64,000 bases of DNA from Arenicellales bacterium. GTDB taxonomy: Bacteria; Pseudomonadota; Gammaproteobacteria; Arenicellales; JAJDZL01. A program made the translations under genes and the position numbers. The notes beneath the pieces are model-generated. The model did not search any database, was not told the DNA's origin, and worked only from the letters and a program-made list of their open reading frames with translations. This document shows, piece by piece, positions 1-64,000 of this stretch (position 1 is the first letter of the stretch; each line of letters opens with the position of its first letter). Location: the NCBI GenBank assembly GCA_951813075.1, contig OX638343.1, positions 2,601,999-2,665,998 of the forward strand, in the 5' to 3' direction.

Positions 1-1421
1 TCAAGCAACGCGTAATCCGGCAATGAATCCGTATCGCGCTGATTTTCCGCCAGCTCGGCGGTCGGCGCACGTTCAAATACGATCTCGGGGATGACATGAT
101 TGATGCGATTGTTGCGATATCGAGCCAGTTCATAAACCAGAATTTTCGGTACATCCTTGATGGGAGCGAATCCACCAGCCATGTCCCCATAGAGGGTGGC
201 GTACCCCACAGCGACTTCGCTTTTGTTGCCGGTGGTTATCAGAATCTTTTTCTTCTTGTTCGATAGAGCCATCAGAAGCGTGCCGCGACATCGTGCTTGT
301 ATGTTCTCTTCTGTAACATCCGGATCAAATTCATCAAATTCCGGAGAGAGCTGATTCAGGAACGCTTCAAAAATCGGTTCAATTGAGATGATCGAGTAGG
401 ATACACCCAGATTTTCTGCTTGTTCGATTGCCGCATCTATACTGATCTGTCCGGTGTATCGCGACGGCATCAAAATAGCTTCTACATTTTCTGGTCCGAT
501 CGCATCGGCGACAAGACACAGCGTGAGTGCCGAATCGATTCCACCCGACAGCCCCAGTACAGCACCTTTGAACCCGTTCTTGCCGATGTAGTCCGAAACA
601 CCGAGTTTGATTGCACTGTATACTCCTTGAATATGCTCAGGAAGGGGTGCAATCGAGTTTTGAATCGGTGTTATATGATCACCTCTGGCAAAAGTTGAAC
701 GAACTAATGCCTCTTCAAAATGCGCGGCTCTGGTGACAATCTTGCCGGTCGCATCCGAAACCAGGGAACCACCGTCAAAAACCAGTTCGTCCTGACCGCC
801 AACGAGGTTCACGTATACGATGCTGACGTTGTTTTTTCGGGCGCGGCCGGTGACGATTTCATTTTCTCGATAGGCAATTTTTGCGGTGTCGAACGGAGAC
901 CCATTCAGTGTGAAAACCACCTGCGCGCCATTGGCGACAGACTGCTCGACAGGACCGTCTTCCCAGACGTCCTCACAGATCGTCAGACCAATCGGTACTC
1001 CTTCGATCTGCTGAACGACAGAGGCATTACCAGCGCTGAAATATCGCTTCTCATCGAATACGCCATAGTTCGGCAGCAGTTGTTTGTGGTAGGTGGCAAG
1101 TTGCTTGCCGTCATCAATCATGGTCGCGGCATTGAACAGTCGACCCGACTCGCGGTGGGGATGCCCGACGCACAAAGCGATTCCGGGTACGGCATCGGTC
1201 AACGTTTGCAGTACCGACTCACAATCATCGATGAAACTATTACGGTGCAGCAGATCTTCAGGCGGGTAGCCGCAAATGGCCAGTTCGGGGAACACAACAA
1301 ACCGGCAATTCAGTCTGTCGCGAGCGTCAATGGCAGCGGTAATGATCCGGTTCCGATTACCCTCAAGATCACCGACAACCAGATTCAACTGGGCCAACGC
1401 TACACCAAATTCTGAAGCCAT
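1..1421 (-). CDS. nadE: Glutamine-dependent NAD+ synthetase, 3' end cut by window edge
   Basis: Makes NAD+ from deamido-NAD+ and ATP, using ammonia released from glutamine. The reading frame runs from ATG at 1421 to the window edge, so about 473 residues are visible and roughly the last 70-100 are missing. The N-terminal nitrilase-type amidase domain shows its triad: Glu46 (in FPELAICGYPPEDLL), Lys113 (HKQLLPNYG) and Cys149 (LTICEDVWEDG). The synthetase half follows with the PP-loop SGGIDS at 292-297. This two-domain form is the glutaminase-coupled type rather than the short ammonia-only NadE. It diverges from the FemAB-like gene with 43 bases between the starts, so the promoters must overlap. 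nadC, another NAD gene, lies about 3 kb away. Confidence 0.95.
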   Translation of the reverse strand, partial: MASEFGVALAQLNLVVGDLEGNRNRIITAAIDARDRLNCRFVVFPELAICGYPPEDLLHRNSFIDDCESVLQTLTDAVPGIALCVGHPHRESGRLFNAATMIDDGKQLATYHKQLLPNYGVFDEKRYFSAGNASVVQQIEGVPIGLTICEDVWEDGPVEQSVANGAQVVFTLNGSPFDTAKIAYRENEIVTGRARKNNVSIVYVNLVGGQDELVFDGGSLVSDATGKIVTRAAHFEEALVRSTFARGDHITPIQNSIAPLPEHIQGVYSAIKLGVSDYIGKNGFKGAVLGLSGGIDSALTLCLVADAIGPENVEAILMPSRYTGQISIDAAIEQAENLGVSYSIISIEPIFEAFLNQLSPEFDEFDPDVTEENIQARCRGTLLMALSNKKKKILITTGNKSEVAVGYATLYGDMAGGFAPIKDVPKILVYELARYRNNRINHVIPEIVFERAPTAELAENQRDTDSLPDYALL

Positions 1422-1464
1422 CAGATATACTTTTATCCTAGTCCAATTGTCAATCAGTTGAGAA

Positions 1465-2673
1465 ATGGAGCGTCAATCGACAACCCGCAGCGTCAACGGA
1501 AAAGATTTGTTCAAGCAGGAAATTATCCAATCAATCGATCAAGTCAGTGCACATGAATGGAATCGGTGTGTGCCATCGGATTGTCCATTTCTGCGCCACG
1601 AGTTCCTCAACGCCATGGAACAGTCTGGGTGCGTCTCAGAGGAAACTGGATGGCGTCCGATGCATATTGTATTACGAATTTCGGATTGTCAGGATTCACG
1701 CCTTGCAGGTGCGTTGCCACTTTACTGGAAATATCACTCATGGGGCGAGTTTATATTCGATTGGCAGTGGGAAAACGCCTATTTTCGCCATGGTGTGCAG
1801 TACTACCCGAAACTGGTGTCGGTATCTCCGTTCACTGGTCTGCCTGCTCCGAAACTGCTTACAGCACCAGACGCCCCAACCGACGAGGTACGGAATCTGC
1901 TGACTGAATCCTGCTTGAGTGAAGCCAGTCATTCGGATCTATCTTCACTACATTTACTTTTTCTGAATCCGGATGAACTCGATTTTTTCGCCGGCAAGGG
2001 TTTGATACCGCGACGCAGCAACATCAGTTTTGTTTGGACAAATAACGACTATCGTTCGATGGACGAATTTCTATCAACCCTGTCGAGCAGGAAGCGCAAA
2101 AAAATCAAATACGAACGAAAGTCTATCCGTGAGCAGGGCTTACAGGTCAAGGCGATTCCAGGTACCGATATCCAGGATCATCATTGGCGTTCCTTCCAAC
2201 TTTGTTATTACAGCACTACCCGAAAATATGATTCATTTCGATACTTGAACCGACATTTCTTTCAGATGATTAGAGAATCCATGCCAGAAAATCTGTTACT
2301 CATTCTTGCCGAACACGACGATCGGCCGGTGGCGAGTGGACTGTTCTACCAGGGTGGTGGAAAACTATATGGACGCTATTGGGGTGCATTGGAATTTGTG
2401 CCCAATCTGCATTTCGAAATTTGCTATTACTCCGCCATTGAATACTGTATCGAGAATGGATTCCGCCAGTGTCACGCTGGCGTTCAGGGTACGCATAAGC
2501 TGAGCCGTGGATTTATGCCGGAAGTGTGCTATTCCGCACACATGTTCAATAATCTGCTGTTTTCGGAAGCAATACGCCACTACACCACTGAGGAATCGCA
2601 CAGTGTTGATGATCGTCAGGAATATCTCAGTGACTTTTCTGCATATGCCAAAGGTACGGAGGCCGGGAATTGA
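1465..2673 (+). CDS. FemAB-like / GNAT-fold acyltransferase (COG3146 type)
   Basis: A 402-residue protein of the FemAB-like group (formerly DUF482), which has a GNAT-type fold and is annotated as a peptidoglycan-related or general N-acyltransferase. The true substrate of the family is not settled. Recognisable blocks are the early SDCPFLRHEFLNAMEQSGCV, the central KRKKIKYERKSI basic stretch and GRYWGALEFVPNLHFEICYY followed by CHAGVQGTHKLSRGF near the C-terminus. No signal peptide or membrane segment is visible. The stop overlaps the aat start by four bases (TTGA), so the two are probably translationally coupled. This FemAB-like/aat pairing is common in proteobacteria. The ATG at 1465 has no strong Shine-Dalgarno sequence. 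Confidence 0.85.
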   Translation: MERQSTTRSVNGKDLFKQEIIQSIDQVSAHEWNRCVPSDCPFLRHEFLNAMEQSGCVSEETGWRPMHIVLRISDCQDSRLAGALPLYWKYHSWGEFIFDWQWENAYFRHGVQYYPKLVSVSPFTGLPAPKLLTAPDAPTDEVRNLLTESCLSEASHSDLSSLHLLFLNPDELDFFAGKGLIPRRSNISFVWTNNDYRSMDEFLSTLSSRKRKKIKYERKSIREQGLQVKAIPGTDIQDHHWRSFQLCYYSTTRKYDSFRYLNRHFFQMIRESMPENLLLILAEHDDRPVASGLFYQGGGKLYGRYWGALEFVPNLHFEICYYSAIEYCIENGFRQCHAGVQGTHKLSRGFMPEVCYSAHMFNNLLFSEAIRHYTTEESHSVDDRQEYLSDFSAYAKGTEAGN

Positions 2674-3374
2674 TCACCTATCTGTCGGCAAATTCGCTTG
2701 AGCCGGGATTTCCCGAGCTTGATGCGCCAGGCGATCAGATCTTCCCTGTCGCGATCGGTGGCGACCTCTCGGTCGAACGATTGCTGATGGCCTACAAGCA
2801 AGGTATTTTTCCTTGGTTCAATCACGATGAAATGATTTGCTGGTGGAGCCCCGATCCCCGAACGGTACTTTTTCCAGATCGATTCAAAGTGCGTCGAAGT
2901 CTGCGGAAAAGCATCCGAAATCGAGGATATTCGGTGACAATCGATAAGGATTTCGAAGCCGTCATCCGAAACTGTGCAACAAAACTGCGACCGGGTGAGA
3001 GCAGTATAGATACCTGGATTACCAAAGGAATGCTCAATGCCTACTGCGAACTGTACAGGCTCGGTTTTGCGCATTCGGTGGAAACCTGGTACGGCGGTCA
3101 GCTGGTCGGCGGGTTATATGGTGTCAGTCTGGGAAAGGTTTTTTACGGTGAGAGCATGTTTTTCAACTGCACTGACGCGTCCAAAGTTGCCTTGTTTCAC
3201 CTTGTTCAAAGATTGCTCGAGTGGAATTATGTGATAATTGACTGTCAGATATCGACGCCACTCCTGCATAGTTTGGGGGCGGAGGAAATTCCTCGGATTG
3301 AATTCCTGAGAATCGTCAAGCAGGCGATTCAACAAAAATCAAGTGACGATGATTGGAGATGTGCACTGTCATGA
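2670..3374 (+). CDS. aat: Leucyl/phenylalanyl-tRNA--protein transferase
   Basis: Transfers Leu or Phe from aminoacyl-tRNA to N-terminal Arg or Lys of proteins, marking them for ClpS/ClpAP in the N-end rule pathway. At 234 residues it has normal length. Diagnostic blocks are the GDLSVERLLMAYKQGIFPWF motif near residue 30, WWSPDPRTVLFP, GGLYGVSLGKVFYGESMFF and the late DCQISTPLLHSLGAEEIPR. The start is a TTG that overlaps the upstream stop. It is supported by a GGAGG ribosome-binding site at about 2658-2662 and by the family N-terminus (ITYLSANSLEPGFP). The stop overlaps the likely ATG of the next gene (ATGA at 3371-3374). Confidence 0.96.
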   Translation: MITYLSANSLEPGFPELDAPGDQIFPVAIGGDLSVERLLMAYKQGIFPWFNHDEMICWWSPDPRTVLFPDRFKVRRSLRKSIRNRGYSVTIDKDFEAVIRNCATKLRPGESSIDTWITKGMLNAYCELYRLGFAHSVETWYGGQLVGGLYGVSLGKVFYGESMFFNCTDASKVALFHLVQRLLEWNYVIIDCQISTPLLHSLGAEEIPRIEFLRIVKQAIQQKSSDDDWRCALS

Positions 3375-3871
3375 AAAAATTGAACCGTATTATTGTCCGG
3401 GTTGGCGCTAATTTGTTTGCCTTTGCGTTGTTTGCCTCGACTGCGATCGCTTCAGAACAAATCGTCGATTTCACCTTGCCTGACATTAATGGAAAATCCC
3501 ACAGCCTTTCAGATTATCGAGGACAATGGGTGATTGTAAATTTCTGGGCGACCTGGTGTGGGCCATGCATAGAGGAAATTCCCGAATTGATTGAGGTGTC
3601 AAAACTGACAGATCCTGTAACACCGGTGGTGATTGGAATTGATTTCGAGGAAATCGATACCGAGAGCTTGCTTGAGTTTATGAATGCCCTCAAAATGGAT
3701 TATCTGGTTCTGCGGGTTGGCGAATCGCCTCTGGTACCATTCGAGCCGCTCAAAGGCATGCCAACAACGTTCATTGTCTCACCCGAGGGAAAGATCGTAT
3801 TTCGCAAGATTGCGGCAGTGACGAAGGAAATTCTGGTCGAGCAATTGAAGGCACTGACCAAAAGCGAATAA
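3371..3871 (+). CDS. TlpA/ResA-type periplasmic thioredoxin-like protein
   Basis: An exported thiol-disulfide protein of the TlpA/ResA/AhpC-TSA type, 166 residues from ATG 3371. An upstream in-frame ATG at 3353 would add six residues inside aat. I prefer 3371 because MKKLNRIIV begins a textbook signal peptide: basic start, hydrophobic LFAFALFASTAIA, and cleavage near ASEQ. The mature part carries NFWATWCGPCIEE with active-site Cys63 and Cys66, and a later cis-Pro region KGMPTTFIVSPEG. Proteins of this kind reduce apocytochrome or other periplasmic disulfides; the partner here is unknown. It overlaps the aat stop and converges on nadC with a 14-base gap. Confidence 0.88.
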   Translation: MKKLNRIIVRVGANLFAFALFASTAIASEQIVDFTLPDINGKSHSLSDYRGQWVIVNFWATWCGPCIEEIPELIEVSKLTDPVTPVVIGIDFEEIDTESLLEFMNALKMDYLVLRVGESPLVPFEPLKGMPTTFIVSPEGKIVFRKIAAVTKEILVEQLKALTKSE

Positions 3872-3885
3872 ATTCGCCTTGACAG

Positions 3886-4752
3886 TCAGATATCCCCACC
3901 TGATTCTTCGAATAAAATCGAAAAGTCGACAGCGTGCACATTCTTGGTAATCGTGCCAAGAGAAATGTAGTCGACGCCGGTTCGTGCAACCTCTGGAATG
4001 TTTTCAAGATCAATGTTTCCTGAAGCTTCTAGTTCAACCCTGTTTGCATTGATTTTTACTGCTTTCGCCATATCGTCGACGCTGAAGTTATCCAGCATGA
4101 TTCGGTTCGCTCCAGACTGTAGAGCGCGTTCAAGTTGATCGAGCTGTTCAATTTCCACTTCGATCAACGACGGATATAACTGACTGTCGGGCAGATTCTG
4201 CAGGATCGAGTCGAGTGACTGCGTCACGTACTGGTGATTTTCCTTGATCAGGATTCCGTCATAGAGTCCAAAGCGGTGATTGGTACCGCCACCGACACGA
4301 ACTGAGTATTTTTGGGCATTACGAAGACCTGGTATGGTCTTGCGTGTATCGAGAATCCGTGTCTTGAAATCGGCAATTGCTTGCACAAATTTATTCGTCA
4401 CAGTTGCAGTGCCCGATAACGTCTGTAGAAAATTCAGTGCAGTTCGCTCGCCTGTGAGCAGTGATCGTGCATTTCCATTCAGTCGGCACACTATCTGATC
4501 AGCAAAGATTTCATTGCCGTCTTCAAACAGCCAGTCGATGCGAATTGACGGATCGATCTGATGGAATACTTCATTGAACCAGGCACAACCGCAAAGTATT
4601 GCAGATTCTCGTACCTTGACAAACGCTGCGGCATGAGCGCGGTCGTCCACCAAGCAACTCGTCGCATCACCATCGCCCACGTCTTCGCGCACTGCTGAAC
4701 GAACAACGTCCGAAATGTCATGAGGAAGTTCCAAAAATTTCGTTGCGCACAT
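3886..4752 (-). CDS. nadC: Nicotinate-nucleotide pyrophosphorylase (carboxylating)
   Basis: Quinolinate phosphoribosyltransferase, which converts quinolinate and PRPP to nicotinate mononucleotide in de novo NAD synthesis. The protein is 288 residues, normal for the family. Family signatures are AVREDVGDGDATS near the start, RKTIPGLRNAQKYSVRVGGG in the middle with GTNHRFGLYDGILIKENH, and IMLDNFSVDDMAKAV plus EASGNIDLENI in the barrel. nadA and nadB are not next to it. It diverges from the acyl-CoA synthetase gene, leaving about 186 bases for two promoters. Together with the partial nadE, two of the NAD genes lie within 5 kb. Confidence 0.96.
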   Translation of the reverse strand: MCATKFLELPHDISDVVRSAVREDVGDGDATSCLVDDRAHAAAFVKVRESAILCGCAWFNEVFHQIDPSIRIDWLFEDGNEIFADQIVCRLNGNARSLLTGERTALNFLQTLSGTATVTNKFVQAIADFKTRILDTRKTIPGLRNAQKYSVRVGGGTNHRFGLYDGILIKENHQYVTQSLDSILQNLPDSQLYPSLIEVEIEQLDQLERALQSGANRIMLDNFSVDDMAKAVKINANRVELEASGNIDLENIPEVARTGVDYISLGTITKNVHAVDFSILFEESGGDI

Positions 4753-4938
4753 ATTGTGTTGGAACAGTTGAACTAGAATCGATAATAGCCAGAAATTTTT
4801 TTGTAAGTGCCTTTATTTGTGCAACAATATAAGTCCTGAGGGTCGTAATTGAAAGCATAGCGGAAAATCTCATTAAACTTGGATTAAAATTTTAACTGGT
4901 TGCGTTGGTTCCAGATTCAAACCGGGAGTAGCAAGAAA

Positions 4939-6498
4939 ATGTCTCATGATATTTGGAGAATATTCAGTCCACGCCTTAAATCACATGCGTCGCGATTAGC
5001 CTGGATTCGGCGACAGCGAGATGCCGAATCTATTTCGTATACATACGGAACCGTGCGCGAGTCCGCGCTTCATTTGGCAGGTCAATTGCGTGAGCATGGG
5101 GTGTCGAAAGGCGATGTCGTGTCAGTGATCGGACCGAACAGTGTCGAATGGGGCATTGCCGCATTTGCCGCCTGGCGGGTTGGTGCGATTCTCGCCCCTG
5201 TGCACATTGGCTACAGCGAGCATGACATCCAAACCCAGATCGCAGCGTTGAATCCCAAATTAATCATGTCACATGAGGCAGATTCAAAATTAGCGGGAGT
5301 CGACACTCCCAACATTGCGATTAAGGTGGCAAACGAACTGGCGGCTGAGGAGGAAAAGGTTCCTGACAACGACCTGAGTTCGGAAGAAGCGGTCCGAATC
5401 TATACTTCGGGCAGCACGGGTGTACCCAAGATTGTCCGGCTTTCGCATCACAACGTGTCTTCAAACGTGATCGCCTGTTCCAAAATCGTAAAGATTGATC
5501 ATAACGATCGTTTTCTCAGTCTTTTGCCACTGTCACACACTTTTGAAATGGTGGGTGGAATGCTTTTGCCACTGTACTGCGGTTCATCGATTGTCTTACC
5601 GAAAGTATTGACCGCGCAGGAAGTGCTGGCAGCCATGCTGGAAGAAAATGTATCGGTTGTTCTGGCCGTTCCACGACTTTTTCGAAACATCAAGCAGGGC
5701 ATGGAAAAGAAATTTCAAAGCGGCAGTTTCCTGCTCCGAGGTTATGTCTCGCTGCTTGCCGCTTTGCCGCTTGGCGTGAGACGCAGGTTGAATGCGCCAT
5801 TGCGTAAGAAGTTGAGCCCGAATCTTCGTTACTGGGTCAGTGGCGGTGCACGGCTTGATCCGACAATCGCCCAGTTCTTCCGTGATCTGGGAATCAGTCT
5901 GAGGCAGGGATATGGATTGACTGAGACATCTCCAGTTGTCTGTGTTCAGGAAGCTTTTCCAGAAAATCTCGACAGTGTTGGATATGCGATAGATGGAGTG
6001 ACTGTCATGATCGATAATCCGGATGAGTTGGGGTCCGGCGAAGTGCTGGTCAAAGGGGACAATGTCATGCTGGGCTATTCGGATGAGTCGGCGACGCAGG
6101 AAGTGATGAAGGATGGGTGGTTCCGAACCGGTGATCTGGGACGACTCGACAGTTCTGGAAATCTCAGTCTGACGGGTCGTATCAAGAGAACCATCGTTAC
6201 CGAGGGCGGTAAAAACGTGTATCCTGAAGAACTCGAATCATTGCTTGAGCGCTATCCGGAAGTCAAAGAAGCCGGAATCGCAGAATTCGATAGTCGCCCC
6301 TGTGTTGTATTCGCAATGGACAATCCTGAGGCAAGTGCAGTCAGAGCGAAGGAGATTCTGAAGGAATTCAACGCAAAAGCATCTGCCCACAATCAGATCG
6401 TTCGATGTGCGGTGGTCGACGACCTGCCGAGAACACCGCTTGGCAAGACCGCCCTGGCCAAGCTTCCCGAAGTGTTCGAGCAAAACGAAGTGCGCTGA
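4939..6498 (+). CDS. AMP-forming acyl-CoA synthetase / ligase
   Basis: An ANL-superfamily enzyme that adenylates a carboxylic acid and forms a CoA thioester, about 519 residues from ATG 4939. Motifs in order: the phosphate loop IYTSGSTGVPKIV near 155-165, YGLTETSPVV, the adenylate-binding GWFRTGDLG, and the hinge GRIKRTIVTEGGKNVYPEELE near 415. The organisation is most like long-chain fatty acyl-CoA synthetases, but the acid substrate cannot be read from sequence. A TTG 13 codons upstream (4900) is possible. ATG 4939 is preferred because GGGAG lies ten bases upstream and MSHDIWRIF is a typical start. It is monocistronic between nadC and clpB. Confidence 0.85.
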   Translation: MSHDIWRIFSPRLKSHASRLAWIRRQRDAESISYTYGTVRESALHLAGQLREHGVSKGDVVSVIGPNSVEWGIAAFAAWRVGAILAPVHIGYSEHDIQTQIAALNPKLIMSHEADSKLAGVDTPNIAIKVANELAAEEEKVPDNDLSSEEAVRIYTSGSTGVPKIVRLSHHNVSSNVIACSKIVKIDHNDRFLSLLPLSHTFEMVGGMLLPLYCGSSIVLPKVLTAQEVLAAMLEENVSVVLAVPRLFRNIKQGMEKKFQSGSFLLRGYVSLLAALPLGVRRRLNAPLRKKLSPNLRYWVSGGARLDPTIAQFFRDLGISLRQGYGLTETSPVVCVQEAFPENLDSVGYAIDGVTVMIDNPDELGSGEVLVKGDNVMLGYSDESATQEVMKDGWFRTGDLGRLDSSGNLSLTGRIKRTIVTEGGKNVYPEELESLLERYPEVKEAGIAEFDSRPCVVFAMDNPEASAVRAKEILKEFNAKASAHNQIVRCAVVDDLPRTPLGKTALAKLPEVFEQNEVR

Positions 6499-6610
6499 AT
6501 TCTCAAAGCAATCGAGATTCGTCCCTTTGAGATCACGCACCTGCGATTCTTGTGGGTGAATACTGGACACAATCAACTGATGCTGTGTCCACTTCCACAA
6601 CGTACACGAT

Positions 6611-6638
6611 GTTGAAAAATTCCATTTTGTCCCTATTT
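6611..6638 (+). promoter_or_regulatory. Sigma-32 (heat-shock) promoter of clpB
   Basis: GTTGAAA at 6611-6617 and CCCTATTT at 6631-6638 are separated by 13 bases. This fits the RpoH consensus CTTGAAA-N(11-15)-CCCCATNT with one mismatch in each core. It sits about 45 bases upstream of the clpB ATG, leaving a short leader. It is the only close match I noticed, and it lies in front of the one classic heat-shock gene of the window. Confidence 0.75.
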
Positions 6639-6683
6639 CCAATGACGTAGACAGAATTACGAATTGGTCATTGGTAATACGAA

Positions 6684-9278
6684 ATGAATCCAGAAAAATT
6701 CACCACGAAACTTCAGCAGGCACTGGGCGATGCCCAGAGTCTGGCGGTTGGACGGGATCATCAGTTCATTGATCCGGCACATCTGATGGTCGCATTGCTG
6801 GATCAGAAAGGTGGTACGGTTCACCATCTTCTTGCACAGGCCAACGTCAGAATGCCACAGCTTAGAACTGAACTGGGCAACTATCTCGACGGGCTTGCAA
6901 AGGTCAGCGGAAACGATGGTGCGGTGCACTTATCGCAGGAACTGGCGAAACTTCTGAATCGGGCTGATGCACTGTCCCAGAAAAGAGGTGATCAGTACAT
7001 GTCCAGCGAGATGGTTGCGCTTGCCGCTGTCGACGACAAACATAAAGTTGGGAAGATTCTGCGCGATGCAGGTGCTGACAGGAAGAATCTGGAGGCAAAA
7101 ATCGAACAGATGCGCGGAGGCCAGACTGTCAGCGACGCGAGCAGCGAAGAGCAGTTTAGGGCACTTGAAAAATACACGATTGATGTCACCGAGCGAGCCC
7201 GAATGGGGAAACTGGACCCGGTTATCGGACGCGATGACGAGATTCGTCGAACCATTCAGGTGCTGCAGCGTCGTACGAAAAATAACCCGGTTTTGATCGG
7301 TGAACCCGGTGTTGGCAAGACTGCCATTGTCGAAGGACTGGCGCAGCGCATATCGGATGATGAGGTGCCGGAGAATCTGAAAGGCAAGCGTCTGCTATCG
7401 CTTGATCTTGGCACATTGATTGCCGGAACCAAGTTTCGCGGTGAATTTGAAGAGCGACTCAAGGCCTTGCTTAACGAACTTACGCGCCAGGAAGGCGAGA
7501 TCATTCTTTTTATCGATGAACTTCATATGATGGTTGGTGCTGGCAAGGCGGAAGGATCAATGGATGCGGGTAACATGCTGAAGCCGGCGTTGGCTCGCGG
7601 TGAGCTGCATTGCGTTGGTGCGACAACGCTTGACGAATATCGCAGGCACGTTGAGAAGGACGCTGCACTCGAGCGTCGCTTTCAGAAGATTGTTGTTCAG
7701 GAGCCTAGTCTGGAGAGCACGATCGCGATACTGCGCGGTATTAAGGAAAAATATGAAGTCCACCACGGCGTGGATATCACAGACCCGGCAATCGTGGCGG
7801 CGGCTCGACTATCTCATCGATATGTTACCGATCGCAACCTGCCAGACAAAGCGATAGACCTGATTGATGAAGCCGCCAGCCGGATTCGAATTGAGATCGA
7901 CTCGAAACCGGACGCGCTGGACCGTCTTGATCGAAAAATCATTCAGCTGAAAATCGAGCGGGAAGCGCTTAAAAATGAAACCGATCAGGCTTCAAGGACA
8001 AGGTTTGAGAAGTTGGAGAACGATCTTAGCCGACTTGAGAACGAGTATTCCGAACTCGAACAGCTATGGTTCGGTGAAAAGTCAGCAGTCATGAGTTCAC
8101 AGCACATCATGGAACAGCTTGATGCCGCAAGAATTGAAGCGGGCAACGCCCAGCGAGCGGGGGATTTGGATCGCTTGGCCAAACTCACGTATCAGACGAT
8201 TCCAGAACTGGAGCAACAACTGGAGAGTAGTCGCTCGGAAGATGACCGGGAATTTGAGTTGCTTAGAAGCAGTGTGACTGAAGAGGAAATTGCAGAGGTG
8301 GTTTCGAGCGCCACTGGGATTCCTGTAAGCAGAATGCTTGAGGGCGAACGATCCAAATTGCTGCGTATGGAGCAGGAAATCGGCAAACGCGTAATCGGTC
8401 AGAAAATCGCAGTCGGCAGTGTTTCCGATGCGATCAGGCGATCTCGGACCGGACTGTCTGATCCAAATCGTCCATATGGAACATTTCTGTTTCTTGGACC
8501 GACAGGTGTAGGAAAGACTGAGTTGTGCAAGGCGCTGGCGGAGTTTTTGTTCGATACCGAAGATGCGTTGATACGAATTGACATGTCCGAGTTCATGGAG
8601 AAGCATTCGGTCGCCAGGTTGATCGGTGCGCCACCAGGATACGTGGGCTATGAAGAGGGCGGACACCTGACCGAACTTGTGAGGAGGCGCCCTTATTGTG
8701 TCATACTTCTTGATGAAATCGAAAAAGCGCATTCCGATGTATTCAACATCCTGCTGCAGGTACTGGACGATGGACGACTGACCGATGGTCACGGGCGCAC
8801 AGTAGACTTTCGCAACACGGTCGTTGTCATGACCTCGAATCTTGGTTCGGACCTTATTCAGGAAATGACGGGCGAGATGCCTTACAGGAAAATTAAGCGA
8901 GCTGTCATGAACAAGGTTGTCCGAAATTTCCGTCCCGAATTTATCAATCGTATTGATGACATGATTGTGTTTCATTCACTTTCCCGTGATCAAATCAATG
9001 ACATTGCAAGAATTCAAGTCAAAATGCTTCAAGACAGACTTGTCGATCAGGACATACATCTGATATTGAACGACGATGCAGTTAGTTTTCTTGCCACCAC
9101 CGGATATGATCCCGTTTACGGTGCGAGACCTCTTAATAGAGCGATCCAAAACAGACTGGAAAATCCGCTGGCCAAAGAAATTCTGTCGGGCAATTTCACT
9201 ACAGGTGACGAAATAGAAGTGAGTTGGAATGACGGGAAGATCGAGTTCGCAAAAAAGCATCTTCCCGTTAAGGTATAA
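6684..9278 (+). CDS. clpB: ATP-dependent disaggregase ClpB
   Basis: Hexameric AAA+ chaperone that works with DnaK to pull proteins out of aggregates, 864 residues (E. coli about 857). Domains in order: Clp_N repeat domain (1-145), AAA-1 with Walker [15 protein letters not shown] near 205 and [20 protein letters not shown], a long coiled-coil M domain about 410-530 that separates ClpB from ClpA, AAA-2 with Walker [17 protein letters not shown] near 607 and Walker [12 protein letters not shown], then the D2-small C-terminal domain. ATG 6684 matches the family start ([14 protein letters not shown]). Expression should be heat-inducible through the sigma-32 site at 6611-6638. Confidence 0.98.
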
Positions 9279-9391
9279 ATCACAGGCACTATCGATTGAT
9301 TTTGCGTTGTTCGGGTGATGTGACTTGATCGAATAGCAAGATTGAATCGCCATTACCGCTCGCGCTGCAAGTTCGGTTTCGTATTACATAG

Positions 9392-10297
9392 TTGAAAACT
9401 CAAATTCCATTCCAACTTGGTGACGAGTTTGAATATGGCGAGATTCACGATATTTCTCCGCTGATCAGACGGATCGTCGCTAGAAATCCGAGCAAGTTCA
9501 CCTATCTTGGAACCGGGACTTATATCGTTGGACGCGGCCATGTCGCAGTCATTGATCCAGGGCCACGGCTGGAAAGTCACATTCTTGCAATTGCCGAGAG
9601 TCTGGTGGACGAGACGATCACGCATATCCTTGTTACTCACACACATAGTGACCACTCTCCTGCGGCACGTCCCTTGCAGTCAGTCTGTGGTGCGCCGATT
9701 TACGGGTTCAGTGCCATACGATCCGAAGACAGTGATGAGCATTCGGAGCGTTTGGAAGAGGATGTCGACCATGCATTTCGTCCCGACATTGCGGTGAAAG
9801 ACGGCGATTTGCTGCGTGGTGAAGGTTGGACTGTACAGTGTGTTCACACCCCAGGTCACATGTCGAACCATGTGTGCTATCGTTTGCTGGAGGAAAAGGC
9901 GCTTTTTTCCGGCGATCACGTTATGGGTTGGTCAACTACTGTGATCATACCTCCCGACGGTTCGATGGCGGACTATCTGGCAAGTCTCAGAATGTTATTG
10001 GATTGCGACGACCAGATCTACTATCCGACTCATGGACCACCGATCAGAAAACCTGAAGAATTCGTGCGCGCATGCATTGAGCACCGTCGACAACGTGAGT
10101 TACAGATTCTGGAATGTTTCCACAACGGCATGTCGAATGTTATGGAAATGGTGCCGGTGGTCTATCGCGACACCGACAGATCATTGCACGCGCCTGCAGC
10201 AAGATCGCTTTATGCGACAATAATTAAATTGTGGGAAGAGGGCGCGGTGAGTTGCCGGGGCGCTCCTGAATTGGATAAGAACTATTGGCTGGTGTGA
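9392..10297 (+). CDS. Metallo-beta-lactamase-fold hydrolase (LACTB2/glyoxalase II-like)
   Basis: A soluble zinc hydrolase of 301 residues. The metal motif HTHSDH is at 83-88, with further ligands in VHTPGHMSNH, the Asp of FSGDHVMGW and the His of PTHGPP. A C-terminal helical winged domain (REL QILECFHNGMSNVMEMVP onwards) is as in the LACTB2/MBLAC2 group. Those relatives act as thioesterases or RNases, so the substrate here is open. The start is probably TTG at 9392; there is no good ATG before the conserved fold and no strong Shine-Dalgarno sequence. It follows clpB by about 110 bases and converges on hemE. Confidence 0.82.
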   Translation: MKTQIPFQLGDEFEYGEIHDISPLIRRIVARNPSKFTYLGTGTYIVGRGHVAVIDPGPRLESHILAIAESLVDETITHILVTHTHSDHSPAARPLQSVCGAPIYGFSAIRSEDSDEHSERLEEDVDHAFRPDIAVKDGDLLRGEGWTVQCVHTPGHMSNHVCYRLLEEKALFSGDHVMGWSTTVIIPPDGSMADYLASLRMLLDCDDQIYYPTHGPPIRKPEEFVRACIEHRRQRELQILECFHNGMSNVMEMVPVVYRDTDRSLHAPAARSLYATIIKLWEEGAVSCRGAPELDKNYWLV

Positions 10298-10314
10298 CCA
10301 CCCAGCGTCCGACC

Positions 10315-11370
10315 TCAGTGATATCTCTTGCTATAGTTGGCAACAGCGTTGATCATGACTGACACTTTTTCTGGATCGATATCAGGTTTGATTCCGTGTC
10401 CGAGATTGAAAATGTGTCCGCTGCCGTAACCGAATGATTCCAGGATTCCCGCCACCTGCTGTTCAATTTGATCTTCGCTGAGTCTCAGTGAATCAGGGTC
10501 CAAATTGCCCTGAAGTGCGACCCGATCACCAACTCTTTGACGGGCGTCACCAATATCGACAGTCCAATCAATACCAATCGCACTGCATTTGGTATCAGCG
10601 ATGTTCTCCAACCACTTTCCTCCGCCTTTGGAAAACAGTATTGTTGGAATTTCAGGCACTTGGGCAGACAGTTCCTCTACAATCCGTTGCATGTAACGCA
10701 GCGACAAGTTCAGATATTGAGGGGTATCAAGCAACCCGCCCCAAGTATCGAAAATCATGAGTGCTGAAACGCCAGCTCTGGCTTTGGCTGTGAGATATTC
10801 CGCGACCGACAGGGTGAGAATTTCGAGCAACTGATGCAGATCTTCCGTTCGCGTCTTCGCAAAATTCAGAATCTTTGCAAAGTCAGTCTTGGATCGGCCT
10901 TCGATCATGTAGACTGCAAGTGTCCAGGGACTTCCGGAGAATCCAATCAGTGGAACCGAACCATCGAGACTGTTCACGGTTGTACGAACAGCGTCCATTA
11001 CATAACCAAGATCGTCTTCCGGATCCGGTAGCGCGAGTTTTCGGATGTCGCTACCCGAGGTGATCGGATTTTCGAAAACGGGTCCGACTGATTCCTCCAT
11101 TCTGAGTCCAAGTCCCATCGCATCCGGAATCACCAGGATGTCGGAAAAAATAATTGCGGCATCCAGATCATATCGTCGTAGGGGTTGCAGTGTGACCTCG
11201 CAAGCAAGTTCCGGCGTTCGGCATAGTGTGAGAAAATCGCCAGCTTGCCGACGGGTTTCGCGGTATTCGGGCAGATAACGGCCAGCCTGACGCATGATCC
11301 AAACTGGTGTTCGGTCAATGGCCTGTTTACGAATGGCTCGAATCAATCGATCATTTTTCAGTGATGTCAT
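10315..11370 (-). CDS. hemE: Uroporphyrinogen decarboxylase
   Basis: Removes four carboxyl groups from uroporphyrinogen III to give coproporphyrinogen III, the first step committed to heme rather than siroheme. The protein is 351 residues, normal length. Signature 1, PVWIMRQAGRYLPEYRE, is at about 22-38, and signature 2 is GFSGSPWTLAVYMIEG near 145. The catalytic Asp is in FSDILVIPDAMG and the late His in FNLGHGI. It lies 12 bases downstream of pyrF and in the same direction, so gltB-gltD-pyrF-hemE look like one co-directional run. The remaining heme genes of the window are at 28.3-32.5 kb. Confidence 0.97.
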   Translation of the reverse strand: MTSLKNDRLIRAIRKQAIDRTPVWIMRQAGRYLPEYRETRRQAGDFLTLCRTPELACEVTLQPLRRYDLDAAIIFSDILVIPDAMGLGLRMEESVGPVFENPITSGSDIRKLALPDPEDDLGYVMDAVRTTVNSLDGSVPLIGFSGSPWTLAVYMIEGRSKTDFAKILNFAKTRTEDLHQLLEILTLSVAEYLTAKARAGVSALMIFDTWGGLLDTPQYLNLSLRYMQRIVEELSAQVPEIPTILFSKGGGKWLENIADTKCSAIGIDWTVDIGDARQRVGDRVALQGNLDPDSLRLSEDQIEQQVAGILESFGYGSGHIFNLGHGIKPDIDPEKVSVMINAVANYSKRYH

Positions 11371-11382
11371 TGGTCGAAGGGG

Positions 11383-12090
11383 TCAGTTGTCAATCAATGC
11401 ATCTGCGATTTCACGCTGGAATTGCGCAACTGCCTGGCCGGGATCAATTGCGTCGCGAATCGGTCGCCCGACAACCAGATAGTCGGCACCGGATTCAAGT
11501 GCACGTTTGGCGGTCATGGTGCGTTTCTGATCATTGGTGGCGGTGCCGGCGCTTCGGATTCCCGGCGTGACGATCAGAAATTCTGTTTCCGATTGTTGAC
11601 GGATGTATGTAGCTTCCTGGGCAGACGCGATCACGCCCGCACAACCCAGACTCTGTGCATTCTGCGCCCGCATCTTGACCAGGTCCACAAGCTTCATATT
11701 GACACCCATACCCGCCAGGTTGTTTTCATCCATACTCGTCAGAACAGTTACGGCCAATATTGAAATCTCTTCTGTTGCCTGTACCGCAGCCTCCATGATC
11801 TGACTGTCGCCATGTACTGTAAGAAACGTGATACCAAGACCATTTAGATTCCGAACGGATCGATTAACCGTTGCCGGGACATCAAAAAACTTGAAATCTG
11901 CAAAAACCTTATGTCCTCGCTTTACCAGTGTCTCAATCAATCCGACTCCCATACCACTTGAGAACAGTTCCAATCCGACTTTGAAAAAATTCACGTGATC
12001 CTCAACTCTGTCGACCAGATCTATAGCCTGACTGTCTGTGGGGACGTCCAGAGCGACAATCAGGCGGTCTCGAGTTGGTATTTCTGTCAT
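11383..12090 (-). CDS. pyrF: Orotidine 5'-phosphate decarboxylase
   Basis: Last step of UMP synthesis, decarboxylating OMP. About 235 residues from ATG 12090. The frame is open for another 24 codons upstream (to 12162), but that would run into the gltD coding region and is not conserved. The family begins at RDRLIVALDVPTDSQAI. The catalytic cluster is FADFKFFDVPATVNRSV (Asp-x-Lys-x-x-Asp), and phosphate binding is VTPGIRSAG and YLVVGRPIRDAIDPGQAV. It lies 19 bases after gltD and 12 before hemE. No strong ribosome-binding site is seen before ATG 12090. Confidence 0.95.
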   Translation of the reverse strand: MTEIPTRDRLIVALDVPTDSQAIDLVDRVEDHVNFFKVGLELFSSGMGVGLIETLVKRGHKVFADFKFFDVPATVNRSVRNLNGLGITFLTVHGDSQIMEAAVQATEEISILAVTVLTSMDENNLAGMGVNMKLVDLVKMRAQNAQSLGCAGVIASAQEATYIRQQSETEFLIVTPGIRSAGTATNDQKRTMTAKRALESGADYLVVGRPIRDAIDPGQAVAQFQREIADALIDN

Positions 12091-12109
12091 CAGGTGTGTC
12101 AATACAGAA

Positions 12110-13528
<1,419 letters not shown>

Positions 13529-13544
13529 TCAAGTTAGGGCTTGC

Positions 13545-16500
13545 CTAAGCGGCTTCCCTGAGAGTTTCCATCAAGTCCCTGATGTCTGCCGCTTTCGGCT
13601 TGATCAGCCAGAACCGTCCAACCAGTTCCAGGAAATCATCTCGAACTCTCTTGCCCCATCCGCTACCGGTCTCATCGACGTATTCCCCGATCATTTCATG
13701 AAGAAACCCCAGGTGCGGTTCCATGTCTTCGTGTGTCAACCGATGGATGTCGATCAGCTCATGGTTGTAGCAGTCGACAAAAATTCGTTCCAGATCCAGC
13801 ACGAATGCGATTCCTCCGGTCATACCGGCGCCAAAATTCACGCCGGTCTTGCCAAGAGACAGCACCGCACCACCGGTCATGTATTCGCATCCGTGATCAC
13901 CGCATCCTTCCAATACCGCGATGGCACCTGAATTTCTGACCGCAAATCTCTCTCCGGCGGTGCCAGCAGCGAAAAATCGGCCACCGGTTGCTCCATACAG
14001 ACAAGTATTGCCAACGATCGGTGTGTGCTGCGATTCGAGTGGACTATTGTACGTGGGTCTGATCACGATTTTGCCACCGGCCATTCCCTTGCCCACGTAA
14101 TCATTGGCATCGCCTTCCAGATACAGTTCCAGACCGGTTGCGTTCCAGGCTCCAAAACTTTGACCTGCAATACCTTTGAATTTCATCTTGATCGGCGACG
14201 ATAGAGGTGTCGCTGACTTGGCGATCTCACCGGACAATCTTGCACCGATCGAACGATTGATGTTGGCAATTCTGTAGTCGAAATTACCGCCTTTTCCTCG
14301 CTCGATGCATGGTCGGGCATCTTTCACCATTTGTTCGGCGAGCGAGCCCTTATCCCAGGGTTCGTTGCGCACACTTGTGCATCGTCTCGGCACATCGGCC
14401 GGCACATCGGCCACAGACAGCAATGCACTGAGATCAAGTCGTTTCTGTTTATTGGATTTCGGCTCAATCATTTCCAGGTATTCCGGTCGGCCAATCAAAT
14501 CATCAAGGCTTCTGACGCCGATTGAAGCTAGAATCTCACGGATTTCTTCAGCAACGAATCTGAAGTAACGCACCACCTTGTCTTTTGTACCCTTGAAATG
14601 TCGCTCCCGCAATTTTGAATTCTGTGTGGCGACACCGGTTGCACAATTGTTCAAATGGCAAACCCGCAGATATTTGCATCCGATTGCGATCATGGGAGCG
14701 GTTCCGAATCCGAACGAATCGGCGCCGAGTATTGCAGCTTTGACAACGTCAAGGCCAGTTTTCAAACCACCGTCCACCTGCAGTCGGACACGGTGACGCA
14801 ATCCGTTCATTCTCAGGGTCTGCTGGGTTTCAACCAATCCCAGTTCCCACGGGCTGCCAGCGTATTTGACCGAGGTGATCGGGCTTGCACCGGTTCCGCC
14901 GTCGTAACCGGCAATCGTAATCAGGTCGGCGTATGCTTTTGTCACCCCCGCAGCGATTGTTCCGACCCCAGCCTCAGAGACCAGCTTCACCGAAACCAAA
15001 GCCTCGGGATTGACTTGCTTGAGATCGAAGATCAGCTGAGCCAGATCCTCGATCGAATAGATATCATGATGTGGTGGCGGTGAAATCAGCGATACTCCAG
15101 GCGACGAATATCGCAGAGAAGCAATCATGTCGCTGACCTTATGTCCCGGTAACTGTCCGCCTTCACCGGGTTTCGCGCCTTGCGCGATTTTGATCTGAAG
15201 CACTTCTGCGTTGGTGAGATAGTGGGGTGTGACGCCGAAACGGCCAGATGCCACCTGTTTGATTTTAGATGTTCGCGAGGTACCGTAACGCCTCGGGTCC
15301 TCACCACCTTCACCGGAGTTGGAGCGACCGCCAATTTCATTCATGGCTTCGGCCAGCACTTCGTGAGCCTCGGGTGAAAGTGCACCGAGTGACATTGCCG
15401 CGCTGTCAAACCGTTTGAGTATCGATTCCATTGGCTCAACATCAGCCAGGTTGATCGGTGCATTTCCTGCGGTTTTGATGCGTAGCAAGTCGCGCAATAC
15501 CATGGGTTCACGATCATTGACCAGTGAAGAAAACTTTCTATAGTCATTCGTATCGCCACTTTCTACCGCCGCGTGCATTGCATGAACGACATCCGGATTG
15601 AACGCATGGTACTCACTGTCAGTCGAATATTTGAGCAGACCTCCATGGCTGACTGGCGTTCTGGGATCCCACGCTGCTTCCGACAGTTCGCTCAGATCGT
15701 TTTCAATGTCCTCAAAATTTGCACCTTGAATGCGCGCGACCGTTCCCTTGAAACACAATTCCACCACTTCATCGTGAAGTCCCACGGCTTCAAACAATTG
15801 TGCACCGCGATAGCTGGCTACGGTTGCGATGCCCATTTTTGACATGATCTTGAATAATCCTTTTTTGATTCCCTGACGATACGAGCGTATAGCCGACAAG
15901 GATTGGCTTTCGGGAATATTCTTGCCAGCGATGTCGCGCACGATCGCATAGCTCAGATACGGGTAGATCGCGGTGGCGCCATATCCGATCAATACTGCGA
16001 AGTGATGTGGGTCTCGAGCAGTTGCTGTTTCGACAATGATATTTGCATCGCACCTCAAGTCTTCGTCAATCAGTCGATGATGTATCGCTCCGGTTGCGAG
16101 CGCAGCGGGAATCGGGAGTTTGTCCTGTGAAACGTTGCGGTCCGATAGCGTGAGGATCAGATTACCTGCGCGAACTGCCTCGACGGCCTCAGCGCAAATA
16201 CGTCGAACGGCATTTCTCAGACCTTCGCCGCGCGGATAGTTCAGGCTGATATGGTAGACACTGTACGCCGGATCGACTTCGTCCATGATCGTATAGAATT
16301 TGCGCCCCGACAGGACCGGGGAACCGATAATCAGTCGTCTCGCATGTTCAGGATTTTCCTCGAACAATCCGAATGACGGTCCGATAGTGGTTTCCAGCGA
16401 CATGACAATTTTTTCGCGCAACGGATCAATTGGTGGATTCGTCACCTGTGCAAACTGTTGCCGGAAATAGTCATATATGGAGCGTTTTCTGTGAGAAAGA

Positions 16501-18002
16501 ACTGGTAGCGGTGTGTCATCGCCCATTGACCCGACAGCTTCTAGTCCAAGTTCACTCAGTACGCGGATCACCTGCTCCTGCTCCTCGAAGGACACGTCGA
16601 ACAACTTCTTATATATGGCGAGCTCAAACGGATTGAGTACGGAACTGGAATGTGTGTCATTGAGGAGTCTGGTGTAGACTCGTTGCTGTCTTTGCTTGAG
16701 CCAGCGACTGTACGGCTGGCGGTTTTTGAGCTCCTCGTTGATATCATCGGGCAGCAGCAACGCGCCGGTTTTGGTGTCTGCCGCAATCATTTCTCCCGGT
16801 TTCAATCTTCCTTTGGCGATCAGGTCCTCTTCGTTGTAGTCATGAACACCGATCTCGGTGCACAGTGTGATGTATCGATCTGCCGTGATGATGTAACGTG
16901 CTGGTCTCAGACCATTTCGGTCCATGACACAAGCCGCATATCGACCATCTGTGAGAACAATACCTGCCGGTCCATCCCACGGTTCCGAATGCAGTGAGTT
17001 GTAACTGTGGAACGATCGTAGATTGGGATCTATGGTATCCACGTTCTGCCATGCCGGCGGCACCAGAATCTGCATCGCTCTGAAAATATCCATACCGCCG
17101 CTGACAAAAAAATCCAGCATGTTATCCAGACTTGCTGAATCAGAAGATTCAAAATCCACAATCGGTAACAGTTCTTGGACGTTTTCGTGAAGGGAGTCGG
17201 CAAATTTGCCACTCCTTGCGATCGCCCAGTTGCGATTGCTTTGTATGGTGTTGATCTCGCCGTTGTGAGCCAACATGCGGAATGGCTGGGCGAGGCGCCA
17301 GGTCGGGGCAGTGTTTGTCGAAAAACGCTGATGAAATACAGCAAGTGATGATTCCAGTTCCGGATCATCCAGTTCCGGAAAGTATGCGGTCAGGTTGTCA
17401 GGCATGAACAAGCCCTTGTAGACCATCAATAATGAAGACAGACTGCAGATATAGAAATTGCGATCGGAGTTCAGGAGCGCTTGTTCGGTTGTTCGACGGG
17501 CTGCGTAAAGACGACGTTCGAATCTTGCTGTCGACAGCCCTTCCGGTGCGTTCACCAGGATCTGCTCAATTCGCGGCTCGGTAGATAGCGCTGATTCGCC
17601 AAGAGCATCGGAATTTACAGGGACTACTCTCCATCCGGCAGGTTGCAGTTCTTTATTGATCAGCTGCCGCTCCAACTGAGTTCGTGCGGTTTGTGCAATA
17701 TCAGGGTCCGGATCAAGAAAGACCATGCCAACAGCGAACTTCTTTTGCAGACTGATTTGCTCCTCGACAGCACAACGACGCAGGAATCTATCTGGAATCC
17801 TCAGCATGATTCCACAACCGTCACCGGATTTCCCGTCGGAAGCAATGGCACCGCGGTGGGTCAGGTTGCACAGGGATTGTACGGCCGTCCGAACCAACCC
17901 ATGCGATGGTTGGCCATCCATTTGCGCGATCAGACCAAATCCGCAGCCGTCATGTTCAAACTGCGGACGATAAAGTCCGGTATCGCGAGATTGCGAATTC
18001 AT
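13545..18002 (-). CDS. gltB: Glutamate synthase large (alpha) subunit
   Basis: Large subunit of NADPH-GOGAT, 1485 residues (E. coli about 1486 after processing). The N-terminal class II glutaminase has its nucleophile at Cys20 (FEHDGCGFGLIAQ), so a short propeptide of 19 residues is probably removed. A central domain and the FMN/synthase barrel follow (GGRSNSGEGGEDPRRYG, VSVKLVSEAGVGTIAAGV, YDGGTGASPI). The 3Fe-4S ligands are in CKYLRVCHLNNCATGVA, and the C-terminal beta-helix has repeated Gly motifs (GATGGRFFAAG). It starts the gltB-gltD-pyrF-hemE run. The 261 bases between it and the sulP stop must contain its promoter, but I saw no convincing -35/-10 pair there. Confidence 0.98.
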   Translation of the reverse strand: MNSQSRDTGLYRPQFEHDGCGFGLIAQMDGQPSHGLVRTAVQSLCNLTHRGAIASDGKSGDGCGIMLRIPDRFLRRCAVEEQISLQKKFAVGMVFLDPDPDIAQTARTQLERQLINKELQPAGWRVVPVNSDALGESALSTEPRIEQILVNAPEGLSTARFERRLYAARRTTEQALLNSDRNFYICSLSSLLMVYKGLFMPDNLTAYFPELDDPELESSLAVFHQRFSTNTAPTWRLAQPFRMLAHNGEINTIQSNRNWAIARSGKFADSLHENVQELLPIVDFESSDSASLDNMLDFFVSGGMDIFRAMQILVPPAWQNVDTIDPNLRSFHSYNSLHSEPWDGPAGIVLTDGRYAACVMDRNGLRPARYIITADRYITLCTEIGVHDYNEEDLIAKGRLKPGEMIAADTKTGALLLPDDINEELKNRQPYSRWLKQRQQRVYTRLLNDTHSSSVLNPFELAIYKKLFDVSFEEQEQVIRVLSELGLEAVGSMGDDTPLPVLSHRKRSIYDYFRQQFAQVTNPPIDPLREKIVMSLETTIGPSFGLFEENPEHARRLIIGSPVLSGRKFYTIMDEVDPAYSVYHISLNYPRGEGLRNAVRRICAEAVEAVRAGNLILTLSDRNVSQDKLPIPAALATGAIHHRLIDEDLRCDANIIVETATARDPHHFAVLIGYGATAIYPYLSYAIVRDIAGKNIPESQSLSAIRSYRQGIKKGLFKIMSKMGIATVASYRGAQLFEAVGLHDEVVELCFKGTVARIQGANFEDIENDLSELSEAAWDPRTPVSHGGLLKYSTDSEYHAFNPDVVHAMHAAVESGDTNDYRKFSSLVNDREPMVLRDLLRIKTAGNAPINLADVEPMESILKRFDSAAMSLGALSPEAHEVLAEAMNEIGGRSNSGEGGEDPRRYGTSRTSKIKQVASGRFGVTPHYLTNAEVLQIKIAQGAKPGEGGQLPGHKVSDMIASLRYSSPGVSLISPPPHHDIYSIEDLAQLIFDLKQVNPEALVSVKLVSEAGVGTIAAGVTKAYADLITIAGYDGGTGASPITSVKYAGSPWELGLVETQQTLRMNGLRHRVRLQVDGGLKTGLDVVKAAILGADSFGFGTAPMIAIGCKYLRVCHLNNCATGVATQNSKLRERHFKGTKDKVVRYFRFVAEEIREILASIGVRSLDDLIGRPEYLEMIEPKSNKQKRLDLSALLSVADVPADVPRRCTSVRNEPWDKGSLAEQMVKDARPCIERGKGGNFDYRIANINRSIGARLSGEIAKSATPLSSPIKMKFKGIAGQSFGAWNATGLELYLEGDANDYVGKGMAGGKIVIRPTYNSPLESQHTPIVGNTCLYGATGGRFFAAGTAGERFAVRNSGAIAVLEGCGDHGCEYMTGGAVLSLGKTGVNFGAGMTGGIAFVLDLERIFVDCYNHELIDIHRLTHEDMEPHLGFLHEMIGEYVDETGSGWGKRVRDDFLELVGRFWLIKPKAADIRDLMETLREAA

Positions 18003-18263
18003 GAAAAATTTAGTCCTTTTGCCCGGTTATCTAGCGGCGAATACAGCCGTGACGGGCATGCAATTAAATTACTTTGCGGTCAAATGCTATGAAAATTCAT
18101 GCATTCCGCTAATAGTCAACTTATCAAGTATAGCGATTGATAGGAAAATTGGGAAATGATTTCGCTCTGTGAATATCAATGATACTCCCAATAATATTGC
18201 ATAAGCGCACGACTACGGATAGCAATGGACCATGCGATACGGAATTCTCTCAAGCCCCTTGAG

Positions 18264-19964
18264 TCAGGTCATCGAAGACTTTATGATCTGTCTTGCCAGC
18301 TGTTTCGCATCTTCCAAGTTGTCTACGATATGATCGCCCTCTACAAGATTCAGGACATTCAGCGCTACCATGTTTTTGTATATGGATTCCGAGAATCCAC
18401 ACATGATGATGTTGATATTGTCATGAGCTGCAACTTCTGTGAGCCGTTCAATAACCAATGCAATGTCATCTTCGATAAATTGGGTCGTCGAGAAATCGAA
18501 AATTATGACCTCATGGTCTTTGATATCTTCGGTGGTACTATCCACCAGTTTCGTTTTCGACGCGATGGAAATGATCCCGTTCAGACATATCAGGCCTGTG
18601 CGAGTGGAGTACGGGTCAATATCGGTCAACGTTTCATCGTCTTCAAACAGAATCGAGTCAAGTATGGCTGCCGATACAATGCTGTCCATCTCGAATCGTT
18701 CGATAATTCGGGCATTTGTCATTGCGGAGACAATCAAACCGACTACAACCGCGGTAAGCAAATCAATGAAAATCGTTATACCGAATGTAAGCAGTAAGAT
18801 GACGAGTTGGGTGCGCTGTATTAGATGCATACGACGGATGATTCGTATATCTATGGCATCCCAACCCACCTTGATCAAAACACCCGCCAAGGCAGCCAGT
18901 GGAATCTGCTCAAACCAATCAATGAATCCGATCAGGATCAAGGTCATTATGATTGGGTAGGACATTCCGGATACGGTGGTACTTGCGCCCGCGCGGATAT
19001 TTGAAACTGTTCCAGGAACTGAACCGGAGCCGGGCAGGCCTCCTATCAATCCGGAAATCGTATTGCCGATACCCTGACCGATCAGTTCGCGACTCGGTCG
19101 ATGACTGGTTCCAGTGAGTGTATCGGCAACCAGCGAGGACAGAAGACTGTTGACAGAACCGATCAACGCCAGTATCAATGCGGGTTCGAGTGCGTGCAAC
19201 AAGAAGCTGAAACTGGGCGATACAAGCCTTATCTCCGGCAGTCCTGTAAAAATATGTCCCACAATAGGCACGTCAGATAACCATAGAACACTGAGAAGGG
19301 TGCCAACCATCATTGCCAGCAGCGGCGCTGGAATAAATCGTCCAAACTTTCGTGGCCAGAAAATTGAAATTACAAGTGCGATTGCACCGATGGTGAGCGC
19401 GTCGAAATTGATGGAATGCACGCTATCGAATAACTGACGCAAGTTTCCCAGAGCTCCGCCGGATACCGATGACATGCCGAATAGCGGTAGCAATTGGATG
19501 GCGATAATGATTACACCGATTCCTGACATGAATCCGGACACGACAATACGCGGCGTGTATTGAATGTAGCGGCCGACTCCCGTGAGTCCCAGCAAGATCT
19601 GGAGTATACCGGCCATCGAGACGATTAAGAACACCTCAAAAATGTTCTGAGCATGACTGGCCACGATCACCGCAGTGGCGACAACCATCGATGCAGTAGG
19701 TGCTGATATCTGGGTTGATGTTCCACCGAAAATTGCGGCGAAAAATCCGACAGCAATGGCACCGTAGAGCCCCGCGTTGGGTCCCAAACCGGATGCTACA
19801 CCGAACGCGATCGATAATGGGAGTACAACCACCGCGACTGTCAGGCCACCGAACAAATCTCCCTTGAATCGATCAAGACTGTATTCAGGTTGTAATAGTT
19901 GTTTTATCGACATTCCAAACAACAATTGTTCCGATTCTGCAAAGTTGAGAGTTGATTTGTCCAA
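18264..19964 (-). CDS. SulP (SLC26) anion transporter with STAS domain, copy 1
   Basis: Inner-membrane anion transporter or exchanger, 566 residues. About ten to twelve hydrophobic segments lie between 35 and 430. The family signature region is AVVVLPLSIAFGVASGLGPN near 45-65 and the QGIGNTISGLIGGLPGSGSV block near 300. A C-terminal STAS domain (about 440-560) contains VIIFDFSTTQFIEDD and ends in QLARQIIKSSMT. Relatives move sulfate, bicarbonate or dicarboxylates; which is not decidable here. An internal ATG at residue 18 (MSIKQLLQPEYS) is an alternative start that matches copy 2 better. A close paralogue lies at 22178-23827, separated by a PLP decarboxylase. Confidence 0.9.
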   Translation of the reverse strand: MDKSTLNFAESEQLLFGMSIKQLLQPEYSLDRFKGDLFGGLTVAVVVLPLSIAFGVASGLGPNAGLYGAIAVGFFAAIFGGTSTQISAPTASMVVATAVIVASHAQNIFEVFLIVSMAGILQILLGLTGVGRYIQYTPRIVVSGFMSGIGVIIIAIQLLPLFGMSSVSGGALGNLRQLFDSVHSINFDALTIGAIALVISIFWPRKFGRFIPAPLLAMMVGTLLSVLWLSDVPIVGHIFTGLPEIRLVSPSFSFLLHALEPALILALIGSVNSLLSSLVADTLTGTSHRPSRELIGQGIGNTISGLIGGLPGSGSVPGTVSNIRAGASTTVSGMSYPIIMTLILIGFIDWFEQIPLAALAGVLIKVGWDAIDIRIIRRMHLIQRTQLVILLLTFGITIFIDLLTAVVVGLIVSAMTNARIIERFEMDSIVSAAILDSILFEDDETLTDIDPYSTRTGLICLNGIISIASKTKLVDSTTEDIKDHEVIIFDFSTTQFIEDDIALVIERLTEVAAHDNINIIMCGFSESIYKNMVALNVLNLVEGDHIVDNLEDAKQLARQIIKSSMT

Positions 19965-20427
19965 TCAGAGAATCGGAGGCGCCACCTTGGCTTTCCAAAT
20001 TGACGATTCGCATAATATCGCGCTTTTCGCTGAACTGTCAGATACATGATTTTCAAACCAGACCGTGCCGGAAAGAACTCCGACTCAGTTCGGTAATGGG
20101 AGTGTGCAGTTGAACAGCACGCTCGCATCACAGTGAGGGTACACAATGTGGAGCCGGGTGCCCGCTTTTGGTATCAGAACTGTCACTGTTTACGAATGAA
20201 GCCAGTCAAGTGACAATCATGAGTTGCTGTCAATGCCGCCTCGATGTTTACCAGTGTTCAAGGTGTATTGCATACTGTTCGCAAATTCCGAAAGAAATTT
20301 CAAATGTCACTGTGGGACAATCATACGTTCCCTGATGCAACTGTCAGTCATTAGTCACCAGAATTATTTGTTCAAAACATCCCTCCACCGATGGTTACAG
20401 GATCAAATCCCGCAATTCGATGGGTGT
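19965..20427. other. Intergenic stretch without recognisable gene
   Basis: 463 bases between SulP copy 1 and the stop of the PLP decarboxylase, both minus-strand genes. It should contain the promoter of copy 1 and any terminator of the decarboxylase. I saw no long conserved frame, no GC-rich hairpin with a T-run and no RNA gene. Confidence 0.6.
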
Positions 20428-21888
20428 TTAGATTGACGCAAGTGCTTCATTTCCATATGTCTCAATAGCATTAATTGTTTCCTCAACATCGTTCCAGGTC
20501 GTATTGTGGTTTATGATGCAGAGTCGGAACGTAAATTTTTTTCGAATGAGGGTTGATGAGATGAATGATTTATCCTCCCAGAACATACGCACCAGCACAA
20601 TTCTGTTTATCTCTTCCAGGGTTTTCTCATCAAGTTCCAAAGCTTCAGGGTTGAATCGAAAGCAAATCACTCCCAGAGTCACCGGGTTCAGTTGCTCCAG
20701 GTCGGATCGTCCTCTGATATGAATTTCTGCACGGTCGGCGAACTCCATTCCTCTCGACACCGCTCGCCGAAATGCAGCCATGCCAAAAGTCTGAACTGAC
20801 GTCCAGATTTTCATCGCGCGCGCTGAACGGCTGAGCTGGATTCCGCGGTTCGCCATGTTCGGATGGTTGCTTCCCCATATGGTGTCTTGAAGTATATCGG
20901 GTTTCATCGAGTGCAGATTTTCAAGGTTGCCGAGATCCTTGACCATCACGCAGCCAACTTCGTACGGTTGATAAAACCATTTGTGCCCGTCAAGCGTTAT
21001 CGAGTCAGCCCGTTCAATTCCGTGCAGAATCGCCTTGCCGCGGTCCGTCACCACCGCGAAACCACCATATGCCGCGTCAACATGAAACCAAATGTTTTGC
21101 GTTTCACAGAAATCCGCCAACTCGGGGAGTTGGTCGACTGCACCGGTCGCAGTTGTACCGGCATTGGCGATGACAATCATCGGGGTGTGTCCGGCCTTTC
21201 GGTCGGCATCGATCGCGCTGGAAAGTGCACCAATATTGAGACGAAAATTGTTGTCGCTCGGAACCAGGCGAATGCATTCCGGTGAAATACCAATGACTCT
21301 GGCCGCGCGAACAAGGACCGCATGACTCTGATCACTCATGTAGACGGTGGCGCGTTGGGGGGATTTCGCGAATTCCCGAGCTGCAACGAAAGCTTCAACA
21401 GTCGCTGCTGAAGTTCCACTGGTCAGTAACCCGCCCGCGGTGTCTGGAAGTCCGAGCCATTGACGAAACCATTCAAGGACAACCAGTTCCACTTCTGTCG
21501 GACCACTTGCAACGAGCCATGTGCAGGTATTGATGTTGAATCCCGCCGCCAGATAGTCTGCCAGAATTCCCGGCCAAGTGGGTGAGGAGGGAATGAAACC
21601 GAAGCAGCGAGGGTGGGCATGGCGCAGTGCATGAGGCAGAATTTCGCTTCCCACTTGTTTGATGACATCCTCTGCGGGTCGACCGGTCTCGGGCGGTGGC
21701 TTCATCAGACTGTTGTCGAGTACATCTCGAAATTCACCATCCCACGAATCTTTGTCGGGCAGGTTTTTGAACCAATCAACCAGAATTCCAGAAGCAACGC
21801 TTGCCAACTCAAGCATGTCGTCGGGATTCATTTGAAGTTCACTTGACTCCCGATCGGCAATATTTGTGGTTTGTTCCTTTTTATTCAT
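20428..21888 (-). CDS. PLP-dependent group II amino acid decarboxylase
   Basis: Aromatic-L-amino-acid/glutamate/diaminobutyrate-type decarboxylase, 486 residues. The PLP lysine is Lys303 in LDGHKWFYQPYEVG. The PLP-stacking His189 is in MSDQSHAVLVRAARVIG and the ring-nitrogen Asp271 in FHVDAAYGGFAVV. Residues near 120-130 (NTCTWLVASGPTEVELVVL) match the substrate and dimer region of the tyrosine/tryptophan/DOPA decarboxylase group, so an aromatic substrate is likelier than glutamate, but this is inference. It is flanked on both sides by paralogous SulP transporters on the same strand. A decarboxylase next to a transporter often makes an antiport pair, though SulP is not a known amine antiporter. 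Confidence 0.87.
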   Translation of the reverse strand: MNKKEQTTNIADRESSELQMNPDDMLELASVASGILVDWFKNLPDKDSWDGEFRDVLDNSLMKPPPETGRPAEDVIKQVGSEILPHALRHAHPRCFGFIPSSPTWPGILADYLAAGFNINTCTWLVASGPTEVELVVLEWFRQWLGLPDTAGGLLTSGTSAATVEAFVAAREFAKSPQRATVYMSDQSHAVLVRAARVIGISPECIRLVPSDNNFRLNIGALSSAIDADRKAGHTPMIVIANAGTTATGAVDQLPELADFCETQNIWFHVDAAYGGFAVVTDRGKAILHGIERADSITLDGHKWFYQPYEVGCVMVKDLGNLENLHSMKPDILQDTIWGSNHPNMANRGIQLSRSARAMKIWTSVQTFGMAAFRRAVSRGMEFADRAEIHIRGRSDLEQLNPVTLGVICFRFNPEALELDEKTLEEINRIVLVRMFWEDKSFISSTLIRKKFTFRLCIINHNTTWNDVEETINAIETYGNEALASI

Positions 21889-22177
21889 TCCTTACAACCT
21901 ATTCCCTTTGACAAAATCATATGTAACTGAATTTCACCAATAACGGGAAGTCAGCAAAACAAGACTGGTCGAATATGTGAACTCGTTATCCTCTGTTGAA
22001 TCCTTGACACTAATTTTTACATACAGATTCGCGCCTGAATTCAGAATGATTGTACTTGAATGCAACGCAGTGATATCGGTGGTCAAAAATATTCGTACGA
22101 CTGGAAAATCAATCAGCTACAGGCGGTTTCAAGTCGATTACGATTTTCTGAAACCTTTAGATGCGCCATGCTTCGAA

Positions 22178-23827
22178 TCAGGTCATTGAAGACTTGATGA
22201 TCTGTCTTGCCAGCTGTTTCGCATCTTCCAAGGAATCTACGATATGATCGTCCGGCACCAAATTCAGGACATTCAGCGCTATCATGGTTTTGAATATGGA
22301 CTCCGAAAATCCACACATGATGATGCTGATATTGTCATGAGCCGCTACTTCCGTGAGCTGCTCAATAACCAGGGCAATGTCATCGTCGATGAATCGGGTT
22401 GCCGTAAAATCGAAAATAATGACTTCATGGTCTTTGATATCTTCGGCGGTACTGTTCACCAGTTTTGTTTTCGACGCGATAGAAATGATCCCGTTCAGAC
22501 AAATCAGGCCTGTGCGTGTGGAGTATGGGTCAATATCAGTCAACGTTTCATCGTCGTCAAACAGATTCAAATCAAGTATGGCTGCCGATACAATGCTGTC
22601 CAGCTCGAATCGTTCAATTGTCCGTGCATGTGACATTGCTGCCGCGATCAAGCCGAGTGCGACAGCAGCTAACAAATCAACGAAGACAGTCAAGCCGAAA
22701 GTTAGCAAAAGTATGACCATTCTGGGTCGCTGAATCAGATGTATTCGACTGACGATTCTCCAATCAATAATGTCCCAACCCACCTTGATCAAGACTCCTG
22801 ACAAGGCGGCCAGCGGGATTGGTTCCACTACATCGCTGATTCCGAGTAGAATCAGCAGAAGAATGATCGAGTAGGAAATTCCAGATACGGTGGTGGTGGC
22901 GCCAGCGCGGATATTTGCCGCAGTTCCAGGTGGCGAACCAGAACCAGGCAAACCTCCAAAAATTCCTGAAACTATATTTCCGATGCCTTGTCCAATCAGT
23001 TCACGATTTGGTTTGTGACGACTACCCGTGAGCGTATCTGCCATCACCGCTGAGATCAGGCTTTCAACCGATCCGATCATAGCCAGAATAAACGCTGGTT
23101 CAAGCGCTTCCCACAGAAAACTGAATCCCGGTAGTTCTATTTGCACCATCGGCAGACCACTGGGAATCTCTCCAATTACGGGCGCGTCGGAGAGCCAGAA
23201 AATACCGACAAGGGTTGCCACGATCAGCGCCATTAGCGGTGCAGGCAAAAATTTTCTTAGACGTGCGGGCCAGAATATGGCAACTCCAAGTGCAATCGTA
23301 CCGATGATCAAGGCTTGGATATTTGCCGACTTCAATGTTTCTGGCAGCGAGGACAGTGTCCCCATTGCGCCTTCCGAATGTGGCGACGCACCAACCAGCG
23401 GCAGCAGCTGAACGATGATGATGATCACACCGATCCCCGACATAAACCCGGCAACGACAACTCTCGGTACATATTCGATGTATCGACCGATCGCCGACAA
23501 TCCCAGCAATATCTGGAAAAGACCGGCAATCGAAACAATCAGGAACGCCTCGGAAATGTTGTCGGCATGACTGGTGACGATGACTGCGATCGCAACAGCC
23601 ACTGGCGCGCTGGGTCCTGAAATCTGAGTTGACGTGCCTCCGAAGACTGCGGCAAAGAATCCGACAGCAATCGCACCGTAAATGCCCGCGCTGGCTCCCA
23701 GACCGGTTGCGACGCCGAATGCGAGGGATAAAGGGAGTACCACCACTGCGGCAGTCAGAGCGCCAAATATGTCCCCTTTGAATTGAGCAAGGTTATAGCC
23801 GGGTTGCGGCGATATTTTAAATGCCAT
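22178..23827 (-). CDS. SulP (SLC26) anion transporter with STAS domain, copy 2
   Basis: Paralogue of the transporter at 18264-19964, 549 residues with the same plan: SulP core (AVVVLPLSLAFGVATGLGAS; QGIGNIVSGIFGGLPGSGSP) and a C-terminal STAS domain. By eye most positions agree across the two proteins, and the last 140 residues are nearly identical, both ending QLARQIIKSSMT. It lacks the 17-residue N-terminal extension of copy 1. The stop is followed by the start region of the PLP decarboxylase after about 290 bases. A duplication followed by capture of the decarboxylase, or duplication of a two-gene unit with loss, would explain the order. Confidence 0.9.
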   Translation of the reverse strand: MAFKISPQPGYNLAQFKGDIFGALTAAVVVLPLSLAFGVATGLGASAGIYGAIAVGFFAAVFGGTSTQISGPSAPVAVAIAVIVTSHADNISEAFLIVSIAGLFQILLGLSAIGRYIEYVPRVVVAGFMSGIGVIIIIVQLLPLVGASPHSEGAMGTLSSLPETLKSANIQALIIGTIALGVAIFWPARLRKFLPAPLMALIVATLVGIFWLSDAPVIGEIPSGLPMVQIELPGFSFLWEALEPAFILAMIGSVESLISAVMADTLTGSRHKPNRELIGQGIGNIVSGIFGGLPGSGSPPGTAANIRAGATTTVSGISYSIILLLILLGISDVVEPIPLAALSGVLIKVGWDIIDWRIVSRIHLIQRPRMVILLLTFGLTVFVDLLAAVALGLIAAAMSHARTIERFELDSIVSAAILDLNLFDDDETLTDIDPYSTRTGLICLNGIISIASKTKLVNSTAEDIKDHEVIIFDFTATRFIDDDIALVIEQLTEVAAHDNISIIMCGFSESIFKTMIALNVLNLVPDDHIVDSLEDAKQLARQIIKSSMT

Positions 23828-24245
23828 CGGGTCTAAAAATATTTAAGTCATATGTTATTTTGTCCACTCGAAAGTGCGAAAAGAACGGTTGTCATTCCGC
23901 TAGACTGTGGATCACCCAAAACAGTACTGGTTGTTGGGAAAAGTTGTAGGATTCGCAAAACTTTTGTTCGGCGGGTTAACTCGTTACACATTCAATCGTG
24001 CCAATTTTAGTATCTTTTATTCAGCGACAAGTTTGAATCGCCAGCTGCATCCGAAATGACTGGATGCAAAAGCGGAATTCTGAGCAGGTAATGTGCAAAG
24101 CAATCGGCTTGGGAGAGTTGTAAAATTATTGATAAGCAAGCGCATTCTGTGTCTTGTATGGTGATGTACCTTTGCAAAGCGGACAAGACAGGATGCACAA
24201 AAACTCCATCCAGTTTCCACGACACACGGAAGAAGACCGGAACTG
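23828..24245. other. Intergenic stretch without recognisable gene
   Basis: 418 bases between the start of SulP copy 2 (minus) and the restriction-modification stump (plus). It is a divergent promoter region. I saw no conserved protein, RNA gene or repeat in it. Confidence 0.6.
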
Positions 24246-24533
24246 ATGTCACTAAATTGGAATGAAATCCGTTCACGCGCCGCTGAGTTTTCTAGCGAAT
24301 GGCAGGATGCCGCTTACGAAAAAGGCGAGACACAGAGTTTCTACAACGAGTTCCTCCAGATATTCGGCGGTGTCGAGCGGTGCAAATTGGCTCGCTTTGA
24401 GGAGCAGGTGACTCGGCTGGACAACTCGCGCGGCTATATTGATCTTTTCTGGCCGGGAGTGTTGCTGGTTGAACAGAAAAGTGCCGGGCGAGACCTGATG
24501 CAGGCCGCCAGCCAGGCCGGTGTTTTCAGATAG
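24246..24533 (+). pseudogene. N-terminal stump of an MmeI/type IIL restriction-modification protein
   Basis: Only 95 residues remain of a protein family that normally exceeds 900. The visible part is the N-terminal MmeI-type nuclease helper domain: ATG followed by NWNEIRSRAAEFSSEW, then FYNEFLQIFGG and DLFWPGVLLVEQKSAGRDL. The last piece contains the E-x-K of the PD-(D/E)XK nuclease. The frame ends a few codons after AASQAG, exactly where the sulfatase gene begins. No methyltransferase or target-recognition domain follows, so the system cannot be functional. The break is best read as a deletion that joined this gene to the sulfatase region. Confidence 0.75.
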
Positions 24534-24543
24534 ACGAATAGCC

Positions 24544-25974
24544 TTGAAACTTCCGAATATTCTAATCATCTGCTCGGATGAGCATGCGCGCGAATTCAGT
24601 GGCTGTTATGGCCACCCGGTAGCTCATACCCCGACGCTGGACAGACTTTCCCAAACGGGAACAACATTCAATCGTGCCTATACGCCGTCGCCGATCTGCG
24701 TCCCGGCCCGGGCTTGCCTTGCGACTGGCCTTCAGGTACATGAGACGCGTTGCTGGTCATCAGCGGAACCGTATTCCGGACACCCCGAAAGTTGGATGCA
24801 CCGTATGCGGGATCTGGGATATACGGTACTGTCATTCGGAAAACTGCATTTCAGATCGAGTCAGGATGACAATGGATTCACTGAAGAGATTCTGCCCATG
24901 CATGCCACCAACAACGGTTTGGGGTGGCCGCAAGGTTTGTTGCGCAACCCACTCCCTCCTTTTGTTGAAACCTATGAACTTGCACATCAAACGGGCCCCG
25001 GTGAAAGCGACTATACGCAGTACGATCGAGAAATCGCATCAACGGCATGTCAATGGATTGAAAAGTCTTCGTCGCAGACAACCAACAAGCCTTGGATTCT
25101 GTTTGTATCTTTCGTGAGTCCGCACTACCCGCTGACAGCACCCAGCGAGTTCTACGAAATCTACGATGGTTACAAGCCTGATACTGGTTTAGTGTCCGCA
25201 TCTTGCGACACCATCGATCATCCGGTTCTGAAACAAATCCGACAATTCTGGGATTATGACGACTATTTTGACGATGCGCGTCGTGTCGAAGCGCAGAGGT
25301 GCTATTTCGGGTTGGTCAGCTTTCTGGATGAAAACATCAGACGAGTACTGGAATCTGTCGAAATTGCGGGGTCACTCAATGACACGATCACGCTGTATAC
25401 CTCCGATCATGGGGAAATGCTGGGGCATCTGGGTTTCTGGACGAAATCGGTAATGTTCGAAAAATCCGCTGGTATTCCACTGATAGCGTGTGGTCCGGGA
25501 TTCGACCGGGTTCGTTGCGAGACTCCGGTCTCCTTGACTGACATCGCGGCGACAGTCGAACATGCTTCGGGTATTGAGTCGACCATCAGCGAACCCTTCA
25601 GATCTCAGGCGTTGCAGGTTGTCAGCAGACAACACAACCGCAATAGGGTAATCTTGTCGCAGTATCATGACGGCGGAACTCCCGAAAGTTTTTTCATGAT
25701 TCGATATCGACAATGGAAATACGTCTACTACGCCGGAGGCTACCGACCACAATTATTCAATCTCGACGAAGACCCGATGGAGTTGAACGATCTGGGAACC
25801 GAGGATCGTTTTCAAACCACCACACAGCAACTTCATCGAAAGCTCTTGCAAATCCTTGATCCAGACGATGTTGCAAGACAATGTGAAATAGATCAACAAG
25901 CTAGAATTGATGAGCTGGGTGGTCGGGAAGCCGTCTTGGCCATGTCAAGCTTCAACCATACTCCGGTGCACTGA
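24544..25974 (+). CDS. Formylglycine-type sulfatase
   Basis: A type I sulfatase of about 476 residues from TTG 24544; a GTG at 24520 inside the upstream stump is an alternative. The formylglycine motif CVPARACLATG has its Cys at residue 52 (Cys type, so it needs a formylglycine-generating enzyme). Metal ligands are in ICSDEHARE near the start and TSDHGEMLGHLGFW near 295, with FGKLHF in between. No signal peptide is visible, suggesting a cytoplasmic enzyme like choline sulfatase, but the C-terminus does not clearly match that group. Nearby SulP transporters would fit sulfate-ester use. The start overlaps the end of the restriction-modification stump, so it may use that gene's promoter. Confidence 0.85.
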   Translation: MKLPNILIICSDEHAREFSGCYGHPVAHTPTLDRLSQTGTTFNRAYTPSPICVPARACLATGLQVHETRCWSSAEPYSGHPESWMHRMRDLGYTVLSFGKLHFRSSQDDNGFTEEILPMHATNNGLGWPQGLLRNPLPPFVETYELAHQTGPGESDYTQYDREIASTACQWIEKSSSQTTNKPWILFVSFVSPHYPLTAPSEFYEIYDGYKPDTGLVSASCDTIDHPVLKQIRQFWDYDDYFDDARRVEAQRCYFGLVSFLDENIRRVLESVEIAGSLNDTITLYTSDHGEMLGHLGFWTKSVMFEKSAGIPLIACGPGFDRVRCETPVSLTDIAATVEHASGIESTISEPFRSQALQVVSRQHNRNRVILSQYHDGGTPESFFMIRYRQWKYVYYAGGYRPQLFNLDEDPMELNDLGTEDRFQTTTQQLHRKLLQILDPDDVARQCEIDQQARIDELGGREAVLAMSSFNHTPVH

Positions 25975-26090
25975 TCAGTTACATTGACTTACGACTACCA
26001 GGGGTGTAAAGATCGCACTCAAAATCATCTGCAGTTCAAAATGTTCTGTGTTTTCAACAATATAATGCCGACCAGAATATTCATGTTGAT

Positions 26091-27293
26091 GTGAAAATGC
26101 ATTTTGCGACTCCCGACCCGGCAGCGGAATTGGAAATGTCCGCTTATGAACACAATCGTTCGCGAACGCTCTGTGCATTGATCCTGGCACAGATCAGAAG
26201 TTCTGACCACAAAGCAATACCGTTTTCAAGTTACATGAACCTTGCCTTGTATGCGCCGGAATACGGTTACTATACATCCGCAGGAAAAATCATTGGCGCC
26301 GGAGGTGACTTCATTACCGCACCGGAAATGGGAGACATGTTCGGAAATTTACTTGCTACCAAGATTGCTGACAGTTGCGCGCAGTTCGAGCGTCCACCGA
26401 CTCTGTACGAGTTCGGTGCTGGCAATGGGACGCTAGCAGTGCAGATCTTGAAAGAATTGAATCGCCGAAGTGTCGAAATCAATAATTATGAAATCATTGA
26501 AGTCAGTCCGATGCTCAAGGGATTTCAGCAATCTACCATCAGTCGAACGGAGCATCAGATCAGTCAAAAGTTCAAGTGGCGGACAAATCTTCCGGAATCA
26601 GGAATTGAGGGCATTGTGATCGCCAACGAGGTTGTTGACGCAATGCCAGTGGAACTATTTTGCAAGACACAAGGCCAGTTCGGACAGGGATTTGTCGTGG
26701 AAGCTGATAGCGGGTTCGGGTTGGAATACCGTTCATCAGTCCGGCCAGACTTTCGAAAGTCACTCAGCGCGCTGAATCTACAGGATGTCGATGACGGATA
26801 TTACTCAGAGCTTCACTGTCAGGGTGAATCGTGGCTGCGCACTTTGGCGGAAATGATGAATTCAGGTTCGATTCTGATTGCTGATTACGGTTTTCCTGAA
26901 CGCGAGTACTACCATCACGACAGAAATCAGGGAACTTTGGTTTGCCATCGACGTCACAGACTTCTATACGATCCGTTTTCTTATGTCGGGTGTCAGGATA
27001 TCACAGCACACGTCAACTTCTCGGGGTTGGCACGAGCGGCGGCTGAGTCAGGTATGGAGGTCAATGGATTTACCAATCTAGGCAACTTTGTTGTCGATAT
27101 CGGAATGATTGGCGGGATACTTGATAAAGTAGCAGAAGAGTCCGTTCATTATGCGACTCAGCTCGACAAGTTGAGCAGTCCCAACGAAATGGGCGAAATT
27201 TTCAAGGTGATGGAATTAACAAAAAATTTCGATTCAAGTGGACTAGGGTTCAATCTATCGGATCGAACACATCGTCTCGGCGTAGTGGACTGA
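26091..27293 (+). CDS. MidA/NDUFAF7-family SAM-dependent methyltransferase
   Basis: A 400-residue protein of the MidA family (PF02636, formerly DUF185). The mitochondrial member NDUFAF7 methylates an arginine of a complex I subunit; bacterial targets are unknown. Markers are MNLALYAPEYGYYTSAGKI, GDFITAPEMGDMFGNLLA near 85, the SAM loop YEFGAGNGTLAVQIL near 105, and IVIANEVVDAMPVE near 180. The frame opens with GTG 26091; ATG 26097 two codons on is equally likely. It stands alone between the sulfatase and uppP, both on the same strand. Confidence 0.9.
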   Translation: MKMHFATPDPAAELEMSAYEHNRSRTLCALILAQIRSSDHKAIPFSSYMNLALYAPEYGYYTSAGKIIGAGGDFITAPEMGDMFGNLLATKIADSCAQFERPPTLYEFGAGNGTLAVQILKELNRRSVEINNYEIIEVSPMLKGFQQSTISRTEHQISQKFKWRTNLPESGIEGIVIANEVVDAMPVELFCKTQGQFGQGFVVEADSGFGLEYRSSVRPDFRKSLSALNLQDVDDGYYSELHCQGESWLRTLAEMMNSGSILIADYGFPEREYYHHDRNQGTLVCHRRHRLLYDPFSYVGCQDITAHVNFSGLARAAAESGMEVNGFTNLGNFVVDIGMIGGILDKVAEESVHYATQLDKLSSPNEMGEIFKVMELTKNFDSSGLGFNLSDRTHRLGVVD

Positions 27294-27321
27294 TCGCGGT
27301 GTTCCGTCAGGTGCTTGGTTA

Positions 27322-28119
27322 ATGACAGAATTCTTAAGTTCCAGCTTGCTTGCATTCATTCAGGGAGCGACTGAATTTCTTCCAATTTCAAGCTCGGCTC
27401 ATTTGGTGATTTTGCCACATATTTTTGGATGGAGAGATCAGGGACTCGCATTCGACATCGCTGTTCATGTTGGAACGCTCGTTGCGTCGCTCACTTACTT
27501 CCGTGATGACATCTGGAAAATTCTGGTTGCCTGGATCGGATCATTGTCTGGTCGGGAAAATTCACAGGCGTCAAGATTAGGCTGGTTTATTGTCATAGCC
27601 AGCGTGCCGGTTGCGGTAGCAGGTGTGTTATTTCATGGGTTAGTCGAAAACGAACTCAGAAGTCCTGTCGTGATTGGATCGGCAACAGTGATCTTCGCAC
27701 TTTTATTGTGGTACGCCGATAGATTTCGAAGGGGTGAGCGTACACTGAATTCGATGAACTGGAAAGATGCGTTACTGATCGGTCTGGGACAGGCCGTTGC
27801 GCTGGTTCCAGGTACCTCAAGGTCGGGGATAACGATAACCGTCGGCCTGCTATTGGGGCTCTCGAGGAAAGAATCCGCAAAATTCGCATTCCTTCTGGCA
27901 ATTCCCGCAATCGCTATGGCCGGAGGTTGGCAATTTCTGGTTTTGGCATCTTCCGAATCTACCACTGACTGGCTATTGTTTGCGTACTCGGTAGTGATCT
28001 CTGCTGCCATCGCATACCTTTGTATTCACTACTTTCTGCAATTCATTGAACGTGTCGGAATGGTGCCATTCGTGCTATATCGATTGGTACTGGGAGTCGC
28101 AATACTCGCTTTTATCTGA
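27322..28119 (+). CDS. uppP: Undecaprenyl-diphosphatase UppP (BacA)
   Basis: Integral membrane phosphatase that recycles undecaprenyl pyrophosphate to the lipid carrier used for peptidoglycan and other envelope polymers; overproduction gives bacitracin resistance. The protein is 265 residues with about eight hydrophobic segments. The catalytic motifs are near the start (IQGATEFLPISSSAHLV, residues 13-29, with the Glu) and in PGTSRSGITITVGLLLGLS near 160. It begins 29 bases after the methyltransferase gene. Confidence 0.96.
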   Translation: MTEFLSSSLLAFIQGATEFLPISSSAHLVILPHIFGWRDQGLAFDIAVHVGTLVASLTYFRDDIWKILVAWIGSLSGRENSQASRLGWFIVIASVPVAVAGVLFHGLVENELRSPVVIGSATVIFALLLWYADRFRRGERTLNSMNWKDALLIGLGQAVALVPGTSRSGITITVGLLLGLSRKESAKFAFLLAIPAIAMAGGWQFLVLASSESTTDWLLFAYSVVISAAIAYLCIHYFLQFIERVGMVPFVLYRLVLGVAILAFI

Positions 28120-28345
28120 TACCGAATAACATGGAATTATCGACGAATCAAGTAATTTTCCAGTTGTGTCAGAACCCCGAGTCAAAAAATGCGTTGTCGC
28201 CATTCATCTATAATGGTTGTCATCCGATTTCACGACAACATTTGAATTTCATGTCCAATTGCAACTTCTCATATCCTCTCTACATTCGCGTTCCAGTGAG
28301 GTTGACTTCACAGGCTGAGTTTAGGCAGATTCGCAGGTAATTTGC

Positions 28346-29269
28346 GTGCACAAGATCCGAATCGGAACACGAGGCAGTGAATTGGCGTTATGGCAAGCGA
28401 ATCACGTTGCTGAGCTGCTAGGAAAACATAACTCCGAAGTTCAAGTCGAAATTGTCCCGATAAAGACTGAAGGCGACAGACGGATTGATGTCAAACTGTC
28501 GCAATTTGGAGGCAAGGGTTTGTTCATCAAGGAACTCGAACGCAGTCTGCACGATGATCAGGTGGATATTGCGGTTCATTCCATGAAGGACGTTACGGTG
28601 AAGCTAGACCCTGAATTCTGCATCAAGGTGATCCTTGATCGCGGCAATCCGTACGATGCACTGGTCTCCAATCGTTATGGATCGATCGATCAGTTACCTC
28701 CAAATGCGACAATTGGAACGTGTAGTCTGCGTCGCAAGAGCCAATTGCAGAGTCTTCGTCCGGATTTGCGGTTTGTCACTTTAAGGGGAAATGTTCCGAC
28801 TCGCTTGAAGCGTCTCGACGCGGGTGAATTTGACGCAATTGTTCTCGCAGTTTCGGGGCTGAATAGACTAGGACGAGCAAATCGTATTACACAGGTACTT
28901 GAAGGTAAAGATCATATTCCCTCCCCGGGTCAGGGTGCACTGGGGATTGAATGTCGAAGCCGCGATGCACGGATACAGGAATTGATTGCGCCTCTGAATC
29001 ACGAACAAAGTAGTATCGCGGTTCATGCGGAAAGACTGACTAACCGCCAATTAGGCGGCAGCTGTGTTGCTCCGATTGGGATTCATGCCTCAGTAAACAA
29101 TGGACGGATGGAAATGTCTGCGTCAATTGGCAGTGTGGATGGCAGCGGACGCATACGATCGTCTATCGAAGGCTCGACCGAAGATTCTACAACCATTGCG
29201 CATGCCGTGGCCGGTGAACTTGACCGACAGGGCGCTCGGGAAATTCTCAATGCTTGGGAGTCAGATTAA
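28346..29269 (+). CDS. hemC: Porphobilinogen deaminase (hydroxymethylbilane synthase)
   Basis: Joins four porphobilinogens into hydroxymethylbilane. The protein is 307 residues, normal length. Motifs: IRIGTRGSELALWQANHV at the start, VHSMKDV near 78, TCSLRRKSQL near 126, IPSPGQGALGIECR near 191, and the dipyrromethane cofactor Cys240 in NRQLGGSCVAPIG. The start is GTG, directly before the conserved N-terminus. The 226 bases between uppP and hemC hold only a short uncertain frame and presumably the promoter of the hem cluster. hemD starts inside the hemC 3' end. Confidence 0.97.
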   Translation: MHKIRIGTRGSELALWQANHVAELLGKHNSEVQVEIVPIKTEGDRRIDVKLSQFGGKGLFIKELERSLHDDQVDIAVHSMKDVTVKLDPEFCIKVILDRGNPYDALVSNRYGSIDQLPPNATIGTCSLRRKSQLQSLRPDLRFVTLRGNVPTRLKRLDAGEFDAIVLAVSGLNRLGRANRITQVLEGKDHIPSPGQGALGIECRSRDARIQELIAPLNHEQSSIAVHAERLTNRQLGGSCVAPIGIHASVNNGRMEMSASIGSVDGSGRIRSSIEGSTEDSTTIAHAVAGELDRQGAREILNAWESD

Positions 29270-30062
29270 ACCTGGTGACTATAGGAGTCTGGAAGGCGTC
29301 AGTGTACTGGTTACGCGGCCGTCTGCCTATGCCGGTTATTTGATTGGTGAAATTGAATTTCGCGGCGGACACGCAATCGCACTGCCGACTGTGCAGGTGG
29401 ATTTCATGGTGGAGGATTCAGGATTCCCGACTCTATTGCGTCCTGAAGCCGAGCGAACGATTGCGATATTCACCAGTCGGAATGCGGTTGATGCAGTTGC
29501 TGAATGGTTGACCAGTAAAAATGCAACATGGCTACCTGCTCTGGAATGTGTTGCGGTTGGCCCCAAAACAGCGAAGGCGATTCAAAGCGCATTCGGTGTT
29601 GATGACGTGGTGTATCCCGTAGCAAAACATGGTATTGACGGGTTGATGGAATTGGACAGGATGCAGGATCTGAACCAGAAGCCTTCAGTAGTGATCGATG
29701 GTGGCGGAGCGAATTCCGAAAAATTATTGGATAATTTGCGGCAACGAGGCTCTCCTTCGGTTGCGCATTTTGTTGTCTATCGCAGAAAGTGTCCCGAAGT
29801 TGATAGCGAGTATGTCTCCGACTTATTTGGTGAGAGTTCGATTGACTATGTTGTGATAACCAGCGTGTCGGGCGCGTCCAACTTAATTGAGCTGCTGGGA
29901 ACACAATTAACAGACCGGTTAAGGGCATCATGTACGATTGCTTACAGCGAGAGGATTGCTGACTATTTGTGTTCTGAAGGCTTTGAGCGGGTTGTAGTTG
30001 CCAGTGAATCCTGCGATGATGCGGTAGTCAAGGCAATTGAGGAATCCGTTCAACCTCGTTGA
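29250..30062 (+). CDS. hemD: Uroporphyrinogen-III synthase
   Basis: Closes and inverts ring D of hydroxymethylbilane to give uroporphyrinogen III. About 270 residues from ATG 29250, which overlaps hemC by 20 bases. The frame is open further upstream but only inside hemC in another frame. E. coli HemD starts nearer LVTRPSAYAG, so a start about 17 codons later is possible. The protein is divergent as usual for the family; supporting blocks are LVTRP, IAIFTSRNAVDAVAEWL, CVAVGPKTAKAI and DYVVITSVSGASNLIELLG. The position between hemC and hemX makes the call secure. Confidence 0.93.
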   Translation: MLGSQIKPGDYRSLEGVSVLVTRPSAYAGYLIGEIEFRGGHAIALPTVQVDFMVEDSGFPTLLRPEAERTIAIFTSRNAVDAVAEWLTSKNATWLPALECVAVGPKTAKAIQSAFGVDDVVYPVAKHGIDGLMELDRMQDLNQKPSVVIDGGGANSEKLLDNLRQRGSPSVAHFVVYRRKCPEVDSEYVSDLFGESSIDYVVITSVSGASNLIELLGTQLTDRLRASCTIAYSERIADYLCSEGFERVVVASESCDDAVVKAIEESVQPR

Positions 30063-30131
30063 GCAAAAATCGCAGGTAAACATTGACCCAACCCGAGATG
30101 CGACTGAGCGAAATAAATCCAGGAAAGAAAT

Positions 30132-31289
30132 ATGGCTGAAGAAACAACAGAACCGGTTTCCGAGATATCTTCCGATCAACCCGACACTGCGAAGCAAAGA
30201 CGCAAGCCCAGGCAAACCAGTGCTGCCGCAAAATTTTGGATATTTGTTGCGGTTATTTTCTCGCTGGGTTCGTTGAGTGTTGCGGGTTACATGTTCTATC
30301 GGCAGGAATTCAAAGTCATTCCGCAGTTCGCTTCGGAAATCGAGCAGATTCAAGATGTCGAAAGTCGTATGTCGGAATTAAGCGAAGGTGTAGCCCAACA
30401 GAAACATCAACTCAGTGCCGAGTTTCAGAAACTGATCGAAAAGATTGATGAGACGGGTGCACAGTTGAAACGCTTGGAAAGCGACGTGCAACAGTCGGAC
30501 GCACAGTTCGTGCAGCAAGTTGACGGTGTCAAAGCCTCCATCTCAGCAATATATGAAAATCAAGAGGAACAGACAGACGACTGGAAACTCGACGAGTTAA
30601 TTTTTCTCATGGTTCTGGCTAAACATCGAATTGAGATCGTCGGGGACGTGGATTCTGCATTACTTGTCTGGCAGGTTGCAGGAGATCAGCTTCAGCAAAA
30701 TTCCGACCCACGGCTACTTGACGCGAAACTAGCGATTGAGAACGAGATTGCCGCACTGGAAGAGATGCCAACCTTAGATTTGGGTCAAGTTGCGAGTCGG
30801 CTGTTGAATCTGGCCAACGATGTAGAGCAATTGCCCCTCAACCTCTCACCCACGTCGATGATGCAAAAAGCCAGTAACGAAAATGCCGCTCCTGATCAGC
30901 CGGTTGAGCAGGGAGATTCAGCAGTATCCAGAGTTCTCTCAGAAGTCTGGGGTGATATCCGATCGCTCGTTCGCGTGAAGAAAATAGACCTATCCGAACA
31001 ATCTCTGCTTAAACCGGATATGAAAATTCATGTGGTGGAAAACTTGAAATTGGCATTGTTTACCGCTCAATCGGCGGTGATTCGCTCGGACCAGCAACTG
31101 TATCAAGGCAATCTCGAGTATGTCGAAGACGCCATTGGTCAACATTTTTCTCCTGACTCTTCTTCGGTAGTTGAGTTTTCCAACGAGATCAGGGAATTAA
31201 TTGCGACAGATATCTTACTGGACATTCCAGATCTTTCACGTTCAATCGAACTTCTTCGACAGGCACTAAAATCAGGTATCGCGGAATAA
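30132..31289 (+). CDS. hemX: HemX-family membrane protein
   Basis: A 385-residue HemX (PF04375) protein. It is often annotated as uroporphyrinogen-III C-methyltransferase, but this family has no SAM-binding methylase fold and its role near heme synthesis is unproven. The N-terminus is a Thr/Glu/Pro-rich cytoplasmic stretch, followed by one membrane segment (FWIFVAVIFSLGSLSVAGYM, about 37-56), then a periplasmic coiled coil (about 65-140) and a helical domain. A clear AGGAAAG ribosome-binding site precedes ATG 30132. It is third in hemC-hemD-hemX-hemY. Confidence 0.9.
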   Translation: MAEETTEPVSEISSDQPDTAKQRRKPRQTSAAAKFWIFVAVIFSLGSLSVAGYMFYRQEFKVIPQFASEIEQIQDVESRMSELSEGVAQQKHQLSAEFQKLIEKIDETGAQLKRLESDVQQSDAQFVQQVDGVKASISAIYENQEEQTDDWKLDELIFLMVLAKHRIEIVGDVDSALLVWQVAGDQLQQNSDPRLLDAKLAIENEIAALEEMPTLDLGQVASRLLNLANDVEQLPLNLSPTSMMQKASNENAAPDQPVEQGDSAVSRVLSEVWGDIRSLVRVKKIDLSEQSLLKPDMKIHVVENLKLALFTAQSAVIRSDQQLYQGNLEYVEDAIGQHFSPDSSSVVEFSNEIRELIATDILLDIPDLSRSIELLRQALKSGIAE

Positions 31290-31293
31290 TGCC

Positions 31294-32469
31294 ATGTTCT
31301 ACCTGATCTTATTGCTGATTCTAAGCGTCATTGTTTCTGTCATAACGATCTATGTGATCGGTGAGCCGGGATACATATTTTTGCAGTGGAGCGACTGGCA
31401 GGTCGAAACCTCTCTCATTCTTGTTGTCGTGGCGATCTTTGTTGTGGTCATTGTCTTGTATTTGCTATTCGAGCTTATTATCGGCATTTTCGGTATCCCT
31501 GGTCGCATAGGCCGGTCCTACCGAGAATACAAAGACGCAAGAAGTTTGATAAAGACCGGCCAGGGTTTCAAATTTCTTCTTTTGGGGGATTGGGACAGAG
31601 CCGAAAAGTTGTTGAACAGTATGGCGAAGCACCTGCCTGATCCCGAATTCAACTATTTGGCAGCCGCCTACGCAGCCGAAAAGAGCGGCGATTCGAAGAA
31701 AAGAGAGGAGTATCTCGAAAAGGCGAGAGGTGACAATGGAGACAACAAACATGTCGTTGCACTTGTCAATTGCCGGTTTCAGATCGCTCGAGGTGAGCAT
31801 GAGGAATCAATTGAGGAACTGAAAAGACTATGTTCACATCTTCCGAACAATCCTGTCGCATTCAGAATGTTGGCTGAAGTCTATCAGAAGACCGGCGACT
31901 GGGCGGCTTTGGATCAGCTTCGCCCTCACTTGCAGAAATCGAAAGCCTTTAATTCCATTGAACTTCAATCGTTGACTTCGCGAGTGTTGCAAAACCGTTT
32001 ACGATCAGCAGAGACTGCCAGCGATCTGCTTAAAATTTGGAAAGGCCTCTCATCTCGCGATCAAAACATTGCAAAACATGGCGTGTATTACGTTCGCAAA
32101 CTTCTCGAATTTGATCGTCACCAGGAAGCAGAAAAGATAATTCGGAATATACTCGGCCGTAACTGGCATTCCGAACTCGCGTATTTGTATGGATTAGTCG
32201 GCGGTAGCATGAAGAATCGTAATTTATACGACAACGCACTCAAGTGGCTGAATGAGCATCCGGAAGACCCGGAGCTGTTGCTTACAGCTGGAAAACTTGC
32301 AATCCGTAACGAACTCCCAGACAAGGCAGTGGAGTATCTACGTGCCTCAGCCGCCGGCGGTGGCAGAACCGAGGCTGCAGAAGAGCTGGGAAAATTGCTA
32401 CTGAATCAAGGTCGGACCGACGAGGCAGTGGAGGTATATCGCGCAGCCGTATCGGGGGCTGCGGGTTAG
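31294..32469 (+). CDS. hemY: HemY-type TPR membrane protein
   Basis: A 391-residue HemY N-family protein (PF07219). Two hydrophobic segments are at 2-20 and about 40-66, followed by TPR-like helical repeats (for example KTGDWAALDQLRPHLQKSKA, NEHPEDPELLLTAGKLAIR, LLNQGRTDEAVEVYRAAVSG). This gammaproteobacterial HemY is not the Bacillus protoporphyrinogen oxidase of the same name; the role in tetrapyrrole synthesis is inferred from its fixed place after hemX. It begins four bases after the hemX stop and is the last gene of the cluster. Confidence 0.92.
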   Translation: MFYLILLLILSVIVSVITIYVIGEPGYIFLQWSDWQVETSLILVVVAIFVVVIVLYLLFELIIGIFGIPGRIGRSYREYKDARSLIKTGQGFKFLLLGDWDRAEKLLNSMAKHLPDPEFNYLAAAYAAEKSGDSKKREEYLEKARGDNGDNKHVVALVNCRFQIARGEHEESIEELKRLCSHLPNNPVAFRMLAEVYQKTGDWAALDQLRPHLQKSKAFNSIELQSLTSRVLQNRLRSAETASDLLKIWKGLSSRDQNIAKHGVYYVRKLLEFDRHQEAEKIIRNILGRNWHSELAYLYGLVGGSMKNRNLYDNALKWLNEHPEDPELLLTAGKLAIRNELPDKAVEYLRASAAGGGRTEAAEELGKLLLNQGRTDEAVEVYRAAVSGAAG

Positions 32470-32482
32470 CGCCGATATTGGT

Positions 32483-33526
32483 TCAGTTTTCCGATACTAC
32501 TGGATAAAGTGTATCGGTGGAAAACTCGAACGAATCGTAATACAGATGATTTGCATCAAGCCCGTAGTTTGGAAATGTTTCGCGAATGACATCAATCATG
32601 GGCGGCGGTCCGCTGGCGTAGACATCAAATTGAGCCAAGTCAGGATAATGGCGAAGTACCGATTCGTGTACCCATCCCGTCTCACCCTCCCAATTATCCT
32701 CCTCAAGAGGCTCTGACAATACCGCAGTGAATTTGAAGGTTGATGGGTGCTGATCAGCCCACGCCAGTGCGGTTTCGTGCTTGTACAAATCGCGATGCGC
32801 ACGCACACCCCAAAAAAGATGTATTGGACGACTGACACCATTGCGCATGGCGTCCTCAATCATCGCATTCAGTGGTGCGAATCCGGTACCGCCCGCGATA
32901 AGGATATTCGGACGACCGGAGTCCCTTCGCAAAAAAAATGTGCCAAGCGGTCCTTCGAATCGAAGTATGTCGCGTGACTTCATTGACTGGAATATATGAG
33001 TGGTGAATCGTCCATTCGGGACATGACGAACATGCAAGGTCAGTGTTTCACCATTTGGCGGGTTGGCGATGGAGAAACCGCGTCGCCGATCATCACGCAT
33101 CATCATGTCGATGTATTGGCCCGGAATGTAGTTGAATTCGATCTCGCTGGGCAACTGCAGTTTCAGTTCCATGACGTCATGTGCAAGCAAGTTCAATGCC
33201 TGAACCCGACATGGCAATTTCTGGATATTGATATTTGAAAGCGTTGAGATCTCTTCGGCCCGAATCTCAAGATTTTCCAGTGGATGGGCGCGGCACAGCA
33301 AAATGGCACCAGATTCCAGCTCTTCGTCCGTCATGGCAGATTTATCATACGGGTCGTATGTGACCTTGCCCGAGACCAAGGACGACTTGCATGCCGCGCA
33401 TGTTCCATTTCGACAGCTGTAGGGAACTGCAGCGCCCTGGCGCAAAATTGCGTCAAGGATTGTTTCATCAGAACGAACGGCGTAGTCTCGCCCCGAAGAC
33501 AGATTTCTGACTTGAATTTCGGACAT
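32483..33526 (-). CDS. 2Fe-2S ferredoxin/FAD/NAD flavoreductase (CDP-6-deoxyglucoseen reductase-like)
   Basis: A 347-residue electron-transfer reductase. The N-terminal plant-type 2Fe-2S domain has ligands Cys38, Cys43, Cys46 (CRNGTCAACKSSL) and Cys78 (LLCRA). The FAD domain follows with RRGFSIANPP, then the NAD(P) domain with IAGGTGFAPLNAMIEDA and a late YASGPPPMIDVIRE. The arrangement is that of oxygenase reductases and of AscD/E3-like CDP-6-deoxy-delta-3,4-glucoseen reductases; a stand-alone copy like this is common in proteobacteria and its partner is not known. No oxygenase is in the window. It diverges from mutM with 68 bases between the starts. Confidence 0.88.
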   Translation of the reverse strand: MSEIQVRNLSSGRDYAVRSDETILDAILRQGAAVPYSCRNGTCAACKSSLVSGKVTYDPYDKSAMTDEELESGAILLCRAHPLENLEIRAEEISTLSNINIQKLPCRVQALNLLAHDVMELKLQLPSEIEFNYIPGQYIDMMMRDDRRRGFSIANPPNGETLTLHVRHVPNGRFTTHIFQSMKSRDILRFEGPLGTFFLRRDSGRPNILIAGGTGFAPLNAMIEDAMRNGVSRPIHLFWGVRAHRDLYKHETALAWADQHPSTFKFTAVLSEPLEEDNWEGETGWVHESVLRHYPDLAQFDVYASGPPPMIDVIRETFPNYGLDANHLYYDSFEFSTDTLYPVVSEN

Positions 33527-33594
33527 GAAATCTCCCGCTTTGTGAGAAAATGCCTTTCAGATACAGGAAAATAAATCGAACTACATTTTAAATC

Positions 33595-34410
33595 ATGCCT
33601 GAACTCCCTGAAGTGGAAACAACGGTTCGCGGCATCTCGCCCTATTTGGTTGGCAACACAATCACAAACCTTGTTGTGCGTGAACCCAGACTGCGCTGGC
33701 CGATACCTGAATCACTCGTCGACCACATTGTTGGCAGGCAAGTGACGAATATCATTCGCCGCGCGAAATACATCCTGATAGAGTTTGAGTCAGGTCATCT
33801 GCTAATACATCTTGGTATGTCCGGAAGTCTGAGACTCACATCCATTGGTGAAAGTTCCAAATTCCATGATCATGTCGACTTTGAAATTGGCACCGAAAGG
33901 TTGCTGCGCTTTCACGATCCACGGCGGTTTGGATGTGTTTTGTGGATTGATGGTGATCCTGCTGAATTTCGTCTGTTGAAAAATCTCGGTCCGGAGCCGC
34001 TGACTGATGATTTCAACGCGAATTATCTTTACAAAATGTCACGAAACCGCAAGACAGCGGTGAAGAACCTGATTATGGACAGCCGCGTTGTAGTCGGTGT
34101 CGGTAATATCTATGCTTCAGAAGCATTGTTCCGAGCCGGTATCCGGCCGGGAACACGCGCCAGTCGGATCTCCACACCGAAATATCATCGTTTGGTTTCA
34201 GCAATCAAAGATACGCTGAACGCTGCAATCACTTCAGGTGGAACCACACTGAGAGATTTCGTCAATGGTTATGGAATGCCCGGCTATTTCAGTCAGGAAC
34301 TATTGGTCTATGAACGGGCGGGTAAAGCCTGCAGGGTTTGTCAGAACTCAATCAGCAAAAGAGTGATCGGACAACGGTCGACATATTACTGCCGCACGTG
34401 TCAGAAGTGA
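33595..34410 (+). CDS. mutM: Formamidopyrimidine-DNA glycosylase
   Basis: Base-excision repair enzyme that removes 8-oxoguanine and FaPy and nicks the strand. The protein is 271 residues. The N-terminus is the invariant PELPEVETT with catalytic Pro2 and Glu3, followed by the Lys region LLIHLGMSGSLR and the helix-two-turn-helix at KNLIMDSRVVVGVGNIYASE. A C-terminal zinc finger, CRVC...CRTC, ends the protein. It converges on the ferredoxin gene, one base apart. Confidence 0.97.
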   Translation: MPELPEVETTVRGISPYLVGNTITNLVVREPRLRWPIPESLVDHIVGRQVTNIIRRAKYILIEFESGHLLIHLGMSGSLRLTSIGESSKFHDHVDFEIGTERLLRFHDPRRFGCVLWIDGDPAEFRLLKNLGPEPLTDDFNANYLYKMSRNRKTAVKNLIMDSRVVVGVGNIYASEALFRAGIRPGTRASRISTPKYHRLVSAIKDTLNAAITSGGTTLRDFVNGYGMPGYFSQELLVYERAGKACRVCQNSISKRVIGQRSTYYCRTCQK

Positions 34411-34411
34411 G

Positions 34412-34699
<288 letters not shown>

Positions 34700-34872
34700 T
34701 CAGACTTTGAGGGTTTGCTAATGGTATTCTGTTTGTGCCGATGTTCGCCCGACGATAGCGGCGAGGCGCTCTGAGCATTTTGACATGTGCATAGCACTCA
34801 TTTCAACATCGTCTGACTTGTACAATATTTTACGAGAATTTTCCACGCCACAGATTCCAGAGAACTCACCAG

Positions 34873-35664
34873 ATGATGAACGATTATCTCATTGATATGC
34901 ACAACGTAACGGTCTATCGTGGTAACTCGAAGATTCTTAGTGATTTTTCGTTGCAGCTTCCTCGTGACCGGAGTATCGCGATACTGGGTCCCAACGGGGC
35001 AGGAAAATCCACCTTGCTGAAGATGCTGATGCGCGAACTTTATCCGATGCGCAATGAAGATTCATGGGTTCGTATTCTCGGCAAGGATACTTGGAATGTG
35101 TGGGAACTGAGACGAAATCTCGGGTTTATCTCACAGGATCTGCAGAATCGTTATCTGGGTTATGTGACGGGAATCGAAGTTGTGATGTCGGGATTTCATT
35201 CAAGTGTGGGCCTATATGACCATCAGCAGTTTGAATCCTCATGGGCGAATCTTGCGACTCGCATTATGACAGATTTGGGAATAGAGCATCTGCGCGATGA
35301 CGAATACTCGCGCATGTCAACAGGGGAACAGCGAAAGTTTCTTTTGGCCAGGGCATTGGTGAGCGAGCCGAGCACGCTTGTTCTGGATGAACCGACAAGC
35401 GGACTCGACCTGAACGCAACCTTCCACTATCTGCGGATCATCAGAAAACTGATAGAAGGCGGAAAGCAACTTGTGCTGGTCACACACCACATCCACGAGA
35501 TTCCGCCGGAAGTGTCTCTTGTGGTGTTGCTGAAAAACGGTCGAATAATCGGTTATGGCGATAAACAGGAACTGTTGACCGACGAGAGACTGAGTGATCT
35601 TTATGAAACTGCCGTGAACGTAGTGTCGTCCAATGGTTACTATCAGGTCTTGCCGGGTGCATGA
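34873..35664 (+). CDS. ABC transporter-type ATP-binding protein
   Basis: A single ATPase domain of 263 residues: Walker A GPNGAGKST at about 39-47, Q-loop FISQDLQNRYLG, signature SRMSTGEQRKFLLARAL, Walker B and D-loop LVLDEPTSGLDLN, and switch His in LVTHHIHEIPPEV. No permease or binding protein is next to it, so its partner is encoded elsewhere or it acts alone. The sequence resembles the iron- or molybdate-type and ModF-like ATPases. The start is ATG 34873 or the next codon, also ATG. Confidence 0.85.
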   Translation: MMNDYLIDMHNVTVYRGNSKILSDFSLQLPRDRSIAILGPNGAGKSTLLKMLMRELYPMRNEDSWVRILGKDTWNVWELRRNLGFISQDLQNRYLGYVTGIEVVMSGFHSSVGLYDHQQFESSWANLATRIMTDLGIEHLRDDEYSRMSTGEQRKFLLARALVSEPSTLVLDEPTSGLDLNATFHYLRIIRKLIEGGKQLVLVTHHIHEIPPEVSLVVLLKNGRIIGYGDKQELLTDERLSDLYETAVNVVSSNGYYQVLPGA

Positions 35665-35719
35665 TTCGATGCACATCAAATTGCAGTTTGCCCTGTGAAT
35701 CCTCCTCACAAATTGCGTT

Positions 35720-35725
35720 TATAAT
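35720..35725 (+). promoter_or_regulatory. Possible -10 box upstream of the ferredoxin-NADP reductase gene
   Basis: A perfect TATAAT within GTTTATAATTTG lies about 108 bases before ATG 35834. No good -35 box is 16-18 bases upstream, so this is a weak call. Confidence 0.25.
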
Positions 35726-35833
35726 TTGCAGGTAGCCGATGCACTTGAGATTCGCTCTTGAGGTATTGGCGAATTTTCATGAAATCACGGACTGCTTTGC
35801 TTCGTCCGAAGTCTCGAACAAATTGGCAAATTA

Positions 35834-36877
35834 ATGAAAATCAATACTGAAACCGTAATTGTAGGAGCTGGCCCTTGCGGCTTGTTTCAGATTTTTGAGC
35901 TTGGATTGCTTGGAATCAAATGTCATATCGTCGACTCTCTGCCAATGGCAGGAGGTCAATGTTCAACACTATATGCGGACAAACCGATATACGACATACC
36001 CGGCTATCCGATCGTAGGTGGACAGGAACTGGTTGATCTGCTCGAACAGCAGGCATCACCTTTTGACCCGGGATACGTACTCGGCGAACAAGTTACACGT
36101 GTGCATAAGCGCGAAGATGGAAGATTTGATGTTACTACGTCATCAGGTACCGAATTCGATACAGGTTCGATTGTCATTGCAGGTGGCCTTGGCGCGTTCG
36201 ACGCTCGTCCTTTGCGTACACCAGGTGCTGCACAGTACGCTGGTCAGAATCTTAACTATCACGTTGAGGACAAGGAAAAATACCGTGGCAAGAGGGTGGC
36301 GATTCTAGGCGGCGGAGATTCGGCACTGGACTGGGTATTGGAACTTCATGGCATAGCCGAGAGCGTTGTATTGGTTCATCGTCGAGAAGATTTTCGTGCA
36401 CAACCGGCTTCGGTTACGAAAATGAAACAACTAGCTGCAAGCGACGCAGAAAGCATGACCTATCACATTGCCCGCATTGAAAGAATACTTGAACAGAATG
36501 AGAAGCTTTCAGGGATTCGGATCATTACCTTCAGCGACGATCCACAAACAATTGATATTGAATTTGACGAGTTGCTTGTCTTTTATGGTCTTTCTCCAAA
36601 TCTAGGTCCGATCGCCGAGTGGGGACTGCAGTTGCATCGCAAGACAATTACAGTGGATACAGAAAACAGTCAGACCAACGTAGCGGGCATATTTGCGATT
36701 GGAGACATCGTCTCTTATCCAGGTAAAAAGAAATTGATACTGTGCGGATTCCACGAAGCAGCTATGGCTGCTTTCGGAGTGCAGCACTATCTATATCCGG
36801 AGATCAAACAGCGAGTGCAATTCACAACAACCAGTCCCATCATGCATGAACGATTGAAGGTTGACGGCTCACTGTGA
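35834..36877 (+). CDS. Ferredoxin--NADP+ reductase, thioredoxin-reductase-like type
   Basis: A 347-residue flavoenzyme of the TrxR-like FNR type (YumC class), which moves electrons between NADPH and ferredoxin or flavodoxin. FAD motif VGAGPCGLFQIFELG is near 10-24, then PIYDIPGYPIVGGQELV, the NADPH motif ILGGGDSALDWVLEL near 157, VVLVHRREDFRAQP, and the second FAD motif AGIFAIGDIVSYPGK near 285. The CxxC of thioredoxin reductase is absent, which supports the FNR assignment. It is the last intact gene before the transposon-rich zone. Confidence 0.92.
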   Translation: MKINTETVIVGAGPCGLFQIFELGLLGIKCHIVDSLPMAGGQCSTLYADKPIYDIPGYPIVGGQELVDLLEQQASPFDPGYVLGEQVTRVHKREDGRFDVTTSSGTEFDTGSIVIAGGLGAFDARPLRTPGAAQYAGQNLNYHVEDKEKYRGKRVAILGGGDSALDWVLELHGIAESVVLVHRREDFRAQPASVTKMKQLAASDAESMTYHIARIERILEQNEKLSGIRIITFSDDPQTIDIEFDELLVFYGLSPNLGPIAEWGLQLHRKTITVDTENSQTNVAGIFAIGDIVSYPGKKKLILCGFHEAAMAAFGVQHYLYPEIKQRVQFTTTSPIMHERLKVDGSL

Positions 36878-37167
36878 TGCGCATCGGATGTTTGACGAAT
36901 AGACGATTGCAAGTAATTCATGGAGTTTGCATTGGTGATTCCCTGCTTTCTATATCCCTGAAAGGTGTTGCGAGCACCAAGTTGGGCAATCACATCGGAG
37001 AACGGCAAAGTACTGCTTGGTTCTTAAATCATCGGATCAGGGCAGGCCTGGGCGAATAACGTCCAACAAAACGAGTTTATATCACTCAAGCCTTTCGGGC
37101 AGCCTTTTGAAGCTGTCTGAATCCGCGATTGAATTCACTGTGGTACTCCAGCATCGTACAAGCGACA

Positions 37168-37575
37168 TTACAACAGACGATCGCCGACCGCGCGCAATGC
37201 TCGGGCATGTCGGTATCCACGCGCCCGCAGTGGTGTTGTATTTGGCTTGGCTGATTTCGTCGTGTTGCACTTCACACTGATCATCTTCGACAGGCGCTGT
37301 GCATAGATGCCACTCTTATCGGCGCTCGTCAGATAAATTGCGGCGAACCACTTCGACAGTGGTACCTTGCTCTGGTCAAATATAGTACCAGCGGTCGGCG
37401 ATACCTGACGGACGCACCCTTTGCAATCACGCAAATGGCGGTATTTGATCTTACACACCTGATCGTGGTCACATTACGGACAAATGAGCCTGTCAGCACA
37501 GTGTTGGCGTGCCAGCGCCTTCTTGTGTTGGTTGTCTGTGGCGTAACGTCTGCACCAGTCCAAGTAGTTGGTAGA
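37168..37575 (-). pseudogene. IS1595/ISXO2-type transposase, N-terminal remnant
   Basis: Read on the minus strand from about 37575, the frame gives a zinc-ribbon transposase start (YLDWCRRYATDNQHKKALARQ, CADRLICP). An in-frame TAA falls inside the first Cys pair, then the frame continues CDHDQVCKIKYRHLRDCKGC and GTIFDQSKVPLSKWFAAIYL, typical of IS1595-group transposases. Similarity fades after AQRLSKMI, and the DDE core is gone. So the copy is dead through a stop and a 3' deletion. Another piece of the same family lies just upstream at 37669-37930. Confidence 0.75.
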
Positions 37576-37668
37576 TCGTTATTCTATGAGCAATATTCTT
37601 ATATATATCAATTATTTAGATAATCATTTTACACTATAAGTCTCTCTACACGTTTCAGTCGAAATGAT

Positions 37669-37930
37669 TTACAAAGCGACAGGCGCGTGATGATCGGCGG
37701 CATTCAGCGGCCGATGAGCGAATTGGCTTTCCCAATCACGACGATTGAACTGATAGACGAACTCGTAGACATACTCATACAGGTAACTAGCGCTGACGCC
37801 GTGAAGTGTGCCCAGCAGGAAGCGTTTCCGCTTGGCGTTAACGATGTGCACCGTGGGCAACCATGCCGATTGCGGCACGCCAGCGCATGGGCCGGGTGGG
37901 TCAATTCTAGATTGAAATCAACACGGGAAA
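37669..37930 (-). pseudogene. IS1595-type transposase, C-terminal remnant
   Basis: The minus-strand frame contains KRKRFLLGTLHGVSASYL and VYEFVYQFNRRDWESQF, the conserved C-terminus of IS1595-group transposases, and ends in a stop at 37669. The catalytic core is missing. Because this tail lies upstream of the N-terminal remnant on the same strand, the two cannot be parts of one simply truncated gene; they are either two copies or a rearranged one. Confidence 0.7.
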
Positions 37931-38061
37931 AAGCCGATTCGTTCGCCCCGCAAAACCACTATCAGGCTCATTTGATGGTGGAAAACGAACCGGTTCCGAA
38001 CAATTGAACATGTAGGTTTTTCGCTGAAAAAGGGCGCATCGAAGATCTCTCGATTCAACTG

Positions 38062-38086
38062 TGTTGCATTATTGCAACAAATTTTT
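38062..38086 (+). terminator. Hairpin with T-run upstream of the porin
   Basis: TGTTGCA and TGCAACA form a perfect 7-bp stem with a TTAT loop (38062-38079), followed by AATTTTT. It looks like a weak rho-independent terminator on the plus strand, or an operator or leader element of the porin, whose start is 142 bases downstream. Otherwise the 290 bases between the IS1595 tail and the porin show no gene. Confidence 0.4.
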
Positions 38087-38220
38087 CATGTTTTCTTCGA
38101 AACTGTATGAATTGAGCAAGTAACGTTTCCAATTTGGGGAGCAATAGATCAAAATTGTCGATCATGAAAATCTATTATTGCGTTATTGCACAAATTAAAA
38201 TTCCCGGTACTTATTTGGTT

Positions 38221-39195
38221 ATGAAAATACTCATTGCTTTATTGGCTATTGCAGGAGCACTGAGTGTTCCCTCCGTTGTCTTTGCAGAAGCAAACTGGTA
38301 TGGGTCGCTGCGCGCCGGAGTTGAATCGTCGAATGGCAACATTGCCGTCAAGGACGGTGAGTCGTACTGGGGCATACAGGGTTCGACTGACGCCGGTGAA
38401 AGTCTCGCAGCCGTGTATCAGTTCGAACAAAACATCAACATAGAAGATGCGGGGCAGCCAGGCGGACGACTTTCCTATGTTGGACTGTCGGGTGCATTTG
38501 GCTCATTGACCGTAGGTCGGATCTGGAGTGCAAGCTACAATACAGTTGGAGTGATTACCGACAATTCCTATCATTACGGTGATTCACAGACTTCCTATCG
38601 GCATGGTCATGCGATTTCTTATGCATTTTCCAACGATTTGATGACTTTACAAATCGACGCAATTAGTAGCGATGACAGTCCAGATGAAGAAAATGACGAA
38701 GAAAACAGGAGATATAACTATAAGAATGACGAAAACAACGAGAGATACGACTTTGAAAGAGTCGAATTTGGCCTGAGTCTCAATGTCGGTGACATCGGAA
38801 AAGTTGCAGTTGCGCGCATCGACAATAAGCACAAGCGAAAATTAACTCATATCGTCGCTACAATAGACAAGCAAGATACGATTGCAGCAGAAGTTTCTGT
38901 AAGTGATCTTAGAGTTTATGTTGGCGTTCAAAAACATCATCGGGCATCTCGTAGCAATGTGCTACATGGTATTGCTGATTGGAAAACAAAATACTTTGGT
39001 TTTGCAGGCGGCTTAGGTGATACCGGCATCGATTATGTGTTTCAGTGGAGAGACACAGAGAGGAATTCCCACAAGCCTTGGATTTTGGGTTTGAGCAAAA
39101 GCCTTGGTGAAGATGTAAGCATCAATCTTGAGCATGCAAACAATGATGGCGACTCAGCCAATGCAACAAGGGTGACTTTGCGAATCGATTTCTAG
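38221..39195 (+). CDS. Gram-negative outer-membrane porin
   Basis: A 324-residue porin of the OmpC/neisserial-type superfamily. The frame is open upstream to 38134, but ATG 38221 gives a clean signal peptide (KILIALLAIAGALSVPSVVFA, cut before EANWYGSLRAG), so I chose it. Typical porin strands follow: YWGIQGSTDAGESLAAVYQFE, GGRLSYVGLSGAFGSLTVGR, and the chain ends in VTLRIDF with the C-terminal Phe needed for BAM insertion. Near residue 155-180 is a highly charged Asp/Glu/Asn-rich loop made of a duplicated 11-residue unit. It stands intact among IS remnants. Confidence 0.9.
   Translation: MKILIALLAIAGALSVPSVVFAEANWYGSLRAGVESSNGNIAVKDGESYWGIQGSTDAGESLAAVYQFEQNINIEDAGQPGGRLSYVGLSGAFGSLTVGRIWSASYNTVGVITDNSYHYGDSQTSYRHGHAISYAFSNDLMTLQIDAISSDDSPDEENDEENRRYNYKNDENNERYDFERVEFGLSLNVGDIGKVAVARIDNKHKRKLTHIVATIDKQDTIAAEVSVSDLRVYVGVQKHHRASRSNVLHGIADWKTKYFGFAGGLGDTGIDYVFQWRDTERNSHKPWILGLSKSLGEDVSINLEHANNDGDSANATRVTLRIDF
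38692..38757 (+). repeat. Diverged 33-bp tandem duplication inside the porin gene
   Basis: Two adjacent 33-bp units (38692-38724 and 38725-38757) encode NDEENRRYNYK and NDENNERYDFE. They lie in a predicted surface loop and keep the frame. Confidence 0.7.
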
Positions 39196-39298
39196 TTGAC
39201 TTGAAAATTACGTACGAATGATTTTCTAGAAGCTGAACAGGTTGCAGCAGCACCTCGTTTTATTATGGGTATTATCCATTTAAGTTGACATGACAAAA

Positions 39299-39830
39299 TC
39301 AATCCAATTTATTGGATATATTCAAAAATTTTTGCTTTCGAGATTTCTGTTTGGGCCTCGGCTTCACGCCCATAAGAATTAAATCGACTTCATCTATCTC
39401 AAATTCAGACATCGGTAGCACTTCGGGCGAAGGCACAGGCTTTCGATGGAGTTTCGCCATTTCAATTCGCTTTTTGACGCTTCGCAGTCGTTGCAATCGA
39501 TCATCCGGACCATCAACTAACTCTTCATACCTTAATCGCTTGCCAAACAAGGCGCGAATCGTGCTGTCGACCTGATTCATTGTGTTCCATTGGCGAACAT
39601 TCTGCCTGACACTGCATTCATCTACATACTTGTTCAAGTGCTTTGGGCTCATTTTGTGGCAGACGCCATAGCAGCCGCGCTTCAGGCATGATCGAAATGA
39701 TTCTGCTCCGTTGATATGTGCCCGATCTTATACATACTCGCCTGGAGAATGCTTCACAGGTTCGTACGTGTAAGCTCGTTGTTCAATACCCTGGTATGCT
39801 GTGGCGTCTCTGTATAGACGGATTTTCATG
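39299..39830 (-). pseudogene. ISXO2/IS1595-type transposase, C-terminal remnant
   Basis: Minus-strand translation from about 39830 gives YEPVKHSPGEYV, an in-frame TAA, then INGAESFRSCLKRGCYGV and HKMSPKHLNKYVDECSVRQN, the canonical C-terminal third of ISXO2-like transposases. KRLRYEELV follows, then a Lys-rich tail (LHRKPVPSPEVLP) that is not part of the family and ends at 39299. The N-terminal zinc ribbon and most of the DDE domain are missing. The tail may come from an adjacent unrelated frame. Confidence 0.72.
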
Positions 39831-40637
39831 AGCTAATTTTACGTCGATCTGGCGTTAACTCATTGTTATTAATTCATTATTCATCAGAAATGGGACATTC
39901 TGCACTGCATGAATGTTTACATGTAATTGCCAGCCGCCACCATGTCCCTACGCATCGATGTCATACCCAACCGCAACAGCACACCGCAAATCCTGCTGAG
40001 AAAATCCTGGCGTGAAGAAAAACGCGTCCGCCACAAGAATGTCCTCAACCTGACCAATGTTCCAGCCTTTGTCACCGATGCGATACGCGCCGTTCTCAAA
40101 GGCGGCATCGTGCTCTCCAGCATTCATGAGGCCTTCACCATCGAACGCTCACTGCCCCACGGGCATGTGGCGGCAGCCCTGCATGTCGCACGAAGCGTCG
40201 GTCTGCCGCGCATCCTTTGGCGGCAAAAAAACCGTCTCGCCGACCTGGCACTGGCAGGCGTCATCTCAAGGCTGATCAACCCGGCATCCAAACTCGCCAC
40301 CGCCGGTCACCTGTGTGCCGAATCCGCCACCACCTCGCTCGGCGTTCAACTCGACCTCGGTCAGGTCAGCGGCAACGAGATGCTGGCGCTGCGTCAGCGC
40401 CACATCGAGAGCGCACTCGCCAACCGTCATCTTGACCACGGCACACTGATCCTCTACGATGTCTCGTCCAGTTACGTCGAGGGTCGTTGCTATGCTCTGG
40501 CTGATTTCGGTTACAACCGGGACCGCAAGCGCGGCAAGCGTCAGATCGTCTACGGTCTGCTGTGCAACCGCCACGGCTGTCCGATTGCGATCGAGGTGTT
40601 CAAGGGCAACAGCGCCGATCCGCTCACGCTCGCCAGT

Positions 40638-40690
40638 TGTCAGTTACGTTTGAAACTCCCCAGAAGTTACGTTTGAAATTCCCCACCTGA
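40638..40690 (+). repeat. IS21-like end with two 20-bp direct repeats
   Basis: After the native codons the sequence switches to TGTCAGTTACG. Two 20-bp units, GTTACGTTTGAAACTCCCCA (40643-40662) and the same with one base changed (40666-40685), are spaced 23 bp apart. Short repeated units of this kind, beginning TGTCA and holding CCCCA blocks, are how IS21-family ends look. No istA or istB sequence is present, so only an end is left. Confidence 0.6.
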
Positions 40691-40700
40691 GAAGAGTGAA

Positions 40701-40740
40701 GGTTTGCCTTTCTGCCCGTTAACGGGCAGAAAGGCAAACC
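40701..40740. repeat. Perfect 40-bp palindrome
   Basis: GGTTTGCCTTTCTGCCCG, central TTAA, then CGGGCAGAAAGGCAAACC: the two 18-bp arms are exact reverse complements, so with TTAA all 40 bases are palindromic. There is no spacer and no T-run on either side, which argues against a simple terminator. It occupies the site of the missing transposase core. Confidence 0.9.
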
Positions 40741-41773
40741 CGCACAATTGAACTGGATCTCAGCGCTCACCAGTGCCAATGTGAAAAAACTGCTGCGTCG
40801 CCATCCGACGCAAACGCAGGCAGTGGTTGATCCCAAAGCGCTGGTGCTGGATCAGGTTGCCGAGGTGTGCAGTGCCGATTTTCCGGACGAGCGGCTGATG
40901 GTGTGCCTCAATCCCCGCCGCCGCGAGGACCGGGCTCGAAAGCGCGAGGCGCTGCAGGATGCCACCGATAAGGCACTGCGCAAGATCGCCGATGCCGGAA
41001 AACGCCGGAAACCCGGTCAGGACAACCGCGACCGGATGAATGCCGCGATCGGTGCCGAAGTGAAAAAGTGGAAAGTTCTCAAACACTTCAACCTCGACGT
41101 CCGGGACGATGGCATGGATTTCTCGCGCAATGCCACACACATCAATGAACAGGCCGTGCTTGATGGCATCTATGTCATTCGTACCGCACTCGACGCCGAC
41201 GCCATCACCGCCGATCAGGCGGTGCAGGCCTACAAGAGCCTGTCTGCGGTCGAACGGGCGTTTCGCCTGCTCAAGACTGACCGACTGCAAATCCGCCCGC
41301 TTTACGTGTATAACGAATCCCGGGTTCGTGGACATGTGTTTCTGTGCATGCTCGCCTGCTACCTGGAATGGCACATGCGACAGAGACTCGCCCCGCTGCC
41401 GTTTGAGGATGACGACCCGCAGGCTGCCGCGAAACGAAAATCACCCATCGCCAAGGCCGAGGTTTCCGATGAGGCAAAACGAAAGGCCGACACCAGGCGC
41501 ACTGCCGATGGGCACCGCATACACAGCATGTCGAGCCTGATGGCACATCTTGCCACCTTCACGCTGAATCGGGTGTCGTTGCCGAGTCAGCCCGGCTCAC
41601 CGTTCATGATGACTTCGCAGCTCACCCCGATTCAGGAGCGAACCTTCGATCTGATTGATCACTCGCAACCCCATGAAGTGTTTACAGTACGGTGACAGTG
41701 GGAAATCCGGTATGATGCCGAATAACACTATGAAAATCATAGCAAAATCGTCTTCGACTATTGCAATGTTGGT

Positions 41774-42943
41774 GTGAAGATCAGGCTAGAGCACAATTGG
41801 CGCGAATTCGAAAACGGACTTTCTGGTCGCGATGCAAAGATCCGCTATTTCGTCAAATCCAATTCCAATCTTGCAGTTCTCGCGCTGATGGCGCGACTCG
41901 ATTCAGGTTTTGACATCGTTTCCGGCGGTGAGTTGGAGCGCGTCATTCGGGCTGGCGGGAAGCCAGATAATACTATTTTTTCCGGCGTTGCAAAAACAGA
42001 AAATGAGATCGCGCACGCGCTGAAATCCAAAATTTTTTCATTGAACCTTGAGTCGCCTGCTGAATTGAAGAGAATTCACGCGGTGGCGAAAGAGTTGGAT
42101 GTACCAGCACCCGTCAGTGTTCGAGTCAACCCCGATGTTGATGCCAAAACACATCCGCACATCTCAACCGGACTTCGAGAGGCAAAATTCGGTGTGCCAT
42201 TTGAAGTTGCGCTGGAACTATACAGGTTCGCTTCACAGCAACGGCACCTCGCAGTTAAAGGAATCGCAGTGCACATCGGTTCACAGATGACTTCTCTTGA
42301 TCCGATAATTAGCGCACTCTCTCAAGTAATTGATTTCGTAAAACAACTTAATAGAGACGGGATCAATATCCAGCATCTTGATGTCGGCGGTGGTTTGGGC
42401 GTTCGATACAAAGACGAAAATCCACCGACAATTAGGGAGTACTGCAGATCGATTCTGGATCTGTTGGAGAAGCGAGGCTGTAATCTATCCATATCAATCG
42501 AACCTGGCCGAGCGATCAGCGCGCATTCAGGGGTGTTGATCAGTCGGGTCGAGTACCTCAAAGCCACAGAAGCGAAGCGGTTTGCAGTCGTCGACGCGGC
42601 GATGAACGATTTGCTGCGCCCGGTACTTTTTGACGCATGGATGGAAATTGTGCCCGTGAAACAAAAAGCCACCATCGAAGAGATGCTGAGTGACGTAGTA
42701 GGCCCAATTTGCGAAACCGGCGATTTTCTCGGTAAGGACCGACTGCTTGCAGTCGAGTCCGGCGATCTGATTGCAGTACTCGGCGCTGGAGCTTATGGCG
42801 CCGTTATGTCGTCGAACTACAATACCCGCCCCAAACCGGCTGAAGTTTTGGTTGACAGCAATCACTTTGATGCAATTAGGACAAGAGAGACTTTCGATCA
42901 AATGGTCAACCTCGAAGTCATCCCGGAGCAAATTCGAATCTAA
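41774..42943 (+). CDS. lysA: Diaminopimelate decarboxylase-like protein, N-terminus missing
   Basis: PLP enzyme that makes lysine from meso-diaminopimelate. 389 residues are present. The fold is clear: PLP Lys in YFVKSNSNLAVLALMARL, then GFDIVSGGELERVIRAGG, HIGSQMTSLDPI, DVGGGLGVRY, EPGRAISAHSGVL, GPICETGDFLG and GAYGAVMSSNYNTRP. Normal LysA has about 40 further residues before this point (the Tyr-x-Gly leader and GTPxYVY strand). Here homology begins at LEHNWREF, only four codons after the GTG, and 80 bases upstream is the IS1634-type element. I infer that insertion or deletion removed the 5' end. It may be a pseudogene; a second lysA elsewhere would be needed. No dapF follows. Confidence 0.82.
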   Translation: MKIRLEHNWREFENGLSGRDAKIRYFVKSNSNLAVLALMARLDSGFDIVSGGELERVIRAGGKPDNTIFSGVAKTENEIAHALKSKIFSLNLESPAELKRIHAVAKELDVPAPVSVRVNPDVDAKTHPHISTGLREAKFGVPFEVALELYRFASQQRHLAVKGIAVHIGSQMTSLDPIISALSQVIDFVKQLNRDGINIQHLDVGGGLGVRYKDENPPTIREYCRSILDLLEKRGCNLSISIEPGRAISAHSGVLISRVEYLKATEAKRFAVVDAAMNDLLRPVLFDAWMEIVPVKQKATIEEMLSDVVGPICETGDFLGKDRLLAVESGDLIAVLGAGAYGAVMSSNYNTRPKPAEVLVDSNHFDAIRTRETFDQMVNLEVIPEQIRI

Positions 42944-43564
42944 TTTCTTTGATTTTCATCTTAGAATTTTACAAATCAGGAAAGAATTGGTTTTGCCGTT
43001 GTGCAGTTTGTGAACAAACAAGTTCAACGAAGTGGGGAAATTCAAGGTGTAAACCCCGAAATCCTTCGCTGCGCTGAAAGAATTTGTCAATAAGCGGCTT
43101 CAGAACTGGGCTCGTCATGGAATCAAACCCACAATGCAGGCAGACTGCGTGACTCACCCCTTGTGTTTGGGGTTGAACTCCCCCTGGTCGAAGATCATCT
43201 TGTTCTGGAAGTTGGTTTTCAGCTATTCCATCTCATTGACAAAGCTGCTGAACGCTGTGTCGTAGCGCTGGAAACACAACGTGTGTTTCGGAGCGAGCGG
43301 GTCACGCGACAATTTGTCAACGTCTATCCTTAAGCGCCCGCCACCTCACTTGGTTGCTCAAAATACTGATCACAGAGTGAAGTTTGTAACGGGCGCAACC
43401 CTCATTTTCCTAAATTGACATAGCTTACAACATCTTTGAGTATCTTACTGTCTTTGATTCTCAGCTTTAGAGACCGTCGTTACTTTATGCAGCCTTGTCC
43501 GAGCTAATCTTACATTAGTTCAACGTACTTGCTCAAAACTCTATGGTGGGCCTGGTGGCTAGTT
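42944..43564. other. Decayed intergenic stretch
   Basis: 621 bases with short frames on both strands, none longer than about 65 residues and none recognised. Stretches such as SRDPLAPKHTLCFQRYDTAF on the minus strand look once-coding but are broken by several stops. Probably remains of one or more genes between lysA and the IS66 remnant. Confidence 0.5.
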
Positions 43565-43880
43565 ACCGGTCATCTCTGCGACACTACCCAAAGGTTCGAT
43601 ATGTATGGTGGCGCGAGGGTTGCACCATTTGTAGTCCACTAACCTAGTAGCTGGAGACACGGCAGTAGACAGCGACGCACTTCGGTGATCGAATGCAGCC
43701 GGAGCATTTCTGTTTAATCTTGGCCAGGTACAAGTTTTATCCCGATGCTTGTTCGTGAACGGGACGTCGACACTTCGCATGAAGCACAGATTTTCATTTT
43801 CGCGGCGCATGAATGTCAGGCGAGGATTCGTACGCTCCTGATCCGACATCAGGTCGCGACCCAAAGTAGACAGGCCGGAT
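43565..43880 (-). pseudogene. IS66-family transposase, C-terminal remnant
   Basis: On the minus strand one frame reads NPRLTFMRRENENLCFMRSV then DVPFTN, and after a frameshift the adjacent frame reads LYLAKIKQKCSGCIRSPKCV followed by YCRVSSY. Together these follow the IS66 TnpC C-terminus (VPFTNNQAERDLRMxKVKQKxSGCFRS...CRIRSYLSTARK). At least one frameshift and two stops are present. No TnpA or TnpB is visible. It marks one border of the more GC-rich segment with the methyltransferase and TetR genes. Confidence 0.65.
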
Positions 43881-44060
43881 AAGGACGTCCGATCTCTTGC
43901 AAAACTAGCTTGCAACAAAGGCCAATCGCTCAGAGGATTTTTGACCTTCACGGACGAGATTCCAGATCGAATCGCCTGGGTTTTTTCGCGACAAAATGAA
44001 AGGGACTCCGTCTTGGTGGAACCTTTGGATTTCGGGAGGTCATTACCAAGATCCCCTTCC

Positions 44061-45212
44061 TCAGAACAACGGCACCTGATGGTCCGCGTAATAAGGTGTG
44101 TCCGGCGGTGGAAGCACCGCGACCACCTTCTGGCTGGCCGTATCGACATGCACTTCGAGAAGCGGTGTCTTATTGAGCGCATTCCGAACGATATCGCGGC
44201 CTTTCGGGGCTGGTCCGTCGCCGACAATGGCCTGGGTGAAGATCACCTTGTAGGACATTCCATCGTGGTCGCGGGGGATAGAATGGCTGAACGCTTCTCC
44301 CGCTGGGAGATACATCGGGATCTCGGACACGTACATGTTTCGCGGAAAAACATAGCCGAGAACCGGTGTTCCTTCGGTCAGATTGGACATTGTGGTCTGA
44401 ACTTCCGGCACGGATTTTGCGATGGCAACGATGCTTGCCATGTCGGCTTCGTCCGTCTCGGCCGCCGCGAGATAAACGCCTTCGGGTGCTTCGTGAGCAT
44501 AGAGGCTAGAGATTGCATGTGCGCGAAGACCGAAAGCAACCGTGATCGCCAATCCGAGCGCGGCGATGAAAACCAATCCCCATCCGGCGAGCACCGCAAG
44601 TGTCGATGCACCGAAGTCAATGCTGAAACTAGGTAGCCATCCTTTTGGCAGGAACGGCCCAGTCTCGCGCATGTAGGCATCGTAGCCATCAAATTTGGCA
44701 AGACAGACTCGTTCTTCCACTTTAGCAAGCGCAATGTAGCAGAACACCACGATCACGGTAAGTATCAATACAAGAAAGCGCGGCCATACCAGCAACATCC
44801 CTATGCTTGCAATGATTAGAGCGAGGTATTGAGGGTGGCGGACTTTACGGTAGAAACCGACCATTACAGCGCCTTTCCGCAACAACTTAGCACGGTAGAC
44901 TTGGAATGCACCTAACGCGAAAATGGTCAGTCCACTGAAAAACATGGCAATGCCCATTGGCTCGAGAATTGCGACGAGTGGCGATCTTGTCGCCTCAAGC
45001 ACATGGGGTAGAAAGAACTGGATGGTCCAATTTGTCAGTCCGATCGATTGAAGGAAGTCGAGCCCCGGACCGTACACGGCGTAAAAGTATGCCGCGAACG
45101 GGGAGGCCATGTAGAAGATCTCCAAAGCGATCAAGACGTAGAATGCGGCACAAGCCCAAAAAGCGCGCCGTGCAATCTTTGCGGTGTCGGTAGATTTCCG
45201 AATATCTTCCAT
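44061..45212 (-). CDS. Isoprenylcysteine carboxyl methyltransferase-like membrane methyltransferase
   Basis: A 383-residue integral membrane protein. Hydrophobic segments lie at about 18-45, 60-75, 82-102 and 128-155, then the ICMT/PEMT-type signature RKVRHPQYLALIIASIGML with VEERVCLAKFDGYDAYM after it (His-Pro and Glu-Glu of the SAM site). This is followed by an additional membrane segment (about 200-230) and a periplasmic-looking C-terminal domain of about 150 residues without a family I recognise. The substrate is unknown; relatives methylate lipids or isoprenylated groups, including NnrU-like proteins. Base and codon use is richer in GC than the core genes, suggesting transfer. It is divergent from a TetR regulator. 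Confidence 0.75.
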   Translation of the reverse strand: MEDIRKSTDTAKIARRAFWACAAFYVLIALEIFYMASPFAAYFYAVYGPGLDFLQSIGLTNWTIQFFLPHVLEATRSPLVAILEPMGIAMFFSGLTIFALGAFQVYRAKLLRKGAVMVGFYRKVRHPQYLALIIASIGMLLVWPRFLVLILTVIVVFCYIALAKVEERVCLAKFDGYDAYMRETGPFLPKGWLPSFSIDFGASTLAVLAGWGLVFIAALGLAITVAFGLRAHAISSLYAHEAPEGVYLAAAETDEADMASIVAIAKSVPEVQTTMSNLTEGTPVLGYVFPRNMYVSEIPMYLPAGEAFSHSIPRDHDGMSYKVIFTQAIVGDGPAPKGRDIVRNALNKTPLLEVHVDTASQKVVAVLPPPDTPYYADHQVPLF

Positions 45213-46055
45213 TGGTTCGAATCCTCGATGAGTTGATTTGACGTAATATAAGAGACTATCGTTCTATTATATAATCTATTCGGTAGCAATCAAGCCTTTC
45301 TGGCGCGCATATTTCAGAAATGTTTGCGATACCTGTCAAGTGTCGGTGGTTCCCAAAGAGGACAGGATTCGGGCGAATAGCCGCGCTTCTTAGGGACGGG
45401 TTTACTCTCTGATCGAAAGGCCTTCGGATCTCATCTCATGAATCATTACAAATTCCCTCTGTGTTATCATCTTTATGGCCTTCCGTGGATCTGTCGAAAA
45501 ATCCAAACTATATGGCAGACTTTCACTCGCCTGAGGTGGAGAATTTCAACCATAGCTGACAGTGGATAAAGTGATAAGGCCCTGCTTCCTGACAATGGCG
45601 CACCTGCAACCGAGATAGAAGGCGTGTCACGGGAACAGAAGGCCATGTCGGGCGAAAGTACCGAGAAGTTGGTACACGGCTTGGACGTTCTGCTTCAACA
45701 CGATCTGCGTCGAGATTTGCGCGAGGCCGTGTACGAAATTGCGTTTGGCAGTTGCGTCATTGCTGGAAGCTCATGCAAGACAGGGCAATTGGCCCCCATT
45801 CTTTGCGTGCCTGTTGCAGACTCAATCGGCAGATGAGCGTGAGAGGCAAGCGTGACTGCATCAACAATGCTGCGGTGTCTTGGGTGTTGAATTTGTGGAC
45901 CCATATGCGAATATAATTGTTATCTGCGGGAGGAACTGTTGAAGTCACTGCTTGGCAGTTCGACCGTCTTGTACGCTCACTGCGGATTGAGTTGAGTAGA
46001 ATGTCATTCTCTGTTGTAATGCTCCACCAAACACAGCGATCAATTTAATACCGGG
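45213..46055. other. Long divergent intergenic region
   Basis: 843 bases between the membrane methyltransferase (minus) and the TetR gene (plus). The longest frames are about 65-70 residues (45624-45836 plus; 45757-45948 minus), and I do not recognise either. Promoters and a TetR operator are expected here, but I found no convincing inverted repeat by eye. Confidence 0.5.
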
Positions 46056-46796
46056 ATGCAGCGTCACGATTTTCAACGTGCTCGAAGTGAAAAGCAGGTC
46101 AAGCAACGCCGTGACGACATCATCGAGGCGGCGCGCACTCTTTTGGAATCATCAGGCAGCGGCAGCGTCACACTGATGTCCATCGGCGAGAGGGTTGGGC
46201 TCGCGAAGTCGAACATCTATAGATATTTTGAAAGTCGCGAAGATATCCTGTGCGAGGTCTTCCTTCAGGAGTCCGAGATGCTGGCAGAAGAGCATTGGTC
46301 AGCGTTTCATGGCATGCCGCGGTTGAACGATCTCTCGACCTGTGCTGCAATTTTCGCTAACGGCTGTGCAGCGCGGCCGCTGTTCTGCATGCTTAACGCA
46401 GAACTGGCTGGCACGATGGAAGAACATGTTTCGGTGGATCGGCTGATTTATCTACAAACGGAATTTGCCCGTCTGATAGCGCGCGTAGCATCTGGACTGC
46501 AGACTGCAGCACCTGAACTTGGTGAGGCGCGCGCCTATCTCGCGGTTCGAATGTTCCTTCACCAGTTGGTCGGGTGCTGGTTATTTACCCATTTGGGCGA
46601 TCGACCCAACGAGGCGATCAAGATCGCTAAACTTTCAGAGTTCAGCCAGCCCTTCCGGAAAACATACTCGCAAAGTTGTTATGTCATCCTGATGGGATTG
46701 TCGTCCATTGATATATCGGAAGACATGTTCTCGGGGCTAACGCTGTTTGATCACGACAGCGAGACAGTACCCGTCCCCCCAGCACCAATGGCCTGA
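46056..46796 (+). CDS. TetR-family transcriptional regulator
   Basis: A 246-residue repressor. The helix-turn-helix domain is at about 18-65: RRDDIIEAARTLLESSGSGS, VTLMSIGERVGLAKSNIYRY and FESREDILCEVF. The C-terminal ligand domain (about 80-230) is a YfiR/TetR_C-like helical bundle. It is transcribed away from the membrane methyltransferase, the usual arrangement for a TetR regulator and its target, so I infer that it controls that gene. The style of the sequence (GC-rich third positions) matches the methyltransferase rather than the core genes. Confidence 0.88.
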   Translation: MQRHDFQRARSEKQVKQRRDDIIEAARTLLESSGSGSVTLMSIGERVGLAKSNIYRYFESREDILCEVFLQESEMLAEEHWSAFHGMPRLNDLSTCAAIFANGCAARPLFCMLNAELAGTMEEHVSVDRLIYLQTEFARLIARVASGLQTAAPELGEARAYLAVRMFLHQLVGCWLFTHLGDRPNEAIKIAKLSEFSQPFRKTYSQSCYVILMGLSSIDISEDMFSGLTLFDHDSETVPVPPAPMA

Positions 46797-47020
46797 GAGA
46801 GGCGTCCGGCGATAGCATCCTGCAGGAGGTTGCAAAGCGGCACGATGCGAAAACCGCCCGAAGCTGTCGGATGGATCCCTACATCGCAAAACTCGGGAAT
46901 AAAGGTGAGCCGCGCTGACGTCGCCTTGTCGAACGCCGCCGAACTCCAGATCATAGAACCCGCCAACAATCAGCCAAGCGTCGCGTGTGTTGTCGAAATT
47001 GAGCCGAAGGCCGAGGAACA
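46797..47020 (-). pseudogene. Possible C-terminal piece of an outer-membrane beta-barrel protein
   Basis: On the minus strand a frame without start reads DDLFLGLRLNFDNTRDAWLI then VGGFYDLEFGG. The alternating polar and apolar pattern with GLRL and a following VGG-x-YDLE resembles strands of a family of bacterial outer-membrane proteins. Beyond this the frame loses resemblance. No start or stop defines a gene. Confidence 0.3.
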
Positions 47021-47022
47021 GA

Positions 47023-47322
47023 TCATCCTAAAAGGCTGAAGGGCCGCCCGAGCCGCGGGAATCGAATTCTAGTCCAGGCGCGTGCTTCTACAAGGATTGG
47101 GATTCTGGATTCTCGGATCGCTACTTTAAAATTTTTCATCACATCAAACTGAAACTCTTTCAACCCCGGTCCGCGTACAACTAAATCGAGGTCGCTGCTG
47201 TCATCGCTTTGCTCATTCACTCGGCTACCGTAGGCCCATACTTCTACCTCGGGTAAGTGCCTCACGATGATTTCTTCAAGTTTCGCGCGGTGTCTCGGCA
47301 ATAGATCCAGACGATCAGTCAT
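47023..47322 (-). CDS. MNT-type nucleotidyltransferase (antitoxin-like)
   Basis: A 99-residue minimal nucleotidyltransferase from ATG 47322 (an upstream in-frame start at 47337 is also possible). The catalytic motif is WAYGSRVNEQSDDSSDLDLV, i.e. GS-x9/10-D-x-D. Such proteins pair with HEPN toxins and inactivate them by adding AMP. The start overlaps the stop of a HEPN-like fragment by eight bases, as in intact HEPN/MNT operons. The C-terminus (RIRFPRLGRPFSLLG) departs from the usual ending, so it may also be damaged. Confidence 0.7.
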   Translation of the reverse strand: MTDRLDLLPRHRAKLEEIIVRHLPEVEVWAYGSRVNEQSDDSSDLDLVVRGPGLKEFQFDVMKNFKVAIRESRIPILVEARAWTRIRFPRLGRPFSLLG

Positions 47323-47437
47323 CAACTGCTTCCTCAATCACGTGAATCAGTGCATATGCGTCAGCAACAAAACTCGGCAATGCATCTAAGATTTTGATTG
47401 CGAATTGTTCTCCATAGTCAGGAGCAGGAACATTTGT
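47315..47437 (-). pseudogene. HEPN toxin-like fragment, C-terminal end only
   Basis: About 40 codons upstream of and overlapping the MNT gene read DYGEQFAIKILDALPSFVAD then AYALIHVIEEAVDD and stop. This matches the C-terminal helix of HI0074-type HEPN proteins (substrate-binding partners of MNT). The RX4-6H active site and the rest of the domain (about 100 residues) are missing; an in-frame stop is directly upstream, and the next gene's stop is at 47439. Confidence 0.5.
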
Positions 47438-47438
47438 A

Positions 47439-47945
47439 CTAGCTCATCTCGCGTGCCATGTTATAGAACTCGGCGTTGGGTTCCATCACCAGCACATTGG
47501 CCAACCTGTTACTCATGCCAAAGAACGCTGTAATCGCTGCGATGTCCCAGATGTCTTCTTCACTGAAACCAGCTTCTTTCAGCGCTTCAATATCTTTCTC
47601 TCCAACTGCCCACGATTCATTACAGACTTTGACCGCGAAATCCAGCATCGCCATCTGTCGGGGTGTAATGTCGGCTTTCCGATAGTTGACTGCAACCTGG
47701 TCAGAGATCAAGGGGTGTTTTGCATGGATTCGCAACACCGCACCGTGGGCAACTACGCAGTACTGACAGTTGTTTTCACCCGAAGTCGCAACCACAATCA
47801 TCTCCATATCGGCCTTGCTCAAGCCGCTTTCCTTTTCCATCAGAGCATCGTGATAATTAAAATATACCCGGAATTCTTTCGGACGGTGTGCCAGCGCCAG
47901 GAACACATTGGGAATAAAACCCGCTTTCTCCTGCACTGCAAGCAT
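47439..47945 (-). CDS. AhpD-like peroxidase-related (carboxymuconolactone decarboxylase family) protein
   Basis: A protein of at least 168 residues with the AhpD-type redox motif E-N-N-CQYC-VVAH (Cys-x2-Cys-x3-His) near residue 60, and the family ending DIAAITAFFGMSNRLANVL. Conserved sequence (PYPKIEDLPQDIQERMLAVQ) clearly extends about 20 codons upstream of the first ATG at 47945, but no ATG, GTG or TTG is found there before an in-frame TGA; only a CTG is available. So either a rare start is used or the 5' end has been lost. The gene directly follows the damaged GcvT-like tail. Confidence 0.75.
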   Translation of the reverse strand: MLAVQEKAGFIPNVFLALAHRPKEFRVYFNYHDALMEKESGLSKADMEMIVVATSGENNCQYCVVAHGAVLRIHAKHPLISDQVAVNYRKADITPRQMAMLDFAVKVCNESWAVGEKDIEALKEAGFSEEDIWDIAAITAFFGMSNRLANVLVMEPNAEFYNMAREMS

Positions 47946-48064
47946 TCGCTCCTGGATATCCTGCGGCAGGTCTTCGATTTTTGGGTATGGGATATCGACT
48001 TGCAGAAGGTATTTTTGTGGTCAGCTTGACTCCGGATTCAAGGTATCGGGCAGGTATGCTGCAA

Positions 48065-48604
48065 TCAACTTCGCGTTCTTGACCCACTGGGGTCAACCAG
48101 TGGTTCGGTCACGATTTTCGCGTCTTTGGCCTTGCCAATTATCTCTATTTTGATGTCTCTGCTTTGTCGTTTTGCCGGCGGAATGTAGCCGAGTGCAATG
48201 CTTTTTCCAATGGTGTGGCCAAACGATGCCGACGTAACGATTCCCGAAACCTCTCCATCACACAGGATCGGTTCACCACCCACGGCATCTTGTTCATCCA
48301 CGTCGACCGCAAAACAGGTCAGTAGCCATTTGCGGTCTTGAGTCGATGCATCAACCATCCAATCACGGTCGACAAATTCGCCTTTATCCAGTTTCACGAA
48401 TCGGTCCAGTACAGATTCGTAGGGTGAATATTCTGGCGAATACTCCCGGCCCCAACTGCCATATCCCTTTTCCAGTCTGAGCGAAAGCAGAGCCCTGGAC
48501 CCGATTAGAGCAAGCCCGTACTCTCTTCCCTTTTCCATGACCAACTGAACCACCTCGGTTTGATGTTCAATCGGAAAGTTATATGCAAGTCTGCCATCCT
48601 CCAT
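48065..48604 (-). pseudogene. GcvT-domain tail of a sarcosine/dimethylglycine dehydrogenase-like protein
   Basis: The frame gives about 175 residues of an aminomethyltransferase (GcvT) fold: IGSRALLSLRLEKGYGSWGR, EYSPYESVLDRFVKLDKGEF, CDGEVSGIVTSASFGHTIGK and an end close to the family C-terminus (IVTEPLVDPSGSR). In the parent family a FAD domain and the folate-binding GcvT start of some 600 residues would precede this. Here the upstream sequence is instead a transposase zinc finger, joined near residue 5 (LMEDGRLAY). The protein cannot have its dehydrogenase activity. Confidence 0.75.
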
Positions 48605-48835
48605 CAGTGAACCGGTTTTGACACTGAAGTACTTTCAGCACCGCTCACACCAGTAAGGCATTGTCTTGTGGCATGCTTTGCTGGCTTCTTTGGATTCGCA
48701 CAGAGGACATGTTCGTCCGTCAGCCCATCTGGACCGACTCAATGTATCTCATCGCATCTTGCTCAGTCTCAAATCGAGACATGAATTCGTAGAGGCTGAC
48801 CCGAATGTATTCGTCCTTTCACTTTCTCATGTATA
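48605..48835 (-). pseudogene. IS1595-type transposase zinc-ribbon remnant
   Basis: Upstream of and in frame with the GcvT tail, the minus strand reads VSLYEFMSRFETEQDAMRYI, then after a frameshift WADGRTCPLCESKEASK, MPYWCERC, an in-frame TGA, and KYFSVKTGSLMEDG. This is the N-terminal CPxC...CxxC zinc ribbon and first helix of IS1595/ISXO2 transposases. One frameshift and two stops are present, and the DDE domain is absent. Confidence 0.7.
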
Positions 48836-48957
48836 TTTCCAGTCAATTTCCACATTGGAAAGTACATTTTAAATTGATGGTCTTGTCAATTTAAATGGAT
48901 AGTACCCAATTTTTGACTCAAGCTTTCAAGCTGGATAAATTAAGTGAGATATCCGAC

Positions 48958-49572
48958 TTAGGTTTGCAACAGGCCTTGTCGTTCAACAAATTCCGCAATA
49001 ATTTCGACACCTTTGCCTGCTTTCAGATTGGTGAAGACAAACGGAAGATCCCCTCGCATACGCTTGGTATCACTTTCCATTACGTCCAGTGACGCTCCGA
49101 CATAAGGGGCCAGGTCGATCTTGTTGATAATCAATAAATCAGAGCGCGTAATTCCGGGACCGCCTTTACGGGGAATCTTGTCACCAGCCGAAACGTCAAT
49201 CACATAAAGCGTCAAATCGCAAAGTTCAGGGCTGAAAGTTGCGCTTAAATTATCGCCGCCGCTCTCGACGATAACAATGTCCAGATCGTCGAACCTGCGG
49301 TGCAATTCATCAATCGCCGTCAAGTTCATTGACGCGTCTTCCCGAATCGCGGTATGCGGACAACCGCCGGTTTCCACTCCTACGATTCGTTCTTGTTCAA
49401 GACTTTTGCTGCGTACAAGAAACATCGCGTCTTCTTTGGTGTAAATATCATTCGTAACGACTGCGATTTGGTATTTGTTTCGCATTCGCTTGCAAAGCGC
49501 ATCCACCAACGCGGTCTTGCCGGACCCGACGGGGCCTCCGATACCAACCCTCAATGCACGATGATCGTTCAT
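48958..49572 (-). CDS. ureG: Urease accessory GTPase UreG
   Basis: GTPase that supplies energy and nickel in urease maturation, working with UreD, UreF and UreE. The protein is 204 residues. The P-loop [15 protein letters not shown] is at 11-25. The invariant Cys-Pro-His metal site is in [16 protein letters not shown], followed by the [16 protein letters not shown] switch and the [10 protein letters not shown] guanine motif. It is the last gene of the operon, 15 bases after ureF. Confidence 0.98.
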
Positions 49573-49587
49573 TTTTATTCGCCTTGG

Positions 49588-50271
49588 CTAAGACCGGAAA
49601 AGCCGACTGTACTGTTGCTCGTGCAGTGCGCTACCGATCGCAAGAGCGGGCGAGGTCTGTCCGATTGCCGCGTCGCAAACTGTCCGACTGCGCTCTACGA
49701 GATGCGGTATATGGTCGTGCAGGTCGAGCATTATTTTTTGTCCATCCGTCTGACCGAGCGGAACCAGCTTGATTGCAACTGCAACTTGATGCTCGCACCA
49801 CGCCCACAAGTAGCCGGTTTGCATATCGTCTTCGCTTATGTTCCAGTGGCAGGCAGCAAGGCTGAAAAGGGTAGCCCAATTGCTGTCAAAACTGTCTTTC
49901 CAATCTCGTGCTCGTTCAACGCCAAGGTCGCTCATCAGTCGCGCCAGCGCAATGCCCATATGTTGGTCCTCGGCGAGCAACTCTGCCGTTTCGCGTGACG
50001 CTGAGAGAATTCGGCTCCACTTGAGAACTGAAGCGAGGTCGTCGTTTGACCACGCAACGTACAAACGGCGAAGAATCGGTAAATCCAGGTGGCAGATGTT
50101 GTGAGCCGCAAGCTCAGCAATCCAGTTTCTGGCACTCGCATAGTCATTCACCCAATTGGCTCTGACAGCATATTCGAGTCCTGTGGAATAAGCGTAAGCA
50201 CCGATTGGCAGCGTTGGACTGACTAGTTGCAGCAGAGGCAACAGGCTGACGTTTTGCGTAACCGAATTCAT
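49588..50271 (-). CDS. ureF: Urease accessory protein UreF
   Basis: Helical maturation protein that bridges UreD and UreG on the apo-urease. About 227 residues from ATG 50271. The frame is open upstream to 50328, but that is inside ureE; ATG 50271 lies one base after the ureE stop. Family markers are LVSPTLPIGAYAYSTGLEYA, where the Ser/Gly-rich motif is diagnostic, and CDAAIGQTSPALAIGSALHE at the end. Confidence 0.93.
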   Translation of the reverse strand: MNSVTQNVSLLPLLQLVSPTLPIGAYAYSTGLEYAVRANWVNDYASARNWIAELAAHNICHLDLPILRRLYVAWSNDDLASVLKWSRILSASRETAELLAEDQHMGIALARLMSDLGVERARDWKDSFDSNWATLFSLAACHWNISEDDMQTGYLWAWCEHQVAVAIKLVPLGQTDGQKIMLDLHDHIPHLVERSRTVCDAAIGQTSPALAIGSALHEQQYSRLFRS

Positions 50272-50272
50272 T

Positions 50273-50704
50273 TCAGTGATGATGGCTGCTATATGCGCCT
50301 GTTTCAGGTTCGAACGCAGCTTGTTCAACGATTACGTCCAGACCGAATTTGCGAACCATGTCATCGAGTACATGATCGTGTAAATATCGAATCCACCCCG
50401 AACCGATTTGAAGCGCGACGTGTCGATTGCCAAGATGATACGCGACCCGGGTCAGTTCGAGCGCGTCTTTGCCGCGCACAGTTGAAACGGTTTCCAACGC
50501 GGACTTCACTGCCACCACATAGCCGTCATCGCTGCTGAGCCGGTCGCCATCGCGAAGTACCGTTCCGTGTTGCAGACGCACGCCGATTTCCTCTCCGTTG
50601 TCCAGAAATGCGCGCAGCAAACTGCGTTGGCGCTTGTCATACGGCAACGTCAACAGTGCGTCGGCCGGCGCTTCCATCGATACCATTCGATTCAGTTCGC
50701 GCAT
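50273..50704 (-). CDS. ureE: Urease accessory nickel metallochaperone UreE
   Basis: Delivers Ni2+ to the urease active site. The protein is 143 residues with the peptide-binding N-domain (LPYDKRQRSLLRAFLDNGEE) and the metal-binding C-domain (YHLGNRHVALQIG, LHDHVLDDMVRKFGLDV). The His-rich tail is short, only SSHHH, unlike the long His tail of Klebsiella UreE. It sits between ureC and ureF with two-base gaps on either side. Confidence 0.95.
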   Translation of the reverse strand: MRELNRMVSMEAPADALLTLPYDKRQRSLLRAFLDNGEEIGVRLQHGTVLRDGDRLSSDDGYVVAVKSALETVSTVRGKDALELTRVAYHLGNRHVALQIGSGWIRYLHDHVLDDMVRKFGLDVIVEQAAFEPETGAYSSHHH

Positions 50705-50706
50705 GA

Positions 50707-52410
50707 TCAGAACAGAAAGTAGCGTTGTGTCATCGGTAGTTCAACAGCGGGCTCGCAGTACAGTAACTCACCATCCGCTCTTACTTCGTAGGTTTGGGGG
50801 TCAACCTCGATATCCGGCAGGTAAGTATTGTGAATCATGTCCTGTTTGTTTATATTCCGACAGTTTTCAACGGCTACGATGCGCTTTTTGATTTCGAGAC
50901 GCGCTGCAACATCGCTCTCAACAGCGGCTTTTGAAAAGAAAGTCAGGCACGTCTGCGATGGCGCGCGTCCGTAGGCACCGAACATGGGTCGATAGTGAAC
51001 CGGCTGCGGGGTGGGAATGGAAGCGTTCGGATCGCCCATCGCAGCTGCGGCTATCATACCGCCTTTAATAATCAAAGATGGCTTAACCCCGAAAAAAGCA
51101 GGTTTCCACAGTACCAGATCAGCTAGTTTGCCAGTTTCGATTGAACCGACCTGATGGGCGACTCCATGGGAAATTGCCGGATTGATGGTGTACTTCGCGA
51201 TATAACGCTTGGCGCGGAAATTGTCGTTTTCAGCGGGGTCGCTTTCCAGCGAACCTCGCTGAACTTTCATTTTGTGTGCAGTCTGCCATGTTCTTGTTAT
51301 CACTTCGCCGATGCGCCCCATGGCTTGCGAGTCGGAAGCGATCATGGAAAATGCTCCCAGATCGTGCAGTATGTCTTCGGCTGCAATTGTCTCGCGTCGG
51401 ATACGCGACTCCGCAAAAGCAATGTCTTCAGCAATGTTTGGATCAAGATGATGACATACCATCAGCATGTCGAGGTGTTCGTCTACCGTGTTGATCGTAT
51501 ATGGGCGTGACGGGTTGGTGCTTGAAGGCAGCACATTACTATGACCGCATAGCTTGATGATATCGGGGGCGTGGCCGCCGCCTGCCCCTTCTGTGTGGTA
51601 TGCGTGTACGGTCCGTCCGTCAATTGCCGCTAGCGTATCTTCGACAAAACCCGATTCGTTCAATGTGTCAGTGTGAATAGCGACTTGCACATCGTACTTG
51701 TCTGCTGCAGTCAGACAGCAATCGATCGCTGCCGGTGTTGTCCCCCAATCTTCGTGCAACTTCAGACTCATCGCACCTGCTTCAATTTCTTCATGCAGTG
51801 TGAGCGGAAGACTGACATTACCCTTGCCCATGAAGCCGAAATTAAGTGGCAGGTCTTCAATGGACTGATACATGCGTTGAATGTGCCACACACCGGGCGT
51901 ACAGGTTGTCGCATTGGTGCCTGTCGCGGGGCCGGTGCCACCACCAATCATGGTCGTGATTCCGGACATCAGCGCATCTTCTGCCTGCTGTGGGCAAATG
52001 AAGTGGACGTGGGCGTCAATCGCGCCGGCGGTGACAATTTTCCCTTCCGCGGCGATGACCTCTGTACCAACTCCGATGACTATGTCGACGCCTGGCTGAA
52101 TATCCGGGTTGCCAGCCTTGCCGATCTTGATGATCCATCCGTACTTGATCCCGATATCAGCTTTGATAATTCCCCAGTGGTCGAGAATAAGCGCGTTCGT
52201 GATAACCGTGTCCATGACCTCGCGACCGCTTCGATCGCTTTGTCCCATGCCATCCCGAATGACCTTGCCACCGCCGAATTTGACTTCTTCGCCGTACAGA
52301 GTCTTGTCGTCCTCAACCTGAATCCAGAGCGACGTATCCGCCAATCTCACGCGATCGCCTGTAGTTGGGCCGAACATTTCGGCGTATGCTGTGCGGTCAA
52401 TCCGACTCAT
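50707..52410 (-). CDS. ureC: Urease alpha subunit
   Basis: Catalytic subunit that hydrolyses urea to ammonia and carbamate; 567 residues. All active-site residues are in place and even keep Klebsiella numbering: His134 and His136 ([10 protein letters not shown]), the carbamylated Lys217 and His219 ([12 protein letters not shown]), His246 ([10 protein letters not shown]), His272, Cys319-His320 on the flap (MVCHHLDPN) and Asp360 ([10 protein letters not shown]). It overlaps ureB by 14 bases, indicating translational coupling. There is no sign of decay despite the neighbouring remnants. Confidence 0.99.
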
Positions 52411-52714
52411 CTAGTGCTCCTGAAATCATGCCGCGGAATCCGTATACGCAACGCATACCGCTGTACTCGACTAGTTCCACAGTGCGCTTGTATCCCGGCT
52501 CGAAGCGCACGGCGGTACCCGCCGGAATGTTCAATCGATATCCCCGCGCGGCATTTCGGTCGAAATTCAGCGCAGGATTAACTTCGTAGAAATGGTAATG
52601 CGATCCGACCTGAACGGGTCGGTCGCCGGTATTGGCAACACTTAACGACTGTGTTTTGCGGCCGGCATTCAGTTCAATATCGCCCGCTAAAGTTATGACT
52701 TCTCCCGGAATCAT
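52397..52714 (-). CDS. ureB: Urease beta subunit
   Basis: Structural subunit of 105 residues. Markers are [35 protein letters not shown] and [17 protein letters not shown]. It is a separate gene rather than fused to ureA, as in most proteobacteria (unlike Helicobacter). It starts 15 bases after ureA and overlaps ureC. Confidence 0.97.
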
Positions 52715-52729
52715 GGCGTTACACCGCGT

Positions 52730-53032
52730 TCAGACAATCGGATTATGGACGGTTACCAATTTGGTTCCGTCTGGAAACGTCGCCTCGACCTGAATGTCGT
52801 GCAGCATTTCGGGTACGCCCTCCATGACATCGTCACGAGTAAGCAATGTAGTGCCGTATGCCATCAGCTCTGCCACTGTCTTGCCGTCGCGCGCACCTTC
52901 AACGATTTCAGCAGAAATCAGCGCGACAGTCTCAGGATAATTCAATTTCAATCCGCGTGCCTTGCGTCGTTCCGCGACCAAAGCGGCAGTGAACAAGATT
53001 AGCTTGTCTTTCTCTCTTGGCGATAGTTCCAT
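52730..53032 (-). CDS. ureA: Urease gamma subunit
   Basis: Structural subunit of 100 residues, the family's usual length. It begins [20 protein letters not shown], with [20 protein letters not shown] in the centre and [19 protein letters not shown] at the end. It is the second gene of the operon, 39 bases after ureD. Confidence 0.98.
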
Positions 53033-53071
53033 AATGAATCCGTTGAGCTAGATCAGATTATCAGAGTTTGT

Positions 53072-53959
53072 TCATGTGTTCCAAATGCGGGGTTCAACAC
53101 TTTTTTCTCCTAAAACCAGAGGTCGCAGTACCCGCCATGCATGCCGCAAGACTTCCTTTGCCTGTTCGGCATCTTCACCCAGGTAGCGGCAAATGAGTAC
53201 ACCGTGCAGTTCGGTTACGGCGAACAATGCGTTCGAATCCGCAACGACGCTGGCACGCACCGCATCAAGCAGAGAAGGGTCGCTTCGGGAGCATGCGAAC
53301 AATCCAACAACGGGATAGTTTTGCAATCCCCATTTGGCCATCAATACGGGATGATTCGTGACGTATCTCGCTCGCTCGAGAAGAAGCGGTACATTGTGTC
53401 TCCATAATTCGAAACGATGCCAGATGTTACAGTGACTCAAAAATTCTCCGCTTGCAGGTCGTCCCAGACAGGTTATTTCACCGCCCATGAAGACTGCATC
53501 GGAATCCAGGTCAACTCGAACCAGCGCGTCCGAATCCGCTCCGTCAAACACAATCGTCTCCTGCGGCAGCCATTCGATTGACGCGTGCGACGCGATTCGG
53601 ATTTCTGTACGCAGATTAGCTGTCTTGCCGTTACTGCGGTAAATTTTAGTTGCTCCAGGCGTCGTTAACAAGCCATGTGCATTCTCATCGACATCAATTC
53701 GAATTTCGAGTCCGTCTCCACCCACGATACCACCGGGCGGGTGCACGAGATAGACATGGCAAACCGCGTCGGACTCCGGGTAGAAGGGGCGCTGAACGCG
53801 AAGCGGTCCGCAATGGGTTCTATCCAGCAGAACAGTTTTCCCGTCACGATTGGCAAAACGTAGACCAAGCGTAGCGCGCCAGCCTTCGCCGTCTCGCGAA
53901 ACCGAATAATCGCTGCGAGTTTGCTGCTTCGAATCGATTTTTGAGAAATCAATTTTCAA
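53072..53959 (-). CDS. ureD: Urease accessory protein UreD
   Basis: Scaffold protein that binds apo-urease and recruits UreF and UreG; 295 residues. Characteristic blocks are LRFANRDGKTVLLDRTHCGP, RPFYPESDAVCHVYLVHPPGG, VGGDGLEIRIDV, TPGATKIYRSNGKTA and IEWLPQETIVFDGA. It is the first gene of ureD-ureA-ureB-ureC-ureE-ureF-ureG, all on the minus strand with small gaps or overlaps. No urea transporter, nickel transporter or UreR regulator accompanies the operon. Confidence 0.96.
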   Translation of the reverse strand: MKIDFSKIDSKQQTRSDYSVSRDGEGWRATLGLRFANRDGKTVLLDRTHCGPLRVQRPFYPESDAVCHVYLVHPPGGIVGGDGLEIRIDVDENAHGLLTTPGATKIYRSNGKTANLRTEIRIASHASIEWLPQETIVFDGADSDALVRVDLDSDAVFMGGEITCLGRPASGEFLSHCNIWHRFELWRHNVPLLLERARYVTNHPVLMAKWGLQNYPVVGLFACSRSDPSLLDAVRASVVADSNALFAVTELHGVLICRYLGEDAEQAKEVLRHAWRVLRPLVLGEKSVEPRIWNT

Positions 53960-54513
53960 GATTTTTCTCTATGGAAACGCAAATTTTTAATTGTCGTTTT
54001 CTTGATTTCGCGATTGAAATCGAGAAATGAGAAAACCTATTCATTATAGATAGGTAGTTACAATGAGCCGTTCAATCACTGGCTGAATAGCCACTGATCG
54101 TTCATGAGAAGGCAATGAAATTGTAACATACGGGCTGCCTGGCACTGAGAACATGTCCGGGTTCACTATCTTTCGGAATCAGGCAACCTGTTTGACTGAT
54201 TCGATCTAGTCATTCGGGGTGATGTTTACGCGCCCTGAATCGGGCGTTTGCAGTGATCGCGGGACAGATACTCATCCAGCGCGATCGTTGCATTTCTTTG
54301 CTTATACTCGACGAAGGCGATTATGACGTTGAATCGTCGGCATCTTGTAGTGGCGATGAATTATCGCAAAAACCACATGTTTTTGTCAGTATGCAAGGAA
54401 TTTCTTCCCGTTCGACACGGAAAGATCAACTACATTTCGGAGTACATGAGGCATCGTCCACAATAAAATATTGAAGAATTTGCACAGAAATTCAATGTTT
54501 GTTAACCGGATAT
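53960..54513. other. Divergent intergenic region between ureD and the quinone oxidoreductase
   Basis: 554 bases. Besides the candidate ure promoter at 54035-54055 it holds a short CGCCC-TGAATC-GGGCG hairpin at 54231-54246 without a T-run. I found no convincing gene; a plus-strand frame at 54253-54474 (73 codons) resembles nothing I know. Confidence 0.5.
54035..54055 (-). promoter_or_regulatory. Candidate urease promoter -10 box inside an inverted repeat
   Basis: On the minus strand a perfect TATAAT lies at 54048-54043, about 84 bases before the ureD ATG. It is enclosed by ACCTAT and ATAGGT arms (54035-54040 and 54050-54055) with a 9-base spacer, so a protein bound to the dyad would cover the -10 box. 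No good -35 element is present, as would fit an activator-dependent or regulated promoter. Confidence 0.35.
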
Positions 54514-55521
54514 ATGGATCCTAAGAATATGAGCGGATATGCACAAGTCCTTCACTCGCTTGGGCCTCCTGACAATATGCGTTGGGAACGTTGGCCGATT
54601 TCCGCACCCGCTGCTGATGAAGTACGCCTGCGTCACACCGCGATTGGCTTCAATTTCGCTGACACCTATCATCGAAGTGGTATCCCGCACCCTTGGCTTG
54701 TCCCACCTTGTCCGGTAGTGATCGGATTTGAAGCGGTCGGAATCGTAGAGGACATCGGCAGTGAAGTGACAGGATTCAAGATCGGGGACCGGGTGGCTTA
54801 TGCGGTACCCCCGCTCGGCAGCTATTCAGAGGTTCGAAACTATCCCACCAAACATCTTGTCCATGTTCCTGAGGGACTTCAGGACAAGCAGGTTGCTGCC
54901 TTGCTGCTCAAGGGTATGACAGCATACTACCTGTTGCATCAGACATACTCTGTCCAACCGGGTGATACGATTCTGGTTCATGCCGCCGCGGGTGCCATGG
55001 GCCAGATTTTGTGTCAATGGGGGAAGTCACTTGGCGCGACTATTGTTGGAACGGTCAGTACCGATAAAAAAGCGGAAGCTGCACACGAGGCCGGTTGTGA
55101 TTATCCGGTTGTTCGGTCGAAGGAGAGTTTTGTCGACAAAGTGTGGCAGGTATCCGATGGAGAAGGTGCCGCTGTCGTCTACGAGTCTATTGGTAAGGAT
55201 ACACTTCAGCGATCACTGGACAGTCTGCGTCCCATGGGCATGTGCGCTGCCTACGGACATGTATCCGGGCCACCGGATCCTGTTGACATCATTCGCGATC
55301 TCGGCCGTCGAGGCTCCCTGTTTATCACCCGACCGGCAATCATGCACTACGTTGATAAGAGAAAGGATCTTGAATTGGCAGCGAAAAAATTATTCGACGC
55401 AATAAGCAGCGGTATCGTTGAAGCCAACGTCAACTATGAATATGCCCTCAAGGACGCGCCTAAGGCGCATCAGACAGTGGAGAGCGGAAAGACTGTTGGT
55501 GCGACAATCCTGACGCCGTGA
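54514..55521 (+). CDS. NADPH:quinone oxidoreductase / zinc-independent MDR family
   Basis: A medium-chain dehydrogenase/reductase of about 335 residues from ATG 54514 (a TTG five codons upstream also possible). The substrate domain includes RHTAIGFNFADTYHRSGIPH, and the NADPH fold begins ILVHAAAGAMGQILCQWGKS, where AAGAMG replaces the alcohol dehydrogenase zinc motif. The catalytic zinc ligands are absent, as in Qor. It follows the urease promoter region in the divergent direction and ends with a hairpin. Confidence 0.9.
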   Translation: MDPKNMSGYAQVLHSLGPPDNMRWERWPISAPAADEVRLRHTAIGFNFADTYHRSGIPHPWLVPPCPVVIGFEAVGIVEDIGSEVTGFKIGDRVAYAVPPLGSYSEVRNYPTKHLVHVPEGLQDKQVAALLLKGMTAYYLLHQTYSVQPGDTILVHAAAGAMGQILCQWGKSLGATIVGTVSTDKKAEAAHEAGCDYPVVRSKESFVDKVWQVSDGEGAAVVYESIGKDTLQRSLDSLRPMGMCAAYGHVSGPPDPVDIIRDLGRRGSLFITRPAIMHYVDKRKDLELAAKKLFDAISSGIVEANVNYEYALKDAPKAHQTVESGKTVGATILTP

Positions 55522-55531
55522 ATCTGATGAC

Positions 55532-55556
55532 GCCTGCCAGGTGATCGGCAGGCTTT
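55532..55556 (+). terminator. Hairpin after the quinone oxidoreductase gene
   Basis: GCCTGCC and GGCAGGC form a perfect 7-bp GC-rich stem with an 8-base loop (55532-55553), followed by only three T residues. It starts ten bases after the stop codon. The position favours a terminator; the short T-run weakens it. Confidence 0.5.
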
Positions 55557-55683
55557 GAGATCAATCTCAGAGACAATAGCAGTTCTGCGAATATTATCCC
55601 AACGATCTGACTACGAAATCGCTTCGCTGGGATGAAACTCATTCGTGTATATGGTAAATTGAAGTCAGCAAGTCAATTTATCA

Positions 55684-56367
55684 TTGTGCAAGAACAAGCT
55701 CGTGAACAAAACGCTCAACAGCAGCGAATTGTACAGAAGGCGACATGAAACCGAAGCGAATTTACCCGAGCACCTGACCCTTCGGATTCATCGTTCCCTC
55801 AGTTGGCTGGAACGCGCCGAAAAGCAGACTGATGATGACTCTGCATTCATATTCTACTGGCTGGCATTCAACGCACTTTACGCCCGAGAGCGTATTGACT
55901 ATGTCGAATTAATGGAAAGTGAAAGAGATATCCTTGGGCAGTATTTCGAAAAGATCACGTTGTTGGACGAAGATCGCACGATATATGATGAGTTTTGGCA
56001 GCGGTTCTCTGATCCAGTTCGAAATTTACTGGCAAACAAATTCGTCTATCAACCGTTTTGGAACCATTTCAACAATGTTCCCGGTAACGATGATTGGGAG
56101 GAACGGTTTGAAAGATCCAAGATCATGAGTTTGGTGGCGCTGAAGCATGAAGACACCGAAAAAATTCTTAAATTGGTATTTGATCGTCTGTATGTACTGA
56201 GAAATCAGGTATTTCACGGCGCTGCGACTTGGCACAGCAGTCTCAATCGCGATCAGATCAGGGATTCATTGAGAATTCTTGCGTTTTTGGTTCCAATTCT
56301 GATCGATCTGATGATGAAGAATCCCCATGTGTCTTGGGGGCGACCGTACTATCTGGTGGTCAAATGA
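55684..56367 (+). CDS. HEPN-domain-like protein with RX4H motif
   Basis: A 227-residue all-helical protein from TTG 55684 (GTG 55702 is an alternative). The late motif LYVLRNQVFHGAATW holds Arg173-Asn174-x3-His178, the R-N-x3-H signature of HEPN ribonucleases and related Apea-like proteins. The N-terminal helix SLSWLERAEKQTDDDSAFIF then YWLAFNALYA fits the first HEPN helices. HEPN proteins act as RNases in toxin-antitoxin, abortive infection or CRISPR systems, or as non-enzymatic scaffolds. No MNT partner is beside it; a decayed RNA ligase gene lies 300 bases downstream on the other strand. Family assignment rests on the motif and helix pattern only. Confidence 0.65.
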   Translation: MCKNKLVNKTLNSSELYRRRHETEANLPEHLTLRIHRSLSWLERAEKQTDDDSAFIFYWLAFNALYARERIDYVELMESERDILGQYFEKITLLDEDRTIYDEFWQRFSDPVRNLLANKFVYQPFWNHFNNVPGNDDWEERFERSKIMSLVALKHEDTEKILKLVFDRLYVLRNQVFHGAATWHSSLNRDQIRDSLRILAFLVPILIDLMMKNPHVSWGRPYYLVVK

Positions 56368-56652
56368 TGGGAGCTTTACCCAATAGTTGCGAATGCACGG
56401 CATTTGAATAAGTCAGCGCAATCGCAAGAATCCTGGAGTCAATGGAAGCGAAGTAATATTTCCAAAATGACTGGCAGATTTCACGTTGCGCCAGCGTCTT
56501 CCTGGCCCTCTGTGAATTGGGTGGCTGAAAACGGCCTTGAAATTTTCGAGAAACGACTGCTGCTGAACCAATCGGAGCGATCGAGGATTGCATCGGCGAT
56601 GGGTAACAGCGGGTTGGACCGGACAAATCGCCTTCATCAAGTAACTGATCTA
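56368..56652. other. Stretch with no recognisable gene
   Basis: 285 bases between the HEPN-like gene and the RNA ligase remnant. Frames on both strands (56404-56670 plus and 56360-56728 minus) overlap each other and match nothing I know. It may hold the rest of the eroded RNA ligase C-terminus. Confidence 0.45.
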
Positions 56653-57290
56653 TCAAATCAGTGTCCATGACGGCAAGAATCTCAAACAAGCGCGGAATTG
56701 AACTCCCGCGTGACGTTGATTTACCCAAGCCTCTGGTTTTCTGTTTGCGAGCTTGTCAAATCCAGCGAACTGACTAAGTGTACTCAGTTCCGCCTCATCC
56801 GCAGAATGCGGATAGGAGCCGACTCTAGGTTTCCCTATGTATATGTCGAAGACAGAAAAGGCACCTTTCGGCTTGCCGAATCCCAAGTCCTGAACGCCTT
56901 TGCCGTAAAACTCGCCCAATAAATAGATTGGCTCACTATCGCCTGCTATCGAGTTGCAGACACAATGGCGACGCAGGTCGTCGAAATCCTCTTTTCGTTC
57001 GTTGAAGGTTTTCACGTAGAGATTATTCTCGTTTGCTTCGTTCAGTTTCAAAACCATGCCTTTCGATGACATGCCCTTCGAAGACACGATCTATTCGCCA
57101 GTCAGTCCGAGTTCACCCAAAACATCCTCAGGCACTACGGAATCTTCGGGGATGTAGGCTGCAAATTTCCATCCTTGTATTGCCGCTTTCTCACTATGCA
57201 GTTGTAGCCGCCGATGACAGCGATCTCCAAGGCATCCGCATCGGGATGGTTTGCTATAGTCAATGTACTGATGTTGACTTCAAAGCTTAT
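56653..57290 (-). pseudogene. RNA ligase (DraRnl-like) remnant with internal deletion
   Basis: Reading the minus strand from about 57290: FEVNISTLTIANHPDADALE then IAVIGGYNCIVRKRQYKDG is the start of the N-terminal OB-like domain of DraRnl-type RNA ligases. After a frameshift, AAYIPEDSVVPEDVLGELGL follows and a TAG stops the frame. Then SSKGMVLKLNEANENNLYVK, YLLGEFYGKGVQDLGFGKPK and GAFSVFDIYIG are ligase motifs III-IV and surroundings. The segment with the nucleotidyl Lys (motif I), about 150 residues, is deleted. Such ligases join nicked RNA. The copy cannot be active. Confidence 0.65.
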
Positions 57291-57549
57291 GCTTTTGTGA
57301 CTTCCTTTTCAATATTGAATCATGCTTGGTTTGCCCAGTACGGTCTTGTCCTGAGCGGCAATAAATCGAAAGAATCAGCGGTCGGTTGCACAAGGGGCAA
57401 AAACGTGGTATCGCACACTGCTGTCTGAGCGGCAATTACTTTGTTTCGATCAGTCAGCTGTCAGGGACTGCATTTCAAATAGTCGGACCGGTATCCGTGA
57501 TTGAGATCGCCCGGTGATTTATCCTCCCTGACTGACGTGTGCACCCGGG

Positions 57550-58396
57550 TGCGGCACATCAGGCACGTCAGGCCGTGGAAGGTCAGCCGGCGGGCACTGC
57601 CCTGAGATGTCCCCGTGTCCGTCGCGAAGACACCTGCGTGAACGACTCCGGTCTGAAATTATCAGCATTGGTGATGCTGGCACTGTCGCCGGTCGCCCGA
57701 ATTACATACAGACCCTGCCGCTCGGCATAGACATCAGTCGCCGATTCGCAACGTATATACGCCACCGCACCATACACCCGTTTTGAACTGTATTCTGGAA
57801 AGTACCTTGAAAAATCCTTCATCGCCTTGACAAACCTTCTCACATCATTCGGTCGCAGGGTCGTCTTCACCTCCACCGAAACCAGCTCCTCACCGTTCAC
57901 CACCACGATATCGAACTCCTTGTACCGGCGCGTGCCGTCGCCCGCAGAGTAGAACACCTTCGGACGGGGCAGGATCCGCTGGACTTCGATCCCGCGCTCG
58001 TTCAGCAGTTCCACCAGACTGCCCTCGACCAGAGATTCCACAAACCTGCCCCAGTTGCTGTTCAACTCGCTCAGCTGCTTGTCGGTCTTCTTCTGGTTGG
58101 CGCGTATTTCCGCCAACTCAATCATAGCCTTGACGTGGGCCGCATCATGGCGGGCACCCATTTCCGCCATCTCGATCTGAGCCTTTTCCTGATAGGCGGC
58201 GATCGAAGCCATGCTCTTTTCAAACTGCACTCTGTATTCTTTGATTTCGTCTTCTATCGTCTTGTCGTTATTCATTATTCTCACCATGTTGAATGCGTTG
58301 TTCTTTGCGGGCCTGTCATCGGCATCGGACCCATGCCTGCTATATCTGACAGATAGGAGAATTGTAGCCGATTGCAGGTGTCAGACACCGACTCCA
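57550..58396. repeat. Direct repeat unit 1 (847 bp) carrying the coiled-coil nuclease-like gene
   Basis: Nearly identical to 58890-59673. Both begin at GCGGCACATCAGG and end at GTGTCAGACACCGACTCCA; beyond these points the flanks differ. Unit 1 is 63 bases longer: an extra ACGTCAGGC near its left end and 54 bases within the gene. Confidence 0.9.
57583..58272 (-). CDS. Coiled-coil PD-(D/E)XK nuclease-like protein (DUF3782-like), copy 1
   Basis: About 229 residues from ATG 58272, chosen over the ATG 15 bases upstream because GGTGAG lies just before it. The N-terminal half (about 1-85) is a coiled coil rich in Glu, Lys, Ala and Gln with repeated MAE/LAEIRANQ units. The C-terminal half looks like a PD-(D/E)XK fold: WGRFVESLVEGSLVELL, FDIVVVNGEELVSVEVKTTL with Asp...Glu-x-Lys, then MKDFSRYFPEYSSKRVYGAV and GLYVIRATGDSASITN. 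Such proteins are common and often multi-copy in bacteria, sometimes tied to mobile elements, with unknown function. It is tandemly duplicated at 58914-59549. Confidence 0.7.
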   Translation of the reverse strand, partial: NNDKTIEDEIKEYRVQFEKSMASIAAYQEKAQIEMAEMGARHDAAHVKAMIELAEIRANQKKTDKQLSELNSNWGRFVESLVEGSLVELLNERGIEVQRILPRPKVFYSAGDGTRRYKEFDIVVVNGEELVSVEVKTTLRPNDVRRFVKAMKDFSRYFPEYSSKRVYGAVAYIRCESATDVYAERQGLYVIRATGDSASITNADNFRPESFTQVSSRRTRGHLRAVPAG

Positions 58397-58889
58397 TGCA
58401 ATCCGATGGCTTTTGCCGTGCAGTCGACAGAGTCTGCACTCGATTCGAACTCGGTCGAAACCGCTGTCGGTGCATACCCGCAATCGGTTTCATGGTGCGC
58501 ATCGCAGACAAACATCATCATACTTTTACACCTCTTGTTCAATCAGACGCCAGGACACTGATTGCAAACCTATAATCGGGACTCGGCGGCTGACCAAAAC
58601 CGATACCTGAACTGGGTGCATATTCTTGACTTTCCACAAAATCCAGTCGAATAGCGCGATTTTCGAGCACAGCCGTATCGGCTGATTTTTTCATAGTGAC
58701 TGCAAGTTGTTATTTATATGACTTGTTCGTGCTTCCCATCGGCTTGCGCCGAGTCTCGCTTTAGTCTCGATTTCCCAAACAGGGCAATATATGTACCTCA
58801 TAACCGTATCTTCATTCCCATGTTCGTACGCACCAACAAATTCACTGCATAATCTACAGTTATGGGGACGCGGTCTGATTGATGCCGGA
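58397..58889. other. Spacer between the two repeat units
   Basis: 493 bases of unique sequence separate the duplicated units. No protein or RNA gene was recognised; a terminator-like hairpin sits at 58670-58691. Its presence means the copies are not in direct head-to-tail contact. Confidence 0.6.
58670..58691 (+). terminator. Rho-independent terminator-like hairpin
   Basis: CAGCCG, TAT loop, CGGCTG (58670-58684), one A, then six T residues. It is well formed on the plus strand, though no plus-strand gene precedes it here, so it may be a leftover of a lost gene. Confidence 0.5.
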
Positions 58890-59673
58890 TGCGGCACATC
58901 AGGCGGTGGAAGGTCAGCCGGCGGGCACTGCCCTGAGATGCCCCCGTGTCCGTCGCGAAGACACCTGCGTGAACGACACTGGTCTGAAATTATCAGCATT
59001 GGTGATGCTGGCACTGTCGCCGGTCGCCCGAATTACATACAGACCCTGCCGCTCGGCATAGACATCAGTCGCCGATTCGCAACGTATATACGCCACCGCA
59101 CCATACACCCGTTTTGAACTGTATTCTGGAAAGTACCTTGAAAAATCCTTCATCGCCTTGACAAACCTTCTCACATCATTCGGTCGCAGGGTCGTCTTCA
59201 CCTCCACCGAAACCAGCTCCTCACCGTTCACCACCACGATATCGAACTCCTTGTACCGGCGCGTGCCGTCGCCCGCAGAGTAGAACACCTTCGGACGGGG
59301 CAGGATCCGCTGGACTTCGATCCCGCGCTCGTTCAGCAGTTCCACCAGACTGCCCTCGACCAGAGATTCCACAAACCTGCCCCAGTTGCTGTTCAACTCG
59401 CTCAGCTGCTTGTCGGTCTTCTTCTGGTTGGCACGTATTTCCGCCATCTCGGTCTGAGCCTTTTCCTGATAGGCGGCGATCGAAGCCATGCTCTTTTCAA
59501 ACTGCACTCTGTATTTTTTGATTTCGTTTTCTATCGTCTTGTCGTTATTCATTATTCTCACCATGTTGAATGCGTTGTTCTTTGCGGGCCTGTCATCGGC
59601 ATCGGACCCATGCCTGCTGTATCTGACAGCTAGGAGAATTGTAGCCGATTGCAGGTGTCAGACACCGACTCCA
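58890..59673. repeat. Direct repeat unit 2 (784 bp)
   Basis: Second copy of the unit at 57550-58396, almost identical in sequence. The main difference is a 54-base in-frame deletion in the coiled-coil region. Confidence 0.9.
58914..59549 (-). CDS. Coiled-coil PD-(D/E)XK nuclease-like protein (DUF3782-like), copy 2
   Basis: About 211 residues, the paralogue of copy 1. The C-terminal nuclease-like half is identical except near the end (RPVSF instead of RPESF). The coiled coil is shorter by 18 residues because the segment between two ATTTCCGCCA direct repeats, present twice in copy 1, has been lost. The frame stays open, so both copies could be expressed. It has the same start context (GGTGAG before the ATG) and the same upstream 100 bases as copy 1. 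Confidence 0.7.
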   Translation of the reverse strand, partial: NNDKTIENEIKKYRVQFEKSMASIAAYQEKAQTEMAEIRANQKKTDKQLSELNSNWGRFVESLVEGSLVELLNERGIEVQRILPRPKVFYSAGDGTRRYKEFDIVVVNGEELVSVEVKTTLRPNDVRRFVKAMKDFSRYFPEYSSKRVYGAVAYIRCESATDVYAERQGLYVIRATGDSASITNADNFRPVSFTQVSSRRTRGHLRAVPAG

Positions 59674-59720
59674 GATGGTGCACAGGCTTGCCACCTGAAA
59701 TTTGGAGTCTATGATCGATA

Positions 59721-61343
59721 TCAGTTTGTGGAATCCGGTCGCATTTCCACCAACGTCGGTCGATTCAACTTAAATCCCTCTTGCATGATCTGCGGCAAAT
59801 CAAACAGTCTTTCAAGTCGAAGTGCGCGGCAGCCGAACCCTTCTGCGACTGAAATGAAGTCAGGCATCTCGAGGTCAACACCGACCAACGGAATTTTCGA
59901 CTGCTTGAAATTATCGCGGATTTCACCATACCCATCGTTGTTCCACAATAACACGACGATAGGTAACTGATGTTCAACCGCAGTGGCGAGTTCCTGAATC
60001 GAGAACATAAACCCACCATCTCCAGCGACGCACACTACGGGGCATTCCGGTCTCCCCAACTTGGCGCCGATCGCCGCGGGCAGTGCGTATCCAAGTGTTC
60101 CATAACCGGTGGTGGATGTCAAATAGGTACGAGGACGTCTGGCGCCGTAGCAATAGTTTCCGCTGTAAACCAGCTGTGTGGAGTCGGCGGTAATAATTCC
60201 CTCATCCGGAAGTGCATTTCGAATTGTCTCCCAAACACTAAGGTGTAAAGGCGTACCGACATACCAATGAGGACGCGTGCGCTTTAGCAGGTCTTCTACG
60301 AGTTCTGCTTTGTCAGTTCGAGCATTTGCCGAATGCTCTGCCTCCAAGTGACTGAGTAATTCGACCAGTTGCTGTAAGGCGTGCTGCGAATCTCCGACGA
60401 TGCCGATATCCGGTATGGCATTGCGGTAGATTTGTCCGGCGTCAAGATCGATACGGATCAATGTCCCGTCAAATCTGATGTCACCTCCGCGGCTCCAGAT
60501 ATCGGTTTCCGACAAATGTGTTCCTACAGCCAGAACGACATCGGCCTGTTGAAGAAAGTCAAGAACTGGAGGATGCAGGAGATTCGCACCCAAGCTCAAG
60601 GGATGGTCTTCCGGTATTATTCCCTTGGCCGCAAAAGTCGTTACAACCGGTGTATTCAAGAGATTGACGAGTTTCTCAGCTTCAACGGATGCGCAGATTG
60701 CACCGCCTCCCAAAATGATCGCTGGATTAGTCGCTCCATCCAGAAGATCAGCAACTTGTTCAAGAATATGCATTGGCGCATTGGGTGGAGTCAGCCGGGC
60801 GGCAGGGTTGTCGTGCCAGTTCACCGGCTTGTCGATCAGGTCTATCGGAACCTCAATATGGACTGGTTGCGGTCGAGATGCGTCATAAACAGAATAGGCT
60901 CGAGCAACCACCTCAGGCAGCGATTCAACATCCAGTACCGTATGGCTGAAATTCGTGAAGTGCTCCGTGAGTTTTTGCTGGGCGGGAATCTCATGCAGAT
61001 CGCCTTGCCCCAATCCGAGACTGGCTGTTTTGTTGACGCTGGAGATAACCAGCATCGGTACCGAGTCGGAATATGCCTGCGCGATTGATGTCGCCGCGTT
61101 GGTCACACCAGGTCCGGTAATCAGGCAACAGACACCGACCTTGCCGGTAGCCCGGGCGTAGCCGTCAGCCATGAATCCGGCGGATTGCTCGTGTCGAGGC
61201 GTGATGTGTTGAATTCCGGCTTCGGCGATACCGCGATACAGTTCAAGCGTATGCACACCGGGAATTCCGAAAATGACGTCCGTTCCGTAATTACGGAGCA
61301 GTCGCATCAGTGCGACGCCGCACGTCGGTGAATTGTCATTCAT
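59721..61343 (-). CDS. aruI: ThDP-dependent decarboxylase, AruI-like (5-guanidino-2-oxopentanoate decarboxylase)
   Basis: A 540-residue thiamin-diphosphate enzyme of the acetolactate synthase/POX superfamily. The N-terminus (YGTDVIFGIPGVHTLELYRG, then the catalytic Glu52 in TPRHEQSAGFMADGYARATG) is close to AruI, which decarboxylates the 2-keto acid of arginine in the transaminase pathway to give 4-guanidinobutyraldehyde. The ThDP/Mg motif is GDGGFMFSIQELATAVEHQL...WNNDGYGEIRDN near 440-475. No AruH transaminase or guanidinobutyrase is in the window. A generic acetolactate-synthase-like or benzoylformate decarboxylase-like role remains possible. It lies 57 bases after the MFS transporter on the same strand. 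Confidence 0.75.
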   Translation of the reverse strand: MNDNSPTCGVALMRLLRNYGTDVIFGIPGVHTLELYRGIAEAGIQHITPRHEQSAGFMADGYARATGKVGVCCLITGPGVTNAATSIAQAYSDSVPMLVISSVNKTASLGLGQGDLHEIPAQQKLTEHFTNFSHTVLDVESLPEVVARAYSVYDASRPQPVHIEVPIDLIDKPVNWHDNPAARLTPPNAPMHILEQVADLLDGATNPAIILGGGAICASVEAEKLVNLLNTPVVTTFAAKGIIPEDHPLSLGANLLHPPVLDFLQQADVVLAVGTHLSETDIWSRGGDIRFDGTLIRIDLDAGQIYRNAIPDIGIVGDSQHALQQLVELLSHLEAEHSANARTDKAELVEDLLKRTRPHWYVGTPLHLSVWETIRNALPDEGIITADSTQLVYSGNYCYGARRPRTYLTSTTGYGTLGYALPAAIGAKLGRPECPVVCVAGDGGFMFSIQELATAVEHQLPIVVLLWNNDGYGEIRDNFKQSKIPLVGVDLEMPDFISVAEGFGCRALRLERLFDLPQIMQEGFKLNRPTLVEMRPDSTN

Positions 61344-61400
61344 TGATTAAAGGCAGGTTGGTGTGAGTTTCAAACAAAAAATTGTACAGTGTCAATCATG

Positions 61401-62618
61401 CTATTCGACAACGGTCGCCTTCTTCCTCCTCAAAGAGGCGGGAGAGACAACTGTGAGTATTGATAGCAGACCGATCACACCGGCACCCCAGAATATTGAA
61501 TAAGGATCGCCGAGATCGAGCAATAATCCGAACAGAGGTGGTCCGATAATTCCGCCCGCATTGAAACCTGTCGTAACAGTCCCGAATACTTTACCCATAT
61601 CCTTGGCGGGTGCGAGTTGCGAGATGATCACATCCCGCGATGGCGCAATGAAACCGTAGAAGAGACCCGCGATCACCATCGGTATTGTCAGTACCCACAA
61701 AGGCATTGGTACGAACGTGATAAAGAACATGCATGCGGCGACACCAATAAAACAATTGGTGACAACAAGGTCATGTCGAACCCAGCGATGTGCGAAGAAT
61801 CCAGCCGACAGTATTCCGACAGCATCCGCGAGCAGAAATAACCAGATCACAATTCCTGCGTGTGCCAATGGGGAATCATAAATTTCTATAAATGCGGAAA
61901 CCGAGAAATCATAAAGCCCCGTACTGCTCATCGCATAACCGAGAAAAAACAACCAGCCGAGCAGGACCGCTGGACTGAGTAGTAGACGAATGCTGCCTTT
62001 CCTAACGTCAAGAATGGGTTCGGATTCAGTGATAGCAGGAATTTCAACACTGCGAAAACCAAAGATCAGACAAACCAGCACCACCAACCCGAGGGCACCG
62101 CAGAGCATTAGTGCGTGGTTCCAATCAACACCCGCAGTAATCAATACGATCACAACCGGTGCTGCGGTACTACCTATCTGACCGCAGAATGTGTGAACTG
62201 AAAAAGCCTTGCCCAAGCTTGATTTGTTGACAGACCGGGTCAGAATTGAGTAGTCACATGGGTGATAAACCGCGTTGGCAACACCTGCAATCGCCATCAG
62301 AATCAGATATGCATAGTAGGTATGAAATACCCCGAACAACACCAGTACGATGGATTCGACAGCTACCCCTGATATCAGAATCAGTCGGGCGCCATAGCGA
62401 TCGACGATGAATCCAATCGGTGCCTGACAAATCAAGGTAGCTGCACTGAATACGGCATAGCCGATTCCTAGTTCTGTGTATCCAATTCCATAGACATCGT
62501 AGAGAATTGGAAACATCAAGGGCAGCACTAGAAAATAAAAGTGCGAATAAAAGTGTGCAGCCCCGACGACGCCGACGATTTTCCATTCGCGCGGGTCCAA
62601 ATTTCGTTTTTTGTTCAT
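61401..62618 (-). CDS. MFS transporter
   Basis: A 405-residue major facilitator with about 12 hydrophobic segments. The N-terminus is cytoplasmic (KKRNLDPREWKIVGVVGAAH), and the loop after TM2 carries QAPIGFIVDRYGARLILISG, the RxxG-type MFS motif A. The second half contains PSRDVIISQLAPAKDMGKVF near 330, also a motif-A-like loop. The substrate cannot be told from sequence. It precedes the AruI-like gene on the same strand and follows the GTPase gene with an 18-base gap, so the three are probably one transcript. Confidence 0.85.
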   Translation of the reverse strand: MNKKRNLDPREWKIVGVVGAAHFYSHFYFLVLPLMFPILYDVYGIGYTELGIGYAVFSAATLICQAPIGFIVDRYGARLILISGVAVESIVLVLFGVFHTYYAYLILMAIAGVANAVYHPCDYSILTRSVNKSSLGKAFSVHTFCGQIGSTAAPVVIVLITAGVDWNHALMLCGALGLVVLVCLIFGFRSVEIPAITESEPILDVRKGSIRLLLSPAVLLGWLFFLGYAMSSTGLYDFSVSAFIEIYDSPLAHAGIVIWLFLLADAVGILSAGFFAHRWVRHDLVVTNCFIGVAACMFFITFVPMPLWVLTIPMVIAGLFYGFIAPSRDVIISQLAPAKDMGKVFGTVTTGFNAGGIIGPPLFGLLLDLGDPYSIFWGAGVIGLLSILTVVSPASLRRKKATVVE

Positions 62619-62636
62619 AGGAATTCGGTGTTCTGA

Positions 62637-63662
62637 CTACTTGACGTGCAGTTCGACGATATCAAGATCATGAAGGACGTGATCTGGCCCCACCTGTTGT
62701 CCGTCAAAAACATGCTCACCCCAGATTTTCGCAAAACGAAACGACTGTGCGAATTCCTTGTGAACCTGCCGCGCCACATCCGCTACGGTACCGCCAGCGA
62801 TCAACGTAAATGGTCTCTCGGTATCTGCAGACTTGCCTGGAACCTTGGTGTAAACCCTGACGATCTTCATTTTTTCAAACAACATGCGCGAGAGTGCATC
62901 AAGATTTTTACCGGTCTGCGCAGAAATCGCAATCGACGGAAAACTGTAACTTACCAGATCGTTAAGCGCATCAAGTTCTTCTGAACTGTCCGCCAGGTCA
63001 ATTTTATTGGCGACCAGTATAGTCGGAAGTTCGATACGAAAGGGGTCTACGAACTCCATGTCTTCATCCGAAACATCGCTCTCGGAATCTTCGAACCGAT
63101 CTTTGAGACTGATTTTTTTGCTTGCGAGTTGGCTGATGACGTGCTGAATGTGATCGATACACTCTGGATTCGTGATGTCAATGATCAAAAGAGCTGCGTC
63201 CGCGGGCTGGAGTGAATTGACGATCCACGGTTCAAAAAATTCTTCCGAAATTGGCGGCAGATCGATCAGTTGGATGTAAATATCCTCAAACGGCATCATA
63301 CCCGGTAAAGGTAGTTGGGTGGTAAACGGGTACGGCCCCACTTCCGACCGTGCTCCAGTCATGATGTGATGAAGCTGGGACTTACCAGAATTGGGCGGCC
63401 CCAGAAGTGCGATCTGGGCTGCGCCTTCCGGTCTCACCGAATATGATGGCCCGGTTCGGGCACCACTCTTCCTTGGCGCCGACAGTTCATCGGTAAGCTG
63501 TTTGATCCGGGTTTTGATGTCGCGTTGCAGGTGTTCAGTGCCTTTGTGCTTCGGTATTGTCCGCAGCATTTCCTTGAGGCACTGCAGTCGGTCTGCGGGC
63601 TCGCGCGCATCGCGAAATGCCTGTTCGGCTTTCTTGTACTCAGCAGTTACGTTCGTCGGCAT
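62637..63662 (-). CDS. Obg/DRG-like GTPase with TGS domain
   Basis: A 341-residue GTPase. An N-terminal helical region (1-65) with basic Lys/Arg is followed by G1 LLGPPNSGKSQLHHIMTG near 86-103, G2/G3 at YPFTTQLPLPGMMPFEDIYI and LIDLPPI (Asp-Leu-Pro in place of the usual DxPG), G4 NKIDLADS near 225 and G5 ISAQTG. A C-terminal TGS domain (about 275-341) ends in DLDIVELHVK. This fits the OBG-HflX/DRG branch, close to archaeal and eukaryotic DRG proteins more than ObgE. The cell role is unknown. First gene of the GTPase-MFS-decarboxylase run. Confidence 0.8.
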   Translation of the reverse strand: MPTNVTAEYKKAEQAFRDAREPADRLQCLKEMLRTIPKHKGTEHLQRDIKTRIKQLTDELSAPRKSGARTGPSYSVRPEGAAQIALLGPPNSGKSQLHHIMTGARSEVGPYPFTTQLPLPGMMPFEDIYIQLIDLPPISEEFFEPWIVNSLQPADAALLIIDITNPECIDHIQHVISQLASKKISLKDRFEDSESDVSDEDMEFVDPFRIELPTILVANKIDLADSSEELDALNDLVSYSFPSIAISAQTGKNLDALSRMLFEKMKIVRVYTKVPGKSADTERPFTLIAGGTVADVARQVHKEFAQSFRFAKIWGEHVFDGQQVGPDHVLHDLDIVELHVK

Positions 63663-63753
63663 CGAATGATTTTAAGGCGCTTGGTTTTATGCTTCTATAA
63701 TACTCTGCCATCATGGTTTTCACAGCGATGGCCTGCGGACAACATTATCTCAA

Positions 63754-64000
63754 ATGACTGACAAGGTATTCCTGATTACCGGTGCTTCCAGTGGTATTGG
63801 TGCAGCAACGGCTCGCCAGGCATCACGGCGCGGATTCCGGGTTGTGCTCGCTGCCCGCAGGAAACACAAGCTCGATCAGTTGGTTGAGGAACTCGGCGGT
63901 CCTGAGCGTGCTCTTGCTGTGCAATGTGATGTCACCGAGTGGGGTGATCAGCAGGAAATGATCGGTCACACGCTCGACAGTTTCGGGCAGATTGATGTCA
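63754..64000 (+). CDS. Short-chain dehydrogenase/reductase, 3' end cut by window edge
   Basis: The first 82 residues of an SDR enzyme from ATG 63754. The dinucleotide fold motif VFLITGASSGIGAATARQAS is at 5-24 (Gly-x3-Gly-x-Gly), then RVVLAARRKHKLDQLVEEL, where the Arg-Arg pattern suggests NADPH, and CDVTEWGDQQEMI. The catalytic Ser-Tyr-Lys region lies outside the window, so the substrate class is open. It diverges from the GTPase gene with about 90 bases between starts. Confidence 0.88.
   Translation, partial: MTDKVFLITGASSGIGAATARQASRRGFRVVLAARRKHKLDQLVEELGGPERALAVQCDVTEWGDQQEMIGHTLDSFGQIDV

What the first reader, a model, noticed from the sequence alone, without database searches (positions are those of the whole stretch)
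24246..24560. MmeI-type restriction gene stump running directly into a sulfatase gene
The stump stops a few codons after the nuclease E-x-K motif, and the sulfatase's possible start codons are inside or just after it. This implies a deletion junction, leaving the sulfatase under the promoter of a former restriction-modification gene. The stump could be translated and might couple to the sulfatase start.
Basis: partly seen in the sequence, partly recalled or inferred. Interest (0 to 1): 0.5.

Follow-up and report, generated by a model that had tools for sequence, protein, structure and literature searches.

The report
Reciprocal loss in restriction–sulfatase gene pair
The stump is the start of a restriction enzyme gene whose middle was cut out, in reading frame, just before a sulfatase gene that already sat there; a sister species kept the restriction gene and lost the sulfatase instead, so this is ordinary gene decay caught unusually clearly.

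Summary
24246-24533 encodes 95 aa: 92 codons of an MmeI-type (Type IIL) restriction-modification gene, ending 17 codons after the nuclease E-x-K, and a sulfatase follows. A sister species (G001, same genus) settles how it arose. Between the same flanking genes G001 has a full-length mmeI (929 aa, all five MmeI Pfam domains). Directly behind its stop codon lie about 155 bases of decayed sulfatase start, collinear with the window (0 of 1000 shuffles reach the score). The common ancestor therefore carried mmeI followed about 10 bases later by the sulfatase. The window lineage lost about 2.5 kb of mmeI in frame; the stump's stop codon aligns with the original mmeI stop. G001 lost most of the sulfatase. 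The stump is as conserved as intact N-termini, so the deletion is recent relative to the species split, or the stump is still constrained. Translation or coupling of the stump is possible but untested; Shine-Dalgarno signals here are uninformative. No relative searched shows a conserved stand-alone short gene. Ordinary gene loss, unusually well documented.

The parts
22178..23827 (-). Left flank: SulP-type transporter gene, kept in the same place and orientation in G001 (74% identity)
24087..24146 (.). Conserved non-coding block (78% identical to G001 over 60 bases), 100-160 bases upstream of the mmeI start; candidate promoter or operator, function not shown
   Evidence: its 27-base core occurs once in G000 and once in G001 with up to 3 mismatches; no sigma-70-like match on this strand
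24246..24533 (+). mmeI stump: first 92 codons of mmeI plus the last codons (V-F-R) and a stop that aligns with the native mmeI stop
24441..24479 (+). Codons of the nuclease catalytic residues D66 ... E76-Q77-K78, retained
   Evidence: MmeI residues from PMC4833311
24519..24522 (+). Deletion junction: GGT of the N-terminal part joined to GTT of the mmeI end; about 2505 bases missing relative to G001 (L066 10939-13443), in frame; at most 2 bases (TG) shared at the breakpoint as judged from G001
24520..24522 (+). GTG, upstream start candidate of the sulfatase; spans the junction (G001 reads CTG at the aligned place)
24544..24546 (+). TTG, downstream start candidate of the sulfatase; conserved as TTG in the G001 remnant
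24544..25974 (+). Sulfatase gene (open frame from GTG 24520)
   Evidence: PF00884 E 1.3e-40; choline-sulfatase model TIGR03417 250 bits, below its 433-bit cut-off
24697..24711 (+). C-V-P-A-R, sulfatase active-site C/S-x-P-x-R motif (motif recalled), intact
   Evidence: FGE-family genes elsewhere in the genome
26038..26040 (+). Point where the G001 sequence rejoins the window after its own loss of the sulfatase body
26091..27293 (+). Right flank: SAM-dependent methyltransferase gene (PF02636), kept in place in G001 (71% identity)

Best explanation
The common ancestor of this species and its sister G001 had an mmeI-type restriction-modification gene directly followed (stop to start about 10 bases) by a sulfatase gene. 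In the window's lineage an internal, in-frame deletion of about 2.5 kb removed everything in mmeI between codon 92 and the last three codons. This destroyed the end of the nuclease domain and all of the spacer, methyltransferase, target-recognition and C-terminal domains, and left the sulfatase whole at its original distance from the mmeI stop codon. In G001 the reverse happened: mmeI stayed whole and the sulfatase decayed to about 155 bases. Shown by sequence: synteny, the intact gene, the collinear remnant, the in-frame junction. Inferred: that the window deletion is recent, that the stump has no restriction activity (it lacks the rest of the nuclease domain and all DNA recognition), and that the sulfatase is still transcribed from the old mmeI promoter, as it probably was before.
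For: G001 has SulP (-), mmeI (929 aa, no stops) and the PF02636 methyltransferase gene (+) in the window's order. That MmeI has all five MmeI Pfam domains. The bases after its stop align with the sulfatase start: without a gap from TGTTTTC through the stop and past the TTG, then with window 24658-24766, then rejoin at 26038. Chain score 78.6 against 45.8 +/- 4.9 in shuffles, 0 of 1000 reaching it; second piece alone 0 of 1000. Controls with other sequence scored 42.8 to 57.6. G001 has no sulfatase orthologue: its best match is 30% identical, against 57-65% in the other four genus members held. The window's genome has no other mmeI sequence at E <= 1 (query MmeI residues 113-929), while the same query finds the gene in G001 and G004. 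The stump's divergence from G001 (dN 0.153, dS 1.31) is like that of seven neighbouring genes (dN 0.057-0.236). Excess dN on the window side against five outgroups is 0.010 (95% -0.047 to 0.074).
Against: No genome held has both genes intact side by side: the ancestral pair is inferred from two complementary remnants. The stricter short-gap score of the remnant was unimpressive (28, reached by 9 of 500 shuffles); the case rests on the chained, collinear match and its position. The C-terminal tail of MmeI is not conserved in more distant relatives, so assigning the last three codons of the stump to the mmeI end rests on G001 alone.
Confidence: 0.9

Rival explanations
1. Promoter capture: the deletion or a replacement brought the sulfatase in from elsewhere and placed it under the promoter of the former restriction gene.
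For: Sister G001 lacks a sulfatase gene at the locus, and three of the other genus members have it beside ABC transporter genes instead, so the gene did move at some time.
Against: Decayed sulfatase start lies directly behind the intact mmeI stop in G001, so the placement predates the deletion.
Confidence: 0.04
2. The stump is kept as a translated leader: ribosomes ending at its stop re-start at the TTG 10 bases on, or at the GTG that the junction created, so the stump is under selection for sulfatase expression.
For: In-frame junction; stop-to-start spacing as in G001; no detectable excess of amino-acid change in the stump; no ribosome-binding signal before the TTG.
Against: Low excess is equally expected if the deletion is recent. 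In-frame is a one-in-three chance. Another frame would have given a fusion with the sulfatase, and the third a stop just before the TTG (read). Only 9 of 33 window genes show a clear ribosome-binding signal against 19% of random sites, so its absence says little.
Confidence: 0.12
3. The short protein has its own function, as a free nuclease fragment or an inhibitor of related enzymes.
For: The catalytic D and E-x-K residues are intact; two other N-terminal stumps exist in G003.
Against: It lacks about a third of the 1-155 nuclease domain given in PMC4833311. The G003 stumps end at different places and one has stops and frame changes beside transposase-like sequence. No other MmeI was found in the window's genome for it to inhibit.
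Confidence: 0.03
4. Assembly artefact joining two places.
For: No reads were available.
Against: Single-contig genome, the same flanks as G001, and the collinear remnant in G001 that joins mmeI to the sulfatase independently.
Confidence: 0.02

Closest known systems
MmeI, Type IIL restriction-modification enzyme (PDB 5hr4; PMC4833311)
   Same: The stump aligns over its whole kept part (1-91 on 1-95), with the D...E-x-K catalytic residues in place; the G001 orthologue has all five domains.
   Different: Only 92 of about 929 codons remain; spacer, methyltransferase, target recognition and C-terminal domains are gone.
S1-type (formylglycine) sulfatases, nearest solved by sequence: choline sulfatases 6fny, 6g5z, 7pth
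   Same: Sulfatase family by profile; C-x-P-x-R motif intact.
   Different: Below the curated choline-sulfatase cut-off (250 against 433 bits); substrate unknown.
Bacterial gene decay by internal deletion, differential loss between sister species (general knowledge)
   Same: A dispensable defence gene removed by one deletion, with neighbours intact.
   Different: Here both genes of one adjacent pair were lost reciprocally in two sister species, so each preserves the evidence of the other.

Membership tests
MmeI-type (Type IIL) restriction-modification enzymes, intact member | N-terminal PD-(D/E)XK nuclease residues | tested here: met
   D66, E76, K78 present
MmeI-type (Type IIL) restriction-modification enzymes, intact member | Complete nuclease domain (about 155 residues) | tested here: not met
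   95 aa; profile covered to 81 of 181
MmeI-type (Type IIL) restriction-modification enzymes, intact member | Spacer, methyltransferase, target recognition and C-terminal domains | tested here: not met
   None in the stump; no match to these parts in the window's genome at E <= 1. All present in G001
S1 sulfatase | Sulfatase domain with C/S-x-P-x-R motif | tested here: met
   PF00884 E 1.3e-40; C-V-P-A-R at 24697-24711 (motif recalled)
S1 sulfatase | Formylglycine-generating enzyme in the genome | tested here: met
   PF03781 family matches over cut-off, best 171.5 bits; that they act on this protein is not tested
Choline sulfatase | Score above the curated TIGR03417 cut-off | tested here: not met
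   250 bits against 433.45
   9 of 60 genomes searched (window's own included) have a match; five have 921-969 aa frames, G003 has two stumps of other lengths, G052 and G032 are partial
Translationally coupled leader | Sulfatase expression depends on stump translation | not testable with these tools
   Needs a reporter or mutant

The most novel reading that the evidence does not exclude
A restriction gene was trimmed in frame down to a 95-codon translated leader. Its unchanged stop codon, together with a GTG start made by the junction itself, now drives the sulfatase, so selection on the neighbour keeps the stump in good condition.
Probability: 0.1. Interest if true: 0.45.

Novelty: new member of a known kind. 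Interest (0 to 1): 0.27.

Why it matters
It is a clean example of how a one-gene restriction system is discarded: one in-frame cut that removes methylation and recognition together, so no unprotected nuclease is likely to be left, while the downstream gene keeps its place. The sister species shows the opposite loss, which dates the gene order and corrects the tempting story that the deletion gave the sulfatase a new promoter. It matters mainly as a caution: a stump-plus-gene junction should not be read as promoter capture without a relative for comparison.

Tried and rejected
Promoter capture was rejected by the G001 remnant. A repeat-mediated deletion was looked for: the two breakpoint surroundings in G001 share nothing beyond chance (score 9; 55% of 500 random mmeI windows reach it), with at most two shared bases at the cut. 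Ribosome-binding strength as evidence for coupling was uninformative: 9 of 33 window genes at or below -4 kcal/mol against 19% of 1000 random sites. No sigma-70-like promoter was found on the mmeI strand in the window's upstream region or in G001's.

The sulfatase tree puts the five genus copies in one clade (100/99), window with G003 (98/94) (28 rows, of the 42 sulfatase loci fetched I chose 27 plus the window). In G004 the gene adjoins ABC transporter genes by Pfam; the frames beside it in G005 and G002 look alike in size and order, and one of the transporter genes was found next to the sulfatase in G005 on the same contig. In G002 the best copy of that transporter gene is on another contig, but a fragment with the transporter-like frame abuts the sulfatase at the contig end. 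That transporter is far away in the window's genome and in G003, so the gene moved at some time; how was not resolved.

Literature: four searches. Only passages of PMC4833311 were read; the rest were seen as search listings. None of the listed titles or abstract starts described an mmeI-sulfatase pair; this is not a claim that none exists.

Errors of mine: the G022 row was read on the wrong strand, so its figures are void, and one search replaces it. In one search the pairwise G001-outgroup rows included 8 or so codons past the junction; the bootstrap used only columns with a window residue. In one search the left breakpoint was set one codon late (2502 bases), because the window has one extra codon; the correct figure,'s match end at 10938, is 2505, worked by hand. 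One search assigned genes from stop-to-stop frames, not from annotation.

Full report
What is there. The ORF 24246-24533 (+) encodes 95 residues. It matches Pfam MmeI_N (E 7e-17) and MmeI in PDB 5hr4 (E 6.5e-21, residues 1-91 on 1-95). PMC4833311 (passages read) gives the MmeI nuclease domain as residues 1-155 and the catalytic residues as D70, E80 and K82; the stump has D66, E76 and K78 in the aligned places. It stops 17 codons after K78. A sulfatase gene follows at once (PF00884, E 1.3e-40), with start candidates GTG 24520, inside the stump, and TTG 24544, ten bases after its stop.

The sister locus. The window lies in a single-contig genome of 3.14 Mb (G000). G001, of the same genus, has the same flanks: the SulP transporter gene on the left (74% identity) and the PF02636 methyltransferase gene on the right (71%). 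Between them it has a full mmeI of 929 codons with all five MmeI Pfam domains. So the window gene was once whole.

The remnant that changes the story. After the mmeI stop in G001 there are about 160 bases before the sequence rejoins the window at 26038. They align with the start of the window's sulfatase: first without a gap from the last mmeI codons through the stop and past the TTG start, then, after a loss of several tens of bases, with window 24658-24766. Aligned-base identities are 38 of 52 and 70 of 108. The chained score is 78.6, against a mean of 45.8 (sd 4.9) and a maximum of 66.1 in 1000 shuffles; the second piece alone also exceeds all 1000; the controls (reverse complement and three other window genes) scored 42.8 to 57.6. 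A stricter short-gap score was weak (28; 9 of 500 shuffles reach it), so the case rests on collinearity and position. G001 has no sulfatase orthologue: its best match is 30% identical, against 57-65% in G002, G003, G004 and G005.

Reading. The ancestor of the two species had mmeI immediately followed by the sulfatase. The window lineage cut out mmeI from codon 93 to just before the last three codons, about 2505 bases on the G001 scale, in frame, leaving the sulfatase whole. G001 kept mmeI and lost the sulfatase. The window's stump ends at a stop that aligns with the native mmeI stop. No further mmeI sequence was found in the window's genome at E <= 1, while the same query finds the gene in G001 and G004.

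Age and constraint. Stump against G001: dN 0.153, dS 1.31. Seven neighbouring genes compared with G001 (SulP_B, MT28, uppP, hemC, hemD, hemX, gltB) have dN 0.057-0.236 and dS 0.82-1.63; the eighth, the extra SulP copy, has no counterpart of its own in the G001 stretch and was left out of this range (gene names beyond the Pfam hits are my reading). Excess dN on the window side against five outgroups is 0.010 (bootstrap 95% -0.047 to 0.074). With a branch of roughly half of 1.31 synonymous changes per site, free drift for more than about a tenth of the branch would probably show (my estimate). So the deletion is recent relative to the split, or the stump is still constrained; the data cannot tell these apart.

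Expression. A 60-base block 100-160 bases upstream of the start is conserved in both species, and its core is unique in each genome, so the regulatory region may be kept. It has no sigma-70-like match on that strand. Coupling of stump and sulfatase translation is possible from the spacing, but ribosome-binding signals are weak throughout the window (9 of 33 genes against 19% of random sites). The GTG start candidate exists only at the junction; G001 reads CTG there.

Wider view. In the 60 genomes searched (the window's own included), 9 have an MmeI N-terminus match, 10 matches in all: five long frames of 921-969 aa (G001, G004, G022, G027, G040), three N-terminal stumps (the window's and two in G003) and two partial ones (G052, which runs off its contig, and G032, without the first 61 residues). 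The G003 stumps end near residue 163 and residue 190, the second decayed and beside transposase-like sequence (that label is my reading). They are not a conserved stand-alone gene. The sulfatase is old in the genus: five genus copies form one clade (100/99). It sits beside ABC transporter genes in G004, with a matching arrangement in G005 and, as far as its contig goes, G002, and within about 0.8 kb of McrBC genes in G003.

Verdict. The deletion is real and well supported; promoter capture is not. This is ordinary, reciprocal gene loss with a possible but unproven coupling role for the stump.

Noticed in passing
18264-19964 (-) and 22178-23827 (-): Two SulP/BicA-like transporter genes flank a PLP-dependent decarboxylase gene (20428-21888); only one SulP lies at the G001 locus. 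Their last ~150 codons are 87-90% identical in DNA against 58-75% before, which suggests gene conversion.
   Followed up: partly
24087-24146: Isolated 60-base conserved non-coding block between the divergent SulP and mmeI genes; core unique in the genome.
   Followed up: partly
L068 4453-4944 and L069 4701-5266 (G003): Two more mmeI N-terminal stumps in one relative, one decayed and beside transposase-like sequence.
   Followed up: partly
L070 6130-11914 (G003): The closest sulfatase relative (65%) lies about 0.8 kb behind McrBC restriction genes on the same strand, so the sulfatase is next to a restriction gene in two lineages.
   Followed up: no
L075 7562-16715 (G022): An intact mmeI lies a few genes from a hemC-like gene in a different family; the window's stump is also near hemC. 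Possibly a shared insertion neighbourhood.
   Followed up: no
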